From the NCBI RefSeq assembly GCF_000308295.2, contig NZ_HG326652.1, positions 801,420-865,419 of the forward strand: 64,000 bases of DNA. Direction: 5' to 3'. The notes beneath the pieces were generated by a model, which had not been told where the DNA came from, did no database searches, and worked only from the letters and a program-made list of their open reading frames with translations. The position numbers were made by a program, and so were the translations under genes. The DNA is from Afipia birgiae 34632 (lineage in GTDB: Bacteria; Pseudomonadota; Alphaproteobacteria; Rhizobiales; Xanthobacteraceae). Of the stretch, positions 1-64,000 are shown piece by piece (position 1 is the stretch's first letter; each line of letters starts with the position of its first letter).

Positions 1-1
1 G

Positions 2-637
2 CTGGCGACGGCTTTCACTCATGTCTCGGCATTGAAATCCGCTCGCCGCGCCGACAGCTATCAGCGGCTGGAGTTTCTCGGCGATCACGTGCTGGGGCTG
101 ATCGTTTCGGATATGCTTTACCGGGCGTTTCCGAAAGCTGACGAGGGCGAATTGTCGAAGCGCCTCGCCGATCTGGTGCGCCGCGAGGCCTGCGCCGATG
201 TCGCCAAGTCGCTCGGACTGGACGAGGCTATCAAGCTCGGATCGGTGGGCGCGGGCGCCGGTGCGCGGTTGCGCAATTCAGTGCTGGGCGACATCTGCGA
301 AGCGGTGATCGGCGCGGTATTTTTGGACGGTGGCTATGCGGCGGCGTCGCAATTCGTCGAGCGCAACTGGACCGAGCGCATGCGCAAGCCGGTGCGCCCG
401 CTGCGCGATCCGAAGACGATTTTGCAGGAATGGGCGCAAGGCAAAGGATTGCCGACGCCGGTTTATCGCGAGGTCGAGCGCACCGGTCCGCATCATGATC
501 CGCAGTTTCGCGTCGCGGTCGAGTTGCCGGGACTAACCCCGGCGGAAGGTGTCGGCGGCAGCAAGCGCGCCGCTGAAAAGCTCGCAGCCACGGCGCTGCT
601 GAAGCGGGAAGGCGTAACGGGCGGCAATGATGCCTGA
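2..637 (+). CDS. rnc: Ribonuclease III, 5' end outside window
   Basis: Double-strand-specific endoribonuclease that matures rRNA precursors and structured mRNAs. The frame is open from the first bases, so the true start lies upstream; 211 residues are visible. The catalytic signature RLEFLGDHVLG sits near the start and the second acidic cluster (LGDICEAVIGAVFLDGG) follows about 75 residues later. A dsRNA-binding domain begins at DPKTILQEWAQGKGLP and ends near the alanine/lysine-rich C-terminus. The stop overlaps the start of era by 11 bases, the usual rnc-era coupling in alphaproteobacteria. Only the missing N-terminus is uncertain. Confidence 0.96.
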   Translation: MATAFTHVSALKSARRADSYQRLEFLGDHVLGLIVSDMLYRAFPKADEGELSKRLADLVRREACADVAKSLGLDEAIKLGSVGAGAGARLRNSVLGDICEAVIGAVFLDGGYAAASQFVERNWTERMRKPVRPLRDPKTILQEWAQGKGLPTPVYREVERTGPHHDPQFRVAVELPGLTPAEGVGGSKRAAEKLAATALLKREGVTGGNDA

Positions 638-1556
638 CGAACTGCAAGAGAATTCAACCCGCGAAACGCGCTGCGGCTTCGTCGCGCTGATCGGTGCGCC
701 GAACGTCGGCAAGTCCACACTGGTCAATGCGCTGGTCGGCTCGAAGGTCACCATCGTTTCGAAGAAGGTGCAGACGACTCGCGCGCTGATCCGTGGCATT
801 GTGATCGAGGACAACGCGCAGATCATTCTCGTCGATACACCGGGCATCTTCGCGCCCAAGCGGCGGCTTGACCGCGCCATGGTGTCGACCGCGTGGAGCG
901 GGGCGCACGACGCCGATCTCGTCTGTGTGCTGCTCGATGCCCGTGCCGGCATTGACGACGAGGCTGATGCGATCCTGAGCAAGCTTTCATCCGTCAATCA
1001 CCCGAAAATTCTGGTGTTGAACAAGATCGATCTGGTGCCGCGCGAGAAACTGCTGGTGCTGGCCCAGAAGGCCAACGAGCGGCTGGAATTCACCCAGACC
1101 TTCATGGTCGCGGCGCTCTCGGGCGACGGCGTCGACGACCTGCGTCGCGCGTTGGCCAAGGACGTGCCTGCAGGTCCGTTCCATTATCCCGAAGATCAGA
1201 TGTCGGATGCGCCGCTGCGGCACCTCGCGGCGGAAATCACGCGCGAGAAAATTTACCGCCATCTGCATCAGGAATTGCCGTATCAGTCCACGGTCGAAAC
1301 CGACTCATGGACCGACCGAAAGGACAAGTCGGTACGGATTGAGCAGACGATCTATGTGGAGCGCGATAGCCAGCGCAAGATCGTGCTCGGCAAGGGCGGG
1401 GCGACGATCAAGGCCATCGGCGCGGATTCGCGCAAGGAGATCGCGGAGATCGTCGGCCAGCCGGTGCATCTCTTCCTGTTTGTGAAGGTCAGGGACGGCT
1501 GGGGCGACGATCCGGAGCGTTACCGCGAGATGGGTCTGGAGTTTCCCAAGGAATGA
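627..1556 (+). CDS. era: GTPase Era
   Basis: Ras-like GTPase that binds 16S rRNA and supports 30S assembly at the cytoplasmic face of the membrane. G1 motif GAPNVGKST lies at residues 23-31, G3 is VDTPGIF, G4 is NKID, and a C-terminal KH domain carries the loop LGKGGATIKAIG. The length of 309 residues is normal. Two adjacent ATG codons (627 and 630) are both possible starts; either overlaps rnc. It is co-directional with rnc and overlaps the next gene by four bases (ATGA), so rnc-era-membrane protein form one transcription unit. Confidence 0.97.
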   Translation: MMPDELQENSTRETRCGFVALIGAPNVGKSTLVNALVGSKVTIVSKKVQTTRALIRGIVIEDNAQIILVDTPGIFAPKRRLDRAMVSTAWSGAHDADLVCVLLDARAGIDDEADAILSKLSSVNHPKILVLNKIDLVPREKLLVLAQKANERLEFTQTFMVAALSGDGVDDLRRALAKDVPAGPFHYPEDQMSDAPLRHLAAEITREKIYRHLHQELPYQSTVETDSWTDRKDKSVRIEQTIYVERDSQRKIVLGKGGATIKAIGADSRKEIAEIVGQPVHLFLFVKVRDGWGDDPERYREMGLEFPKE

Positions 1557-1954
1557 TCAACGATCCCGGCGCCAGCGTTCCCAAGAATATCTTCTACTTC
1601 CAGGTGCTGCTGTATGTGTCGCTGCTCATTGACGTGCTGTCGGCGGCGTTTCTGGACCGCATCCCAGATGACGTCACAGAGTCGACGAAACTGGCCGTCA
1701 ATTTCATCGCCGTCATGATGACGCTGGGATTTGTCCAGCTGGTCTGGCTTGCGGCGCACCGGCGCAAGAATTGGGCGCGGATGATCCTGGCAGTGGCGCT
1801 GATGTTATCTGTGGCCTCCATCGTCACCACGGTGGGTGAAACCGGCATGCAGTTCAGCACTTTTGTGGACGTGATCTCGACGGCCCTGACTGCTTTTGGC
1901 CTGTATTTCTCATTTACCGGTGATGCTCAGGACTGGTTCCGGCAACCGGACTGA
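1553..1954 (+). CDS. Small four-helix membrane protein, unknown function
   Basis: A 133-residue protein with four hydrophobic stretches (about residues 14-32, 46-66, 76-94 and 104-120), consistent with four membrane helices and a short charged tail. I recognise no named family. Its start overlaps the era stop (ATGA), so it is translationally coupled to era and sits between era and recO. The coupling suggests a conserved housekeeping membrane protein, but nothing in the sequence gives a reaction or partner. Confidence 0.75.
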   Translation: MINDPGASVPKNIFYFQVLLYVSLLIDVLSAAFLDRIPDDVTESTKLAVNFIAVMMTLGFVQLVWLAAHRRKNWARMILAVALMLSVASIVTTVGETGMQFSTFVDVISTALTAFGLYFSFTGDAQDWFRQPD

Positions 1955-2012
1955 TCGCACTTTCGTGGGCGACTTCGCTGCGAATGTGCGCAGAATCCTG
2001 TAAGCTCCGGCC

Positions 2013-2762
2013 ATGGAATGGATCGACGAGGGCATCGTTCTGGGCGTGCGGCGGCATGGCGAATCCAGCGCCATCGTTGAACTGCTGACGCGCAGCCATG
2101 GCCGCCATCTCGGGCTGGTGCGCGGCGGCGCCGGCTCGCGAATGCGTCCGCTGCTGCAGCCCGGAAATACCGTGAGTGCGGTCTGGCGTGCGCGTCTCGA
2201 CGAGCATCTTGGATACTACGCGCTTGAAGGCGTTCGGCTGCGCGCCGCCACGATGTTTGGATCCTCGCATGCGGTTTATGGCGTGACGCATCTGGGGTCG
2301 CTGGTGCGGCTGTTGCCCGAGCGAGATCCCCACGAAGACATCTATGAAATGCTGGAATCCATTCTCGATGATTTCGATGACGTCGCTGCGGCGGGCGTCC
2401 AGCTGGTAAAATTCGAACTCGCAATGCTGACCGAGCTTGGCTTCGGCCTCGATCTGTCATCCTGCGCCGCGAGCGGAGCGATGAACGACCTGATTTACGT
2501 CTCGCCGAAGTCGGGTGCTGCGGTCTCGCGGCAGGCGGGTGAGCCATGGCGCGACCGGCTGTTGCGGTTGCCGCCGTTCCTGCGGGAAAGTGATGACGGC
2601 ACCAACGGCTGGTCCGGGCAGGACATTGAGGATGGCTTCCGGCTGACCGGGCTGTTCCTGCTGCGCAACGTGCTGGAGCCGCGCGGGCAGGGCCACTCTG
2701 ATGCGCGGGAGGGCTTTATCAATGCAGTCATACGGCCACGCGCGACAGTGGCTGCGGAATAA
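2013..2762 (+). CDS. recO: DNA repair protein RecO
   Basis: Recombination mediator that works with RecF/RecR to load RecA on SSB-coated gaps. The N-terminal OB-fold begins [17 protein letters not shown], typical of alphaproteobacterial RecO. The central helical part contains [13 protein letters not shown] and the C-terminal region [15 protein letters not shown]. The length of 249 residues fits. It lies 58 bases after the membrane protein and is followed at once by a strong hairpin terminator, so it ends the rnc-era-recO unit. Confidence 0.94.
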
Positions 2763-2764
2763 AA

Positions 2765-2794
2765 AACAGGCCGGGCAATGTCCGGCCTGTTTCC
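2765..2794 (+). terminator. Rho-independent terminator after recO
   Basis: A 9-base perfect stem (ACAGGCCGG / CCGGCCTGT) with a 7-base loop is followed by TTTCC. It begins two bases after the recO stop codon. On the other strand the A-run at its left side would act as a T-run, so it can also stop transcription coming from the opposite-strand His-rich gene. Confidence 0.8.
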
Positions 2795-2828
2795 TGAACT
2801 GGTGGTCTGAAGACCGGTAGACTTCAAA

Positions 2829-3107
2829 TCAATGGCAGTGACCATGGCCGTGGCCGTGGCCATGGCCGTGACGATGGCGGGGGGCATAATGCCGATGCGG
2901 CCGGTGGTAGCTCGGGCGTACGTCGCGGCAGACGCGAACCATCCGGTGGCCGGAACGCCTCATGGAGCAGACGAGGCGGACCTGCTCGGTCTGCTGGGTC
3001 GCCCCTGTCACCACGCCCGGAAGGCATGGCTTCGGCGCGGGTACCACTCAACGACACGGCTCCGGTCAGTGCGTCAGTGCCGCGGCTGCGAAAATCAAAC
3101 GACGCAT
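2829..3107 (-). pseudogene. His-rich small secreted protein, frame broken
   Basis: On the minus strand an ATG at 3107, preceded by GAAGGAA, opens a signal-peptide-like start (MRRLIFAAAALT) but runs into TGA after 13 codons. In a second frame the signal peptide continues as LTGAVSLSGTRAEA, and in a third frame a convincing mature domain follows: two Cys within VCSMRRSGHRMVRVC, then a tail of alternating His/Gly ending GHGHCH. Two frame changes are therefore needed to read one protein. The tail suggests metal binding in the periplasm (inference). Either a pseudogene or sequencing errors; the mature domain alone could start at GTG 3047. Confidence 0.5.
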
Positions 3108-3302
3108 TGCATTTCCTTCATTGAAGCCCTCCGGCACCTCGCCGTCGGGTACTGTACCCGGCCTGGGCCGGTGGCATGAATCGAAGGATGATCCATGACG
3201 CCGACGGGCGGAGCCCCGCAATGTGGCAGGGGGATTGCGAACCGCAAGTGACCGTCTAATTCATCTATTGTTCATCGCGCGCAGCGGAGTTAACCCCTCT
3301 CC

Positions 3303-5555
3303 ATGGGTAAAAGACTGATTCCACCGGAGCCGATGGACATTCAGGAGGTCGCACTCCGCGAGGCGCTCGAGGAGCGCTATCTCGCCTATGCGCTCTCGAC
3401 CATCATGCACCGCGCTCTACCGGATGCGCGCGACGGCCTGAAGCCGGTTCATCGCCGCATCCTGTACGGTATGCGGTTGCTGCGGCTTGACCCCGGCACA
3501 CCGTTCAAGAAATCCGCCAAGATCGTCGGCGACGTGATGGGTTCGTTCCATCCGCATGGCGACCAGTCGATCTACGATGCGCTGGTGCGCCTCGCGCAGG
3601 ACTTCTCCTCGCGTTATCCGCTGGTGGACGGGCAGGGCAACTTCGGCAACATCGACGGCGATAACCCTGCTGCCTACCGCTATACCGAAGCGCGTATGAC
3701 GGAAGTCGGGCGGCTTCTGCTGGAAGGCATCGACGAGGACGCGGTTGAATTCCGCGCCAATTACGACGGTCAGTCGAAGGAGCCGATCGTTCTCCCCGGT
3801 GCATTCCCGAATTTGCTGGCGAATGGCTCTCAGGGCATCGCCGTCGGTATGGCGACCTCGATCCCGCCGCACAACGCGGCGGAGCTTTGCGACGCGGCGC
3901 TGCATCTGATCGACAAGCCCGCCACCAAGTCGCGCGGTCTGCTGAAATATGTGAAGGGTCCGGACTTTCCGACCGGCGGGATCGTGGTGGACTCCCACGA
4001 GAGCATTGCCGAGGCCTATGCAACCGGGCGTGGTTCATTCCGCGTGCGCGCGAAGTGGACTCAGGAGGAGGGCGCGCGCGGCACTTGGAACATCGTCGTC
4101 ACGGAAATTCCGTGGCTGGTGCAGAAGTCGCGTTTGATCGAGCGCATCGCCGAACTGCTTAACGAGAAGAAGCTGTTGTTGGTCGGCGATATCCGCGACG
4201 AGTCGGCAGAAGATGTGCGCATCGTCATCGAGCCGAAGTCGCGCAATGTCGATCCCGAAGTATTAATGGAAACGCTGTTCAAGCAGACCGAGCTTGAAAG
4301 CAAGATTTCGCTGAACCTCAATGTGCTGGTCAAGGGCCGGGTGCCGAAGGTGCTGGGCCTTGCCGAGTGCCTGCGCGAATGGCTCGACCATCTGCGTGAT
4401 GTGCTCGTCCGCCGGGCGAATTACCGAAAGAGCCAGATCGAGCACCGCCTCGAGGTGCTCGGTGGCTATCTGATCGCCTATCTCAACCTCGACAAGGTCA
4501 TCAAGATCATCCGCACCGAGGATGAGCCGAAGCCGGTGCTGATCAAGACCTTCAAGCTGACCGACTTGCAGGCCGACTCCATCCTCAACATGCGGCTGCG
4601 TAATTTGCGTAAGCTTGAGGAAATGGAAATTCGAGGCGAGGATAAGGATCTTCGCAACGAGCTGAAAGGCATTAAGGCTGTTCTCGCGTCTGAAGAAGAA
4701 CAGTGGAAGAAGGTCGGCGAGCAGGTCAAGAAGGTGCGCGACATCTTCGGTTCCAAGACACCGCTCGGCAAACGGCGTACGCAGTTCGCCGATGCGCCGG
4801 AACACGATCTGGCCGCTATCGAAGAGGCTCTGATCGAGCGGGAACCGATCACCGTGGTTGTGTCCGACAAGGGTTGGGTGCGCACGCTGAAGGGGCATGT
4901 CGAGGATCTGTCGAACCTCGTCTTCAAGACCGATGACAGCATGGGCTTCTCGTTCTTTGCCGAGAGCACCTCCAAGCTGACGCTGTTCGCCAGCAACGGA
5001 CGCTTCTACACGCTCGACGCGCAGAAGCTGCCCGGCGGCCGTGGCCACGGCGATCCGATCCGCATGACCATCGACATGGAAGGTGATGCCAACATCGTTT
5101 CGATGTTCGTGCAGAAGGGTGGCCGCAAATTCCTCGTCGCCAGCGGCGACGGGCAGGGCTTTGTTGTCAACGAAGACGATTGCGTCGCCAACACCCGCAA
5201 GGGCAAGCAGGTTCTCAATGTCACCGCGCCGAACGAGGCCGTGGCGATCGCGACCGTAAGCGGCGACACCGTCGCTGTGATCGGCAGCAACCACAAGATG
5301 GTGATCTTTCCGCTCGAGCAGGTGCCCGAGATGGCGCGCGGCCGTGGCGTTCGCTTGCAGAAATACAGCGGCGGCAAGCTGTCGGACGTGATGACGTTCA
5401 CTGCGAAGGACGGCATGACCTGGAAGGATTCGGCAGGCCGCGACCAGAGTTCGACCTGGAAAGAACTCGCCGATTGGCGCGGCAATCGCGCGGATGCAGG
5501 CCGCCTGGCGCACGGTTTCCCGAAGTCGAACAAGTTCGGCAAGGTGATCGAATAG
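3303..5555 (+). CDS. parC: DNA topoisomerase IV subunit A
   Basis: Type II topoisomerase A subunit that decatenates daughter chromosomes with ParE. It has 750 residues. The winged-helix domain includes [14 protein letters not shown] and [14 protein letters not shown]; the catalytic Tyr is residue 127 in AAYRYTEAR; a six-bladed C-terminal propeller follows from about residue 510. It lacks the GyrA box QRRGGKG, which favours ParC over GyrA. In the quinolone-determining region the Ser just after HPHGD in E. coli ParC is Gln here (residue 87) and the Glu is Asp. No terminator hairpin follows directly; a palindromic repeat starts two bases after the stop. Confidence 0.95.
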
Positions 5556-5556
5556 T

Positions 5557-5671
5557 GTCATTCCGGACAGACCGTAAAGCGGTCTGATCCGGAATCTCGA
5601 TCTGGTTTGACAAAGTGCCCCCTCAAGTCGAGATTCCGGGTTCGCTCGCGGTGCTCGCGCCCCGGAATGAC
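5557..5671. repeat. Palindromic intergenic repeat, nested inverted repeats
   Basis: The outer arms are GTCATTCCGG and CCGGAATGAC; an inner pair CCGGAATCTCGA / TCGAGATTCCGG flanks a 24-base centre. The element fills the space between parC and trmO and ends 22 bases before the trmO start. A related element enters the right edge of the window at about 63906. This is the layout of the dispersed REP-like repeats found in Bradyrhizobium-type genomes; it may fold as RNA at the parC 3' end. Confidence 0.75.
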
Positions 5672-5692
5672 CGGGATATTTCAAGGAGGCTC

Positions 5693-6187
5693 ATGGTCCG
5701 CTACAATGAAATCCGCGAAGGCGAGGTGGCCGTCGATCCGCCGTCACCGACCGATGCGGGCCTCGTTTTCATTGGCCGCATCCGCACGCCGTGGACCGAC
5801 CGGCTGATGACGCCGCGACAGGGCCGTCACGATGGGCCGATCTGCAGGATCGAGATTTTCGATCCTTGGGTGCCTGCCCTGAAAGGGCTCGACCGGTTTA
5901 CGCAGGTCGAGGTGATCTACTGGCTGCACGAGTCGCGCCGCGATCTCGTCCATCAAAGCCCCGCTAATGACTCCCAGACACATGGCACGTTCGCGCTGAG
6001 GTCGCCGGTGCGGCCCAATCCGCTCGGCACGTCGGTCGCCAAGCTCGTCGGCATCGAAGGCAACACCGTTCTGGTGCGCGGCCTTGATTGCCTCGACGGC
6101 ACGCCGCTGGTTGATCTCAAGCCGGACAGCTGCCAGTTCACGCCGATCGCGCCGCCGCAGCCCGGGGATTTTGAGACTGGCGCGTAG
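5693..6187 (+). CDS. trmO: tRNA (t6A37) methyltransferase TrmO (TsaA family)
   Basis: SAM-dependent enzyme expected to methylate N6-threonylcarbamoyladenosine at tRNA position 37. The 164-residue protein has the TsaA-type single beta-barrel, with family motifs GRIRTPW near residue 26, [12 protein letters not shown] near 105 and [14 protein letters not shown] near 125. The start at 5693 is chosen because AAGGAGG lies six bases upstream; a longer frame reading back to 5615 would run into the palindromic repeat. It is a single gene between repeat and mntH. The family is clear; the exact substrate is inferred from E. coli TrmO. Confidence 0.85.
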
Positions 6188-6197
6188 GCATCTGCTG

Positions 6198-6214
6198 TTG
6201 CAACTCACTTGCAA
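6198..6214 (+). promoter_or_regulatory. Candidate metalloregulator (Mur/Fur-type) box before mntH
   Basis: TTGCAACTCACTTGCAA is an imperfect palindrome (TGCAA-n-T-n-A-n-TTGCA) centred about 38 bases upstream of the mntH ATG. In rhizobia and Bradyrhizobium, mntH is repressed with manganese by the Fur-family protein Mur, whose sites are TGCAA-rich. Position and sequence fit such an operator; binding is inferred. Confidence 0.5.
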
Positions 6215-6243
6215 CTGGCGCCAATGCTGTGCATATTGCCAAT

Positions 6244-7614
6244 ATGGACGCACGTTCTCCGTCATTGCCGCCTGATCAGGCTGCCATCCCGCCTGTGCCG
6301 GGCGGGTGGCGGAAGCCGCGCGGCGAACCTTCGCTCTCCGGCATGTTCGCCTCGATCCGGGTCGCCAAGACCGGCTCGTTCTGGCGCAAGCTCGCAGCCT
6401 TCATGGGCCCGGGCTATCTGGTCGCCACGGGCTACATGGACCCCGGCAACTGGGCGACGTCGCTCGCGGGCGGTTCCAAGTTCGGTTACGCACTGCTCGC
6501 AGTCGCGCTGATTTCCAACATCATGGCGATCATTCTGCAGGCGCTGTGCGCGCGGCTTGGTGTCGGATCGGGCCGGGATCTTGCGCAAGCTTGCCGCGAT
6601 GCGTTTCCAAAAGCCTTGGCATGGCCGCTATGGCTGCTGGCCGAAATCGCCATCGCGGCGACGGATCTCGCGGAAATCATTGGCACCGCCATCGGGCTCA
6701 ATCTGCTGTTCGGTATTCCGCTCGAGATCGGCGTCATCGTCACGGCTCTCGACGTGTTTCTAATTCTCGCGCTGCAGGCCGTCGGTTTCCGATGGATCGA
6801 AGCCTTCATCGTCGGCATGCTTGGAATCATTTCCGCATGTTTCGCAATTCAGATCGCGATGGCCGATCCGAACTGGGGCGAAGTGATCCGGGGCTTCGCG
6901 CCGACCACGCAAATTGTCGCCAACCGCGACATGCTTTATCTCGCGCTCGGTATTCTCGGCGCGACGGTGATGCCCCACAATCTGTATCTGCACTCGGGCC
7001 TGGTGCAGACGCGCAACTATGGCGATTCCGTTCCGGAGAAGAAGGAGGCGATCAAGCTTGCGACCATCGATTCCACGATCGCGCTTTGCCTTGCGCTGCT
7101 GATCAATGCGTCGATCCTCATTCTGGCGGCATCGACCTTCTACAAGGCGGGCAAGACCGATGTCGCCGAACTGGAGCAGGTGCACTCGTTTCTGGCGCCG
7201 CTGCTGGGATCGACGCTGGCGCCGACGCTGTTTGCGATTGCACTGTTGTGTTGCGGCCTGAGTTCGACCGTGACAGCAACGCTGTCGGGCCAGATTGTGA
7301 TGGAAGGTTTCATCAACATCCGCCTTGCGCCGTGGCTGCGGCGGCTGACCACGCGCATGGTGGCGATCGTTCCGGCGGCGCTGGTGACGATCTATGCCGG
7401 CGAAAAGGGGACCGCGCAGCTTCTGATTTTCAGTCAGGTGATCCTGAGTTTGCAGTTGCCGTTCGCGATCATTCCGCTGGTGATGTTCACCGCGAGCAAG
7501 GCCAAGATGGGCGAATTCGTCGCGCCGCGCTGGCTCACCGCGATGGCCGTGCTGATCGCAGGGATTGTCGTGACGCTCAACGTAAAGTTGCTGGTCGATT
7601 TCGTGACGGGCTGA
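6244..7614 (+). CDS. mntH: Nramp-family divalent metal transporter MntH
   Basis: Proton-coupled importer of Mn(II) (and Fe(II)) in the inner membrane. The 456-residue product has about eleven membrane helices. The TM1 metal motif is [11 protein letters not shown] and the TM6 motif is [16 protein letters not shown], the two unwound segments that bind metal in Nramp proteins. I chose ATG 6244; an in-frame GTG at 6229 would add five residues and sit closer to the upstream palindrome. No Shine-Dalgarno sequence is obvious at either. It is convergent with the hxlR gene, with six bases between their stops. Likely controlled by manganese through the box at 6198. Confidence 0.93.
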
Positions 7615-7620
7615 TTGCGC

Positions 7621-8076
7621 TTACTGGCCGCCGGCCCTTTTGTCGAAGTGTTCGCGCGCGGTTTGGATCTTCGCCAGATGTGCGAACGCCCATGAGCCGA
7701 GATGCTGCACGGGCTCCTTGAGCGAGTGGCCAAGCTCTGTGAGTTCGTAATCCACGCGCGGCGGAATGGTTGGATAGATCGTCCGGGTGACCAGGCCATC
7801 GCGCTCCAGCCCCCTGAGCGTCAGCGTCAGCATCCGCTGCGAGATGCCGCCCACCATGCGCTTGATCTCATTGAAGCGGCGCGGACCGTCGCTGAGCAGC
7901 ATGATGATCAGCACACTCCATTTGTCGCCGATGCGCGACAAAATGGACCCCACCGCCAAGCAATTGCCTGGCAGATGCTGGTCGGGTGCGGCGGTTACAT
8001 CGGTGTGCTCGGGTGTCACGGCTGTGCTCGGGTTCAGAAAATGTGCCTTCTTGTGCGGTTTATCAATGGTCACCAT
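7621..8076 (-). CDS. HxlR-family transcriptional regulator
   Basis: A 151-residue winged-helix regulator. The N-terminal 45 residues are an extended region; the HxlR domain then follows with [38 protein letters not shown] and the wing [14 protein letters not shown]. HxlR proteins often sense electrophiles or quinones through a conserved Cys, and the Cys at about residue 40 is in the usual place. It is divergent from the azoreductase with a 44-base gap holding an inverted repeat, so azoR is the probable target, as for YodB-type pairs (inference). Confidence 0.88.
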
Positions 8077-8103
8077 TAGTGTCCAGGTGTCAATCTGATA
8101 CTA
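8077..8103. promoter_or_regulatory. Inverted repeat between hxlR and azoR
   Basis: TAGTGTC and GATACTA form an inverted repeat (6 of 7 positions) with a 13-base spacer, placed immediately outside the hxlR start and 18 bases before azoR. Centre-to-centre distance of about two helical turns suits a dimeric HxlR operator serving both genes. No binding data. Confidence 0.45.
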
Positions 8104-8120
8104 GAGCTAAAGGTGAACCT

Positions 8121-8750
8121 ATGAAACTGCTCTATATCGACGCCAGCATCCTCGGCGGCAATTCCGTCTCCCGGCAACTCTCGGCCGCGGCCGTCGAGCG
8201 CCCGCGCAAGACCACACCCAATCTGGACGTCATCTATCGCGACATCAGCGCGACGCCGCTGGCGCATCTCACCGGAGAACATCTCGCCGCCGCCCACGGT
8301 GCGACGCCGGAAACGCCGGCTGTGCGCGAGGACATCGCTGCCAGCGCCGCTGCGCTGGATGACTTCCTTGCCGCCGACATCGTTGTCATCGGAGCGCCTA
8401 TGTACAACTTCACCATTCCGAGCCAGCTCAAGGCCTGGATCGATCGTATTCTCGTTGCGGGAAAGACCTTCAAGTACTCGGAGAAGGGCGTTGAGGGCCT
8501 CGCGGGCAACAAGCGGGTGATCGTGGCCATCTCGCGCGGCGGCTTCTACGGCGCGGACACGCCGGCAGCGGCGGGCGAACACCTCGAAACCTATCTGCGC
8601 TGGGTGTTCGGCTTCATCGGCATCACGAACCTTGAGATCATCGCAGCTGATGGAATCCAGATCGGCCCCGAGCAGCGTGAAAAGGCCGTTGCGGGAGCGT
8701 TGCGGGCGGCGAATGCATTGCAGGCCGCATCCGGTCAGCAAGCAGCGTAG
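8121..8750 (+). CDS. azoR: FMN-dependent NADH-azoreductase / quinone reductase
   Basis: Flavodoxin-fold oxidoreductase that reduces quinones and azo bonds with NADH. The 209-residue protein starts [13 protein letters not shown] with the phosphate-binding loop [13 protein letters not shown], then [17 protein letters not shown] (flavin contact) and ISRGGFYG. The start at 8121 follows AAGGTGA; longer in-frame extensions upstream overlap hxlR. Divergent from an HxlR regulator, so probably induced by quinone or electrophile stress. Family assignment is firm, physiological substrate unknown. Confidence 0.92.
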
Positions 8751-8819
8751 ATGAACTATCGCCATGCCCGGCGCTGTGCCCGGCGTGGCGATGTTAGCTT
8801 CGGGAGATGTGAAAGTGCG

Positions 8820-9596
8820 TTAGTCCTGCGGCTCGGGCGCCATCGATCCGGTGGCGTCGACGCGCAGCCAGCCGCTGGGCGCCAGCCGCTGCTGCGGCAG
8901 GAAGCGGGCCTTGTAGTCCATCTTGCGCGAGCCATCGATCCAGTAGCCAAGATAGACGTAAGGCAGGCCAAGCCGCCGAGCGCGGGCGATGTGGTCGAGG
9001 ATCATGAACGTCCCCATCGAGCGGCTTTCCTCACCGGGCTCGAAGAACGAGTAGACCATCGACAATCCGTCACTGAGAATGTCGGTCAATGCCACGGCGA
9101 TCAGGTCGCCGCCCTTGCCGGTGATGCCGCTGTCGGCGGTGCGGCGGCGATACTCGATGATGCGGGTCGAGACGTGGCTGTCCTCAACCATCATCGCGTA
9201 ATCGAGCACGGTCATATCCGCCATCCCGCCGTCGCGATGACGGGCATCGAGATAAGCGCGGAACACCGAATACTGTTCGGATGTCGGCACCGCCGTGCGC
9301 AATTCGCTGACGATGTCGGCATTGCGCGCCTGGATCTTGCGGAAGTTGCGCGAGGGCCGGAATTCGTTGGCGATGACGCGTACCGACACGCAGGCGCGGC
9401 ACTGATCGCAGGCAGGACGGTAGGCGATGGACTGGCTGCGGCGGAAGCCGCCATGGGTGAGGAGATCGTTCAACTCGCCGGCCTTGTCGCCGACCAGATG
9501 CGTGAAAACCTTGCGCTCCTGCTTGCCCTCCAGGTAGGGGCAGGGCGAGGGCGCCGTCAGATAAAATTGCGGCGTATTGCGCGAATGTTGTGTCAC
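8820..9596 (-). CDS. bpt: Aspartate/glutamate leucyltransferase Bpt
   Basis: N-end-rule enzyme that adds Leu from Leu-tRNA to proteins with N-terminal Asp or Glu, marking them for ClpAP. The 258-residue protein has the N-terminal Cys motifs CPYL and ACDQCRAC and the C-terminal GNAT-like core ([27 protein letters not shown]). The GTG at 9596 gives the start [11 protein letters not shown] usual in related species; an in-frame ATG at 9635 would add 13 residues. A single gene between azoR (convergent) and the RDD protein. Confidence 0.9.
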
Positions 9597-9766
9597 GTGT
9601 GGCCGTTTGTCTCCGGTCTGCGCGATTCCTTTCACAGCATCGCGCCACGGAGGTCATGGGTCAACGAATTTGACTGCGCTGCCGCTAGAATAACCCCGAG
9701 ATCAAGCGGCAAACTGTACAGCACCCGGACAGACCCCACTGATGTGATCTGCCCGGGCTGAATCGG

Positions 9767-10330
9767 TTAGACGCGCGTGGTCTGGACCACCGAAGCCTGA
9801 ACATTGCTGTTGATGAACACCGTGCCCAGCACGACGTCATGCAGCAGCCGGCGGCGACCATTGAACAGGCCGACCAGCAGCACCAGCGGGGTCAGGAACG
9901 AAACCGACACCCAGTAGAGAACGGCGTGAACCGCGCCGAGGATGAAGTAGGGCCGTTCGCCGGTCCATGTCCGCATCTCGATGTCCATCATGCGCATGCC
10001 CACGGTGGCACCGTTCGGGCCGCCGAGCGACATGCCGTAATAGAGCAGTGCCCAGATCACCGAGAACGGCGAGATCAGCCAGAACAGGAACCAGCCCAGT
10101 CCCAGCGTGACAATGCCGAACAGGGTGACAAAGATGACGGCGAGGATGATCGGGATCGACAGGATCACGAGGTCAATCAGAAACGCGAAGAACCGCTTGG
10201 TCAGTACGCCGCGAAACAGTTCGGGCTGCAACCACGGATCGTAGGCCTGCTGCGCGCTCGCGCTGGCTGATGGATTGTTCCGCCAGGTCGCACCTGATGT
10301 CGAGCCGCCGGTGTTTCTCGTGTCAGACAT
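9767..10330 (-). CDS. RDD-family membrane protein
   Basis: A 187-residue inner-membrane protein. A polar Ser/Thr/Ala-rich N-terminus of about 45 residues precedes the RDD domain: FRGVLTKRFFAFLIDLVIL (the Arg..Asp..Asp pattern in helix 1), two further helix regions and the conserved RRRLLHDVVLGTVFI near the end. The start at 10330 is preceded by GGAGGG at good spacing; upstream frame extension is not needed. RDD proteins are proposed transporters, some sodium/proton antiporters; the substrate here is unknown. Confidence 0.85.
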   Translation of the reverse strand: MSDTRNTGGSTSGATWRNNPSASASAQQAYDPWLQPELFRGVLTKRFFAFLIDLVILSIPIILAVIFVTLFGIVTLGLGWFLFWLISPFSVIWALLYYGMSLGGPNGATVGMRMMDIEMRTWTGERPYFILGAVHAVLYWVSVSFLTPLVLLVGLFNGRRRLLHDVVLGTVFINSNVQASVVQTTRV

Positions 10331-10462
10331 GGAAACCCTCCTCAGCGGCCGTATGCCCGGGCCGCTCGCTGCGCACATGGCCCCGCCGGATTGCGTGCGC
10401 AAGACGGCTTAGGCTCATATGGAGAAAAAGTTATCTGGCTTGGTTCCGGACTTTTCGAGGCG

Positions 10463-10571
10463 CCGTCACCCCGAGGTGCGCGCACTTGCGCGCCTCGAAG
10501 GGCTGCGAGGCCTTACGTCCGTTCATCCTTCGAGGCTCGCCGCAAGCGCGGCTCGCACCTCAGGATGACGG
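10463..10571. repeat. Dispersed palindromic repeat, copy 1
   Basis: The outer arms are CCGTCACCCCGAGGTGCG and CGCACCTCAGGATGACGG, with internal arms CGCGCCTCGAAGG and CCTTCGAGGCTCGC. A second copy of the same family is at 63013-63119. It lies between the RDD gene and hemB, downstream of hemB. It matches the type of roughly 100-base REP-like repeat common in Bradyrhizobium-group intergenic DNA. Confidence 0.8.
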
Positions 10572-10586
10572 TGGCTGTTCCTATTC

Positions 10587-12254
<1,668 letters not shown>

Positions 12255-12551
12255 TACGCCGCCGGCTGCCGCTCGCCTTGATGTTTTACGAAGTCTTTCA
12301 AATTTGAACGAACGTGTGCTGGAATGCGACAGCGCTTGTGACGAAGCGTGAACATCGGGCTGTTTGGGTGAATCAAAACTAACAAAAAGCCCTTATTTTA
12401 TCGATGTAACATACGATTCACCGTTTCAAATAAACCATCTCTTTATGCTGTTATTTAAGCTGATCTTCAAACGCCTCCCTTAGTTTGCACCTATCAGGCG
12501 AGACAAAAGTTTCGTCGAATAAGTCGTAAAAACGACAACAGGGGAAGTGTC
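12255..12551 (+). other. AT-rich intergenic leader upstream of ldtR
   Basis: About 297 bases without a coding frame, noticeably richer in A/T than its surroundings, especially 12370-12470 (runs such as AACAAAAAGCCCTTATTTTA). This is the promoter and 5' leader region of ldtR. I cannot single out one promoter. The size leaves room for regulator binding, perhaps autoregulation. Confidence 0.5.
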
Positions 12552-13064
12552 ATGATCAAAGCCGCCGCTACGGCAGTTGAACCTGCTCGCGACAACGCCG
12601 CTGCACCCGTGCAGCCGCTTTATCTCGAAGCTCTTACGCTGGTCGAACGTCTGCATCGTCGTCTGCTCGACGTCATCAAGGATGAATTCGATCGTCGCGG
12701 CCGCGCCGATATCAATTCGGTGCAGGCTCTGCTGCTCTATAACATCGGCGACAAGGAATTGACCGCCGGCGAGCTGCGTACGCGCGGCTACTACCTCGGC
12801 TCCAACGTCTCGTACAATCTGAAGAAGCTTGTCGAGATGGGCTTCCTCGATCATCAGCGCTCGCGCGTTGATCGCCGATCGGTCCGGATTCGTCTGACCG
12901 CACAGGGCCAGGAAATCCGCCACATCGTCGACGCGCTGTATCAGAAGCACGTCAAGACGGTCGAGCAGGTGGGCGGGATCTCGAACGCCGAGTTCGCGAC
13001 GCTGAACAAGTCGCTGCATCGCCTCGAGCGCTTCTGGACCGACCAGATCCTGTATCGGCTCTGA
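12552..13064 (+). CDS. ldtR: MarR-type regulator LdtR
   Basis: A 170-residue winged-helix regulator. The helix-turn-helix spans about residues 55-110 (INSVQALLLYNIGDKELTAG then GYYLGSNVSYNLKKLVEMGF) and the wing is RVDRRSVRIRLTAQG. It corresponds to LdtR, studied in Liberibacter and Sinorhizobium, where it controls an L,D-transpeptidase and osmotic tolerance. No transpeptidase gene is next to it here. The start at 12552 follows AGGGGAAG. A hairpin terminator lies 160 bases downstream. Confidence 0.88.
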   Translation: MIKAAATAVEPARDNAAAPVQPLYLEALTLVERLHRRLLDVIKDEFDRRGRADINSVQALLLYNIGDKELTAGELRTRGYYLGSNVSYNLKKLVEMGFLDHQRSRVDRRSVRIRLTAQGQEIRHIVDALYQKHVKTVEQVGGISNAEFATLNKSLHRLERFWTDQILYRL

Positions 13065-13226
13065 GCCTTTCACAAATTTCGGGTCAGTCGGCTAACTTAA
13101 AAAGACCGGCGGCCTGCACTTACCTTTCACAGTTTACGCCGGTGCCCTCCGGCTTTACCGAAGTGCGCGAAGATGCACGCGGAAGAATTCCGCACGAGTT
13201 TCCCCTGGTGTGGGATATGCGACTAG

Positions 13227-13247
13227 GCGCCTTCGGGCGCCTTTTCG
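13227..13247 (+). terminator. Rho-independent terminator after ldtR
   Basis: AGGCGCC-TTCG-GGCGCCT, a 7-base perfect stem with a stable TTCG tetraloop, followed by TTTCG. The 160 bases between the ldtR stop and this hairpin are non-coding and may be the ldtR 3' UTR or carry a small RNA. Confidence 0.75.
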
Positions 13248-13357
13248 CGTTCAGGCTCCAGAGAATCGACTCGTAAACGAGTCCTGAATCCGGAGGCGCC
13301 AAAGCCAAAAATATCGTCCGAGACTCTTGCGCGGACTCTTTCCATCATCCTCAAATC

Positions 13358-13465
13358 ATGAGGCCGATTCTCAAATTTGCCGGCGACCGGCTGCAGGTCG
13401 CACTGATGCTCGTTCTGCTGGCTGCGTGCTCGCTGAACGTGATGTTCCTTTGCGCGCGGCTGTAG
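13358..13465 (+). CDS. Possible 35-residue single-helix membrane peptide
   Basis: ATG 13358 to TAG 13465 encodes 35 residues: a basic/polar start (MRPILKFAGDRLQ), one hydrophobic helix with a Cys (VALMLVLLAACSLNVMFLCA) and Arg-Leu. A terminator hairpin starts seven bases after the stop, and a terminator lies 110 bases before it, so the frame occupies its own small transcription unit. There is no good Shine-Dalgarno sequence, which lowers confidence. It could be a signal-anchor peptide or chance. Confidence 0.4.
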   Translation: MRPILKFAGDRLQVALMLVLLAACSLNVMFLCARL

Positions 13466-13471
13466 GCGCGT

Positions 13472-13491
13472 CGCCCGTTTGGGCGGTTTTC
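13472..13491 (+). terminator. Hairpin terminator after the small peptide frame
   Basis: CGCCC-GTTT-GGGCG followed by GTTTTC. A short 5-base GC stem with a T-run. It separates the small frame at 13358 from the glyA leader. Confidence 0.6.
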
Positions 13492-13834
13492 TTCGCACAC
13501 CGTCTCCGTTTTCCGGATCGTGCCTCCCGGTGCGAATTTTATTTGCCCAACCCGGAAGGTTCCAGCCCGGGAATGTGGGCAAAAAGGCGCCTTGCGGCCC
13601 CCGGGCGGGGGCGGAAGCAGCACAAACAGCGCTCCCAGAGCGACTTGGCACTATAACGGTTGGCACACCGCCCACGGGGGCGGCTTGGAACAGGGCTGCC
13701 CGGCATAAATAGCGGCCCACGGGCTTGGAACTTGGCCACCCCCGCCAGATATGGTATCTCGCGGCTGCCGCCCTTGAGACCCTCAATAGCCGCCCGTAGC
13801 CGCCTGAAGGCTGCGGCGGTGGAGATATTCCGCA
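13492..13834 (+). other. Long GC-rich glyA leader, no gene seen
   Basis: About 340 bases upstream of glyA without a convincing gene. Visible structure: a C/G-rich stretch at 13590-13612, two direct copies of TTGGCAC (13645 and 13660, 15 bases apart), and two CGG(C)TTGGAAC-like copies near 13683 and 13729. I could not match this to a known riboswitch (not glycine, THF, SAM-II or SAM/SAH by eye). It presumably holds the glyA promoter and regulator sites. Confidence 0.45.
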
Positions 13835-15136
13835 ATGAGTTCATCTGCCAAGACTGCTTCCGCTCCCGACTCGTTTTTCACGGCTTCGCTTGCGCAGGCC
13901 GATCCTGAGATCGCGAACGCGATCAAGGGTGAGCTCGGTCGCCAGCAGCACGAGATCGAGCTGATCGCGTCGGAGAACATCGTCAGCCGCGCCGTTCTCG
14001 AGGCGCAGGGCTCGGTGATGACCAATAAGTATGCGGAAGGCTATCCGGGCGCACGCTATTACGGCGGTTGTGAATTCGTCGATGTCGCCGAGAACCTCGC
14101 CATCGAGCGCGCCAAGAAATTGTTCGGTGCGAATTTCGCCAACGTGCAGCCGAACTCCGGCAGCCAGATGAATCAGGCCGTCTTCCTCGCGCTCTTGCAG
14201 CCGGGCGACACCTTCATGGGCCTAGACCTCGCAGCTGGCGGACATCTCACTCATGGCGCGCCGGTCAATATGTCCGGCAAGTGGTTCAAGCCAGCGCACT
14301 ACACTGTGCGCCGCGAAGACCAGATCATCGATATGGACGCGGTGGCGAAGCAGGCGGAGGAGATCAAGCCGAAGTTGATCATCGCCGGCGGCTCTGCCTA
14401 TTCGCGTGCGTGGGACTTCAAGCGCTTCCGTGAGATCGCCGACAGCATCGGCGCCTACTTGATGGTGGACATGGCACATTTCGCCGGCCTCGTTGCGGGC
14501 GGTGTCCATGCGTCGCCGGTGCCGCACGCCCATGTCACCACGACCACGACGCACAAGTCGCTGCGCGGTCCGCGCGGCGGTTTGATCCTCAGCAACGACG
14601 AAGCCATCGCCAAGAAAATAAACTCTGCGATCTTCCCCGGCCTGCAAGGCGGCCCGCTGATGCACGTGATCGCCGCGAAGGCTGTCGCGTTCAAGGAAGC
14701 GCTGCAGCCGGACTTCAAGATCTACGCCAAGAACGTGGTCGAGAACGCCAAGGCGCTGGCTGAAACGCTGCGCTCCAACGGATTCGAAATTGTCTCGGGC
14801 GGCACCGACAATCACCTGATGCTGGTCGACCTGCGACCGAAGGGGCTCAAGGGCAATGTGTCCGAGAAGGCGCTGGTCCGCGCCGGTCTCACCTGCAACA
14901 AGAACGGTATTCCGTTCGACCCTGAGAAGCCGTTCGTGACCTCGGGTCTGCGTCTTGGTACGCCGGCTGCGACCACACGCGGCTTCGGCGTCGCTGAATT
15001 CAAGCAGGTCGGTGCGCTGATCTCGGAAGTGCTCAACGCCGTCGCTCAGTCGGGCGAAGGCTCAGCGCCTCTGGTTGAGGCGTCGGTGAAGGAGAAGGTG
15101 AAGGAACTCACCAGCCGTTTCCCGATCTACAGTTAA
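13835..15136 (+). CDS. glyA: Serine hydroxymethyltransferase
   Basis: PLP enzyme that interconverts serine and glycine with tetrahydrofolate, the main source of one-carbon units. It has 433 residues. Substrate and cofactor motifs include [35 protein letters not shown] and the PLP-lysine segment [30 protein letters not shown] carries the cofactor Asp/His. ATG 13835 gives the normal alphaproteobacterial N-terminus. It heads the cluster glyA-nrdR-ribD, with nrdR only 11 bases downstream. Confidence 0.97.
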
Positions 15137-15147
15137 GGGGACGCTGA

Positions 15148-15633
15148 ATGCGCTGCCCAAGCTGCAACAGTCTCGATACGCAGGTGAAAGATTCACGGCC
15201 GACGGAAGATTCGGCCGTGATTCGGCGGCGGCGCGTCTGCATGGCGTGCAATTTCCGCTTCACTACCTTCGAGCGGGTGCAGCTTCGCGAACTCACCGTC
15301 ATCAAGCGCAACAGCCGTCGCGTTCCGTTCGACCGCGACAAGCTGGTGCGCTCGCTCCAGATCAGCCTCCGCAAGCGTCCGGTCGATCCCGAGCGCGTCG
15401 AGAAGATGGTCTCGGCCATCGTGCGCGAGCTTGAAAGCGGCGGCGAGGCGGAGATTTCCTCGGAGGTCATCGGCGAGACCGTGATGGAGCATTTGCGTCA
15501 GCTCGACGATGTGGCCTATGTCCGCTTCGCCTCGGTCTATCGTAACTTCCGCGAGGCCAAGGACTTCGAGGCTGTGCTTGGTGAATTGTCGGGCGAGGAC
15601 GAACCGCCGCGGCCGGCAGTGGTGCGCAAGTGA
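15148..15633 (+). CDS. nrdR: Transcriptional repressor NrdR
   Basis: Zinc-ribbon/ATP-cone repressor of ribonucleotide reductase operons; it senses (d)ATP. The 161-residue protein starts [17 protein letters not shown], the second Cys pair is CMACNFRF, and the ATP-cone starts at [16 protein letters not shown]. It is 11 bases after glyA and 56 bases before ribD; the glyA-nrdR-rib order is common in alphaproteobacteria. Confidence 0.96.
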
Positions 15634-15689
15634 TTTTTTCACGGCGCAGCATTCGCTAATCCGCTAGCTTGACAGCTGTGCGGGACTCA

Positions 15690-16793
15690 ATGGCTGAAGA
15701 TTTTCGTTACATGCAGCTTGCGCTGGCGCTCGGCCGGCGCGGGCAGGGCCGTACGTGGCCGAATCCGGCGGTGGGCGCGGTCATCGTCAAGGATGGTGTT
15801 ATTGCCGGGCGCGGCTGGACCCAGCCCGGCGGGCGGCCTCATGCCGAGCCCGAGGCTTTGAAACGAGCGGGCGAGGCGACGCGTGGCGCGACGCTCTACG
15901 TCACGCTGGAGCCGTGTTCGCATTTCGGGAAATCGCCGCCATGCGCGGATGCGATCATCGCTGCGGGTATCGCGCGGGTCGTCTCCGCTGTTGAAGATCC
16001 AAATCCAGAAGTTGGCGGGCAGGGACACGCGCGGCTGCGCGCGGCAGGCATTGTCGTTGACGTCGGCCTTTGCAAGGACGAAGCCGCGCGCGATCATGCC
16101 GGGCACTTCCTGCGCGTCAGCGAGAAACGCCCGTTCGTTATTTTGAAGTTGGCCGTATCCGCCGACGACAAGATCGCGGCTGCGGGTCACCAGCCGGTTG
16201 CAATTACCGGCGAGGCGGCGAAGGCGCGGGTGCATCTGCTGCGCGCACAGAGCGACGCGATCCTGGTCGGCATTGGCACGGTGCTCGCCGACGATCCGCT
16301 GCTCACGGTGCGTCTGCCGGGGTTGGAAGCACAATCGCCGGTGCGCGTGGTGCTGGATCGTGCGCTGCGGCTGCCGGGCGCCAGCAAGCTGGTTCATTCC
16401 GCGCGGCAGACGCCGCTCTGGGCGATGACGTCCGATCTGTCTGAAGCCCCAGCGGCAATGAAGCTGGGCGCAGCGGGTGCGCAGGTCATCCGCGTGCCCG
16501 TGGCGAACGCACCCACGCCGGGCCTCGATCTCACATCCGCTTTAAGCGCGCTAGCCGAGCGCGGCATCACGCGGCTGATGGTCGAAGGTGGCGCACGGGT
16601 GGCGTCGTCGTTCCTGAGCGCGGGCTTGGTCGACGAGGTCTGGCTGCTGCGAGGGCCGAGTGACATCGGCATGGACGGTATTTCGGCGCTCGATACGCAG
16701 CCGCTGTCGGTCATCACCCAGTCGCCTCGCTGGCGCGCGCGTGCTACCGAGGCCTTGGATAAAGACACACTCACGATCTATGAACGATCATGA
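15690..16793 (+). CDS. ribD: Bifunctional riboflavin deaminase/reductase RibD
   Basis: Performs the second and third steps of riboflavin synthesis: deamination of the pyrimidine, then side-chain reduction with NADPH. The N-terminal deaminase domain has HAEPEAL and the zinc site PCSHFGKSPPCADAI; the C-terminal reductase domain begins near residue 140 (RPFVILKLAVSADDKIA). It has 367 residues from ATG 15690; TTG 15669 and GTG 15678 are alternative in-frame starts. The last codons and the stop lie inside a palindromic repeat (16788-16836), so that element supplies the C-terminus. Confidence 0.93.
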   Translation: MAEDFRYMQLALALGRRGQGRTWPNPAVGAVIVKDGVIAGRGWTQPGGRPHAEPEALKRAGEATRGATLYVTLEPCSHFGKSPPCADAIIAAGIARVVSAVEDPNPEVGGQGHARLRAAGIVVDVGLCKDEAARDHAGHFLRVSEKRPFVILKLAVSADDKIAAAGHQPVAITGEAAKARVHLLRAQSDAILVGIGTVLADDPLLTVRLPGLEAQSPVRVVLDRALRLPGASKLVHSARQTPLWAMTSDLSEAPAAMKLGAAGAQVIRVPVANAPTPGLDLTSALSALAERGITRLMVEGGARVASSFLSAGLVDEVWLLRGPSDIGMDGISALDTQPLSVITQSPRWRARATEALDKDTLTIYERS

Positions 16794-16836
16794 TCCGGAA
16801 AGGTGGGAACCGGTTTTCCGATTAGATCATGATCAA
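16788..16836. repeat. REP-like palindrome overlapping ribD stop
   Basis: GATCATGATCCGGAAA at the left and a matching TTTTCCGATTAGATCATGATC at the right form a long inverted repeat around GGTGGGAACC; GATCATGATC is itself palindromic. This is the sequence type widely dispersed in rhizobial and Bradyrhizobium intergenic regions. It lies between ribD and ribE, contributes the ribD stop codon and could fold in the mRNA. Confidence 0.75.
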
Positions 16837-16852
16837 TTAAGAAGAGACCTAG

Positions 16853-17461
16853 ATGTTCACCGGCATCATCACGGACCTTGGCGAAATCACCAGCGTCACG
16901 CCGACGGCGCAAGGACAGTTGCACCGGCTGCGCATCGCATGCCGCTACGATCAGGCGACCATCGCGGACGGTGCGTCGATCGCCTGCAACGGCGTGTGCC
17001 TGACAGTGGTGCAGTCCGGTATGGACCAGGACAGGACATGGTTCGACGTCGATGCGGCTGCTGAAACACTGCGGCTGACAACGGCAAAGGGCTGGGGCAA
17101 GGGGACGCGCCTCAACCTCGAGCGCGCGCTCAAGATCGGCGACGAAATCGGCGGACACATCGTTGCCGGGCATGTCGATGGCATTGCGACGATTATCACG
17201 CGCGATGACCTGCCGGACATGGCGAGGTTCGAGTTGCATGCGCCGCGCGATCTTGCAAAATTCATTGCGGCGAAGGGATCGGTGGTGCTCGATGGCGCTT
17301 CGCTGACGGTCAATACCGCCGTTGACGATGTATTTTCCGTTCTCATCATTCCGCACACGCTACACGTCACGACGCTGAGCGACTGGCGCGTGGGATCGGA
17401 AGTCAATCTCGAAATCGATTTGATGGCACGTTACGCCGCGCGATTGATCGAAATGAAATAG
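16853..17461 (+). CDS. ribE: Riboflavin synthase alpha chain
   Basis: Dismutates two 6,7-dimethyl-8-ribityllumazine molecules to riboflavin; works with RibH. The 202-residue protein shows two homologous barrels: N-terminal MFTGIITDLGEI...IACNGVCLTV and C-terminal GGHIVAGHVDGIA...VVLDGASLTVN. AGAAGAG precedes the start. It follows ribD after a repeat element; ribH is displaced 2.8 kb downstream by tetR and an acyl-CoA synthetase. Confidence 0.95.
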   Translation: MFTGIITDLGEITSVTPTAQGQLHRLRIACRYDQATIADGASIACNGVCLTVVQSGMDQDRTWFDVDAAAETLRLTTAKGWGKGTRLNLERALKIGDEIGGHIVAGHVDGIATIITRDDLPDMARFELHAPRDLAKFIAAKGSVVLDGASLTVNTAVDDVFSVLIIPHTLHVTTLSDWRVGSEVNLEIDLMARYAARLIEMK

Positions 17462-17508
17462 AAGGCGCCTGATGGCGCGGGCCGGCAGGGCAGAGCGACG
17501 GGATTGGC

Positions 17509-18180
17509 ATGCGTAAGCAACTCACCGATCACCAGGTCGAGGTCTTCCGGGAGCGGCTGCTTCGCGCGGCCGAGAAGCTCTTTGCTATGCACGGCGTCGC
17601 GGGCGTTTCGATGCGCCAGATCGCGCAAGCGCTCGGCTATAGTCAGACGGCGGCCTATCGCTATTTCGCCAACAAGGACGAAATTCTTGTGGCGATGCGG
17701 GCGGCGGCCCTCGATCGCTTCTGCGGCCACCTTGAGGCGGCGTTCGACCCGGCAAGGGATGCGCGCAAGAACGCGCGTGCCGTCGGGCAGGCCTTTCTGG
17801 ATTTTGCGCTGAAACATCCCGACACCTATCGGCTGATTTTCTTTACGGAGAATCTTGAGGAGGCGATTGCGCCGCAGTTTTCGGCGACGATGACGCGTTT
17901 CCGCGCCACCATGACCACCTACGTGCAGGCACTTGTGGATGCCGGACATATCGAGGGTGACGTGAAAACATTGGCCGAGGCATTTTTCTCCGCTGCGCAT
18001 GGTATCGTCATGATGCACATGAGCGGCCTGTTACGCACGGTCCGCGAGAGGGATGCATTGCATCTTGCCTCGATGCGTCTCATCGCGAGCGGCGCGGGGA
18101 TGTCCGGCGTCCCGGAAGGCAACTTGAAAAAGCCTGTCAGGATTGCTGCGAATGGGCGTACCGTTTCCCGCAAAACTTGA
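17509..18180 (+). CDS. TetR-family transcriptional regulator
   Basis: A 223-residue regulator with an N-terminal helix-turn-helix at about residues 14-55 (RLLRAAEKLFAMHGVAGVSM, ALGYSQTAAYRYFANKDEIL). The C-terminal ligand domain resembles the TetR_C-type group found beside fatty-acid genes. It is 47 bases after ribE and 87 bases before the acyl-CoA synthetase, same strand; it probably regulates that gene (inference). Its position inside the riboflavin cluster is unusual. Confidence 0.88.
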   Translation: MRKQLTDHQVEVFRERLLRAAEKLFAMHGVAGVSMRQIAQALGYSQTAAYRYFANKDEILVAMRAAALDRFCGHLEAAFDPARDARKNARAVGQAFLDFALKHPDTYRLIFFTENLEEAIAPQFSATMTRFRATMTTYVQALVDAGHIEGDVKTLAEAFFSAAHGIVMMHMSGLLRTVRERDALHLASMRLIASGAGMSGVPEGNLKKPVRIAANGRTVSRKT

Positions 18181-18267
18181 CGCTGTTAAATTAATTAAAT
18201 AGCTTGCCGCCCAAAATCGGGGACACGCTCCGCGTGATCGACTGAGACCAGTTCAAGGGGGATTCAG

Positions 18268-20129
18268 ATGCCGCTTTTCAGCGATTATCCGGTTGCCACG
18301 CTCAAGGACGTCATCAAGTTTGAATCGGAGAAGACGCTGGAGCAGCGCTACGATGCGCGCAGCGTCTACGACATTTTTGCGAAGAGTGCGGCGGAGCATC
18401 CTGATCGCATCGCGCTGACCATGCTGATGACCGGTGCCGAAGATGAGACGCCGCGTCTCGTCACGTACCGGCAGATGCTCGATGGCGTCACCCGCGCGGC
18501 GAATTTCTTCGCGAGCCTTGGGGGGCGGGTGCGGGCGTTGCCTACATCCTTCCCAGTCTGGTCGAGACCCATTTCACGCTCTGGGGCGCGGAGGCCGCCG
18601 GTTACGCGGTGCCGATCAACTTCCTGCTCCAGGCACAGAACATCGCCGATCTCGTCCAGGCGTCTGGCGCAAAGATTTTGGTGGCATTGGGTCCGCATCC
18701 GCAGCTGGATATCTGGCAGAAAGCGGTTGAGGTCGGAAAACTGCTGCCGGACGTCAAGCTGGTACAGGTCTCGCTGTCTGATGCGCCGTTACCGGAAGGT
18801 GTCTTCGGCTTTGGCCCGGAGCTGAAGTCGCAGGACGGCAATGCGCTGTCGTTCGGCAAGGCAAGGGGTGGCGATGACGTTGCCGCCTATTTCCACACCG
18901 GCGGTACCACCGGTTCGCCGAAACTCGTTACCCATACCCATCGCATGCAGATCGCGGCGGGGTTCGGTGGAACAGTATTGCAGGATTTGAGCGAGACCGA
19001 TGTCATCACCAACGGTCTGCCTCTGTTTCATGTCGCGGCGACGATTTCCTGCGGGCTGTCGTTTTTCATCGCGGGCGCGAACATCCTCGTGCTGTCGCCG
19101 GCGGGGATGCGCAATCCGGTCATCATCAAGAATTTCTGGAAAATCGTTGAACGCTATCGCGCGACCGTGATCGGTGGTGTGCCCACCGCATTGGCTGCGC
19201 TGCTGAATGTACCGGTCGATGCCGACATTTCATCGGCTCGTTACAGCATCTCTGGCGCGTCATTGCTGCCGCGTGCGGTTGCTCTGCAGTACCAGAAGAT
19301 GACCGGGACCCAGATCCACGAAATCCTAGGCATGACCGAAACCGGCGGGCTGGTGTCCATCGATCCCGCCGCTGCGGAGCCGGTGCTAGGCTCTGTCGGC
19401 GTCCGGTTGCCGTATACGCAGGTCGTGGTTCGGAAACTCGGCGCTGACGGTTCGCTGGGCGAGGCCTGCGCGCCGCACGAGGTTGGCGTCACGACCGTGT
19501 CTGGCCCGAACGTCACGCCGGGCTACAAGGACCAGAGCCATAACAGCAGCGCGCTGCGCGACGGTCATCTCGACAGCGGCGACCTGGCTTACACCGACGA
19601 GCAGGGGCGGTTGTTCATCGCCGGGCGCTCGAAAGATCTCATTATCCGCAGTGGCCACAATATCGATCCCGTTCTGATCGAGGACGCATTGCAGTCCCAT
19701 CCGGCAGTGGCTCTTGCGGCTGCCGTCGGGCAACCGGACAAATACGCAGGCGAACTGCCGGTGTGTTACGTCGCCCTCAAGCCGGGCGCGCAGGTGACCG
19801 CCGACGAACTCAAAGCCTATGCCGAGCCGCTGATCGCGGAGCGTCCGGCATGGCCCAAGCAGATCATTGTCATCGACGCCATTCCGGTCACCAGTGTCGG
19901 CAAGATTTTCAAGCCGCAATTGCGCACCGACGCCGTCCACCGGCTCGTCGCCCAGGTGATTGCGGAAGCCGCCGGAGCGGCCGACGCTGCGATCGATGTC
20001 GCAGCGGGCGGCAAACGCGGCATCGACGTGACGGTGACGTTGCCCCGTGCGATGGCAAGTCAGCACGCCGCGGTTGAGAAGGCGCTGGCCGGCTATCTGT
20101 TCGATTACAAGGTGACACAGGCCAATTGA
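18268..20129 (+). pseudogene. Acyl-CoA synthetase (AMP-forming), one frameshift
   Basis: ATP-dependent acyl-CoA ligase of about 620 residues. The first 85 residues (from ATG 18268, after AAGGGGG) read in one frame up to NFFASLG; the rest, from VAYILPSLVETHF onward, is in another frame to 20129. The break falls at a run of six G (18520-18525); one more G would restore a single protein. Later motifs are intact: AYFHTGGTTGSPKL (AMP-binding), GMTETGG, SGDLAYTDEQGRLFIAGRSKD and the C-terminal lysine in SVGKIFKPQL. It may be a real pseudogene, a slippage-prone gene, or a sequencing error. Confidence 0.85.
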
Positions 20130-20238
20130 GGCGGATTCGGAGCTGCATCCCTGCCTTGAAAAGGGGCTGTTGTGCTTGGCTTTGTAGCGCTCAGCGACTA
20201 CAAACGCGCAAACACCGAAACCCTTTTGACTGGATGGA

Positions 20239-20736
20239 ATGATGGCTGAACCGCGCCGCGCAGAACTCAAGGATCCAACCGACATTAGCGGCGCGACCGT
20301 CGTCATTATCGAAGCCCGGTTTTACGACGATATTCAGGAAGCGCTGCTTCAGGGTGCGATCAAGGAGCTGGAGGCTGCGGGCGTCGGCTACGATGTGATC
20401 AGTGTTCCGGGCGCTCTCGAAATTCCGGCAGCGATCGCTATCGCGCTCGACGCATCGAAGAAGAATGGTCGGCAATATGATGGAGCCATCGCGCTGGGCT
20501 GCGTGGTGCGCGGCGACACCATCCACTTCGAGATCGTCTCGATGGAATCGTCGCGGGCACTGATGGACCTCGCCGTGGCACGCAGCCTGCCGCTCGGCAA
20601 CGGCATCATCACCGTCAACACCACGGAACAGGCGTGGGAGCGCGCCCGCGCCGACAAGCTGAACAAGGGCGGCGACGCGGCCCGTGCGGCGCTCACCATG
20701 ATGCGCATCAAGAAGCGTTTGGCGAAACCGCTATGA
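20239..20736 (+). CDS. ribH: 6,7-dimethyl-8-ribityllumazine synthase
   Basis: Penultimate riboflavin step: condenses the ribitylamino pyrimidine with dihydroxybutanone phosphate. The 165-residue protein has the substrate loop [23 protein letters not shown] and the catalytic-His loop [14 protein letters not shown], then [10 protein letters not shown]. Two ATG codons (20239, 20242) are possible starts. Its stop overlaps the nusB start (ATGA). It is separated from ribDE by tetR and the acyl-CoA synthetase. Confidence 0.95.
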
Positions 20737-21239
20737 GCGACGCTAAAAAAGCCGGCGACAAGGGACCGGGCGATCGCAAGGCCAACCGGCGCGGCGCTGC
20801 GCGTCTTGCCGCCGTGCAGGCCCTGTACCAGATGGACATCGCCGGCGCTGGCATTGAGGACATCTTCGCCGAGTTTGAAAGCCATTGGCTTGGCAGCGAA
20901 GTCGAGGGCGACACCTATCTGCCGGCTGAAGCCGCGTTCTTCAAGGACGTGGTGTCCGGTGTGGTGCGCGACCAGAGCAAGCTCGACCCTTTGATCGACA
21001 AGGCACTCGAAAGCGGCTGGCCGCTGAAGCGCATTGACGCGATCCTGCGCGCAACGCTCCGGGCGGGGGCCTATGAGCTCGAACACCGCAAGGATATTCC
21101 GGCGCGTGTCGTGGTGTCGGAATATGTCGATGTTGCCCATGCTTTCGTGGATAAGGACGAAACCGGCATGGTGAATGCCGTGCTCGACCAGATCGCGCGG
21201 CAGTTCCGTGCGCCTGAATTCGCACGGACGGGGCATTAA
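20733..21239 (+). CDS. nusB: Transcription antitermination factor NusB
   Basis: RNA-binding factor that with NusE (S10) binds boxA in rRNA leaders. The 168-residue all-helical protein contains [17 protein letters not shown] near residue 20 and [20 protein letters not shown]...[12 protein letters not shown] near the C-terminus. ATG 20733 overlaps the ribH stop, so the two are coupled; the lysine-rich N-terminus is typical of rhizobial NusB. thiL starts two bases after its stop. Confidence 0.94.
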
Positions 21240-21241
21240 CA

Positions 21242-22234
21242 ATGACGACGCCGGGTGCCGCAGCATCGGGCGAGGACGATCTGATCGCGCGCTACTTCCG
21301 TCCGCTCGCGACCGATCCCGGCGCGTTCGGCCTTATCGATGATGCGGCGTTACTGAATCATACGGGTGACGATCTTGTCTTGACGACGGACGCCATCGTT
21401 GAAGGCGTTCATTTTCTCTCCGGCGATCCGCCGGACACCATCGCGCGCAAGGCGTTGCGGGTGAACCTGTCAGATCTGGCGGCTAAGGGCGCAGTCCCCG
21501 CAGGATTCGTCCTGACGCTGGCGTTGCGCGAAGCGAAGGAAGAATGGCTGGCGCCATTCGCGCGCGCCCTCGGCGAAGATGCTGCGACGTTCAATTGTCC
21601 GGTGCTGGGCGGCGATACGGTGTCGACGCCCGGGCCGCTCATGATCTCGATCACGGCCTTCGGTCGCGTGCCGCCGGGCAAAATGGTTCGCCGCAGCGGC
21701 GCGAAGCCTGGCGACCGGATTGCGGTGACTGGCACAATCGGCGATGCAGCACTGGGCCTGCGTCTTCTCAAGGAGCAGGCGGGTGAGGGGCTCGATATGC
21801 TGTCCCGCGAATTCCTGATCCAGCGCTATCGCGTACCACAGCCGCGCAATGCGCTCGCTGTTGTGATCCGCGAACATGCGAGCGCAGCGATGGACGTGTC
21901 GGACGGACTGGCCGGTGATCTCGCTAAACTGTGCGCTGCATCTGGCATTTCCGCAGCGATCAATCTGGCAGATGTTCCGCTTTCGGAGCAGGCGCGCGCG
22001 CTGGTCACTAAGGGAAGCTCCAGCATGGAAGCCATCGTGTCGGGTGGCGACGATTACGAGGTCGCCTGCGCTGTTCCGGAGAATCGCTGGGATTCGTTTC
22101 TCGCCGCCGCAAGACTGACCAATGTGCAGGTTACAGGCATCGGCAGGGTCGAGGCTGGTGCGGCTGCTCCGCAGTTCCTCGATGCGGCGGGCAAGCCAGT
22201 GGCGTTGAAACGCCTGTCCTACAGCCATTTCTGA
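21242..22234 (+). CDS. thiL: Thiamine-monophosphate kinase
   Basis: Phosphorylates thiamine monophosphate to the diphosphate cofactor. The 330-residue PurM-like enzyme has GEDDLIARYF, GLIDDAALL (Mg/ATP-binding Asp residues), TTDAIVEGVHF and MDVSDGLAGDLAKL, plus SGGDDYEVACAV near the C-terminus. It completes the ribH-nusB-thiL unit, and the intergenic spacing of two bases suggests coupled translation. Confidence 0.95.
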   Translation: MTTPGAAASGEDDLIARYFRPLATDPGAFGLIDDAALLNHTGDDLVLTTDAIVEGVHFLSGDPPDTIARKALRVNLSDLAAKGAVPAGFVLTLALREAKEEWLAPFARALGEDAATFNCPVLGGDTVSTPGPLMISITAFGRVPPGKMVRRSGAKPGDRIAVTGTIGDAALGLRLLKEQAGEGLDMLSREFLIQRYRVPQPRNALAVVIREHASAAMDVSDGLAGDLAKLCAASGISAAINLADVPLSEQARALVTKGSSSMEAIVSGGDDYEVACAVPENRWDSFLAAARLTNVQVTGIGRVEAGAAAPQFLDAAGKPVALKRLSYSHF

Positions 22235-22468
22235 GATTTTTCGCACTGCACACAAATGCCCTGTGCGGCATTCGTTGAATTGCCCGAAAAGGGGCTTGCG
22301 GGGCTTTGGCGGCGTTGCGTCACGGATATGATTTTGGCAATGTCCGCGCCGAATTGAGGCAGCATTTCGCCCTTTGACGAAGCATGCCTCCTTTTTTGCG
22401 CGCCCGGCCACCCTGTACGGCCGGTGGGGCGTTACTGGGGAAACAACAGGGATCTGAGGCAAAAATCA

Positions 22469-24592
22469 ATGACAGCATTATGGTTGATCGTGCTCGCGGG
22501 AGCGCTTTCCATTGTCTACGCCGCGTGGGCAACCTCGTCGGTGCTCGGGGCAGACGCGGGCAACGCCCGCATGCAGGAAATCGCAGCGGCGGTGCGCGAA
22601 GGTGCGCAGGCTTATCTCAAGCGCCAGTACATGACGATCGGTGTCGTCGGCATCGTGATCTTCGCGCTGCTGGCTTACTTCCTCGGCATTCTCGTGGCGA
22701 TCGGGTTTCTGATCGGCGCAGTGCTCTCAGGCGCTGCCGGCTTCATCGGCATGAACGTGTCGGTGCGTGCCAATGTCCGCACAGCGCAGGCGGCGACCAA
22801 GTCGCTCGCTGGCGGTCTTGAACTGGCGTTCAAGGCCGGTGCCATCACCGGCATGCTGGTGGCTGGTCTCGCGCTGCTCGGCGTGACGCTTTACTTCATC
22901 TACCTGACGCAGGGCCGCGGGCTCGCCGTGAACGACCGCATCGTGGTCGATTCGCTGGTGGCGCTCGGCTTCGGCGCATCGCTGATCTCGATCTTCGCCC
23001 GTCTCGGCGGCGGCATCTTCACCAAGGGTGCGGACGTCGGCGGCGATCTCGTCGGCAAGGTCGAAGCTGGTATCCCGGAAGACGATCCGCGCAACCCCGC
23101 CACCATCGCTGACAACGTCGGCGACAACGTCGGCGACTGCGCCGGCATGGCGGCCGATCTGTTCGAGACCTACGCGGTGACGGCTGTCGCCACCATGGTA
23201 CTTGCGGCGATCTTCTTCGCTGGCGCGCCTGCGTTGCTGCCCAACATGATGATCCTGCCGCTCGCTATCGGCGGCATCTGCATCCTGACCTCGATTGTCG
23301 GCACCTTCTTCGTGAAGCTCGGCGCAAGCCAGTCGATCATGGGCGCGCTGTACAAGGGCCTGATTGCTACCGGCATTCTGTCGCTGTTCGGCGTGGCCTT
23401 CGTGATCCATCAGCTGATCGGCTTCGGTCCGCTCGCGGGCGTGAAGTACACCGGCCTTGCACTGTTCGAGTGCGGCGTCGTCGGTCTCGTGGTGACGGGT
23501 CTCATCATCTGGATCACCGAATACTACACCGGAACCGATTTCCGTCCGGTGAAGTCGATCGCGCAATCGTCAGTGACCGGCCACGGCACCAACGTGATCC
23601 AGGGTCTCGCGATCTCGATGGAATCGACCGCCGGCCCGGCGATCGTGATCATCGCGGGCATCCTCGTCACCTACAGCCTCGCGGGCCTGTTCGGCATTGC
23701 GATTGCCACCACGACGATGCTGGCGCTGGCCGGCATGATCGTCGCGCTCGACGCTTTCGGCCCAGTCACTGACAATGCCGGCGGCATTGCCGAAATGGCC
23801 GGCCTGCCGAAGGAAGTGCGCAAGGCGACCGACGCGCTCGACGCCGTCGGCAACACCACCAAGGCTGTCACCAAGGGCTACGCCATTGGTTCGGCTGGTC
23901 TCGGCGCGCTGGTGCTGTTCGCGGCTTACAATGAAGATCTCAAGTTCTTCATCGCCAACGCTGCGAAGTATCCATACTTCCAGGGTGTCATTCCTGACTT
24001 CTCGCTCAACAACCCCTACGTCGTGGTCGGCCTGCTGTTTGGCGGTCTGCTTCCGTATCTGTTCGGCGCGATGGGCATGACCGCTGTCGGTCGTGCCGCC
24101 GGTGCGATCGTCGAGGAAGTGCGTCGTCAGTTCCGCGAAAAGCCAGGCATCATGAAGGGCACCGACAAGCCGGATTACGGCAAGGCCGTCGACCTTCTGA
24201 CCAAGGCTGCGATCAAGGAAATGATCATTCCGTCGTTGCTGCCGGTGCTGTCGCCGATCTTCGTCTACTTCGCGATTTACGCGATTGCGGGCGGCGGCGC
24301 GGCTGGCAAGTCGGCAGCGTTCTCGGCGGTCGGCGCAATGTTGCTCGGCGTGATCGTCACCGGCCTGTTCGTTGCTATCTCGATGACCTCGGGTGGCGGC
24401 GCGTGGGACAACGCCAAGAAGTACATCGAAGATGGCCACTTCGGCGGAAAGGGTTCGGATGCCCACAAGGCAGCCGTGACCGGCGACACCGTCGGCGATC
24501 CCTACAAGGATACGGCAGGTCCTGCCGTGAACCCGATGATCAAGATCACCAACATCGTGGCACTCCTGCTGCTCGCGATCCTGGCGCACTGA
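22469..24592 (+). CDS. hppA: Membrane-bound proton-translocating pyrophosphatase, K+-independent type
   Basis: Couples pyrophosphate hydrolysis to proton export across the inner (or intracytoplasmic) membrane. The 707-residue protein has about 16 membrane helices and the catalytic loops [34 protein letters not shown] and [11 protein letters not shown]. The diagnostic segment is [17 protein letters not shown] with Lys at about residue 465; Lys there instead of Ala marks the potassium-independent proton-pumping subfamily. ATG 22469 is chosen because GAGG precedes it. A strong terminator follows, so it is monocistronic. Confidence 0.96.
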
Positions 24593-24613
24593 TCGTCGTA
24601 TTTCTGAATCGAA

Positions 24614-24645
24614 AACCCCGCGGCGCGAGCCGCGGGGTTCTTCTT
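24614..24645 (+). terminator. Rho-independent terminator after hppA
   Basis: AACCCCGCGGC-GCGA-GCCGCGGGGTT, an 11-base perfect stem with a GCGA tetraloop, followed by CTTCTTT. It starts 21 bases after the hppA stop. Confidence 0.9.
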
Positions 24646-24778
24646 TGCGCAGATGCCACACGCGATTGTTGCGATTTGATGACAGGTTGAATCGTTATCC
24701 ACGCCGAAAATTTTGAAAGACGAGGAAACCCGGTCGCGACTGCGTGCGTTGTCTCCGGTTAAACAAGGGAGGCTACAC

Positions 24779-24931
24779 ATGGCAGCAGACGATGGCGATC
24801 CGTTCGAACAGGGGAAACTCGCGCGATTCAACAACGAGCCGCAAGACAATCCGTATCCGGAAAATACCGAGCAGCATCAACGCTGGGAGGCGGGCTACAG
24901 ATTCGTCGAACAGGGATTGATGTCTGTCTGA
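24779..24931 (+). CDS. 50-residue acidic protein, possibly Rmf/CrpP-like
   Basis: ATG 24779 is preceded by GGGAGG at ideal spacing. The 50-residue product is polar with no membrane segment: an acidic start (AADDGDPFEQG), then NPYPENTEQHQRWEAGY. The pattern A..G..(N)PYP..T..H..W..G recalls small ribosome-modulation-factor-like proteins, but the match is short. A terminator begins 13 bases after the stop, so it is a stand-alone unit. Could also be an unrelated small protein. Confidence 0.65.
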   Translation: MAADDGDPFEQGKLARFNNEPQDNPYPENTEQHQRWEAGYRFVEQGLMSV

Positions 24932-24944
24932 CTTCACGCTTGTG

Positions 24945-24978
24945 AACGGCCGCCTTGCAGGGCGGCCGTTTCACTTTT
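24945..24978 (+). terminator. Terminator after the 50-residue protein gene
   Basis: AACGGCCGCC-TTGCAG-GGCGGCCGTT, a 10-base perfect stem with a 6-base loop, followed by TCACTTTT. Confidence 0.85.
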
Positions 24979-25018
24979 GGAAGAACGTTTTACCTTTGGA
25001 AGGATCACGTCGGGGACG

Positions 25019-26020
25019 TCAGTTGACGTCCATCTTGAGGCCTTCCTTGTTGATGATGCCCGCGAACTTCTTGATCTCGGCATCGATAAAGGCGCTGTAT
25101 TGCTCAGGCGTTCCGTAATCGGGCACGGCCCCTATCGCGGCGATGTTCCTCTTGATATCGTCGCGTTCCAGCATCGTCTTGATCGCGGCGTTGTACGCAT
25201 CGACGATCGGCCGCGGCGTTCCGGCCTGCATGAACATTCCGAACCAGGATGAGACGTCGAAGTTGGCAAGCTCCGGCGCGCTCTCGCGCATGGTCGGGAT
25301 GTTGGGCGCCTTGAAGCTGCGCTCCGGCGTCGTGACGGCCAATGCGACGAGCTTTCCATCCTCGGTCTGCGGCAGCGATGGATAGAGATTGTCGAACAGG
25401 ATCGCCACGTCCCCGCCCAGCGCCCCGGTGAGAGCGGGGCCGGCGCCCCGGAACGGAATATGAGTCATCTTCACGCCGGTCAATTGCATGAACCAGACGG
25501 CGGTCAGGTGCGGGCTTTGTCCAACGCCTGACGTGCCGTAGTTCAGTTTGTCGGGATTAGCCCTGAGATAGGTGATCAGCTCCTTGATCGACTTGATGCC
25601 GCTGGAAGGATGCGCCGACACGATGTTTGGAATGCGGATCGCATTGCTCACCGGTTGCAACTGATCGGCTTTGTAGGGCAGGGAGCGGAAGATGCTGAAC
25701 GCCACAGCGTTCGGCCCTGGATTGCCGACGAGGATGCTGTTGCCGTCGGGTTTCTGTTGCACGTAGTAGGCGGTGCCGATCGTGCCACCACCGCCTGACT
25801 TGTTTTCAACGACGGCGGATATGCCCCACGCCTGCTGCAGATGTTGCGCGAGGTAGCGGCCGATGACATCCGTACTGCCGCCGGGTGCTGTCGGCACGAT
25901 AATCCGCACCGTGTCGGTCGGACGCCAGTCGGCGGATTTTGCCGGACGCGGCCAGAGTGGGCTTGTGGAGAGGGCAGCAGTGCCTGACAGCACGGCGCGG
26001 CGCGATAGTGAGCGCGTCAT
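25019..26020 (-). CDS. Tripartite tricarboxylate (Bug-family) periplasmic binding protein
   Basis: A 333-residue extracytoplasmic receptor of the TctC/Bug family. The signal peptide holds twin Arg (LSRRAVLSGTAALSTS) ending near PAKSA. The mature domain has the family signatures VRIIVPTAPGGSTDVIGR, ENKSGGGGTIGT and HIPFRGAGPALTGALGGDV; the carboxylate-binding loops are in place. No TctA/TctB membrane genes are adjacent, so it is an orphan receptor, as is frequent in this family. The ligand cannot be read from sequence. Confidence 0.9.
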   Translation of the reverse strand: MTRSLSRRAVLSGTAALSTSPLWPRPAKSADWRPTDTVRIIVPTAPGGSTDVIGRYLAQHLQQAWGISAVVENKSGGGGTIGTAYYVQQKPDGNSILVGNPGPNAVAFSIFRSLPYKADQLQPVSNAIRIPNIVSAHPSSGIKSIKELITYLRANPDKLNYGTSGVGQSPHLTAVWFMQLTGVKMTHIPFRGAGPALTGALGGDVAILFDNLYPSLPQTEDGKLVALAVTTPERSFKAPNIPTMRESAPELANFDVSSWFGMFMQAGTPRPIVDAYNAAIKTMLERDDIKRNIAAIGAVPDYGTPEQYSAFIDAEIKKFAGIINKEGLKMDVN

Positions 26021-26178
26021 CGGTTATCCTCCCAGATACATCTCGTTTGCGAGATACTGTTGGAAGGAAGCTAACGGGCAGGTTCCGTGGCTGCAAGCGC
26101 AGCTATTCGCAGCGCGGCGGGCGTATTTCGCTCAGCAAAATACCGACAGTTGAACTGCCGGTATGCTGGGCGGCCAAA

Positions 26179-26655
26179 TCAGCGCGGGCTGAGCAGCTTG
26201 AAGATCGGCGTCAGGTAGCTCATTTCCTGACCGCTGGTCGGCGTGGTGCGGCTGATGAAGTCGAAGATCTTGCCGTCCTGGAGTCCATAGTTGGCGACGC
26301 GCTGGACCGTACGGTTCTTGTCGAAGTAGATCGCAATCACCCGCTGGTCGATGACACTTTGCTGCATGAAGGCGACTTTGCGTTCCGAGCGCTGGGAGAT
26401 GTAATAGAAGACCTCGCCGCTCAGGGTGGCGACGGTGGACGGCGTTCCCATCACGATCAGAACCTGATCCTGGCTGGCGCCGATCGGGATTTGCTCAAGC
26501 GCGCCTGGGGGCAGGATGTAGCCCTTCTGGAACTGCTCGCCGGTGCAGGCGGCCAGAGCGGCGCAGACGAACATCATCGCAGCCGCCGCACGCAACCGCG
26601 CCACGAACCGTCGCTCTCCGGTGATTTGAAGACCGGGCCGTCTGAAAACAGTCAT
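26179..26655 (-). CDS. bamE: Outer membrane assembly lipoprotein BamE
   Basis: Small lipoprotein subunit of the Bam complex that folds outer-membrane proteins. The 158-residue product starts at ATG 26655 with a signal sequence ending in a lipobox (ALAACTGEQF, Cys about residue 36). The SmpA/OmlA domain shows PPGALEQIPIGASQDQVLIVMGTPS, followed by VFYYISQRSERKVAF and IAIYFDKNRTVQRVANYGL. It is divergent from the cytochrome bc1 chaperone gene, an arrangement conserved in Rhizobiales. Confidence 0.92.
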   Translation of the reverse strand: MTVFRRPGLQITGERRFVARLRAAAAMMFVCAALAACTGEQFQKGYILPPGALEQIPIGASQDQVLIVMGTPSTVATLSGEVFYYISQRSERKVAFMQQSVIDQRVIAIYFDKNRTVQRVANYGLQDGKIFDFISRTTPTSGQEMSYLTPIFKLLSPR

Positions 26656-26788
26656 GTCGCGCGTGGCCTTCCTCTTGCCTCTTGCATCAGCCGAAGCGTT
26701 GACGTACCGGGCAGAGCTTCCGATTTCAACACACCGGGGGCCGTCAGGGCGATCTGGGATCGCCGCCGGCTTCGACGTGGAACCAAAA

Positions 26789-27343
26789 ATGCTTTGGCCA
26801 TTCAATCGCTTCAGGAATCCCACAGTCCCGCGCGGCACCATTGAAGCCATCTATGGCATGATCGTGGCGCAAGCGCGAGAACCGGCGTTTTACGCGAGCC
26901 TCGGCGTGCGCGACACGGTTAATGGCCGATTCGACATGCTGATCCTGCATCTGTGGCTAGTGCTGCGCCGGCTGCAAGCAGTGGAGGGTGGAAACAGTAT
27001 GTCTCAAGCGCTTTTCGACCGATTCTGCGCTGACATGGACGACAATCTCCGGGAGATGGGGGTGGGCGACCTGACCGTCCCGAAGCGCATGCAGGCGTTC
27101 GGGGAGGCGTTTTATGGACGCTCTGCGGCCTACGATCTGGCCTTTGAGGCCGGTGACGAGGAATTGGCGCAGGCGTTGTCCAAGAATGTCTTCAACGGAG
27201 AGGCCGTGGATGGCGCGAGGGCGCTGGCATCGTACGTTCGTGAAGCCAGCAGCGGTCTCGCAAAATTGGCTGAGGAGGCCGTTCGCAAGGGAGCGTGGAC
27301 GTTTCCACAGCCTATGGCCGCCTCCCAAGGCGGGGCATCATGA
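26789..27343 (+). CDS. Ubiquinol-cytochrome c chaperone (CBP3 family)
   Basis: A 184-residue protein of the CBP3/UQCC1 family, needed for cytochrome b handling and bc1 complex assembly. Family landmarks are AREPAFYASLGVRDTVNGRFDMLILHLWLVLRR in the first third (given here only as landmarks around residues 30-65), CADMDDNLREMGVGDLTVPK near 85 and AFGEAFYGRSAAYD. ATG 26789 gives the usual start MLWPFNRFR. The stop overlaps the next start (ATGA), so it is coupled to yceD. Confidence 0.88.
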   Translation: MLWPFNRFRNPTVPRGTIEAIYGMIVAQAREPAFYASLGVRDTVNGRFDMLILHLWLVLRRLQAVEGGNSMSQALFDRFCADMDDNLREMGVGDLTVPKRMQAFGEAFYGRSAAYDLAFEAGDEELAQALSKNVFNGEAVDGARALASYVREASSGLAKLAEEAVRKGAWTFPQPMAASQGGAS

Positions 27344-27930
27344 GCAAGGCGGGTCATATGCCGAATAGCGATCTTCCCTGGAGCTTCTCCGTTCTGGTGA
27401 CCCAGCTGCCAGAAGCGGGGCTGCATCAGGTGCTGGAGGCCACTCCGGTTCAACGCGGTCTGTTGGCTGCTGCTGCCGGCGTGAATGCCGTCCTGCAAGC
27501 CGTAGCGACATTCGACGTCATTCCCGAGGCCGGAGGCATCGTGACTGTCACCGGCACGGTCAGGGCGCGGGTGGAGCAAAACTGCGTCGTATCGCTTGAT
27601 CCGGTCGAGAACGATATCGATGAGGCCATTACGGCGGTTTTCGCGCCGCCATCGCAAATTTCATCAAGTCGGAAATCCATCCAGAAGGAGCAGGGCGAGG
27701 ATGCCGAAATCCCAGATCCTCCGGAGCCCATCGTCAATGGTGCTATCGACCTCGGCCAACTGGCAGCTGAATTTCTGGCTCTGGGAATAGATCCCTATCC
27801 GCGTAAGCCGGGCGTGGCGTTCGCTCCGCCTGAGACCCCTGAAGACCCGGACGAACACCCGTTTGCAGCCCTGAAGGCACTCAAGGATAAGCCGGGCGTC
27901 TCCCGAGGTAAAAAACCCAAAGGAAAATGA
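27340..27930 (+). CDS. yceD: YceD/DUF177-family protein
   Basis: A 196-residue protein of the YceD family, linked in bacteria and plants to 23S rRNA accumulation. It shows the DUF177 pattern VTVTGTVRARVEQNCVVSLD with one Cys, the acidic stretch EDAEIPDPPEP, and ALGIDPYPRKPGVAF near the C-terminus, ending in a basic tail. ATG 27340 overlaps the previous stop; ATG 27358 is another candidate. In many bacteria rpmF separates yceD from plsX, but no rpmF is present in the 198 bases here. Confidence 0.87.
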   Translation: MSKAGHMPNSDLPWSFSVLVTQLPEAGLHQVLEATPVQRGLLAAAAGVNAVLQAVATFDVIPEAGGIVTVTGTVRARVEQNCVVSLDPVENDIDEAITAVFAPPSQISSSRKSIQKEQGEDAEIPDPPEPIVNGAIDLGQLAAEFLALGIDPYPRKPGVAFAPPETPEDPDEHPFAALKALKDKPGVSRGKKPKGK

Positions 27931-28128
27931 CGCTGCTGCGGGGAGCGCTTGACCAAACCTGTAGCTTGGGTCAAGCCGTTGTATCGCACCACAAAAACGC
28001 TATTGTCGCTGCCCGGCTGGGGTTGCGCTCGCAATAGCGAAGACTTCGGTCAACCGCTGTCACAACGATGGCTTCCAGCTCGCGGCCAGTCGCTTCGAGG
28101 CCGCAACGATCAGGTTTCCGGGACGCTT

Positions 28129-29190
28129 ATGCCGCAGAAGGTTCGAATCGCGCTTGACGCCATGGGCGGCGATTTCGGTGCATCGGTCATCGTTCCGGGT
28201 GCGGCGCTCGCGTTGATGCGACACACCGACGTCGAATTCCTGTTGTTTGGCGACAGTGCCCTGATCGGTGCGCAACTCGACGCACATCCCGCCCTCAAGG
28301 CCGTCTCAAAGGTCTTTCACGCCGACATTGCGATCAGCATGGACGAGAAGCCGAGCCAGGCGTTGCGCCGGGGCCGCAAGTCGTCGTCGATGTGGCTGGC
28401 GATCGACGCCGTGAAGAGAGGCGACGCTGATGTCGTGGTGTCGGCCGGCAACACCGGGGCGCTGATGGCGATGTCGCGGCTCAATCTACGGATGATGCCC
28501 GGCATTGATCGCCCGGCGATCGCGGCGGTGTGGCCGACGGTGCGCGGCGAGTCCGTTGTGCTGGACGTCGGTGCCTCGATCGGCGGCGATGCCCGTCATC
28601 TTGCGTCGCTCGCGATCATGGGCAGCGCAATGGCGCGCGTTCTGTTCGATCTCGAACGTCCGACTGTAGGTCTGCTCAACATCGGCGTCGAGGAAGTAAA
28701 GGGCGTCGAGGAAGTGCGCGGGGCTGCCGAACTGCTCCGGGCCATGAACCTGTCGCAGCTTGACTTCATCGGTTTCGTCGAGGGCGACGGCATCGGCAAG
28801 GGTGCTGCCGACGTCATCGTGACCGAGGGATTCAGCGGCAACATCGCCCTGAAGACTGCTGAGGGAACGGCACGGCAGATCGCGGAATATCTGCGCAGCG
28901 CCATGAGCCGGACCTGGCGCTCCAAGCTTGGATATATTTTCGCGCGCGGTGCCTTCAACGCGTTGCGCGACAAGATGGACCCCCGCAAGGTCAACGGTGG
29001 CGTCTTTCTTGGGCTGAACGGGGTGGTCATCAAGAGCCACGGCGGCACTGACGCTGAGGGCTTTGCGTCGGCAGTTGATGTTGGTTATGACATGGTCCGC
29101 TACGATCTCCTGCCCAAGATCCATCAAACACTCAACCGCGACGGCCACGCTCTTTCGATCGTGCCGAATGCGCAGGAGGCTGTCTCGTGA
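28129..29190 (+). CDS. plsX: Phosphate acyltransferase PlsX
   Basis: Converts acyl-ACP to acyl-phosphate for PlsY in phospholipid synthesis. The 353-residue protein begins [17 protein letters not shown]; further motifs are [48 protein letters not shown] and [18 protein letters not shown] 28129 is chosen; the frame is open 60 codons upstream but without similarity. The stop overlaps the fabH start (GTGA), so the two are coupled. Confidence 0.96.
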
Positions 29191-30164
29191 CTATGATGCG
29201 TTCGGTTGTGCTCGGCCACGGTGCTTACTTGCCGGAGCGCATTCTGACCAACGCCGAATTGGCGAAGATGGTCGACACGTCGGATGAGTGGATCGTTCAG
29301 CGCACGGGAATCAAGGAACGCCACATCGCGGCCGAGGGAGAGTTCACCTCCCATCTGGGCCTGAAGGCGGCGCAGGCGGCGCTCGCCAATGCCGGGATCG
29401 ATGCACAATCGATTGACCTGATCGTTCTGGCGACCTCGACCCCGGACAACACCTTCCCGGCGACAGCGGTTGCGATCCAGCACGGCCTTGGCATCAATCA
29501 CGGTGCTGCATTCGATCTACAGGCTGTCTGTACGGGTTTCATTTTCGCGCTGGCGACCGCCGACAATTTCCTGAAAAGCGGTGCATTCAAGCGCGCGCTG
29601 GTGATCGGGGCGGAAACCTTTTCGCGCATCCTGGACTGGAACGACCGTGGAACCTGCGTTCTGTTCGGCGATGGTGCGGGCGCAGTGGTTCTGGAGGCGC
29701 AGCCGCAGGCGGGAACCACCGCGGATCGCGGCATCCTCACCACGCATCTACGTTCCGACGGCCGTCACAAGGATAAATTGTTCGTCGATGGCGGGCCGTC
29801 CAGTACCCAAACCGTGGGCCATCTGCGGATGGAAGGGCGCGAAGTGTTCAAGCATGCCGTCGGCATGATCACGGACGTCATTATCGACGCTTTCCAGGCG
29901 ACAGGCACGACCGCAGACGATGTCGACTGGCTGGTTCCCCATCAGGCCAACAAGCGCATCATCGATGCCTCGGCCAAGAAACTGCATATTGCGCCGCAGA
30001 AAGTGGTGCTGACGGTCGATCGTCATGGAAACACCTCGGCAGCCTCTATTCCGTTAGCGCTCGCGGTAGCCGTCGACGACGGACGCATCAGGAAGAACGA
30101 TCTTTTGATGCTGGAAGCGATGGGAGGCGGCTTCACTTGGGGATCTGCGCTTTTGCGCTGGTGA
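29187..30164 (+). CDS. fabH: 3-oxoacyl-ACP synthase III
   Basis: Starts fatty-acid synthesis by condensing acetyl-CoA with malonyl-ACP. The 325-residue thiolase-fold enzyme has the nucleophile Cys in [13 protein letters not shown], the His in [12 protein letters not shown] and the Asn in [25 protein letters not shown] is the conserved oxyanion-side loop. GTG 29187 overlaps the plsX stop; ATG 29193 and 29196 are possible starts. ihfA follows after 128 bases with its own promoter. Confidence 0.96.
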
Positions 30165-30227
30165 GTCTTTTGCTAAAGTTTGTCGATAATTGAAAACAAT
30201 TTCATGCTGTTGCATTGATGAGCAAGG

Positions 30228-30256
30228 TTGACCCTCGGTCGCTAAGCTCATAATTT
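30228..30256 (+). promoter_or_regulatory. Candidate sigma-70-type promoter of ihfA
   Basis: TTGACC at 30228-30233 and TAATTT at 30251-30256 are separated by exactly 17 bases. The -10 ends 36 bases before the ihfA ATG. It is the best promoter match in the fabH-ihfA gap. Confidence 0.5.
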
Positions 30257-30292
30257 CAGAACATAAATTTTTCGCCGTGAGCGGGGCAGGCG

Positions 30293-30628
30293 ATGACCGG
30301 AACCGGGAAGACAGTCACACGCGTTGATCTGTGCGAAGCCGTCTACCAAAAGGTAGGGCTTTCGCGCACAGAGTCGTCTGCGTTCGTGGAACTTGTGCTG
30401 AAGGAGATCACTGATTGCCTCGAGAAGGGCGAGACGGTGAAATTGTCTTCGTTCGGCTCGTTCATGGTACGCAAAAAGGGCCAGCGTATCGGCCGCAATC
30501 CCAAGACCGGAACGGAAGTGCCTATCTCGCCGCGCCGGGTTATGGTGTTCAAGCCATCTGCGATTCTAAAGCAGCGTATCAACGGGAATGGCAGCGGCAG
30601 TGACAGTGCCAACGGCGCTGACGACTGA
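30293..30628 (+). CDS. ihfA: Integration host factor subunit alpha
   Basis: DNA-bending protein that pairs with IHF-beta at specific sites. The 111-residue protein has the HU/IHF fold: [21 protein letters not shown] helices, the core [25 protein letters not shown] and the beta-arm tip with the intercalating Pro ([15 protein letters not shown]). The C-terminal Gly/Ser/Asn-rich tail is longer than in E. coli, as usual in rhizobia. It is followed 35 bases later by a MerR gene, a conserved pair in alphaproteobacteria. Confidence 0.95.
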
Positions 30629-30663
30629 CTTTAGAACAGCGGCTTTCAACGGGGAGCCTGCAA

Positions 30664-31320
30664 TTGGACAAGGCGCCGGACGCGTTTCGGACAATCAGCG
30701 AAGTTGCTGATGACCTTGATGTGCCACAGCACGTCCTGAGGTTCTGGGAGACGCGCTTCAACCAGATCAAGCCGATGAAGCGGAGCGGCGGCCGCCGCTA
30801 TTACCGTCCCGATGACGTCAACCTGTTGCGTGGCATCCGGCGGCTGCTCTACGGCGAGGGCTACACCATCCGCGGTGTGCAGCGCATTCTGCGCGAGCAC
30901 GGGATCAAATCAGTCCAGGGCCTGACCGATGGCTCGGTCGATCATGCCACTGCTCTGTTCGATGGACCGTCGTTCGACGGGGACAGAGAAGACGACGGCG
31001 CGCCGGACCTGGCGAGCCCCGACCTCGACGGCGATGACGATCTGGATTCTCACGAAACTGCTGACCCTCGGGAAGCTAATTACGCATCCCCGCTGTCGTT
31101 GCGGGACCTTGGACCGCCGTTGACGGACATGGCGCCTCCGAAAGCGGTCGTGCCCAAACCCGTGCATCCGGTTCCGGCCGGGCCGTCCGGCGCCGAGGCC
31201 TATGCTCCCCCAAGTGTCCGGAAAAGCGCCAAGCCGACCGATCGCGGCAAGCTGCAGGAAGCGCTCGACGACCTGATCGGCGCACGCGCGCTGATCGACC
31301 AGGTGCTGAAGGATAATTGA
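30664..31320 (+). CDS. MerR-family transcriptional regulator
   Basis: A 218-residue protein with an N-terminal MerR helix-turn-helix: [25 protein letters not shown], then [23 protein letters not shown] and [14 protein letters not shown]. The middle (about residues 100-190) is acidic then Pro/Ala-rich and likely unstructured; a short helix closes the protein. TTG 30664 is the start, preceded by GGGGAG. It lies downstream of ihfA as in most Rhizobiales; its targets are unknown. Confidence 0.88.
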
Positions 31321-31401
31321 GACGTTGCGCGAGGCAGCCAGCAGGCTGTCAGCGGAGCAATGCGGCATCGCGGCTTGCGAGCGCAACGGATCGCCGGGCC
31401 A

Positions 31402-31737
31402 TCAGCCAACAATCATGGTTGGATGATAAAGCTTCCTGGAAAGAATAAAGCTTGATTCCAACTCTGGGCTGCAAACCGCAATCATGTTTCCATGCACCGT
31501 GAGGTCCTTTGGCCCACCTTCCATCTTGTTTTCCCCGTTGATCGCTTGAAAGGTTTGGTCGTCGCCAACAGTCGTTTGTGCCGCCGAAACCTGACTCCAG
31601 TTCAAGCCGAAGTGACTTCTGCGCGGCTCATAGACACTGAAGAAATTTCTGCCAGCGTTGGTTACAATCAAGTGGTTGGTCTGCGGAGTGAACGCAACGG
31701 AATGGGGATTACCGCAGGTTCTTATTTTCGATGACTG
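31402..31737 (-). pseudogene. Remnant of a propeller-like protein
   Basis: On the minus strand the frame is open from 31737 to a TGA at 31402 (111 codons) but has no proper start. The text is protein-like: NPHSVAFTPQTNHLIVTNAG then FFSVYEPRRSHFGLNW and GGPKDLTVHGNMIAVCSPE. The pattern resembles blades of beta-propeller (lactonase/SMP-like) proteins, where H-S-V-A-F-T-P is common. Only about two blades remain, so I call it a truncated remnant. Family identity is tentative. Confidence 0.4.
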
Positions 31738-32047
31738 TCACGGGTCTCCGGTTCGTGCCAAGACACCAAAAGATCGGCGCCCGGTTGAGCGTCCTCCTGA
31801 ATATCGCGACCGGTCCGCAGGATCACCGCGTCGATATCCAGCTAAAGAACAAAATCAAAATCGCTACGCAGGGCGGCTATGATCGCCGGGATCTTCATCC
31901 AGGAATCCGTGAAACCCGAACCATCCGGTTTGTGGACGATCAATTCGTATCCATGGCGGGCCGCGAAGGCCTTCATCCGTACGTCAGGGTGGCGAACTGG
32001 GCAAAGCCATCGCCCTGATATGCCGTTACGATGCAGCAGCGGGACAT
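31722..32047 (-). pseudogene. Degraded glycosyltransferase-like gene
   Basis: ATG 32047 opens MSRCCIVTAYQGDGFAQFAT, then a frameshift at about 31975 moves into a second frame reading VRMKAFAARHGYELIVHKPDG, DSWMKIPAIIAALRSDFDFV. There a TAG replaces the expected Trp codon (VL-stop-LDIDAVILR), and the frame continues 37 codons to a TAA at 31722. The W.K-I..al..dfdfvlWlDiDav pattern with its DxD motif is that of GMA12/MNN10-type or related small-sugar transferases. Two lesions plus a short length make it non-functional. Confidence 0.6.
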
Positions 32048-32226
32048 TAAACTGCTCCTGCTGTGGTTACACGCGGTTACAATCGGACTAATCAGTATGC
32101 ACAGTGAAGGAGTCTTTCGAAGCAGCAAACCGGGCATGCGTTCGCAAGGACTTCCGTGCCGATCCTTGCAGGGCGGCTCGCGAATCCCGGCTCTGGGTCA
32201 AAAGAGCCTTGTTTTGCTGAGATAAA

Positions 32227-32304
32227 TGGTCGGAGCGAGAGGATTTGAACCTCCGACCCCTAGTCCCCCAGACTAGTGCGCTAACCGGGCTGCGCTACGC
32301 TCCG
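32227..32304 (-). tRNA. tRNA-Pro (GGG)
   Basis: The minus-strand cloverleaf has acceptor arms CGGAGCG (32304-32298) and CGCTCCG, an anticodon stem CTAGT/ACTAG with the 7-base loop CTGGGGG giving anticodon GGG, a T arm containing GGTTCAAATCC, and an encoded 3' CCA. It reads Pro codon CCC. It lies among degraded genes, and no duplicated tRNA 3' end (attachment site) is seen nearby. Confidence 0.96.
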
Positions 32305-32499
32305 AACCGTGCCAAGAGGCCCCGATCCTGTAGCCTCCTTCAGGCCACCGCGCAAGAAGGGGAAGCCTGCGATTTATGATACCGCAGGCCTCTTTCCGGG
32401 CACTCAGGCCCCGTTGCGGACGTCCCCGGATCACATCGCCGCATTCGCCGCTCGGCCGGCGAATGATCTAAAATTCGTGCGATTCGCCGGGGAGCTTCC

Positions 32500-32784
32500 A
32501 TGAACGAGACTTTGATTTCCGCCTGCCAGATGTTTCTCATCCCGGCAACGATCCTCTTTGCCGCGGTAGGCGTCGCGAACAGCCAAGGTCTGAAGCTGCT
32601 CGTTTGCGTCATGGGAGTGGCGACCGCGGGGCTATGGATCTATCGCGTCTGGTATTGGGCCGGCTTGTCGCTATTGGATCGCAGGACGGCGCTCGGGCTC
32701 GCCGGTCTCTACGGTCTTGCGTGGATTTTTACACTTCTCATCCAGCTCAAGAACATGGTCAGCCCGGGATACAATCGGCGCTGA
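32500..32784 (+). CDS. Small membrane protein, unknown function
   Basis: A 94-residue protein with three hydrophobic stretches (about residues 9-27, 32-52, 66-84) joined by short loops, ending in a basic tail. GGGGAG precedes the ATG. I recognise no family. It is a lone gene between tRNA-Pro and the convergent D-threonine aldolase-like gene. Confidence 0.65.
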   Translation: MNETLISACQMFLIPATILFAAVGVANSQGLKLLVCVMGVATAGLWIYRVWYWAGLSLLDRRTALGLAGLYGLAWIFTLLIQLKNMVSPGYNRR

Positions 32785-32813
32785 CACTGCCGTCGCCCGT
32801 TTCTTTCCTGAGA

Positions 32814-33992
32814 TTATCTAAGCTTCCCCCGCGCTGCGACAGGGAGGATGCCGATGATTTCATCGCCGCGGACCATAACGACTTCATCGGACATGTTCAC
32901 CACAACGCAGACATGGTTCGGCACGATACGGACAACGTCGCCCACAGCCGGCCGAGTGTTGCTCTTCGCCAGATCGAGAAAGCCATGCTCCTCGGCGAAG
33001 CGGGCGATCCTGGCTTGCGGATGTTCGAGGATCAGCCCGTAACCGTCGAGTCCGCCGGTATCGGCTGTGAGCGTCTTTGAGCCTGCGTCGAGAATTCCGC
33101 GATCGGGAGCGGCGCGGCTGACCACGGTCGAATAGACATGCAACGCGCAGTCGTCCCATGTGGCAACGCCGGCAGCGACCTGCATGCGATCGTTGTAAAT
33201 GTAGGTGCCGGGCCGATGCTCGGTCGCCCCCTTTAGCTTGCCGACGTTTTTCAGATTTGGCGATCCGCCGGTCGATACGATGGCCGGATCGAGCCCAAGC
33301 TGTCGAAGGCCGGCCGTTGCATCGTCAAAGAACCGCTGCGCCTCGGTCCAGCCCGTTTCCGTTGGATACATCAACAGCCCTGCAAATGAGAGTCCGGGTG
33401 TGCGAGCAATCTGGCTGGCGAGCGCGATGACCTCCGCAGGCGTCTCCACGCCCGCACGCTTGCGGCCGGTGTCGCACTCGATCACGATCGGCAGGGAGCG
33501 CCCTGCAATCGCTGCCGCGGCTGGCAATCCCGCGATGACGACTTCATTGTCTGCGGCGACCGTGATGTTTGTTCGGGCGAGCAGGGCACCGAGACGCGCT
33601 ATCTTTTCTTCGCCAATGAGGTTGTAGCTGATGAGGATGTCGTCGATGCCGTCTTGCGCCATCACTTCTGCTTCTCCGAGCTTCTGGCACGTGATGCCCT
33701 TTGCACCGGCCTTGATCTGAAGTTGCGCGAGCAGGGGGCTTTTGTGGGTCTTGATATGGGGCCGATTGGCGACGCCGGCGGTATCGCAGATTTCCTGGGC
33801 CCGCGCGATGTTGCGTTCGACGCGATCCATGTCGATGACGAGGGCAGGCGTTCCGTATTCACGGGCGATTTTCAAGGCGAGTGGGTTGGTCAAGGACAAT
33901 TCCTTTCGGACGGCCGTGGAGGCGTCGGTACTAATTCCCGACTTTGCCGGTATAGGTGGCAGTTTCACAAGTGATTGATCCTGGCCGGACAT
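32814..33992 (-). CDS. D-threonine aldolase / DSD1-family PLP enzyme
   Basis: Fold-type III PLP enzyme of the alanine-racemase-like family that cleaves D-threonine or D-3-hydroxyamino acids, or dehydrates D-serine. The 392-residue protein has the PLP lysine in RPHIKTHKSP (Lys81), the phosphate loop STGGSPNL, and the C-terminal metal motif PNHVCVVVN (His and Cys ligands of the divalent metal). A roughly 35-residue N-terminal extension precedes the barrel. It is a single gene on the minus strand. The family is certain; the exact substrate is not. Confidence 0.87.
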   Translation of the reverse strand: MSGQDQSLVKLPPIPAKSGISTDASTAVRKELSLTNPLALKIAREYGTPALVIDMDRVERNIARAQEICDTAGVANRPHIKTHKSPLLAQLQIKAGAKGITCQKLGEAEVMAQDGIDDILISYNLIGEEKIARLGALLARTNITVAADNEVVIAGLPAAAAIAGRSLPIVIECDTGRKRAGVETPAEVIALASQIARTPGLSFAGLLMYPTETGWTEAQRFFDDATAGLRQLGLDPAIVSTGGSPNLKNVGKLKGATEHRPGTYIYNDRMQVAAGVATWDDCALHVYSTVVSRAAPDRGILDAGSKTLTADTGGLDGYGLILEHPQARIARFAEEHGFLDLAKSNTRPAVGDVVRIVPNHVCVVVNMSDEVVMVRGDEIIGILPVAARGKLR

Positions 33993-34102
33993 TGGCCCCT
34001 CCCAAATTCAAACTTATTCCTCCCCGATGATGGGAACCGTTCTCGCTCTTGCGAAGTTAGCGATCCAGATTTCTGCGCCTTTCGTCGCGCGGACTTGTCA
34101 CA

Positions 34103-34611
34103 ATGCGAGGTTCAATGTTTTCATTTGGATTAATCGGCCGGCGCGCGGCGATGGCCGGTGCTCTTGGCTTATCATTCATCTCCATCGATGTGCAGGCGCA
34201 GTCGGCCCATCCTTTCGCCGGCATGTCGGGCGTCTGGTCAGGCAAGGGGACGATCTCGTTCGAGAGCGGCGCGCGGGAGGCCATTCGCTGCCGCGCAACC
34301 TATGCCGTCCGAGAGGATGGGAATGCTCTTCAACAAATCCTGCGCTGCGCAAGCGACAGCTACAAGATCGAGCTGACCAGCAACGTTGTTGCCAATGGTG
34401 GAAAATTGTCCGGCACCTGGAGCGAATCCACCCGGAATGTCAGCGGCGACGTTCAAGGCACACGGCGGGTGGCCGGTTTCAGGTCGTCGTGAGCGCCGGG
34501 GCGTTTTCAGCGGATCTCGTAGCAACCACAAAGGGAAATTCCCAATCGGTTATGATCCGCTCATCAGGGAGCGAGTTCAAGGGTGCAAACATCACGCTGA
34601 CGCGGACCTGA
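34103..34611 (+). pseudogene. Exported protein of unknown function, frameshifted
   Basis: The first frame (from 34103, or ATG 34115) has a signal peptide with twin Arg (LIGRRAAMAGALGLSFIS) ending at DVQAQS, then HPFAGMSGVWSGKGTISFESG and a TAACG-like lipocalin-type repeat pattern, and stops at 34492 after VAGFRSS. The adjacent frame carries on naturally as FQVVVSAGAFSADLVATTKG to EFKGANITLTRT and a stop at 34611. The break lies in a GC-rich stretch near 34462-34475. Conserved secreted protein of Bradyrhizobium-type genomes; function unknown. Real lesion or sequencing error. Confidence 0.6.
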
Positions 34612-34649
34612 TTCAAATCAGAGTGATTCAGATTGGAACGGCTGCCTCT

Positions 34650-35420
34650 CGTTGAGAGTTTGCCTCTTTCTCTATCGTTCCAGCAGCGATGCCGACGGCG
34701 AGCACGTAAAGCCAGCCCTGATAGAAATCGCTGAGAGACGTTGACGAAAGCAAGGCTCGACAGCAAAGCGGCGGCAATAATAGTGGCTGTAATGGCGATT
34801 GCGCGCTTTTGCTTGCGGAATGCTTCGGCAGCGATGGCTGCGACCGCAAACACGCAAATCCCTGACTCTGGTCGATATAGTTTCTCACCGGAATGCAGGC
34901 TGGTCCGCTTTGTAGTAGATCGATAGGTTCGGCCAATACAGCACGACCCATGAGTACAGCATCAGAACTGTGCAAGACATAACAAAGGCGTAGAACACAT
35001 ATCGGCCGCGTTACGATTGGCTGAAGTAGTAAATCAGTATGGGGATGCCGAGTAGCTTCTCTATCGGAGTCAGGCCGCGAAGCCTGTCGGGCCAGGAAAT
35101 GCCGTCCGCCCAAAATACGCCGAGCACGGCAATGAAGCACAGGATTAATGCCGCCATGCTTGCGGGATGCTTTAGCGATCGAAAGAACGCCGCCAGCCTC
35201 ACCGTGTTCAGAAGCCAAGAAAGAATGCAAGCGCCACGGATGATGCGACAGAGGTTGACCACGGCAACGCAGCGCGGAGATAGTTGCGAAGTTCTCCGTG
35301 CCGTTTTGCCGCGCAGCCCGTGCGACAGGCCGATTCGGCCGGGTCCAAACGAAAAAAGCCGATCCAGACGTCGTACAATTCCCGCTTGATTATGGCGTAC
35401 ATTATCCTTCGACATTCCAA
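34650..35420 (-). pseudogene. O-antigen ligase/polymerase (Wzy_C-type) pseudogene
   Basis: Pieces of one membrane protein lie in three minus-strand frames. Near 35270-35200 is AALPWSTSVASSVALAFF; a second frame then gives HPASMAALILCFIAVLGVFWAD, ISWPDRLRGLTPIEKLLGIP and IYYFSQS followed by TAA where Glu is expected, then GRYVFYAFVMSCTVLMLYSW. A further frame gives IPVRNYIDQSQGF, the conserved periplasmic loop, and another FAVAAIAAEAFRKQKRAI. At least one nonsense codon and three frameshifts make it inactive; limits are approximate. The intact paralogue at 42858 is of a different subgroup. Confidence 0.7.
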
Positions 35421-35522
35421 TTTTTAAGGTGCAGATGACGGGAAATATGCGATATAGCTCAAGATGATAACTCTTATGCGGCGGTCGTGATCGCCCGTGA
35501 ATCGGACTTTACCGGAAGCTGG

Positions 35523-36677
35523 ATGAGCGCAATCGACGGCTATATCGTGCGAACGACATTGTTGGCGTTCTTGTTGATTGTCGTCTCATTGACGGGAGTC
35601 ATATGGATCACGCAAGCGCTGCGCGGCATCGATTTGATGACAGGGCAGGGCCAGTCGATACTTGTGTTCCTCGGGGTCACCGGGTTGGCGATACCGCTAC
35701 TGGCGATGATCATTGCGCCGATCGCGTTGCTGATTGCGGTGATGCATACCCTCAACAGGCTCGCAACGGACTCCGAAATCATCGTGATGAATGCTGCAGG
35801 CCTGTCGCCAGGCAGGTTTCTTCGCCCGTTTCTGTTCGCGACATGCGTGGTCAGTTCGCTGGTGGCATTTCTCTCGCTCTATTTCGCGCCGGAATGCCTG
35901 CGCGCCTTGCGGCGATGGCAAACCGAGATTGGTGCCGACGTCCTCACTAATATCCTCCGGCCCGGCGAATTCCAAAAACTCGGTCCGCTGACGATCCGCA
36001 TTCAGGGGCGGCAACCCGGCGGACTTCTCGTCGGGATTTTCATCGATGACCAGCGCAACCCGGCGGAGCGGATCGATATTCTCGCTGATCGCGGCACGGT
36101 TCAGAAGAATGAGCGGGGCTCGTTCCTCATTCTCCAGGACGGTAATCTGCAGCGTTTCGAAACCGGCAAGCGCGACCCAGCGCTTGTTGCGTTCGCCAGC
36201 TACGCATTCGATTTGTCCCAGTTCTCGAACGTGGTCCAGAGCGTGACGTATGGCCCACGCGAGAGGTCGACCAGTGATTTGATCTCGCCGCCGCCCGACG
36301 ATCCTGTCTTCAAGCGGATTCCGGGAGAGTTTCGATCTGAACTGCACGACCGGATTTTCGCTCCGATCTATCCATTCGTCTTCATCTTGATGGCCGTTGC
36401 CATTCTCGGCGCCCCTCGTACGACGCGGCAGAATCGCAATTTTGCCATCGCGGTTCTTATCGTGGGCATTCTCGTTTTGCGTATCGCGGGATTTGGCCTT
36501 TCAACGATATCGACATCGCGGCCTGCTGCGATCCTCGTCCAATACTTCATGTTGGCGGGTGTCAGTGCGGCAAGTTTCTGGATGATCATGCAGGGTGTAA
36601 TTATCGACGTGCCGACGAACCTGTTGGGGCGCATTCGTGATTTGTTCGGCCGCGGTGCTTCGCTGAGGCCGCAGTAA
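35523..36677 (+). CDS. lptF: LPS transport permease LptF (YjgP/YjgQ family)
   Basis: Membrane subunit of the Lpt ABC transporter that moves lipopolysaccharide to the outer membrane. About 384 residues from ATG 35523 (GTG 35487 would add 12). N-terminal helices include DGYIVRTTLLAFLLIVVSL and IWITQALRGIDLMTGQG; the conserved LNRLATDSEIIVMNAAGLSP coupling helix is intact; a periplasmic jellyroll lies at about 130-270; three helices close it. No lptG follows, unlike the usual lptF-lptG pair, so this may be a second, solo copy next to polysaccharide genes. Confidence 0.88.
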   Translation: MSAIDGYIVRTTLLAFLLIVVSLTGVIWITQALRGIDLMTGQGQSILVFLGVTGLAIPLLAMIIAPIALLIAVMHTLNRLATDSEIIVMNAAGLSPGRFLRPFLFATCVVSSLVAFLSLYFAPECLRALRRWQTEIGADVLTNILRPGEFQKLGPLTIRIQGRQPGGLLVGIFIDDQRNPAERIDILADRGTVQKNERGSFLILQDGNLQRFETGKRDPALVAFASYAFDLSQFSNVVQSVTYGPRERSTSDLISPPPDDPVFKRIPGEFRSELHDRIFAPIYPFVFILMAVAILGAPRTTRQNRNFAIAVLIVGILVLRIAGFGLSTISTSRPAAILVQYFMLAGVSAASFWMIMQGVIIDVPTNLLGRIRDLFGRGASLRPQ

Positions 36678-36769
36678 CTTTGGCAGAAGCCATGCCAGTA
36701 TCATTTGACTGTCGATGATGTCATCATGATGCAGATGGCGCTTTGGCGAAAATGAAGATCGGTTACTAG

Positions 36770-37858
36770 ATGAAGAAAACCGCGCTCATTACAGGGGTCA
36801 CTGGCCAGGACGGCGCATACCTTGCGGAGTTGTTGCTATCCAAGGGATATTCTGTCCACGGGATCAAACGGCGCACATCGCTTTTCAATACGGACCGCAT
36901 TGACCATCTCTATCACGATCCCCATGACAGGGGTTACGATCTGACGCTTCATCACGGCGACCTGACCGACTCGTCGAGCCTCATCCGCATCGTGCAGGAA
37001 GTTCAGCCGGATGAGATTTATAATCTCGCCGCGCAGAGCCATGTCGCGGTTTCGTTCGAAGAGCCTGAGTATACCGCCAATTCGGATGCGCTCGGTCCGC
37101 TGCGTATTCTCGAAGCGATCCGCATTCTCGGACTTGAGAAGAAGACCCGATTTTATCAGGCCTCGACTTCTGAGCTGTACGGACTCGTTCAGGAAACTCC
37201 TCAGAAGGAAACGACGCCATTTTACCCCAGATCGCCGTATGCGGTCGCCAAGCTGTACGCATACTGGATCACTGTGAACTATCGCGAGGCTTATGGCCTG
37301 TTCGCGTGCAACGGCATTCTTTTCAATCATGAATCGCCGATCCGCGGAGAGACCTTCGTTACGCGAAAAATTACGCGCGCTTTGGCGCGCATCAAGCTCG
37401 GGCTTCAGGAGAGGGTCTATCTCGGAAACCTGAATGCGCTGCGCGATTGGGGACACGCGCGTGATTACGTTGAGATGCAATGGCGGATGTTGCAGCAGGA
37501 TGTAGCAGAGGATTACGTCATCGCGACCGGCGAACAGCACTCCGTCCGCGAGTTTCTGGAAGTCGCTGCAAGAGAAGTAGACATCACCATTCGTTGGGAA
37601 GGCAAAGGCGTTGACGAAAAGGGGTACGATGCTTCCACGGGACGATGTATCGTTGAGGTCGATCCGCGATATTTCCGGCCTACGGAGGTGGAAACGCTTT
37701 TGGGCGATCCGGCAAAGGCATATCAGAAACTCGGGTGGTCACCGACAACATCGTTTGTCGATCTGGTCACGGAGATGATGAGAGAGGATATGAAGACAGC
37801 GCAACGAGACGAACTTGTGAAGCAGCACGGCTTTAAGCATTTTAATTATAACGAGTAA
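36770..37858 (+). CDS. gmd: GDP-mannose 4,6-dehydratase
   Basis: SDR-type sugar-nucleotide enzyme making GDP-4-keto-6-deoxymannose, precursor of GDP-fucose, rhamnose or perosamine. The 362-residue protein has the NAD motif [16 protein letters not shown], the loop [14 protein letters not shown], the catalytic YxxxK as [12 protein letters not shown] with Ser/Thr in QASTSELYG, and [17 protein letters not shown]. No fcl, rmd or per gene is adjacent, so the final sugar cannot be inferred. It lies 92 bases after lptF on the same strand. Confidence 0.95.
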
Positions 37859-37985
37859 TTTCAGGAGCGGCACCCCACCACGCCAGCGTGGCAATGCAGC
37901 AGCCTTTCGGAGGATTTTAGTATCTGATTGAAAGCAGCCAGTTTTCGCCAATCACGGCCTGATAGGGAGCTGCGATTGATCGTAG

Positions 37986-38510
37986 CTACGCGGCGCGGGC
38001 TTTCGACCGCGTCGACTTGGCCTTGGCGATCTTAGCTGGCTTCGGCGGTGCAACCTTCGGACGGGCACCAGGACCGGGATGGACGTGAACTTCCTTGGCG
38101 AGCAACGGTTCGCCGCATTCGGAGCACGTCATGACCGGATTGAACTGATGCCCGCACTTCTGATGTTCATGAAGCAGCGGCCGGCCACGTTCGTCCACCA
38201 TGTGGATGTCGCCCCAGTGAACGATCGCCATCATGATCGGGTAAAGGTCGAGCCCCTTCTGGGTCAGGATATATTCATGCCGCTTGGGAGATTCCTGATA
38301 GGCAACCCGGCGGAGCACGCCAAGGCGGACCAGCTTTTTCAGGCGTTCGGCCAGGAGATGCCGGGTGATACCGAGGGCGGACTGGAAGGCTTCGAAGCGG
38401 CGGGTCCGCAGGAAGCACTCCCGCAGGATAAGCAGGCTCCAGCGGTCGCCGATGACCCCGATGGTGCGGGCCATGGAACACGGCTCTTCCTCAAGTTCGT
38501 CCCATCTCAT
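37986..38510 (-). CDS. HxlR-family regulator with C-terminal Cys cluster
   Basis: A 174-residue winged-helix protein: CSMARTIGVIGDRWSLLILRE, FEAFQSALGITRHLLAERLKKL and the wing YQESPKRHEYILTQKG. After residue 110 it has a possible zinc knuckle (KCGHQFNPVMTCSECGEPL) and a Lys/Ala/Pro-rich basic tail. It is divergent from the catabolic genes that start at 38765, with a 254-base gap, and probably controls them (inference). Confidence 0.86.
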   Translation of the reverse strand: MRWDELEEEPCSMARTIGVIGDRWSLLILRECFLRTRRFEAFQSALGITRHLLAERLKKLVRLGVLRRVAYQESPKRHEYILTQKGLDLYPIMMAIVHWGDIHMVDERGRPLLHEHQKCGHQFNPVMTCSECGEPLLAKEVHVHPGPGARPKVAPPKPAKIAKAKSTRSKARAA

Positions 38511-38653
38511 GGTCGTCTCCGGTTTCGCAAATCAGATCGTCAGATACGCTTATAGCTGGCTCAGATACCATTCTAAATAGGCACTGAGTTGGACAAAAGT
38601 CCTAGTTCAAGCTCTGTGGGCAAAATTTGGTGGATCCCGGCCGTTAGAATTGA

Positions 38654-38672
38654 CAGTTCAATTTTAGAACTA
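38654..38672. promoter_or_regulatory. Palindrome in the hxlR-isomerase gap
   Basis: AGTTC-AATTTTA-GAACT is a perfect 5-base inverted repeat with a 7-base AT-rich spacer, about 95 bases upstream of the isomerase start. It is a candidate operator for the divergent HxlR protein. The full gap (38511-38764) holds no gene. Confidence 0.4.
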
Positions 38673-38764
38673 TATGAATGGCCATCGCTCTCGACAAGGT
38701 TGGCGATCTAAATTCGCCGGACAAGAGTGTACGCCAGACAGAAAAATTGCAGAGGAGAAGCGCG

Positions 38765-39403
38765 GTGGCCAGTCCCTTGAAGGTCGAGTTTCAGTTCGAT
38801 TTCGGCAGCCCCAATGCCTACTTGGCGGAGTATGCGCTTCCGGGCATCGAGCAGCGCACCGGCGTCAAGTTCGACTATGTTCCTGTTCTTCTTGGAGGCA
38901 TCTACAAGGCGACCAACAACATGTCGCCGTTCGATTCACTGCGCGGCATCAAGAACAAGCCGGAATACAACGCGCTTGAGACCCAGCGGTTCATTCGCCG
39001 GCACAACATCACCAAGTTCAAACCGAATCCGTTCTTCCCGGTCAACACACTGATGTTGATGCGCGGCGCAGTCGCAGCCCAATTCGAAAACGTGTTCGAG
39101 CCATACTTCCGCGCCGCCTATCATCACATGTGGGAAGAGCCGAAGAAAATGGATGACGTCGAAACCTTCCGCGCGGCGTTCATTTCGTCCGGCATCGACA
39201 TCGACAAGCTGATCGCGCGTGCGCAGCAGGACGATGTGAAGAAAAAGCTGATCGACGTCACGACAGATGCCGTCAATCGCGGTGCGTTCGGCTCACCGAC
39301 CTTCTTCGTCGGTACGGAAATGTTTTTCGGCAAGGACCAGCTTCGCGATGTCGAGGAGTCGATTGTCGAACAACTCGTCGCAGCGAAAGCGAAATCTGCC
39401 TGA
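38765..39403 (+). CDS. 2-hydroxychromene-2-carboxylate isomerase (DsbA family)
   Basis: Thioredoxin-fold glutathione-dependent isomerase of the Kappa-GST/HCCA group, known from naphthalene and related aromatic breakdown. The 212-residue protein begins SPLKVEFQFDFGSPNAYLAEY (Ser is the glutathione-activating residue) and ends with the cis-Pro region RGAFGSPTFFVGTEMFFGKDQL. GTG 38765 is chosen because GAGGAGAAG precedes it; a longer frame to 38678 is open. It is the first gene of a partly deleted operon that continues with two gene-fusion scars and an SDR. Confidence 0.85.
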   Translation: MASPLKVEFQFDFGSPNAYLAEYALPGIEQRTGVKFDYVPVLLGGIYKATNNMSPFDSLRGIKNKPEYNALETQRFIRRHNITKFKPNPFFPVNTLMLMRGAVAAQFENVFEPYFRAAYHHMWEEPKKMDDVETFRAAFISSGIDIDKLIARAQQDDVKKKLIDVTTDAVNRGAFGSPTFFVGTEMFFGKDQLRDVEESIVEQLVAAKAKSA

Positions 39404-39488
39404 GACCTCAGGTCTTTCACTGAAAGACTTCTTCTGAATGCAGCGTGAGGTAGCAGCAGCCGTCCGCGACATCTATAGGGAAGAACAA

Positions 39489-39703
39489 ATGTCCGGTCCT
39501 TTGAGTGGTGTGCGCGTGCTCGATTTGACCGGCGTTGTGTCGGGTCCATTTGCGACAATGTTTCTTGCGGACCAGGGCGCCGACGTCCGCAGCTCACATC
39601 GTACAAGCGGCCGTCCCAAATCATCGTCCTCGAGGCGCTGCCCGCAACATCGACGGGCAAGATCCTGAAGCATAAGCTGGCTGAATCTTTGCGGGAAACC
39701 TGA
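39489..39703 (+). pseudogene. Deletion scar: CoA-transferase start fused to acyl-CoA ligase end
   Basis: ATG 39489 begins [32 protein letters not shown]: the first 33 residues of a CaiB/BaiF class III CoA-transferase. At about 39588 this stops and, in another frame, the sequence becomes the last 36 residues of an AMP-forming acyl-CoA ligase: [20 protein letters not shown] then [16 protein letters not shown] and TGA at 39703. Neither enzyme can be made. The parsimonious reading is one internal deletion of about 2-3 kb that removed the rest of both genes. Confidence 0.85.
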
Positions 39704-39768
39704 TGCCTCCATTGGCGTCGGGCACAGACTACGATCTTTGAAACTTACTCTGGCTCGGGAGAAGGACC

Positions 39769-40512
39769 TTGCAGAAACGAAACGCGACCGTGGCGGTGAT
39801 CGGCGCCGGGGATTTCATCGGCGGCGAGATCGCCAAGAAATTCGCATCGGAGGGTTTCACTGTCTTTGCGGGACGGCGGCAGGGCGAAAAGCTTGTCCCT
39901 CTTGTCAAGGAGATCGAGGCGGCAGGCGGTACTGTATTCGCTCGCTCGCTCGATGCACGCAAGGAAGAGGAAATGATCTCCTTCATTTCCGATGCTGACA
40001 AGCATGCGCCGCTTGAAGCCTGCATCTTCAACATTGGTGCGAACGTCAATTTTCCGATTCTCGAGACGACGGAACGCGTCTTCCGCAAGGTTTGGGAAAT
40101 GGCCTGCTATTCCGGATTTCTCGCAGGACGCGAAGCTGCCCGCGTAATGCTGCCGCGTGGCAAGGGAGCCATCTTCTTCACAGGTGCGACTGCAAGCCTG
40201 CGCGGCGGTTCTGGTTTTGCTGCCTTCGCCAGCGCAAAATTCGGCCTGCGCGCAGTCGCACAGTCGATCGCACGTGAACTTGGACCAAAGAACATCCATG
40301 TCGCGCATCTCATCATCGATTCCAGCGTCGATACTGAGTGGGTGCGCCAGTTGATTGCCAACCGCGAAGGCAAGGAAGCGATCGAGAATCTTGATCCGAA
40401 CCGTCTGATGCGTCCGGCCGCCGTCGCTGAAACTTATTGGCAGCTCTATCAGCAGCCGCGGGATGCCTGGACATTCGAAACCGAAATCCGCCCCTTCGGC
40501 GAGAAATGGTAA
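39769..40512 (+). CDS. SDR-family oxidoreductase lacking the catalytic Tyr
   Basis: A 247-residue Rossmann protein. The cofactor loop is VAVIGAGDFIGGEIAKKF, and NIGANVN corresponds to the NNAG motif. At the active site the usual YxxxK reads FASAK: Phe153 (TTC) in place of Tyr, Lys157 kept; the Ser position is in FTGATASLRG. Without the Tyr hydroxyl, normal SDR redox chemistry is doubtful. TTG 39769 is the start with GGAGAAGG upstream. It sits between the two gene-fusion scars. It may be relaxed in selection or belong to an atypical SDR group. Confidence 0.82.
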   Translation: MQKRNATVAVIGAGDFIGGEIAKKFASEGFTVFAGRRQGEKLVPLVKEIEAAGGTVFARSLDARKEEEMISFISDADKHAPLEACIFNIGANVNFPILETTERVFRKVWEMACYSGFLAGREAARVMLPRGKGAIFFTGATASLRGGSGFAAFASAKFGLRAVAQSIARELGPKNIHVAHLIIDSSVDTEWVRQLIANREGKEAIENLDPNRLMRPAAVAETYWQLYQQPRDAWTFETEIRPFGEKW

Positions 40513-40525
40513 CGGGAGCTGTCCG

Positions 40526-41061
40526 ATGGAGCTGAAGCTGTCCAGCCAGGATGCGGCGTTCCGGGATGAGGTGAGGGCGTTTATCGCGGAAAACTATCCG
40601 CAGGACATGAGCGTGCCGATACCACCGCCGAAGGTCTGGTCAGCATCAGGCCGGTGTTTGAATGCAAGACCATCAGCGCAGGCAACGCCAGCCAGCTATC
40701 GGATGGCGCGTCAGCCTGCGTCATCATGAGCGACAAGATCGCCGCCAAGAAGGGCCTCAAGCCGTTCGGCATCTTCCGTGGTTTTGTCGCCGCGGGCGTT
40801 GAGCCGGACGAGATGGGTGTCGGCCCGGTGGCTGCGATTCCTCGTTTGCTTAAGCGGCACGGCCTCAAGATCGATGACATTGATCTGTGGGAGCTGAATG
40901 GCGGCTCGATCTCGATGGGGCATCCTTATGGCATGACGGGCGCGCGGCTGGCCGGCCACGTTCTGATCGAAGGCCGCCGTCGCAAGGCCAAGTATGGCGT
41001 TGTAACGATGTGCATCGGCGGCGGCATGGGCGCGGCGGGGCTCTTCGAAATCGTCCCTTGA
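40526..41061 (+). pseudogene. Deletion scar: acyl-CoA dehydrogenase start fused to thiolase end
   Basis: ATG 40526 begins [20 protein letters not shown] then [11 protein letters not shown], the first 32 residues of an acyl-CoA dehydrogenase. At about 40615 it changes frame to the C-terminal third of an acetyl-CoA acetyltransferase: [49 protein letters not shown] and [15 protein letters not shown], ending at 41061. The thiolase piece also lacks about 27 residues inside (WELN joins directly to GGSIS, so the NEAFA segment is gone) and has no nucleophilic Cys domain. Not functional. Confidence 0.87.
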
Positions 41062-41095
41062 GCGTACGTTGGTCTCCCTGCCTCGCGTCTGAGCT

Positions 41096-41134
41096 GGCCC
41101 GGCTATCGAAAGGGTCGCCGGGCCTCCTTTATTG
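41096..41134 (+). terminator. Terminator after the collapsed catabolic operon
   Basis: GGCCCGGC and GCCGGGCC form an 8-base perfect stem with a 13-base loop, followed by TCCTTTATT. It lies 35 bases after the thiolase remnant, marking the original operon end. Confidence 0.7.
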
Positions 41135-41233
41135 AGAGCCCCAAACGCAAAAATATTTCACGTTCATCCCGAACAAAACTCCGCTTGATGCGTTGCAAGG
41201 TGTTGATCCATATTTGGCATCGATCCCGAACGA

Positions 41234-41983
41234 TTGGGTGCGGATGTGTTGCGACGCAAGAGCATTGCTTTATCGCTGATCTCGCTCACCATGGTTTCCG
41301 GCGGGCTCGTTTTGGGCCAAACGCCGCCGCCCAGCGCACAAACGACGCAAACCGACAAGCCGCAGGACGCGGCTACTCAGGCAACAGGTACGATTCCGTC
41401 GAAGTCTGAGCCGATCAATGCCGCGCCAGTCCAGCCAGAGGCGACGCCCGCTCCAGCGCCGTTGTCTCCGTCGGAGCAGAAAGCCGCCGATAACAAAGCC
41501 GTTCTTGACGCGCTGCTCGCCGAAGCGACCGCGTTGAAGGCGAGTTATGAAAACTCAAGGCGCGGCAGGAACAAGACGCCGTTATCGCTCTCCACATACC
41601 GGAGCATGGAATTACGCCTTCAAATGGCCGCTGCGGCTGATCCGGCAAACGCGCCTGCGCTTGATATGGCCAACGCCATGCGCATGATCCAATACGCAAT
41701 TCTTCAGCCATCCCTTCAGATCGCCGCCGTCGCCAACCGAGAGCTTTATGCGCATGAGATGGGGCAGCGGATGCGCGATGACGGAATGCAGGTTTCAGCT
41801 TCAGGCCGTGGAAACAGTACGGTTCGCTTTGTGTCGCCACAGATGACCCGGCAGATGGCCATGCAATTGGTCGAGACAGCGAAGATTCCAGAACAGGCCA
41901 AGGCCTTACAGTTCAGGCGGGTGGTTTTCAGCAGCGGACGCCGCTCTTGGAGCTATGACGTTGCGCGCGGAAGGCTGCGCTAG
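41234..41983 (+). CDS. Exported protein of unknown function
   Basis: About 249 residues. A basic N-terminus and hydrophobic stretch (RRKSIALSLISLTMVSGGLVLG) form a signal peptide, followed by a Pro/Thr/Gln/Ala-rich linker of about 60 residues and a helical domain (AADNKAVLDALLAEATALKA, PLSLSTYRSMELRLQMAAAA) ending in a basic tail. Start choice is open: TTG 41234, GTG 41246 or TTG 41249. No family recognised. A strong terminator follows. Confidence 0.65.
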   Translation: MGADVLRRKSIALSLISLTMVSGGLVLGQTPPPSAQTTQTDKPQDAATQATGTIPSKSEPINAAPVQPEATPAPAPLSPSEQKAADNKAVLDALLAEATALKASYENSRRGRNKTPLSLSTYRSMELRLQMAAAADPANAPALDMANAMRMIQYAILQPSLQIAAVANRELYAHEMGQRMRDDGMQVSASGRGNSTVRFVSPQMTRQMAMQLVETAKIPEQAKALQFRRVVFSSGRRSWSYDVARGRLR

Positions 41984-42002
41984 ATTTTGGAGATCAAGTC
42001 TT

Positions 42003-42036
42003 AAAAGAGCCGGTCCATTTGACCGGCCCTTTTGTC
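42003..42036 (+). terminator. Terminator between convergent genes
   Basis: AAAAGAGCCGGTC-CATTT-GACCGGCCCTTTT: a 13-base stem with one mismatch, with a T-run on the plus strand and an A-run before it, so it can work in both directions for the convergent genes ending at 41983 and 42058. Confidence 0.85.
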
Positions 42037-42057
42037 TTTAGGTGCGTCTTGTTTCGT

Positions 42058-42726
42058 CTACGCTTCGAGCACAGCTACGATTTCAAGCGTCCGCGGATTC
42101 ACGACCACGATTTCACCGTTGACGAGGAAGAACTCATATCCGCGCCAATCGGGATAGATCGTGACGACTTCAGCGGGAAGCGGGTGGAAGCCCACTGTTC
42201 GTGGGACTCGCGTACCGACCGAGATCGAGAAGTTGATATTCGTCGCTGGCTTGATGTTCTGCTTGGTGATCGACGTGCGGATGGTGGTGCGCTGCTCTGC
42301 TGACAGCTTCGCGCCGGCACCAGCCTGACCTGTGGTTGCTCCGGCCTTGCCTTCGCCGGTATTCTTCTGGTCGGCCTTCATGCCGTCCTTCGACCTGTCC
42401 ATGTTGGTCTCGGACGCAGCTTTGCCGCCTGACTTTTGATCGCGGGTGTCTGCGGCTTTCGGCTTCATGCCATCCTTGGTATTGTCCTGAGCGCGTTGGG
42501 CGTCGCGGCCCTCGCGCGGCATCTGAGCCTGATCGCCCTTCATGCCGCCGGCGGGTGCATCGCCATGCTTCATTGGCGCGGCTCTTTCCGCAGGCGCGCC
42601 TGCTGACGGTGCGGCCTGCGATGCAGCAGGGGCGTTCGGTGCGTTGCCCGGCGTCTGTGCCGAGACAAATCCCGCACTGCCGATCAGGGCAGCCGTAGCA
42701 ACGCCAATCAAAAACTTGTTCCTCAT
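42058..42726 (-). CDS. DUF1236-family exported protein
   Basis: A 222-residue secreted protein. The signal peptide is MRNKFLIGVATAALIGSAGF ending at VSAQ; ATG 42726 has GAGGAGG upstream. The middle (about 25-145) is an Ala/Gly/Lys/Gln/Asp-rich, low-complexity, repeatedly MKxxD/KDGMK-containing region. The C-terminal 75 residues are the DUF1236 domain with LSAEQRTTIRTSIT, HPLPAEVVTIYPDWRGYEFF and NPRTLEIVAVLEA. DUF1236 proteins are common in Bradyrhizobium and of unknown role, probably periplasmic. Confidence 0.85.
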   Translation of the reverse strand: MRNKFLIGVATAALIGSAGFVSAQTPGNAPNAPAASQAAPSAGAPAERAAPMKHGDAPAGGMKGDQAQMPREGRDAQRAQDNTKDGMKPKAADTRDQKSGGKAASETNMDRSKDGMKADQKNTGEGKAGATTGQAGAGAKLSAEQRTTIRTSITKQNIKPATNINFSISVGTRVPRTVGFHPLPAEVVTIYPDWRGYEFFLVNGEIVVVNPRTLEIVAVLEA

Positions 42727-42857
42727 AATATCCTCCTCGTTGTCTGCCCGGGTCTTCAACGAGAAGCGATCTGCTCTGTTCCGCTCTAAAATGAGATGTT
42801 GCGTGAACAAACTGTTCATGTGGAACATTCCCTGCAAAGTCGCGGATTATTTGCAGA

Positions 42858-44111
42858 TCAGAAAGGGTCTGGCGTTCGGGCGCGATACGTATGGGCATGC
42901 GCTGCCGCGAACATCGCCCACATAATTCCCAGCATCATCCAGAAGTGACGCCAATGGTCGACGTCGATGATGAAGGCTTCGCTGACGGTGCCAAAGAAGG
43001 CGGCGAAGATCGCGAGATAAGCCCGCTGCCATGGCACCCGGACGAAGACCAGCTTGAACCCCATGATCATGGTAATAAACACGAGCGCCGGGAAGCAGAT
43101 ACCTGCGATCCAGCCGCCTGACATGAACGCGTTCAGGAATGAGTTATGGGTGTCCTCGGGAAAGTAATTCGAGAATTGAAGGGGGCCGATCCCGAACGGC
43201 AGTTCGAGCGCCATCTGGAATCCGAGCGCGTGGCGGCCGAAACGGCCGAAGCGACCGCCGTCGTAGCTTTGATTAAAGCTGGCCCGTTCCTTGAAAAGAC
43301 CGCCGATGGACTCGAACGACAGGAGCGCAACAAGGAGCAAAGTCGCGCAAATCGTTGCTGCGATAGCCACTGTCACGATGCGCGTCCTTTGCGCCGGCGA
43401 AGGTGTCGTGAGGTACATCAGGACAAGCATGAAGGCCGAACAGGCCACCAACTGGCCCCAGGACGCGCGCGAGAAGGCGAGCAGCACGGCAAGGCTGACA
43501 ATTCCCAACGCGATCGCACTCCGGAATGATTTGGCGAAAGGCTGGGTGACGACGCTCTGCAGCAGGAACATTGCTGGCAGGATCAAATAGGCACCCAGTA
43601 CGTTGGGGTCCTTGAACGTTCCTCGCGCGCGGCTGTACAGCGTGAAGAGATCGTAACCGCCGCTCCCTGCGAGATGGAAGTATCCGGCGATGGCGGCGAG
43701 GGACGCGATCAGGGCCCCGAAGATCAGTCCGCGGCGAAGGGATTCAAGCCTTTCGGCGGTGTCCTCGCACAGAACCATCGCGAAAAACAGCGCGGTGACG
43801 GCCATGTACCAGGATGTGAGAATCCAGTTCAGCACCTCTTTCTTGTCAATCAAATAAATGGAACAGATCGTGTAACCGATGTTCAGCAGGAATAGCAGGA
43901 TTAGAAGCGGGATAAAGACGGGACGCATGCGCAGGCCGGTGGCGAAGAAGAAGATCACCGAGGCAAGTGTTACGATCTCATAGGGACTTGGTTCGATGAA
44001 TACGATCGCTCCACCGGCACCAACGGCCCACATCAACGCCCGCTGGATCGCCGCGATACCGGGCGGCGTCGCAGTCGCGGGAAGGGCGTAGTCTGTCGCG
44101 GCTAGAGCCAT
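42858..44111 (-). CDS. O-antigen ligase/polymerase-family membrane protein
   Basis: A 417-residue protein with about eleven membrane helices. The long periplasmic loop typical of Wzy/WaaL-type proteins is near the C-terminus, and ARGTFKDPNVLGAYLILPAM is the family motif; SRASWGQL and FSNYFPEDTHNSFLNAFMSG are further conserved segments. With the initiating transferase, GT4, Wza and chain-length protein nearby it most likely polymerises the exopolysaccharide repeat (ExoQ-like role). It is the last gene of a minus-strand unit 47660 to 42858. Confidence 0.88.
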   Translation of the reverse strand: MALAATDYALPATATPPGIAAIQRALMWAVGAGGAIVFIEPSPYEIVTLASVIFFFATGLRMRPVFIPLLILLFLLNIGYTICSIYLIDKKEVLNWILTSWYMAVTALFFAMVLCEDTAERLESLRRGLIFGALIASLAAIAGYFHLAGSGGYDLFTLYSRARGTFKDPNVLGAYLILPAMFLLQSVVTQPFAKSFRSAIALGIVSLAVLLAFSRASWGQLVACSAFMLVLMYLTTPSPAQRTRIVTVAIAATICATLLLVALLSFESIGGLFKERASFNQSYDGGRFGRFGRHALGFQMALELPFGIGPLQFSNYFPEDTHNSFLNAFMSGGWIAGICFPALVFITMIMGFKLVFVRVPWQRAYLAIFAAFFGTVSEAFIIDVDHWRHFWMMLGIMWAMFAAAHAHTYRARTPDPF

Positions 44112-44203
44112 ACGAACCGGAATCCTCTTCGCGCCTTCTGCGCGTCAGTTCAGTGATTTGAGTATGATGTCGAAAGCTGGCGTCGTGCGATTCGACATCT
44201 TGC

Positions 44204-45754
44204 TCAATATGCGTTCTCCCCCTTGATCAGGGCGAACGGTGTCTTGAAGAGGATGTAGAGGTCGAACAGGACCGACCAGTTCTCGATATAATAAAGGTCG
44301 AACTCGACACGCTTCTGGATCTTCTCGTCGGTGTCCACTTCACCGCGCCAGCCGTTGATCTGCGCCCATCCCGTGATTCCGGGTTTAACGCGATGGCGTG
44401 CGAAGTAGCCATCGACAGCCTCGTCGAACAGGCGGCTCTGCAGCTTGCCTTGCACCGCATGCGGGCGCGGGCCGACCAGCGAGAGGTTCCCCTTGAAAAC
44501 AACGTTGAAAAGCTGCGGGAGCTCGTCAAGGCTGGTCTTGCGGATGAAGCGGCCGACGCGGGTGACGCGCTTGTCACCCCTGGTGACGACCTTGGAAGCC
44601 AGCGGATCCGCCTGATCGTGAAACAGCGAGCGAAACTTGTAAACGTCAATACGCTCGTTGTTGAAGCCGTAGCGCTTTTGCAGGAAGAGTACCGGACCGG
44701 GACTGTCGAGTTTGATCGCCAGTGCGACAAGCGCCATGATCGGCGCAAGCAGGATGAGGATGATCGCGCCGACGACGCGGTCGAATGCCGACTTCAAGAC
44801 CATGTCCCAGTCGGTGATCGGTTGCTCGAACACATCGAGGGTCGGGACCTCGCCGAGATACGAATAGGAACGCGGACGAAAGCGCAGCTTGTTTGTGTGT
44901 GCTGACAGCCGGATATCGACGGGCAACACCCACAGCTTCTTCAGCATTTCCAGAATGCGGGTTTCAGCCGAAATGGGCAGGGCGAACAGCACCAGGTCGA
45001 TCCGCGTGCGGCGTGCGAATTCAACAATGTCGTCGATTTTTCCGAGCTTCGGCTGACCGGCGCAGGTTTCCAGCGCGCGGGAATCGTTACGGTCATCGAA
45101 CACGCCGAGGATCTGAATATCGGAATCGTCCTGCGCATTGAGCGCACGGATCAGATTTTCACCATTCTGGTCGGAGCCGACAATGATCGTCCGCCGGTCG
45201 AGCCGGCCCTCGCGTGCCCAGCGGCGAACCAGCGAACGCAGCACCAGCCGTTCAGCAAACAGCGCGGACAAGCCGGCAAAGAAAAACGCCGAGAGCCAGA
45301 CACGGGAGATCGTGCCGCCCAGTTTCGCGAAAAAAGATGCGCCGATGAACAGCAGGAAAACGAATGCCCATGACGATGCCATGCGCGTCATCTGGCGAAG
45401 CTGGCCGCGGAAAACTTGTACGTCGTAGATTTCAGCGGCCTGGAAGCTGATCACCGCACACGCGGCGACGCCGAACACAGCTGCTGTGTACTGCCAGGAA
45501 AAACTGTCGCCGGGCATCACGTACCACAGATACAATCCGAGCCCGACTGCACTCAACAGCACGAAATCCAGGATTCTGACGACACCGCTGATGACGACGG
45601 TCGAGTAGGCCTTGCTGACCTTTTCGTTGGTTACCGCGAGCGCGGCTGGCGATAGTCTTTTGCGGCGTTCCTGCCGAGGCGCGCCATCGGCTGCGCTCAT
45701 TGTGGCTGCTCCCGGGGCAGCGTTCATCATCGTTCGGACGTCGATCGGTTCCAC
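44204..45754 (-). CDS. Undecaprenyl-phosphate glucose phosphotransferase (initiating sugar transferase)
   Basis: Membrane enzyme that transfers a hexose-1-phosphate to undecaprenyl phosphate, starting exopolysaccharide assembly. The 516-residue WcaJ/ExoY-type protein has about four N-terminal helices, a CoA-binding-like Rossmann region ([18 protein letters not shown]), a fifth helix ([20 protein letters not shown]) and the catalytic domain with [30 protein letters not shown] and GPRPHAV. The start is GTG 45754; ATG codons at about 45730 are alternatives. The catalytic Asp-Glu pair DELPQ is intact. Confidence 0.93.
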
Positions 45755-45867
45755 GGCAAATTTCCGTTGCTATGCCGTCATGTAGCGACAGGCCAGGAGG
45801 AACCAAGGTTCCCAGCCTCTTGCGTAGCCAACAAATCGGAAGAATTGGTTATCTCAATAAGGATAGG

Positions 45868-47001
45868 TTAACGCGCGTTGAACGCCTCGCGATACCCGTT
45901 GAGCACGCCATCGACCATCGCCTTCTGCGAGAAGTGGACGAAGATGCGTTCGCGCAGGTTCCGGGCGCGTTCGCGGGTCGCGTCCATGTCTGCCAGCGCG
46001 CTCTCGATCGCGTCCGCCATCGCACCGATGCTGTTAGCCACGAAGAGTCCGCTGGTGTGCGGTCCAAGGATTTCCGGAATGCCGCCGACACTGGCGGCGA
46101 TCATCGGGATACCGGCGGCGGCCGCCTCGATGACAACGTATGGCATCGAGTCGCCCCGCGAGGGGACGACCAGCAGCTTGCCCTTGGAGAAGCCAAAGCG
46201 GGCCCTCACGTGGCCGATGAACCGCACGGCGTCACCGATGTTGAGGCTGCTGACGAGCGCCTTGAGGGTTTCGGTCTCCTCGCCATCGCCGGCGAGTGTC
46301 AGCGTGATGGGTTTCCCGTCCGCCCGAAGCCGGGCAACGGCCTGAATCAGCAGGTCTGCGCCCTTGATCTCGCGGAATTCGCCAACATAGATGAGATCTG
46401 TCGCGTCCTCCGAAACCGGAACCGGATCGAATTCGAACGCGGTCACGCCGTTGAAGACGCAGCGGATCATGCCGGCAGGTTTGCCGATAATGCGCTGATA
46501 GGTGTCGCGCGCGAAGGCGCTTTCAAACAGAAACAGCTCGGTCCGGTTCATCAGCGCGCGTTCCATCCGCGTATAGACGGCGCCTTTGAGTGTTCCCGGT
46601 GGGTAGTGGAGGGACCCGCCGTGCGGGGTGTAAACCCGGATCGCCTTCTTCGATTTACCTTTCATGCGCACGAAGGCACCGGCTTTCGCGCCATGTCCGT
46701 GCAGGACATCCAGCTTGAGTGACCGGGCCAGGCGAAGGAAATGCAGGGACGTCACGCTGTCGATGGGGTGTGGCTCGCGGCGGATCGCGAGACGATACAC
46801 GCCGAGCTTGAGCTTGGGGCTGATCTCTTTCAGCGCGGCATCCGCTCGCCCGCCACCCGTGAGGCTGTCAGCCAGTATTCCGACCGAATGCCCGCGCTCG
46901 GCTTGTCCGACGGCAAGATCCAGAATGTGACGGAAAATTCCACCCACGGGCGCGCGGACAGCGTGCAGAATGCGCAGCGGGGAGTCGGGTGTTTCGGGCA
47001 T
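45868..47001 (-). CDS. Glycosyltransferase family 4
   Basis: A 377-residue GT-B-fold retaining glycosyltransferase. The N-terminal domain has GGIFRHILDLAVGQAERGHS; the C-terminal nucleotide-sugar site has YVGEFREIKGADLLIQAVA, LAGDGEETETLKAL and PSRGDSMPYVVIEAAAAGIP, with the EX7E pair in DSMPYVVIEAAAAG (first Glu replaced by Asp). It is the only elongating glycosyltransferase in the polysaccharide locus. It starts two bases before the wza-like stop, on the same strand. Confidence 0.9.
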   Translation of the reverse strand: MPETPDSPLRILHAVRAPVGGIFRHILDLAVGQAERGHSVGILADSLTGGGRADAALKEISPKLKLGVYRLAIRREPHPIDSVTSLHFLRLARSLKLDVLHGHGAKAGAFVRMKGKSKKAIRVYTPHGGSLHYPPGTLKGAVYTRMERALMNRTELFLFESAFARDTYQRIIGKPAGMIRCVFNGVTAFEFDPVPVSEDATDLIYVGEFREIKGADLLIQAVARLRADGKPITLTLAGDGEETETLKALVSSLNIGDAVRFIGHVRARFGFSKGKLLVVPSRGDSMPYVVIEAAAAGIPMIAASVGGIPEILGPHTSGLFVANSIGAMADAIESALADMDATRERARNLRERIFVHFSQKAMVDGVLNGYREAFNAR

Positions 47002-47003
47002 CG

Positions 47004-47660
47004 TCAGAACCAGCGTTCGGCGACAACGACCGTGTCCCCGGGTTTCAGGAGCGTACCAGGCGGTACAACAGCCTGAGCGGTACCAGCTTCGCCTATCCGG
47101 GTTAATTTGATGCTGCTTCGCAAAGCGCGCGGCGTGAAGCCGCCCGCAATGGCGACTGCGCTCTCAACCGTCATGTTCGGTACATACGGATACTGGCCGG
47201 GTGCGGCAACTTCGCCCAAAATGAAGAATGGCCGGTAGGTTTCGACCTCCGCTGCGACGTGAGGTTCGCGGAGATAGCCGTTCTTCAGGCGGGACGTGAT
47301 CGTGGCCGCCAGTCCGTTTGGTGTCAGACCCCGCGCCCGCACAGCGCCGATCAGCGGCATCGTGATCGAGCCGCCTGCATCGACGGCATAAGTGTTGGTA
47401 AGGCCTTCCTGACCATACACGACGATGCGCAGCCGATCGCCGGCGTCGAGGCGATAAGGTTCGTCATGGGCGGCGTAGCTGTAGACAGGCGGTGCCGGCG
47501 TTGTCGCCACGCTTACGGCGCGCACTGGCTGGACCGGTCCATAGGCAATCGCATCGAGACTGCCGTTATCAATAACCGCCACCGGCGCAGTCGTCCGCAT
47601 ACAGCCCGACACCACGAGCGCGAGGAGGAGCCAAGTGAGGCGCGCGCGGCTGCGCTGCAT
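47004..47660 (-). CDS. Polysaccharide export lipoprotein (Wza/OPX family)
   Basis: Outer-membrane polysaccharide export component. The 218-residue protein has a signal peptide with a lipobox (LLLALVVSGC, Cys about residue 20), the Poly_export domain DEPYRLDAGDRLRIVVYGQE, and a SLBB repeat (FILGEVAAPGQYPYVPNMTV, ESAVAIAGGFTPRA). It is short compared with E. coli Wza (379), as in the gamma/alpha class without the C-terminal barrel. It heads the minus-strand unit and is divergent from the chain-length gene at 47857. Confidence 0.92.
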   Translation of the reverse strand: MQRSRARLTWLLLALVVSGCMRTTAPVAVIDNGSLDAIAYGPVQPVRAVSVATTPAPPVYSYAAHDEPYRLDAGDRLRIVVYGQEGLTNTYAVDAGGSITMPLIGAVRARGLTPNGLAATITSRLKNGYLREPHVAAEVETYRPFFILGEVAAPGQYPYVPNMTVESAVAIAGGFTPRALRSSIKLTRIGEAGTAQAVVPPGTLLKPGDTVVVAERWF

Positions 47661-47856
47661 GGGGGAAATCCAAGTAAGTATCGATTCTGATTAAGGACTT
47701 TTATGGTTAATAAAGCGTAACGCGCGTGCTGCGTTGCAGCCAAAGCGAAGATCGCGATCGCTGCGATTAACCCGGCAGCAACCTTAATAGACTGTAATCG
47801 CGTCGGAGAAGACCAGCATTCGATTCAGTGCAGTAGCGTTCGGTGGAGAGTGTTCG

Positions 47857-50019
47857 ATGCGTTTTTCGTTCTGGCGTGACTGGATGAGCAAGATGCCGTT
47901 CCGGGCCACGGCTGATGTCGCGCCGACTCCTGAGCCAGTCATTGCTGCGCCTGCGCCTGTGACGCTCGCCGCCAGCCCCGAACTTGGCGACATCGATCTC
48001 CGTGCGATCTGGGAAACGCTGGTCCGCAAGCGGATGTGGATCATTGTGCCCACCGCGCTCGCGCTCGCGCTGTCACTGCTTGCCGTCAACATGATTACGC
48101 CACGCTACAAGTCGGAGGCGCGCATCCTGATCGATGGACGGGAGAACGTCTTTCTGCGGCCGAATGGCGAGCGCTCCGAAGAGCGCGGCAGCCTCGATGC
48201 CGAAGCCGTGACCAGTCAGGTTCAGCTGTTGCTGTCGCGCGATCTTGCTCGCGAAGTGATCAAGGTGAACAAACTCGCCGAACTGCCAGAATTTGATCCG
48301 GTGCTGCGCGGCATTTCGCCGCTCAAGACGCTTCTTGGTCTGTTCGGCCTCGGCCGCGATCCTTTCAGGATGACGCCCGAAGAGCGTGTGCTCGAAGCGT
48401 ATTACGACCGGCTGGCGGCCTTCGCTATCGACAAGTCGCGCGTGATGGTGATCGAATTCCAGTCGCGCGATCCGGAACTCGCGGCGCGTGTCACGAACTC
48501 CATTGCCGACGGCTATCTTGTGCTTCAGCAGGCGGCGCGGCAGAATCAGGCGAAGGCTGCCTCGCAATGGCTGCTCGTCGAGATCGAGAGCCTGCGCAAG
48601 AAGGTCGCGGATGCCGAGGCGCGGGTCGAGGAATTCCGCTCCAAATCCAATCTCTTCGTCGGCACCAACAACACCACGCTGTCGAACCAGCAACTCGGCG
48701 AGTTGAACACCCAGCTCAACAATGCGCGCGCGCTGAAGTCCGACGCTGAATCGAAGTCCCGTCTGATCCGGGAAATGCTCCAGAGCGGCAAGCCGATCGA
48801 AGCATCCGAAGTTCTCAATTCCGAGCTGGTTCGCCGTCTGTCGGAACAGCGCGTGACGCTTCGCGCGCAACTGGCCGAGCAATCGTCGACGCTGCTCGGT
48901 GGGCATCCGCGCATCAAGGAGCTGAAAGCGCAGATTCTGGATATCGACCGCCAGATCCGGGAGGAGGCGAACAAGATTTCCCGATCGTTGGAGAACGATG
49001 CCCGGATCGCGAGCGCGCGGGCGGATGGACTTAATGGAAGCCTCGACCAGTTGAAGCGCCAGGCGACGTCCACCAATGGCCAGGATGTCCAGTTGCGGGC
49101 CTATGAGCGTGAAGCGAAGGCGCAGCGCGATCTGCTGGAATCTTATCTTGCGAAGTATCGCGAGGCGACAACCCGCGAGAACATTGACGCAGCTCCGGCC
49201 GACGGCAGGATCATTTCTCGGGCTATCGTGTCGAATACACCCGCTTTCCCGAAAAAGCTTCCGACCGTGCTGATCGCCACCATGGCGATGCTGATGTTGA
49301 GCGCCGGTTATATCACCACGGGTGAGTTGCTGCGCATGACGGTGCCGCGTCCGGCTGCAACTGTACAGATCCCGATGGCGCCCTTACGCGACACGCATCC
49401 GCAAATGCCGGCGGGCATTATCGAAATCGAACGTCTGGCCGCGATGTTGCGTCAGGGTGGCGGGACAACTCGAAAGATCACTGTTATCGGCGCCCACCAG
49501 GATGAAAGCGTAACGCTGATAGCGCTGACGCTTGCACGGCTGCTGTCGCGTGGGTCGAAAGTCGTGCTGGTCGATCTTGCGATGGCGTCTCCGACGCTAG
49601 CCGCGGTGTCAACCGATCCGGCGTCGCCCGGATTGACTGAATTGATGCAGGGGTCAGCCTCGTTCAGCGAGATCATCACCAAGGATCGTCTGTCCGGTGT
49701 TCATCTGGTGGGAGCAGGGCAGGAACCAAGCCAGCGTCAATTGCTGCAGCTGCCGAGGATCAACCTAGCGGTCGATGCGCTCTCGCGGGCATATGATTAT
49801 GTCGTGCTGGATGCTGGCACTGCGACAGACTTGCCTGCAAGCGTCATCGCTGCACAGGCTCATGCTGTCATCATCCCCGATCCGGAAATCACAGCGTCCG
49901 CGCGTGAGGTGATGAAAAGCCAACTGCTCGCGTCAGGCTTTACCGGTGTGACCATCCTCGATACGCCCTTGAGGGCGATGGATCTCGGTGCGCCGGGCGA
50001 ACGGGTCGCTGCGGCCTGA
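47857..50019 (+). CDS. Polysaccharide chain-length / BY-kinase-like protein with degenerate ATPase
   Basis: A 720-residue GumC/ExoP-type co-polymerase. A Wzz domain with first helix (WIIVPTALALALSLLAVNMI) near residue 62, a long periplasmic coiled coil (about 230-420), a GNVR-like region (TTRENIDAAPADGRIIS) and second helix near 480, then a cytoplasmic BY-kinase-like domain. There the Walker A reads VIGAHQDESVTLIAL at about 543-557, with no Gly-Lys-Ser/Thr; Walker A' (VVLVDLA) and B (YVVLDAG) are weak, and no Tyr cluster ends the protein. Kinase activity is unlikely; role probably scaffold/length control. Confidence 0.88.
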   Translation: MRFSFWRDWMSKMPFRATADVAPTPEPVIAAPAPVTLAASPELGDIDLRAIWETLVRKRMWIIVPTALALALSLLAVNMITPRYKSEARILIDGRENVFLRPNGERSEERGSLDAEAVTSQVQLLLSRDLAREVIKVNKLAELPEFDPVLRGISPLKTLLGLFGLGRDPFRMTPEERVLEAYYDRLAAFAIDKSRVMVIEFQSRDPELAARVTNSIADGYLVLQQAARQNQAKAASQWLLVEIESLRKKVADAEARVEEFRSKSNLFVGTNNTTLSNQQLGELNTQLNNARALKSDAESKSRLIREMLQSGKPIEASEVLNSELVRRLSEQRVTLRAQLAEQSSTLLGGHPRIKELKAQILDIDRQIREEANKISRSLENDARIASARADGLNGSLDQLKRQATSTNGQDVQLRAYEREAKAQRDLLESYLAKYREATTRENIDAAPADGRIISRAIVSNTPAFPKKLPTVLIATMAMLMLSAGYITTGELLRMTVPRPAATVQIPMAPLRDTHPQMPAGIIEIERLAAMLRQGGGTTRKITVIGAHQDESVTLIALTLARLLSRGSKVVLVDLAMASPTLAAVSTDPASPGLTELMQGSASFSEIITKDRLSGVHLVGAGQEPSQRQLLQLPRINLAVDALSRAYDYVVLDAGTATDLPASVIAAQAHAVIIPDPEITASAREVMKSQLLASGFTGVTILDTPLRAMDLGAPGERVAAA

Positions 50020-50040
50020 GCTTCCATATCCAGATTTCGA

Positions 50041-51237
50041 TTAGCGCGAGAGGGCGTTGCGCAGCAGCTGCGCCATTTGCATCAGCGCGGGATTGTGTTT
50101 CACGAGTCGTTTGGCGTGGGTGAGGGACGACATGCCAAGCGCCGCGAACTTGCCTCGCGCGGTCAACGGAATAAAGGCGTCCGTTAGCGGTTCGTCGTCC
50201 TTGCAGAACGTCATCTTGTACTCGTCCGACCCGACGCCGAAATCGAGCGAACTGTAGCCGAGATCGCCGAAGTGATCGATCATGTAGCGCAGCAGGATCA
50301 GGCCGGGGCTGTAGCGCGCATTTTCCGAGATCGTATACGTGTTGAACATGGTCGAAAACCGCTCGCCGTCCGCCACGCAGGCGAAGATCGAAATCAGTTC
50401 TGCGTCGCATTCCAGTGCGTGAAGTTCGATAGCGCGTCCGCTGCTCGGAAGTTTCGCCAAACATGCGTCACGCACGAACGCCTTGGTGGCCGGATCGGAA
50501 AAGATGTCCGGCAATTTCGAAAGCGCCATCCGCTGCGGCTTGATGACAAAGAAGCTGTCCAGCAGACGATTGATGTCATCGTCGGTCGTTGCGACGAAGT
50601 AGCGATAGCCCGGAAGGGCCTGGAGTTTGCGCTCCTTGTTGCGCAGTCGCCGCCGCGTCGATGTGCTGACGCGCTCTTCCGGCTTGCACCCCGGAACCAT
50701 GGTCATCATGGGGCAGGGATTGGTCGACGGTTGCGCGGCTAGCGATGCCAGCGGGTTCGCGACGTTTCGCCATTGTTTTGGCTGCTGCGCGAAGGCCAGC
50801 ACGTCGACGCCATCCGGCTGCATCCGAATGGCGGTGATCAGCGCGTCGAGTTCGGTTGAAGAGATTGTTTCCGCGAAGTCGCGGCGCCACAACGCCATGT
50901 TGAATGTGGGATGCTTGCCGCCCATGAAGCGGGCCACCTTTGCGCCGTTCTCACGGCTGCTGACAAGCGGAAGCAACACGAGGGGCCGGCTATTCACATC
51001 GTATGCGACGACGATGAGGGGCACGGCGCCTTCGTGTTTGCCAATGCTCTGCTGCCAGGCATCGAGAAGCTCGAAGCGCTGATAGGGGGTATGGAGAAAA
51101 TCATCCCCGTCAAGAGCTCGCCAGTTCACTTTGGCCGCAGCCATGTCGCGAATGATGTCGACGCGCGCGATGCGGCTTGTCACTGAATACGACGGTGAGC
51201 TTGTGTCGGAGCCGTGAAGTTCTGCAGCCATGGCCAT
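50041..51237 (-). CDS. CelD/BcsL-type GNAT acyltransferase
   Basis: A 398-residue protein of the CelD (GNAT_6) acetyltransferase group found in exopolysaccharide and cellulose loci, thought to acylate the polymer or its precursors. Landmarks are HTPYQRFELLDAWQQSIG, SRPLVLLPLVSS, the TSTRRRLRNKERKL basic patch and the acyl-CoA region ENARYSPGLILLRYMIDHFG, LDFGVGSDEYKMTFC. It is convergent with the co-polymerase gene and divergent from the deacetylase-like gene, so it belongs to the same polysaccharide locus. Confidence 0.86.
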   Translation of the reverse strand: MAMAAELHGSDTSSPSYSVTSRIARVDIIRDMAAAKVNWRALDGDDFLHTPYQRFELLDAWQQSIGKHEGAVPLIVVAYDVNSRPLVLLPLVSSRENGAKVARFMGGKHPTFNMALWRRDFAETISSTELDALITAIRMQPDGVDVLAFAQQPKQWRNVANPLASLAAQPSTNPCPMMTMVPGCKPEERVSTSTRRRLRNKERKLQALPGYRYFVATTDDDINRLLDSFFVIKPQRMALSKLPDIFSDPATKAFVRDACLAKLPSSGRAIELHALECDAELISIFACVADGERFSTMFNTYTISENARYSPGLILLRYMIDHFGDLGYSSLDFGVGSDEYKMTFCKDDEPLTDAFIPLTARGKFAALGMSSLTHAKRLVKHNPALMQMAQLLRNALSR

Positions 51238-51360
51238 CAGGGGACCTGAGTTCTTGGGTATTTTGAGATTTTGGCTGGCCGACCTTATTCAAAGAAATGT
51301 CAACAAAGAGTAATGAGAATAGGGACGTGGCCCGCACCGGCCAGTGAGAAGGATGAACAA

Positions 51361-52425
51361 GTGTTGTTTCGGAGGAGTGTACTGGCAGATATGGGGCTGG
51401 AGTTGGCCTATTTCAGCGGTTTGTCACATATCCTCGAACGAAGAACTGGCGGTGCCGGAGCCATCCTCAAATTCGAACACGTCCGCCCGAAGCGCGCCGA
51501 TCCTTTTCAGCCGTTGCGGTCGCGCGACGTTACCCCCGAATTTCTCGATCGCGCGATCTCAGTACTCAGGCGTTGGAATCTTGATTTCCTGTCCATCGAC
51601 GAAGCCGCTGAACGATCCCGGCACGCTGCCGTTGCGCGTCGCTTCGTGTGCCTGACATTCGATGGCGGTCATCGCGATTTTATGACCTTCGCCTATCCGG
51701 TGCTATCGCGTCACCGCGTACCGTTCGCACTGTATGTTCCTACCGGCTTCATCGACGGTATCGGCAAGGCGTGGTGGCTCGCGCTCGAACAGGTGATCGC
51801 GCGCAACGCCCGGATCGGGCTGGTGATGAATCGCATCGAACGGCATTTCTTCGCCGCCACCCTCGCGGAGAAGTATCAGCTTTACGAGGTGCTGCACGCC
51901 TGGATGATGACCCTGTCCCCGGACGATGTCGCGATTGCAATCGGTGATCTGTGCGGCCGTTACGGGGTGGACATCAATGCCGCCTCGCGCGACGCGGCGA
52001 TAAACTGGCAGGACCTCGCCAAGCTGGCGCGCGATCCGCAAGCGACTATCGGAAGCGCGACCGTCAACTATCCAAACCTCGCACGGACAAAGGGCACAAT
52101 CGCGCTCCGGGAAATGACCATGGGCCGGACGGTGCTGGAAACCGCGCTTGACGGGCCCTGTCGGCATTTTGCCTATCCGTTTGGCGGACAGGATTGCTTC
52201 GGTCCCCGCGAAATGATGCTGGCGCGGGAGGCGGGGTTTACCAGCGCGGTATCCAGAGCACCGGGTGTCGTCCGCTCCGATGGCCAGTCGGACATGATGG
52301 CGCTGCCGCGGATCGTGTGGGATGGACGGCGGACCTCACTCCGGGCGCTGCGTGTGGTTCTTTCGGGCCTCACCAGCAGGCCCCCCAAAACGCAAACGCC
52401 GGAACTCGCCGCGAACTATGGCTGA
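51361..52425 (+). CDS. NodB-fold polysaccharide deacetylase homologue without metal ligands
   Basis: A 354-residue protein of the carbohydrate esterase 4 fold. Motif 1, normally TFDDG, reads TFDGG (Asp101 kept, metal Asp replaced by Gly102). Motif 2, normally H(S/T)xxH, reads ATVNY (Ala233 and Tyr237 in place of both His). HFAYPFGGQD and LPRIVWDG are preserved, so the fold looks intact. All three expected metal ligands are absent, so hydrolysis is unlikely; perhaps a sugar-binding or regulatory pseudoenzyme. GTG 51361 is chosen (AGAAGGA upstream); ATG 51313 is another start. Confidence 0.85.
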   Translation: MLFRRSVLADMGLELAYFSGLSHILERRTGGAGAILKFEHVRPKRADPFQPLRSRDVTPEFLDRAISVLRRWNLDFLSIDEAAERSRHAAVARRFVCLTFDGGHRDFMTFAYPVLSRHRVPFALYVPTGFIDGIGKAWWLALEQVIARNARIGLVMNRIERHFFAATLAEKYQLYEVLHAWMMTLSPDDVAIAIGDLCGRYGVDINAASRDAAINWQDLAKLARDPQATIGSATVNYPNLARTKGTIALREMTMGRTVLETALDGPCRHFAYPFGGQDCFGPREMMLAREAGFTSAVSRAPGVVRSDGQSDMMALPRIVWDGRRTSLRALRVVLSGLTSRPPKTQTPELAANYG

Positions 52426-52628
52426 GGATCCGGCCGCGACATCCATGCGATCAGCGGCATTGCGGGCAGGACCCAGCCCAGACCGGCGACCACATAGAAG
52501 ATCGCCTGAGCCAGCTTCGATGCTGCCAGCCAGGGCGTTTGGGCGATCGCCATGCCCGCCAGCGACCAGACAATGACCAGCACCAGAAGGCCGATGGTTC
52601 CGATAAATTTTCGTGTGCGGATTGTCAT
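52416..52628 (-). CDS. DUF2842-family small membrane protein
   Basis: A 70-residue protein with two helices (KFIGTIGLLVLVIVWSLAGM and AIFYVVAGLGWVLPAMPLIAW) and the conserved ending WMSRPD, matching DUF2842, a family of small alphaproteobacterial membrane proteins of unknown role. ATG 52628 is chosen. Its 3' end overlaps the end of the convergent deacetylase-like gene by 10 bases. It is divergent from ctaA, as is usual for DUF2842 in Rhizobiales. Confidence 0.88.
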   Translation of the reverse strand: MTIRTRKFIGTIGLLVLVIVWSLAGMAIAQTPWLAASKLAQAIFYVVAGLGWVLPAMPLIAWMSRPDPQP

Positions 52629-52727
52629 AACAGGATTGTGCTGGTGGCTGTAAACGCGCGGCTTGCGTGAAAGAGTGCGGCGACTATAAGGACCGCGCGA
52701 ATTCATTCAAGGCTGCATTTTCGGATC

Positions 52728-53828
52728 ATGACGTCTATCGCAACTGACACAGAGAGCAGGGCCGCCGGCATGCGGAGCGTCCGCGCGTGGCTGATCATTG
52801 TCGCAGCTCTTGTTGTCTGCACACTCATGGTCGGTGGTGCGACGCGGCTGACGGAATCCGGCCTCTCGATTGTCGAGTGGAAGCCGGTCACTGGTACCAT
52901 TCCGCCGCTGACGGATGCTGAATGGAGCAAACAGTTCGAGGCCTACAAGACTATTCCGCAGTATCGGGAGATGAACCACGGAATGAGTCTTGCCGAATTC
53001 AAGACCATCTTCTGGTGGGAGTGGGCTCACCGGCTGTTGGGGCGGCTGATCGGCGCGGTGTTCCTGCTGCCATTTCTCTGGTTCCTGTGGCGCGGATTCC
53101 TGTCGTCTGAACTCAAGCGCAGATTGTGGACCATCTTCGTGCTTGGCGGCGCGCAGGGCGCGGTGGGCTGGTGGATGGTGGCGTCGGGTCTCTCCGGACG
53201 TGTCTCCGTGTCGCAGTATCGGCTGGCCATACATTTCATGCTGGCGGTGCTGATCCTGTCGGCAATCATCTGGACGTTGCGCCGGTTGCAAGTTCGTCCG
53301 CCGTCAGTTGCTCCCATGCGGGTGAAAGTCACCGGCAGGATTTTGCTGGCGCTGCTGTTCCTGCAGTTCTATTTCGGCGCGCTTGTTGCCGGGCTGCGCG
53401 CAGGCCGTGTGTTCAATACATGGCCGCTGATTGACGGTGCGTTTATCCCGTCGGCCGCGCGATTGTTCTTCGAGCAGCCATGGTGGCGGAACTTCTTCGA
53501 CAACACGCTGACGGTTCAATTCACTCATCGCATGATCGCCTATGCACTCGTTGCTCTGGCAATCGTCCACGCGATCGACGCGGTTCGGTCCCGCACAGGT
53601 CCCGCTATTATCTCGAGCGCGCTCTGGATCATGGCGACCATGATCTTTCAAGCCGTCGTTGGCATCCTGACGCTGCTTAATCAGGTTCCGATCGATCTTG
53701 GGTTGGCCCACCAGGCCGTCGCGATCGTGGTTCTCACGCTGGCGCTGGTTCACGTCGAGCGGCTGGGCGGGGCGCTGCCGGACAGGACGCCAGCCAAGCT
53801 TCGCCTTGTCACCGGCGATGGCGGCTGA
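52728..53828 (+). CDS. ctaA: Haem A synthase (Cox15/CtaA)
   Basis: Hydroxylates haem O to haem A for aa3-type cytochrome oxidase; inner membrane. The 366-residue, eight-helix protein has the four expected His sites: [12 protein letters not shown] with [40 protein letters not shown] and [12 protein letters not shown]. The N-terminal [16 protein letters not shown] is the family signature. The stop overlaps an Irr-like box that serves the next gene. Confidence 0.94.
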
Positions 53829-53844
53829 ATCGAACTATTCTAAA
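53828..53844 (+). promoter_or_regulatory. Irr-type iron control element before the FTR1 gene
   Basis: AATCGAACTATTCTAAA matches the rhizobial iron control element TTTAGAANNNTTCTAAA at 11 of the 14 defined positions, including the whole right half TTCTAAA. It lies 143 bases upstream of the iron permease start and overlaps the last base of ctaA. In Bradyrhizobium, Irr acts at such sites under low iron; activation here is inferred. Confidence 0.55.
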
Positions 53845-53986
53845 ATGGTGGAAATGCCAGAAACCTCGGATTACGAGGCATTTCCTCGATTCCTACCTCC
53901 GGTCACGATTTGGTGCGGCTCAAGCGGTCTTTAACTTCAATTTTCACCGCGATAGAACGAGCCACCACAAGGGTCGAAGGTCTTTC

Positions 53987-54808
53987 ATGTCCAACGCATT
54001 CGTTCAGGCTGCCGTCATTCTGCTGCGTGAGGGACTCGAGGCCATGCTCGTGATCGCAGCGCTCGCGGGTTACCTCAGGAAGGTCGGTGGCGGTCATCGC
54101 GTAACCGCGCTTTATGCCGGCGCGCTTGCGGCGGTCGGCGCCAGTATCATTACGGCATGGTTGTTCGCAGTCCTCAACGCTGGCCAGCACAATGACTTCC
54201 TTGAAGGCGTCGTGATCCTTTTCGCAGCGGCATTGATGCTCTACGTCAGCGGCTGGCTGATGGTGAAGCAGGATCCGCGCGGCTGGCAGGAGTTCCTTGC
54301 CACCAAGGTCGACAATGCGCTGGCGCAGGATACCGCGTGGGCCGTCGGTGCGCTCGCTTTCTTCGCAGTGTTTCGTGAGGGTGCCGAAACGGTGCTTTTC
54401 ATCAACGCGCTCGCGGTGACCGAGGGCGGCTGGAGCATTGGTCTATTTGCAGGCCTTGCGGCAGCAACCGCAGGCCTGGCGGTGCTGTTCTACTTTATCA
54501 ACCTTGTTGCCCAGAAAATTCCGCTTCGGCCGTTGTTCATCGTTACGTCGGCGTTTCTGTTCGCGATGGGCATCAAGTTCATCGGCGAAGCCATTCAGGA
54601 ATTCCAGGAGCAAAGTCTCTTACCTGTCACTGAATTGAAGAGTTTCGGCTGGCTCCAGTCCTTTGGATTCAACGCGACTCTCGAAGCTGTATCGGCACAG
54701 CTTCTTGTTATTCTTTTCGCGCTGGCGACTTTCTCGGTCGTTCAGCGTAACGCCCGGCTGACTCGCGAGGACAAGGCAAAAGCCGCTGCGGAGACGGCGA
54801 GGACCTGA
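53987..54808 (+). CDS. FTR1-family iron permease
   Basis: A 273-residue inner-membrane protein with seven helices, of the FTR1/EfeU family that imports iron. The two REXXE-type iron motifs are present: LLREGLEAML (residues 12-21) and VFREGAETVL near 130. No EfeO/EfeB or ferroxidase gene is adjacent. An Irr-type box upstream suggests iron-responsive control. A GC-rich hairpin separates it from the convergent metY. Confidence 0.92.
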   Translation: MSNAFVQAAVILLREGLEAMLVIAALAGYLRKVGGGHRVTALYAGALAAVGASIITAWLFAVLNAGQHNDFLEGVVILFAAALMLYVSGWLMVKQDPRGWQEFLATKVDNALAQDTAWAVGALAFFAVFREGAETVLFINALAVTEGGWSIGLFAGLAAATAGLAVLFYFINLVAQKIPLRPLFIVTSAFLFAMGIKFIGEAIQEFQEQSLLPVTELKSFGWLQSFGFNATLEAVSAQLLVILFALATFSVVQRNARLTREDKAKAAAETART

Positions 54809-54846
54809 TTTTTTCTGAAATCCCTTTTGCTCTCTTTCATTGAAAG

Positions 54847-54872
54847 ACGCGGCGCCATGCCCGGCGCCGCGT
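54847..54872. terminator. Hairpin between convergent iron permease and metY
   Basis: ACGCGGCGCC-ATGCCC-GGCGCCGCGT is a 10-base perfect stem. It lacks a strong T-run on either strand, so termination is likely but not certain. Confidence 0.55.
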
Positions 54873-54901
54873 TCTGCATTCTAAGGGCTGCTTGAGGTCT
54901 G

Positions 54902-56182
54902 TTAGGCCTTCAGAGCCTGGTCAAGATCAGCAATCAGATCTTCCTTGTCTTCGAGGCCGACCGACAAACGCACCACATCGACGCCTGCGCCAGCCTGCGC
55001 CTTTTGCGCATCGCTGAGCTGGCTGTGCGTGGTCGACGCAGGGTGGATGATCAGCGAACGTGTATCGCCGACATTAGCCAGATGCGAGAATAGCTTGACG
55101 TTCGAAACCAGGCTGATGCCTGCGTCGTAGCCGCCCTTAAGACCGAACGTGAAAACTGCGCCTGCGCCCTTCGGTGAATATTTTCGCGCGAGGTTGTGAT
55201 AGCGGTCGCCGGGCAATCCCGCGTAATTCACCCATGCCACGGCAGGATGCGTGGAGAGCCACTCAGCCACTGCCTTGGCATTGTCGGAGTGTCTTTGCAC
55301 GCGAAGGCCCAGCGTTTCGATGCCGGTGAGGATCAGGAACGCGTTGAAGGGCGACAGCGCCGGGCCGAGATCGCGCAGGCCGAGAACGCGAGCGGCGATG
55401 GCGAAGGCGAAGTTACCGAACGTCTCCTGCAGCTTGATGCCGTGATACTCGGGGCGCGGTTCGCTTAGGACCGGATACCGGCCGTCACGTGACCAGTCGA
55501 ACGTGCCGGCATCTACAATGATGCCGCCGATGGAGTTGCCATGGCCGCCGAGGAATTTTGTGAGCGAGTGAACCACGATATCCGCCCCGTGATCGATCGG
55601 CTTGATGAGGTAGGGGGACGCCAGCGTGTTGTCGACGATCAGCGGCACGCCGGCCTTGCGCGCGATGGCGGCAATGGCTTCGATATCGGTGATCGTCCCA
55701 CCGGGATTGGCGATCGACTCGATGAAGATCGCCTTTGTCTTGGGCGTCAGCGCTTTCTCGAAAGTTGAAACGTCGTCGGTATCGGCCCAGACCACGTTCC
55801 AGCCGAAGCTCTTGAATGCGTGGTTGAACTGGTTGATCGAGCCGCCGTAAAGCCTGCGGCCCGCAATGAATTCGTCACCCGGCTGAAGCAAGGTCTGAAA
55901 CACGACCACCTGCGCGGCATGTCCCGATGCAACGGCAACAGCAGCCGTGCCGCCTTCGAGCGCGGCGACGCGCTCTTCGAGGACGGCATTGGTCGGATTG
56001 CCGATGCGGGTGTAGATGTTGCCGAACGACTGCAATCCGAACAGCGAGGCCGCATGGTCGGCATCGTTGAACACAAAAGAAGTGGTCTGGTAGATGGGCG
56101 TCGCGCGCGCGCCTGTGGTGGGGTCCGGCTGCGCGCCAGCGTGAATGGAGAGCGTGGAGAAGCCCGGCAATCTTTCCGTCAT
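54902..56182 (-). CDS. metY: O-acetylhomoserine sulfhydrylase / aminocarboxypropyltransferase
   Basis: PLP enzyme of the Cys/Met gamma family that makes homocysteine (or methionine) from O-acetylhomoserine and sulfide (or methanethiol). The 426-residue protein has TRIGNPTNAVLEERVAALEG, the PLP-lysine segment VVHSLTKFLGGHGNSIGG, PLIVDNTLASPYL and NVGDTRSLIIHPASTTHSQL. The 155-base leader (56183-56339) contains a palindrome GGACGCGTCC but I could not confirm a SAM-II riboswitch. It is followed upstream on the same strand by a CoA-binding protein and an enoyl-CoA hydratase. Confidence 0.94.
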   Translation of the reverse strand: MTERLPGFSTLSIHAGAQPDPTTGARATPIYQTTSFVFNDADHAASLFGLQSFGNIYTRIGNPTNAVLEERVAALEGGTAAVAVASGHAAQVVVFQTLLQPGDEFIAGRRLYGGSINQFNHAFKSFGWNVVWADTDDVSTFEKALTPKTKAIFIESIANPGGTITDIEAIAAIARKAGVPLIVDNTLASPYLIKPIDHGADIVVHSLTKFLGGHGNSIGGIIVDAGTFDWSRDGRYPVLSEPRPEYHGIKLQETFGNFAFAIAARVLGLRDLGPALSPFNAFLILTGIETLGLRVQRHSDNAKAVAEWLSTHPAVAWVNYAGLPGDRYHNLARKYSPKGAGAVFTFGLKGGYDAGISLVSNVKLFSHLANVGDTRSLIIHPASTTHSQLSDAQKAQAGAGVDVVRLSVGLEDKEDLIADLDQALKA

Positions 56183-56339
56183 GAGGTGTCCTTCTGAGCG
56201 CCGCGAACGGGCGTTGAGATAAATATGCTGCGGGTGGACGCGTCCGCCGTCAAGCCGTCAGCGGCGATCGGCCTCAACTGACAATGAACCTGAAGCTTTC
56301 GCAGTTAGCCCGAAATGAACGTGCTGTGGCACGCCGGAT

Positions 56340-56924
56340 CTAGGGCAGGTCGTTCTTGTCCTTGGCGGCGCGGTCGGCCGCTGTTGTCGCTCCGCCGCTC
56401 ACACTGCTGCGGTTGAGTGACAGCCGCATGTTGCTGGTGGGAATCGGGGCGCGCTTGGAGCTGATGGTGCGCGAGTTGACGCCCAGCCACTGGATCTCCG
56501 ATGTGAGGCGGGCGTACTCGATTTTCGGACAGCGGTTCATCACCACCTTGATGCCGGCGGCTTCCGCCTTCGCGGCGGCGGCGTCGTTGCGCACGCCGAG
56601 CTGCATCCATATCACTTTTGGCAATACCGGCAGCGCCAACGCATCATCGACAATTGCCGCGGCGGCATCCGAATTGCGAAAGATGTCGATCATGTCGACG
56701 GGGCGGCCGATGTCTTTCAGCGATCCGACGAACGGTTTCCCGACAAGGCTCTTGCCGACCTGACCCGGATTGATCGGGATCATGTCGTAACCGCGTTCGA
56801 CCAGATACTTGAAAGCGAAATAGCTCGGCCGCACGTTGACCGGCGAAGCGCCGACCATGGCGATCGACTTCACGCTGGTCAGGATCGAACGAATATAGTT
56901 GTCGTCGTAAACGTTGTGGTTCAT
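56340..56924 (-). CDS. CoA-binding Rossmann-fold protein
   Basis: A 194-residue protein of the CoA_binding_2 family (YccU-like). The loop SIAMVGASPVNVRPSYFAFK binds nucleotide, and VGKPFVGSLKDIGRPVDMID, PKVIWMQLGVRND and GIKVVMNRCPKIEY are conserved. After residue 150 there is a Ser/Ala-rich tail. ATG 56924 is chosen. Cys in VMNRCPKIE is usual in the family. Function unknown. It lies 31 bases after the enoyl-CoA hydratase. Confidence 0.86.
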   Translation of the reverse strand: MNHNVYDDNYIRSILTSVKSIAMVGASPVNVRPSYFAFKYLVERGYDMIPINPGQVGKSLVGKPFVGSLKDIGRPVDMIDIFRNSDAAAAIVDDALALPVLPKVIWMQLGVRNDAAAAKAEAAGIKVVMNRCPKIEYARLTSEIQWLGVNSRTISSKRAPIPTSNMRLSLNRSSVSGGATTAADRAAKDKNDLP

Positions 56925-56955
56925 TCTGGTAAATTCACTACCCTGGCTGACTGCG

Positions 56956-57780
56956 TCAGCGATCGTGCCACTTCGGATCGCGTTTTTCGATGAAGGCGCC
57001 GATGCCTTCCTCTGCATCACGCGCCATCATGTTTTCGGCCATCACCTGCGCGGCGTAGGTATAGGCGTCCGCAAGGTTCATGTCAGCCTGCCGATAGAAC
57101 GCTTCCTTGCCGACCTTCAGCGTATATGCGGATTTCACAGCGATCTTGTTGGCGAGAGCAATCGCGGCATCGCGCTCTGAACCGGCCGGAACCACGCTGT
57201 TGACCAGGCCGAGTTCGATTGCGCGCTGCGCCGAAACGGGCTCGCCGGTGAGCAGCATATGCATGGCGTGCTTGCGGGGAACATTGCGTGAAAGCGCAAC
57301 CATCGGTGTCGAGCAGAACAACCCGATGTCGATGCCGGGGGTCGCGAATGTTGCCTTGTCGGATGCGACCGCGAGATCGCACGTCGCCACGAGTTGGCAT
57401 CCGGCAGCGGTCGCGACGCCTTGCACCGCCGCGACCACGGGCTTTGGCAGATGAACGATGGCCTGCATCATGTCGCTGCACGATTTCATCATGTGTTTGA
57501 AATAGGCGCGGCCTCTGTCGGCATCGGAGCGGCGTGCGGTGAGTTCCTTGAGGTTGTGTCCGGACGAATAGGCAGGACCATTCGCGGCGATGACAACAGC
57601 GCGGACGCCTTTGTCGTCGCGAATGGAATCGAGAGCTTCATGGAGTGCAGAAATCATCGCTTCCGATAGCGCATTGCGGGTTGCAGGAGAATCGAGCGTG
57701 AACACGGCGATGCTGCCGACAGTCTCGCGCAAAAGCGGCGAGGGCGCTTGTAAAATGGAGCGTGATGTCCGTGGCGTCAT
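56956..57780 (-). CDS. Enoyl-CoA hydratase/isomerase-family protein
   Basis: A 274-residue crotonase-fold protein. The oxyanion-hole segments are AYSSGHNLKELTARRSDADR and GVATAAGCQLVATCDLAVAS; the usual catalytic Glu near GIDIGLFCST is replaced by a Gly/Leu context, closer to ECHDC3-type proteins, and ARDAEEGIGAFIEKRDPKW is the standard C-terminus. It starts the minus-strand unit enoyl-CoA hydratase - CoA-binding protein - metY. Substrate unknown. Confidence 0.88.
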   Translation of the reverse strand: MTPRTSRSILQAPSPLLRETVGSIAVFTLDSPATRNALSEAMISALHEALDSIRDDKGVRAVVIAANGPAYSSGHNLKELTARRSDADRGRAYFKHMMKSCSDMMQAIVHLPKPVVAAVQGVATAAGCQLVATCDLAVASDKATFATPGIDIGLFCSTPMVALSRNVPRKHAMHMLLTGEPVSAQRAIELGLVNSVVPAGSERDAAIALANKIAVKSAYTLKVGKEAFYRQADMNLADAYTYAAQVMAENMMARDAEEGIGAFIEKRDPKWHDR

Positions 57781-57893
57781 GGTTTTTTCGGCTCAGATGT
57801 CAGATTCGCTTTTCGGTTCCGGCAGGCTCGCCATCGTGCTCACCCTAAGATACAAAACCGTCACATACGAGAGCAGGGCAGGACATAGGTTTC

Positions 57894-58325
57894 ATGAATA
57901 AGCCGAAGATGACCGTGGCAGAACTCGAAGCGTTTCTCCACAGGGAGTTTCCGCAGGCTTTTGCCAGCGGTGAAATCCTGATCGAGAGCGCCGATGGCGC
58001 GACTTGCCTGTTGCGGCAGCCCTATAGCGAGCGGATGCTTCGTCCGGGCGGCACGGTGTCCGGCCCCACGCTGATGGCGCTGGCGGACTTCGCAATGTAC
58101 GTGGTGCTGCTTTCCGCCATTGGTCCCGTCGGGCTGGCTGTGACGACCAGTCTCAACATCAACTTTCTGCGCAAGGGGCAGCCTGGTCAGGATGTGCTGG
58201 CGGCCGCGAAGCTGATGAAGCTGGGCAAGCGCCTCGCCGTCGGAGAAGTAAGCCTGTTATCAGGGACTTCGCCCGATCCGATCGCCCATGTCACCTCGAC
58301 ATACTCCATTCCGAATGTTCAATGA
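57894..58325 (+). CDS. PaaI-type hotdog thioesterase
   Basis: A 143-residue hotdog-fold acyl-CoA thioesterase. RMLRPGGTVSGPTLMALADF contains the conserved Gly and catalytic Asp, and LAVTTSLNINFLRKGQPGQD is the second signature. The start follows AGGACATAGG. It is divergent from the enoyl-CoA hydratase (113 bases between starts). Substrate unknown. Confidence 0.9.
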   Translation: MNKPKMTVAELEAFLHREFPQAFASGEILIESADGATCLLRQPYSERMLRPGGTVSGPTLMALADFAMYVVLLSAIGPVGLAVTTSLNINFLRKGQPGQDVLAAAKLMKLGKRLAVGEVSLLSGTSPDPIAHVTSTYSIPNVQ

Positions 58326-58394
58326 TTTTACAGGTAATATAGCACCATATTTATAATGTGCTGATTTTGCTGTGTTATTTTTGATCCAATGGCA

Positions 58395-58422
58395 TTGACG
58401 GGCGCAGGCGGGTTATCTAGAA
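58395..58422 (+). promoter_or_regulatory. Candidate promoter of rplM-rpsI
   Basis: TTGACG (58395-58400) and CTAGAA (58417-58422) with a 16-base spacer, 51 bases before the rplM start. The preceding 60 bases are AT-rich with a weak hairpin (AGCACCAT / ATGTGCT) that may end the thioesterase transcript. Confidence 0.4.
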
Positions 58423-58473
58423 ACGCGCCAGTCTGGCGATTGCGCCGGACGTTCCATTTCACGGACAACTCAC

Positions 58474-58938
58474 ATGAAGACGTTTTCGGCAAAGCCAGCC
58501 GAGGTCACCAAGAAGTGGGTGCTGATCGACGCCAAGGGTTTGGTCGTCGGTCGCCTCGCGACGTTGGTTGCCATGCGTTTGCGCGGCAAGCACCTCCCGA
58601 CCTACACCCCCCACGTCGATTGCGGTGACAACGTCATCATCATCAACGCGGCTCACGTCGTCCTCACCGGACGCAAGCGTGACAACAAGGTGTACTACAA
58701 CCACACCGGTTTCATCGGCGGCATCAAGGAACGCACTGCGAAGTCGATCCTCGAAGGTCGCTTCCCTGAGCGCGTCGTCGAGAAGGCCATTGAGCGCATG
58801 ATCCCGCGCGGCCCGCTCGGTCGGGTGCAGATGGGCAACCTGCGCGTTTACGGCGGTGCTGAACATCCGCATGAGGCGCAGCAGCCGGAGACGTTGGACA
58901 TCGCATCGATGAATCGCAAGAACATGAGGGCCGCATAA
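58474..58938 (+). CDS. rplM: 50S ribosomal protein L13
   Basis: Early-binding 23S rRNA protein. The 154-residue protein starts [15 protein letters not shown] and has [38 protein letters not shown] and [20 protein letters not shown]. The stop overlaps the rpsI start (ATAATG, single-base overlap), the universal L13-S9 pair. Confidence 0.98.
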
Positions 58939-59414
58939 TGTCCGATACCATGCAGTCCCTTGATCAGCTCTCGGCGCTGAAGACCGCGGCGCCAGATGCT
59001 CCGAAGTACGAAAAGAAGGTCGACAAGCAGGGCCGCGCCTATGCCACCGGCAAGCGCAAGGATGCCGTTGCTCGCGTCTGGATCAAGCCAGGCAACGGCA
59101 AGATCGTCGTCAACACCCGCGAGGTCGAGGTTTATTTCGCTCGCCCAGTGCTGCGCATGATGATTCAGCAGCCGATTGTCGCTGCTGCCCGTCAGGGCCA
59201 GTACGACGTGATCTGCACCGTCGCTGGTGGCGGTCTGTCTGGTCAGGCTGGTGCCGTGCGTCACGGCATCTCGAAGGCTCTGACCAACTTCGAGCCGGAT
59301 CTGCGCGGCGTCCTCAAGAAGGGCGGCTTCCTGACCCGCGACTCGCGCGTCGTCGAACGTAAGAAGTACGGCAAGGCAAAGGCCCGTCGGTCCTTCCAGT
59401 TCTCGAAGCGCTAA
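58938..59414 (+). CDS. rpsI: 30S ribosomal protein S9
   Basis: Small-subunit protein whose C-terminal tail reaches the P-site tRNA. The 158-residue protein has an alphaproteobacterial N-terminal extension of about 30 residues, then [39 protein letters not shown] and the C-terminus [19 protein letters not shown] strong terminator follows. Confidence 0.98.
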
Positions 59415-59446
59415 TCGTTTCGTTCAAATTTTCCGCAATCGCGGGA

Positions 59447-59474
59447 AAAAGGGCGCCTTCGGGCGCCCTTTTTG
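59447..59474 (+). terminator. Rho-independent terminator after rpsI
   Basis: AAAAAGGGCGCC-TTCG-GGCGCCCTTTTT: a 12-base perfect stem, TTCG tetraloop and T5 tail, 32 bases after the rpsI stop. The same core (GGCGCC-TTCG-GGCGCC) is used in the ldtR terminator. Confidence 0.95.
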
Positions 59475-59618
59475 CTGTTCCAGATACAACCGAATTGCAG
59501 CGATTTTTCCTGAAAATTTTGTGACCGCCGCAAACGGAGTGCCAAGACACCGTTGCTAGCTTCCACGATGGCTGAGGGGGCTATTCCGGCTCCGTCTTAT
59601 TTTAGCGCTGCATAGAAA

Positions 59619-60878
59619 ATGCCAGCTGGCACACATTTGTCTTTGGACATTTCGACGCTCTATCTCGTGGCAACGCTGGCGGCGGCATCGCTTGGCGTGA
59701 TGCTGCTGTTCTTCTGGCGTCAGGAGAAGATCGCGGCGCTCGGCTGGTGGGGCGCTGCCTATATCCTTGGCGCGGCATCGGTCGCGCTGTGGACGGTGGG
59801 CGGCGCTGAACTTGGCTGGGAACTCTCGCTTGCGGTTAACGCCGTGGGCTTTGTCGCCTGTGGCCTCGTATGGGACGCGGCGCGGGCCTTCCACGGCCGT
59901 CCTGCCAGCTGGATCGGCGTGATCGCCGGGCCGGCACTCTGGATTGCGGCCGTCGTGTTGCTTGATCCGATCGATCCGGAAATCCGGATGATGCTCGGCG
60001 CGGGGATTGTCGCCGTTTATGCCGCGCTGACGGCGGGCGAGTTGTGGCGCGAGCGGCGCAAGAGCCTGCGCGCACGCTGGCCCGCGATCGTCGTCCCGAT
60101 GATGCACGGCGTCGTTCTGATGTTGCCGATCGTTCTGGGCGATATGTTCCGGTCCGGCGGCGCAACAAGCATGGGCCAGGTCTGGGTCGCGGCGTTTGCC
60201 GCCGAACTGGTGCTCTATGCCGTCGGCACGGTGTTCATCATCTTCATGCTGGTGTCAGAGCGCGCGGTCAGCGTTCACAAGACCGCGGCATCGGTCGATC
60301 CGCTTACAGGTCTGCTGAACCGGCGCGGCTTCAGCGAAGCGACATCGCGCATGATCGAGCGCGAGGCCAAGGCGGGTCGTCCCGTCACTGTGATGATCTT
60401 CGATATCGATCACTTCAAGTCAGTCAACGACCGCTTCGGCCATGCCGCAGGCGATGACGTGCTACAGGTGTTCGCCAATGTCGTTGAGGCCTCCCTCCGG
60501 ATGACCGATCTCGTGGGCCGGGTCGGCGGTGAGGAATTCGCGGCGCTGCTGCCGTGTTCGATCGAGGAAGCGTTGCTTGCAGCGGAGCGGGTGCGCGAAG
60601 CTTTTGAGACGTCCGGCGTGGCGATCGATGATGCCCCGCTGGAAACCACAGTCAGCATCGGTGTCGCGGGCGGTCCGGCGAACACCGAACTCGAAGTGCT
60701 GATGGCGTCGGCCGATACCGCTCTCTATCAGGCCAAGCGCGGCGGACGTAATCGCGTGGAAGCCGCGATGGAGCAGCCGCTTTCGCTCGAGAATGCCCGC
60801 CGCAATCAGATCCAGAGCGGCTCGCCGCAGCCGGACAACGCAATCTCGAACCGCGCGCCGGCGGAAGCTCTCGCCTGA
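59619..60878 (+). CDS. Membrane diguanylate cyclase (GGDEF)
   Basis: Makes cyclic di-GMP. The 419-residue protein has six or seven N-terminal helices (about residues 12-220) with no known sensor domain, then a GGDEF domain: DPLTGLLNRRGFSE, FDIDHFKSVNDRFGHAAGDD and the active site GGEEF. The inhibitory site RMTD lies five residues before GGEEF, so product feedback is expected. A Ser/Asn-rich tail closes it. No EAL domain. It is a single gene after the ribosomal operon. Confidence 0.93.
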   Translation: MPAGTHLSLDISTLYLVATLAAASLGVMLLFFWRQEKIAALGWWGAAYILGAASVALWTVGGAELGWELSLAVNAVGFVACGLVWDAARAFHGRPASWIGVIAGPALWIAAVVLLDPIDPEIRMMLGAGIVAVYAALTAGELWRERRKSLRARWPAIVVPMMHGVVLMLPIVLGDMFRSGGATSMGQVWVAAFAAELVLYAVGTVFIIFMLVSERAVSVHKTAASVDPLTGLLNRRGFSEATSRMIEREAKAGRPVTVMIFDIDHFKSVNDRFGHAAGDDVLQVFANVVEASLRMTDLVGRVGGEEFAALLPCSIEEALLAAERVREAFETSGVAIDDAPLETTVSIGVAGGPANTELEVLMASADTALYQAKRGGRNRVEAAMEQPLSLENARRNQIQSGSPQPDNAISNRAPAEALA

Positions 60879-60921
60879 CATTGCTAACCATCTGTTTACC
60901 ATGCGGGCCTTACGATAGGGC

Positions 60922-61155
60922 ATGAGCACTGTAAGCAGCCACGATTCACAATCCGATCTCATCGCACTTGAGGCGAGCGCTGCCTCTGCGCGCGCGGGCT
61001 TCGCCTGCATGTTCTCGACGTCCGACGAATACGAGAACGCCCTGATCACGGCGCGTCGGGCTGAGGGCCGCTACGGGTCGGCGTTCGACTGGCAGCCGGT
61101 GATGCTTGGGGGCTGTGCACTCGCGCTGCTGGGTGTGCTGGTGACGTTCATCTGA
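60922..61155 (+). CDS. Small tail-anchored protein, unknown function
   Basis: A 77-residue protein: polar, Ser/Ala-rich N-terminal 55 residues and one C-terminal membrane helix (VMLGGCALALLGVLVTFI), so probably tail-anchored in the inner membrane. No family recognised. It lies 43 bases after the diguanylate cyclase on the same strand. Confidence 0.6.
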   Translation: MSTVSSHDSQSDLIALEASAASARAGFACMFSTSDEYENALITARRAEGRYGSAFDWQPVMLGGCALALLGVLVTFI

Positions 61156-61266
61156 GGGCTGACGGCTCACGGCATTGATCCGAAAGGGCACCTTTGGTGC
61201 CCTTTGTCTTTTCCGGCCGGTGTTTTTGCGCTAGAGCCCCTTGGTAACCAGAAAGGGCGGAAGACC

Positions 61267-61563
61267 ATGATCACCGAAATCGCACAGATCGAAATCAAGC
61301 CGGGCAGCGAGATGGATTTCGAGGCGGCCATCGCCAAGGCGCAACCGATTTTCCAGCGCTGCAAGGGCTGGAAGAGCTTTGAACTGCATCGGTCGATCGA
61401 GAAGCCGTCGCGCTATCGGCTGCACATCAAGTGGGAAACCCTTGAGAACCACACGGTGGATTTCCGCGAATCCGCCAACTTCACGGAATGGCGCGCGCTG
61501 GTTGGGCCGCACTTTGCCTCGCCGCCGGAAGTCGAGCACACCAACACGGTGACGAGTTTCTAG
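61267..61563 (+). CDS. Antibiotic biosynthesis monooxygenase (ABM) domain protein
   Basis: A 98-residue dimeric alpha-beta-barrel protein of the ABM family. MITEIAQIEIKPGSEMDFEA, CKGWKSFELHRSIEKPSRY and WETLENHTVDFRESANFTEW are the family pattern. ATG 61267 has GGGCGGAAG upstream; the open frame to 61204 is not needed. ABM proteins include quinol monooxygenases and haem-degrading enzymes; the role here is unknown. Confidence 0.88.
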   Translation: MITEIAQIEIKPGSEMDFEAAIAKAQPIFQRCKGWKSFELHRSIEKPSRYRLHIKWETLENHTVDFRESANFTEWRALVGPHFASPPEVEHTNTVTSF

Positions 61564-61584
61564 TTCAAGTTTGTAGCCTCAAAC

Positions 61585-61653
61585 CGTCATTGCGAGACGA
61601 AGCAATCCAGTCTTCTTGTTGCTCTAGATTGCTTCGCTTCGCTCGCAGTGACG
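61585..61653. repeat. Short palindromic intergenic repeat
   Basis: CGTCATTGCGAG and CTCGCAGTGACG at the ends, with GAAGCAATC and GATTGCTTC inside. A 69-base REP-like element of a different family from those at 5557 and 10463. It separates the convergent ABM and permease genes. Confidence 0.75.
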
Positions 61654-61665
61654 AAAGCATTCTCG

Positions 61666-62817
61666 TCACGCCACCTTGAATTCCGGCGGCCGCTCCTCAT
61701 CCTCTTCGCGCAGATATGTGATGGTCACTTTCACGATGGCCATCAGTGGCAGTGCCAGCGCCAGCCCCCACAGCCCGAACACGACGCCGAGCAGGATCTG
61801 GAACGCGAACAGCGTCGCGGGCGGGATGTCGAGCGCCTGGCGCTGAATGATCGGCGTCAGGATGTAGCTTTCCAGTGCGTGCACCCCGAGAAACAGCACG
61901 AAGGCGCTGAACGCTGCGACCCAACCGGACGCGAGGCTCGCGAGCACGATAATCAATCCGCCGACCAACGCACCGACCGTCGGAATGAACGCGAGCAGCC
62001 CGGCCTGAATGCCGAGAATGAATGCGCTGTCGATCCCGATGATCGACAGACCAATCCACGTCACGAGGAACACGGCAGCCATCGTGATCATCTGTGCGAT
62101 CAGCCAGCGCTCCAGCGTATCGCTGATCCGGTCGACCACAACGGTCACGCTCGCGCGGTGTTTCTTTGGCGACAGCGCCAGCAGGCCCCGGCGATAAACG
62201 CTGGGCTGTGCCGCGAACGACAGCCCCAGGAACAGCACGATAAAGAAGTTGCCGACGGCGCTGACCGTGCCAAGCAGCAGCTTCAGCGTCTGGCTAACGA
62301 TGGCACCGCCGCCGGAGGCAAGGGCGCCGGCGCTTGGCAGGTTTTTCGGCAGGCCGGGCGGGGGCGTGGGGGCCGCCGTCGACGGTGTATCGGAGGAGGC
62401 TGCCGGCGTCGCCGTGACAGAGCCGAGTTCGAGATAGCTGGTGTCGACGCCATGCTGTTCGAGGAACGTTTTGACGGTCACGAGCTGCGACTTGAGGGTG
62501 TTGCTCAGCACGGCGGCTTGCCGCGCGATGGTCGAGCCGCCGAGAAACACCACGCCACACAGCAGCCCCGCCAGCACGACGCACACAAGCGCAAGGCGCA
62601 GTGCGTGAGGCCCGCCCATGACCTTTTGCAGCAGATGTGTCATGGCGGTGAGGGCGACGCCGAGCAGGACGCCAGCGAACACCAGAAACAGCGTTGCGGC
62701 ATAGTACCAGGTGAACAGCAGGAAGGCCGCGAAGGCGATGACGCCGATGCCCCCCACGGCGATCGACCACGCAAGGTCGCCACGGGTCTGAACTCGGGTC
62801 TCGATGGGGGCTGACAC
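61666..62817 (-). CDS. AI-2E transporter / PerM-family permease
   Basis: A 383-residue membrane protein with about eight helices. A Pro/Ser/Thr/Ala-rich stretch of about 50 residues (135-185) interrupts the periplasmic region. C-terminal family motifs are IQAGLLAFIPTVGALVGGLI and FLGVHALESYILTPIIQRQA, then GVVFGLWGLALALPLMAIVK. Such proteins are exporters of varied solutes (AI-2, sodium); the substrate is unknown. It is a single gene before a gene-free region. Confidence 0.88.
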   Translation of the reverse strand: MSAPIETRVQTRGDLAWSIAVGGIGVIAFAAFLLFTWYYAATLFLVFAGVLLGVALTAMTHLLQKVMGGPHALRLALVCVVLAGLLCGVVFLGGSTIARQAAVLSNTLKSQLVTVKTFLEQHGVDTSYLELGSVTATPAASSDTPSTAAPTPPPGLPKNLPSAGALASGGGAIVSQTLKLLLGTVSAVGNFFIVLFLGLSFAAQPSVYRRGLLALSPKKHRASVTVVVDRISDTLERWLIAQMITMAAVFLVTWIGLSIIGIDSAFILGIQAGLLAFIPTVGALVGGLIIVLASLASGWVAAFSAFVLFLGVHALESYILTPIIQRQALDIPPATLFAFQILLGVVFGLWGLALALPLMAIVKVTITYLREEDEERPPEFKVA

Positions 62818-63012
62818 GTGCGATCCTCTTCCGTTATTTCAGCGCCAGTCTTTCCTGAAAGGCTGCGCCGGATCAAGAGAAGATGGCGTGACAGCCACGC
62901 GGCCAGCGCCGGTGATGCGGCAGATTCAGATCGAACTGCCGTGGTTGCGTGAAAAGCGGGCTGCGGCGCTGAGTGCGGATCGTCTCCGTGCCACCGCCGG
63001 ATGCGGGTGTTG

Positions 63013-63119
63013 CGTCATCCTGAGGCGCGAGCCGCATTTGCGGCGAGTCTCGAAGGATGCGCAGCCGGACATCGCCGTCGTCCTTCGAGGCTCGCAAGTG
63101 CTCGCACCTCAGGATGACG
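63013..63119. repeat. Dispersed palindromic repeat, copy 2
   Basis: The outer arms CGTCATCCTGAGGCGCGAGC and GCTCGCACCTCAGGATGACG, and inner arms CTCGAAGGATG and GTCCTTCGAGG. Same family and nearly same length as the element at 10463-10571. Confidence 0.85.
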
Positions 63120-63718
63120 GCGATCCGCTCTTGAGTTCTGTGGTTATGGGTCCCGGCCTTCCCCGAGACGACGATTTGAGCGTGATGCGATAGAGTGCGT
63201 CACTCCGAATTTCCGGTTTAAATTTCAAACAGCCACGCGCCTGCGCTCTCGCGCATCGCGCGAGGTGAGCTTTGGTCTTGCCCCCCAACAGGTGAGGGGC
63301 ATGGAGCGCCGCGAGGCGCAAATATGTTGTTTCGCTTCCCGTGCGAAGGGAAGCGCATCGCCTTGCGGCGCTCCGCAGACAAGTTCACGCAGTCTGCGCA
63401 AGCTTGACTGCTATTTAGCGGCGATTTTGGGCGAGGGGAGCGTGCTTCCGGGACAGGACAGGCGCGACACGCGCCCCGATCCGGCTGGCTTTCGCCGGCC
63501 TTCATCCTGTCCGCGTCCAGCTCTCGATGAGCAGAGCCACGTAGTTGGCCCGGACGCTGACCCCAGCCTCCCGGACGACGTGTGTGCGAGACACGCGCGC
63601 GGGCGCCGCATCCTGCTCCGCTTCAAAAGCGCCCTCGAGAAGCGCCCCTCACGAACATGACGATGAAGAATATATTCCTAGATCGAGACATGTCAAGGAG
63701 AGATCGGAAATCTCGACA

Positions 63719-63839
63719 CGTCCCCGCACAGGCGGGGACCCATACTCCCTGAGATATCGATTTGAGGGAGATGCCGGAGCGATCGTCCCGCTGTCACCAT
63801 GACGTTTGGTGGTTATGGGTCCCGGCATTCGCCGGGACG
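63719..63839. repeat. Palindromic repeat with hairpin-bearing arms
   Basis: The left arm contains CCCCGCACAGGCGGGGACCC-ATA and the right arm TATGGGTCCCGGC-ATTC-GCCGGGACG; each arm is itself a hairpin and the two arms are inverted with respect to each other. A related half (TTATGGGTCCCGGC) is at 63150. Confidence 0.7.
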
Positions 63840-63905
63840 ACATCGAGAGTCTGTAGCCCCGATTGCGCTGCGCCCCATCCGGGCTGCGCGCGCTTCCATT
63901 GTCTG

Positions 63906-64000
63906 CCGTCATTCCAGGGCGCGCGTTTTCGCGCGAGCCCGGAATCCACGGCCATCAACCAGATTCCGGCAGGATGGATTCCGGGCCTGCGCCAAGCGGC
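63906..64000. repeat. Palindromic repeat entering the right edge, partial
   Basis: CGTCATTCCAGGGCGCGCG...AGCCCGGAATCC and then GATTCCGG...GGATTCCGGG: the CATTCCGG-type family seen at 5557-5671. The element continues beyond the window. Confidence 0.6.

Follow-up and report, generated by a model that had tools for sequence, protein, structure and literature searches.

The 64,000-nucleotide stretch of Afipia birgiae 34632 DNA analysed here (the window) carries a CE4 gene whose product, judging from its sequence, has very probably lost metal-dependent deacetylase activity while being maintained by selection. This pseudo-deacetylase gene, labelled P in what follows (51361-52425, + strand; 354 codons plus stop, first codon GTG), belongs to an orthologous clade that has lost the catalytic residues and is under purifying selection. 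Loss of the metal site and of the MT5 His goes back to the common ancestor of the dead copies sampled, and the gene has stayed under purifying selection ever since. An intact CE4 paralogue, labelled A, lies elsewhere in the same genome. The complete reading that we favor, with a probability of roughly 0.4, is that the dead, maintained protein would be a non-catalytic subunit that holds a glycan or a partner and tunes adhesin acetylation.

A first-pass annotation of this DNA had described an open frame of 354 codons in which TFDGG and ATVNY replace the CE4 motifs TFDDG and H(S/T)xxH. The frame is there, and the two motifs occupy residues 99-103 (MT1) and 233-237 (MT2), where aligned intact homologues read TFDDG-type and HTVxH-type, respectively. 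The metal Asp and both His said to be gone are indeed replaced by Gly102, Ala233, and Tyr237, and the later fold motifs HFAYPFGG and LPRIVWDG remain, with the core residues of both conserved. A further loss had been overlooked: the MT5 His of homologues (motif LxLHHV) is Glu39 in P, and PMC10967932 describes this His at the N terminus of NodB2 proteins, in VLMYH. A misalignment of MT2 was ruled out, as there is no gap at this place and the flanking TIG and TV are conserved. Family membership is supported by the PF01522 (NodB) profile, which matches P with 39.7 bits (cut-off, 23.1), the best stretch being residues 213-277. Of 14 close rows in the alignment, the window among them, 13 have GTG as the start codon at 51361 and one has TTG. 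No signal peptide was seen in P when the sequence was judged by eye.

Orthologues were gathered from two surveys. The first comprised 61 related genomes, with matches in 53 and a P orthologue at 52% identity or more in 21. The second comprised 198 genomes of the family, with matches at E values up to 1e-30 listed in at least 149 and, among the matches listed, 47 genomes with a P orthologue at 51% identity or more. Their union amounts to at least 57 P genomes, and all 57 rows were read; the survey rows left unfetched, near 39-42% identity, include those of G130, G181, G063, G173, G083, G119, and G090. The dead pattern proved to be conserved across this orthologous clade, a check that the first-pass annotation had proposed, and the Asp-His-His triad occurs in 0/57 orthologues: the Asp and the first His are absent from all 57 and the second His from 56. 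At codon 102 (51664-51666, +), in place of the MT1 metal Asp, there are 56 Gly and 1 Cys; at codon 233 (52057-52059, +), in place of the first MT2 metal His, 46 Ala, 10 Ser, and 1 Cys; and at codon 237 (52069-52071, +), in place of the second, 51 Tyr, 2 Ser, 2 Gly, 1 Asn, and 1 His. One member of the dead clade (locus L191, genome G162) reads ATVHH, keeping the second-ligand His with the first His and the Asp gone. Codon 39 (51475-51477, +), in place of the MT5 catalytic His, encodes His in none of the 57 (Glu 40, Gln 7, Asp 4, Ala 3, Arg 2, Thr 1). Among 55 non-P rows, Asp102 is present in 55/55, His233 and His237 in 54/54 with a letter, and His39 in 53/53; His39 is likewise found in 19 of the 20 rows L193-L212 and in 51/51 paralogue rows with a letter.

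The open frame spans window residues 3 to 337 in all 57 genomes. One stop falls inside the matched stretch in 5 of 47 P rows (G144, G068, G096, G101, and G200), yet in each the open frame reaches at least from window residue 1 to 337. Since the pattern is fixed or nearly fixed in the 57 surveyed genomes, a sequencing error or a single decayed copy was rejected. Named loci, the best 80 of 150, show Gly 78, Cys 1, and Ser 1 at position 102, Ala 77 and Ser 3 at 233, and Tyr 79 and Ser 1 at 237; they were picked partly by the dead-site pattern and overlap the surveyed genomes and so are not an unbiased test. These loci are labelled Afipia, Bradyrhizobium, Tardiphaga, Rhodopseudomonas, or unclassified MAGs, and all named orthologues at 72-90% identity to the window protein are labelled Afipia.

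Part of the active site persists. The MT1 catalytic Asp at codon 101 (51661-51663, +) is retained in 57/57 surveyed P, and codon 317 (52309-52311, +) encodes Arg in every one of 137 P rows, a set with many near-duplicates. Arg317 is the likely partner of Asp101, going by what PMC10967932 and PMC4505593 say of NodB2 folds. An alternative metal site in a model had been named as something that would count against a dead enzyme; at the level of sequence, no substitute ligand set is conserved in the 57 P, as Asp101 stays and position 39 varies. Position 40 was considered as a substitute ligand and rejected (Arg in 36/57, His in 21/57). The invariance of Asp101 and Arg317 would suit a metal-independent hydrolase or transferase working through these two residues, for which 3CL6 offers a precedent, being described in PMC10967932 as a non-metal-dependent NodB enzyme that lacks both MT1 Asp. 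However, 3CL6 is said to keep the MT4 Asp and the MT5 His, the latter being lost in P with position 39 variable, and an unsystematic look noticed no conserved residues that might serve as a new acid/base or nucleophile set. Such chemistry is therefore very unlikely in our judgment. We see just as little prospect of a new activity in which the remodelled site, where Asp101-Arg317 persists and Gly102, Ala233, Tyr237, and Trp320 hardly vary, would act without metal on the adhesin of Bradyrhizobium and its relatives while another locus supplies the metal-dependent hydrolase.

The surroundings of P point to a surface polysaccharide. Its divergent neighbor, 123 bp away, is a GNAT acyltransferase gene (PF13480 profile match; 50041-51237, -), and the conserved right-hand border of the locus is ctaA, for heme A synthase (profile matches; 52728-53828, +). 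The GNAT gene lies upstream of P on the opposite strand in 79/80 named loci and ctaA downstream in 78/80, the exceptions (L085 and L110) ending soon after P. Some stop-to-stop frames of P are long (e.g., at L139 and L150); they are probably not gene fusions, as the same-strand sequence upstream is GNAT antisense. Profile matches identify, further to the left, a Wza-type polysaccharide export protein (uppC-like; 47004-47660, -), a GT4 glycosyltransferase (45868-47001, -), an initiating undecaprenyl-phosphate glycosyltransferase (uppE/hfsE-like; 44204-45754, -; TIGR03023, 497.7 bits; cut-off, 410.75), and a Wzy/O-antigen ligase family protein (42858-44111, -). In the upp (unipolar polysaccharide) cluster of Bradyrhizobium ottawaense, as described in PMC12727192, a Wza-type exporter is encoded by uppC and a WbaP-type initiating transferase by uppE. 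Both functions are encoded near P and fit that account, the match being one of description only; hence, the neighborhood is probably an upp-type adhesin locus, a name taken from the description of the upp cluster.

Other genes of the region deserve mention. A Wzz/Wzc-like chain-length protein without Walker A (47857-50019, +; profile matches and alignment) has a weakly recognizable kinase-like C-terminal part. Across 86 aligned rows (14 from loci L193-L212 and 72, counting the window, from dead-CE4 loci), the Walker A motif G-x4-GK[ST] never occurs, although a single row carries GK[ST] in this region; Tyr occurs once at most among the last 40 residues. It is a second pseudoenzyme-like protein of the P locus. 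A protein of 242 aa (42170-42898, -) has no Pfam or NCBIfam match; it is 42-53% identical in the Afipia loci where it was detected, and none was reported for Bradyrhizobium loci at the cut-off used. A GGDEF diguanylate cyclase gene (59619-60878, +) lies about 7 kb from P, with ribosomal protein genes on one side and an AI-2E-type transporter gene on the other.

In other genera of the family, the best match to P is 39-46% identical. Sixty such rows were fetched; 57 keep H39, N52, D101, D102, H233, and H237, and 58 have Asp-His-His. Partial losses outside the dead clade were seen at L206 (R39), L288 (Y237), and L210 (G102 and F237). Among 20 other-genus rows with flanks, upp-side genes were found in 17, ctaA in 17, and both in 14, several misses being contig ends. 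Since these intact CE4 genes are flanked likewise by upp-side genes or ctaA, the dead and intact proteins occupy the same position (GNAT / CE4 / ctaA). In an unrooted tree with the six key columns blanked, a branch supported at 100/100 separates 26 dead rows from all others, and a second unrooted tree, with 39 dead rows, likewise recovered them as one group. The 39-row tree dropped near-duplicates, L022/L023 (the same genes as L211/L212), L046, L064, and L076; for the 26-row tree, 13 of these dead rows were removed as well, along with ten long order-wide rows, and the 40 rows L274-L313 are in neither. L206 and L210 adjoin the dead clade (100/96) on long branches, and the group with the A paralogues stands apart (100/96). 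The genomes of L206 and L210 carry an intact second copy (L264 and L269), and second matches exist also in G061, G128, and G107, where the locus copy is intact. Because the dead copies form one clade, their association with a second copy represents largely one event rather than many independent ones.

The coding sequence of P has evolved under constraint. Ratios of dN/dS were obtained by simple counting, with some dS values above 1 and up to 2.9. For P they range from 0.080 to 0.146 in 10 matched pairs and from 0.085 to 0.176 in 21 pairs, and for A, in the same 10 pairs, from 0.106 to 0.266, P being lower in nine and equal within 0.001 in the tenth. Neighboring genes, with seven pairs each, gave 0.071-0.158 (GNAT), 0.029-0.061 (uppE-like), 0.056-0.083 (wzz), and 0.050-0.131 (ctaA). 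Thus, the ratio near 1 that had been proposed as a sign of decay is not what P shows (0.08-0.18). Furthermore, Gly102 is kept through four synonymous codons (GGC, GGT, GGA, and GGG), and Ala233 likewise through four. In 33 thinned rows, where a lower entropy percentile means stronger conservation, position 102 stands at 11, 237 at 28, 233 at 34, and 39 at 59, and positions 101, 273, 275, and 317 are invariant. Positions 102 and 237 are conserved in a way that freely drifting sites are not, so their replacement residues appear to matter, for structure or binding; position 39 is freer. A neutral relic was rejected on the dN/dS and codon evidence.

The distribution of P shows that it can be dispensed with. 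Among 29 genomes of the window's genus, the GNAT gene is present in 29 and the uppE-like gene in 28, and nine genomes (G004, G007, G008, G010, G012, G016, G017, G020, and G021; loci L219-L227) are without P. In each of these, GNAT and ctaA are adjacent on a single contig, with no significant trace of P in the interval, and the locus, GNAT, and an intact A are kept. Since all three persist there without P, P is useful yet not essential to the locus. On the A tree, the presence and absence of P require four changes, three of them forced by well-supported branches. These changes, and the clean absences, are what would be expected if P were a relic on its way out, its function lost once A took over deacetylation and the gene now undergoing slow deletion. 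This scenario seems to us most improbable, as it has to contend with the low dN/dS, the frames open throughout the 57 genomes, the conserved replacement residues, and the presence of P in records named Afipia, Bradyrhizobium, Tardiphaga, and Rhodopseudomonas.

Paralogue A of the window's genome (G000, C2:918875-920071) is 39% identical to P over the match and keeps all key residues. It lies on another contig than P, and no other polysaccharide gene was found among the 10 ORFs scanned near it, whose products include OmpA-like, oxidoreductase, and histidine kinase proteins. In the family survey, among the matches listed, 46 of 47 P genomes have an A-type gene (E up to 1e-140); the exception, G209, 89% complete and in about 950 contigs, shows the dead copy only. 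All A rows read have the key residues; they comprise 33 rows (30 distinct genes) of one alignment and, with the rows of two others, represent 22 of the 46 genomes. This near-constant company, the divergent arrangement of P and GNAT in all but one named locus, and the report of HfsK as a c-di-GMP effector in Caulobacter (PMC5362036) raise the possibility that P is a regulatory pseudoenzyme acting on protein, forming a heteromer with A or the GNAT protein to switch its activity or bring it to the pole. We regard this as possible but somewhat doubtful, since A and GNAT persist without P in the nine genus genomes and A sits on its separate contig beside unrelated genes.

The AlphaFold2 model of P (38 sequences; mean pLDDT, 81.5; pTM, 0.82) is nearest, among solved folds, to PplD (Z, 25.4; rmsd, 2.6 over 224 residues), IcaB (24.7), BA0330/BC0361 (24.0), 6GO1 (23.2), and PgaB (23.0). 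The matches to PplD, IcaB, and PgaB extend over 219-236 residues, and position 39 (MT5) precedes MT1, as in the NodB2 topology. According to PMC8449245 and PMC5362036, the deacetylase HfsH of Caulobacter crescentus acts on the holdfast polymer, the GNAT protein HfsK may acylate the exposed amines, and the holdfast is weaker on loss of either. The position of P beside a GNAT gene, its lack of hydrolytic machinery, and this analogy suggest that P most likely holds an acetylated repeat or a partner protein. As a non-catalytic glycan-holding or partner subunit, P would be cytoplasmic. Retaining the fold, the groove-wall motif AYPxG, and Asp101-Arg317, it could still hold the N-acetylated, perhaps lipid-linked, adhesin repeat uncut, presenting the sugar to A and the neighboring GNAT protein or shielding it from them. 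The degree of acetylation, and hence the stickiness of the polymer, may then be set by P. Whereas the losses, their conservation, the synteny, and the intact paralogue are observed directly, we infer the glycan holding, the choice of partners, the location, and the effect on adhesion. The repurposed pseudoenzyme proposed in the first-pass annotation is thus borne out as a dead, maintained protein by the 57 orthologues and their dN/dS, the new function staying at the level of inference.

These results amount to a natural experiment: one conserved locus holds an adhesin-modifying enzyme type in some genera, whereas its descendant in others is catalytically dead and accompanied by an intact paralogue at a separate site. 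The general question of what purpose a dead carbohydrate esterase serves thereby becomes testable in root-attaching bacteria that are tractable in the laboratory. A "polysaccharide deacetylase" label given from the fold alone can mislead on activity in these genomes.

In our searches of open-licence PMC papers, we found no prior description of P and none of a deacetylase in upp clusters. The closest parallel in setting is HfsH, a CE4 protein of Caulobacterales, which belongs to a polar-adhesin polysaccharide locus and whose pathway in C. crescentus also includes a GNAT protein, HfsK (PMC8449245, PMC5362036). HfsH is reported with all five CE4 motifs, and its Asp mutant as null-like (PMC8449245), whereas the metal site is gone in P; the two are likened by description. 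With respect to GNAT, the analogy does not hold everywhere, as deletion of hfsK in Hirschia baltica is reported to have no effect on biofilm or holdfast (PMC8449245). PplD (6DQ3), IcaB (4WCJ), and PgaB (3VUS, 4F9D, 4F9J) share with P the fold, the motif order, and the N-terminal MT5 (as laid out in PMC10967932). In contrast to P, which has lost D102, H233, H237, and H39, they are deposited as deacetylases, PgaB with iron or nickel. A itself is of the same family as P but keeps the key residues and lies apart from polysaccharide genes within the 10 ORFs scanned.

Nearer in biochemical state are BA0330 and BA0331 of Bacillus anthracis, NodB2 proteins that, according to PMC4505593, are without deacetylase activity and stabilize the cell wall, the fold of BA0330 matching the P model with a Z of 24.0. 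Unlike P, they keep Asp-His-His, BA0330 binds zinc, and both are lipoproteins (PMC4505593). The CE4 pseudoenzymes BA0150 (4M1B), EcCDA (2VYO), and BA3943 (6HM9, by its PDB title) resemble P in having a NodB fold whose metal or catalytic motifs are damaged, as presented in PMC10967932 and PMC6115787. On the other hand, these are NodB1 proteins from other settings, while P is NodB2, clade-wide, located in an adhesin-type locus, and matched by an intact positional counterpart in other genera. CE4 pseudoenzymes are thus already known, from Bacillus and elsewhere, and P is a clade-wide variant of them in an adhesin-type locus.
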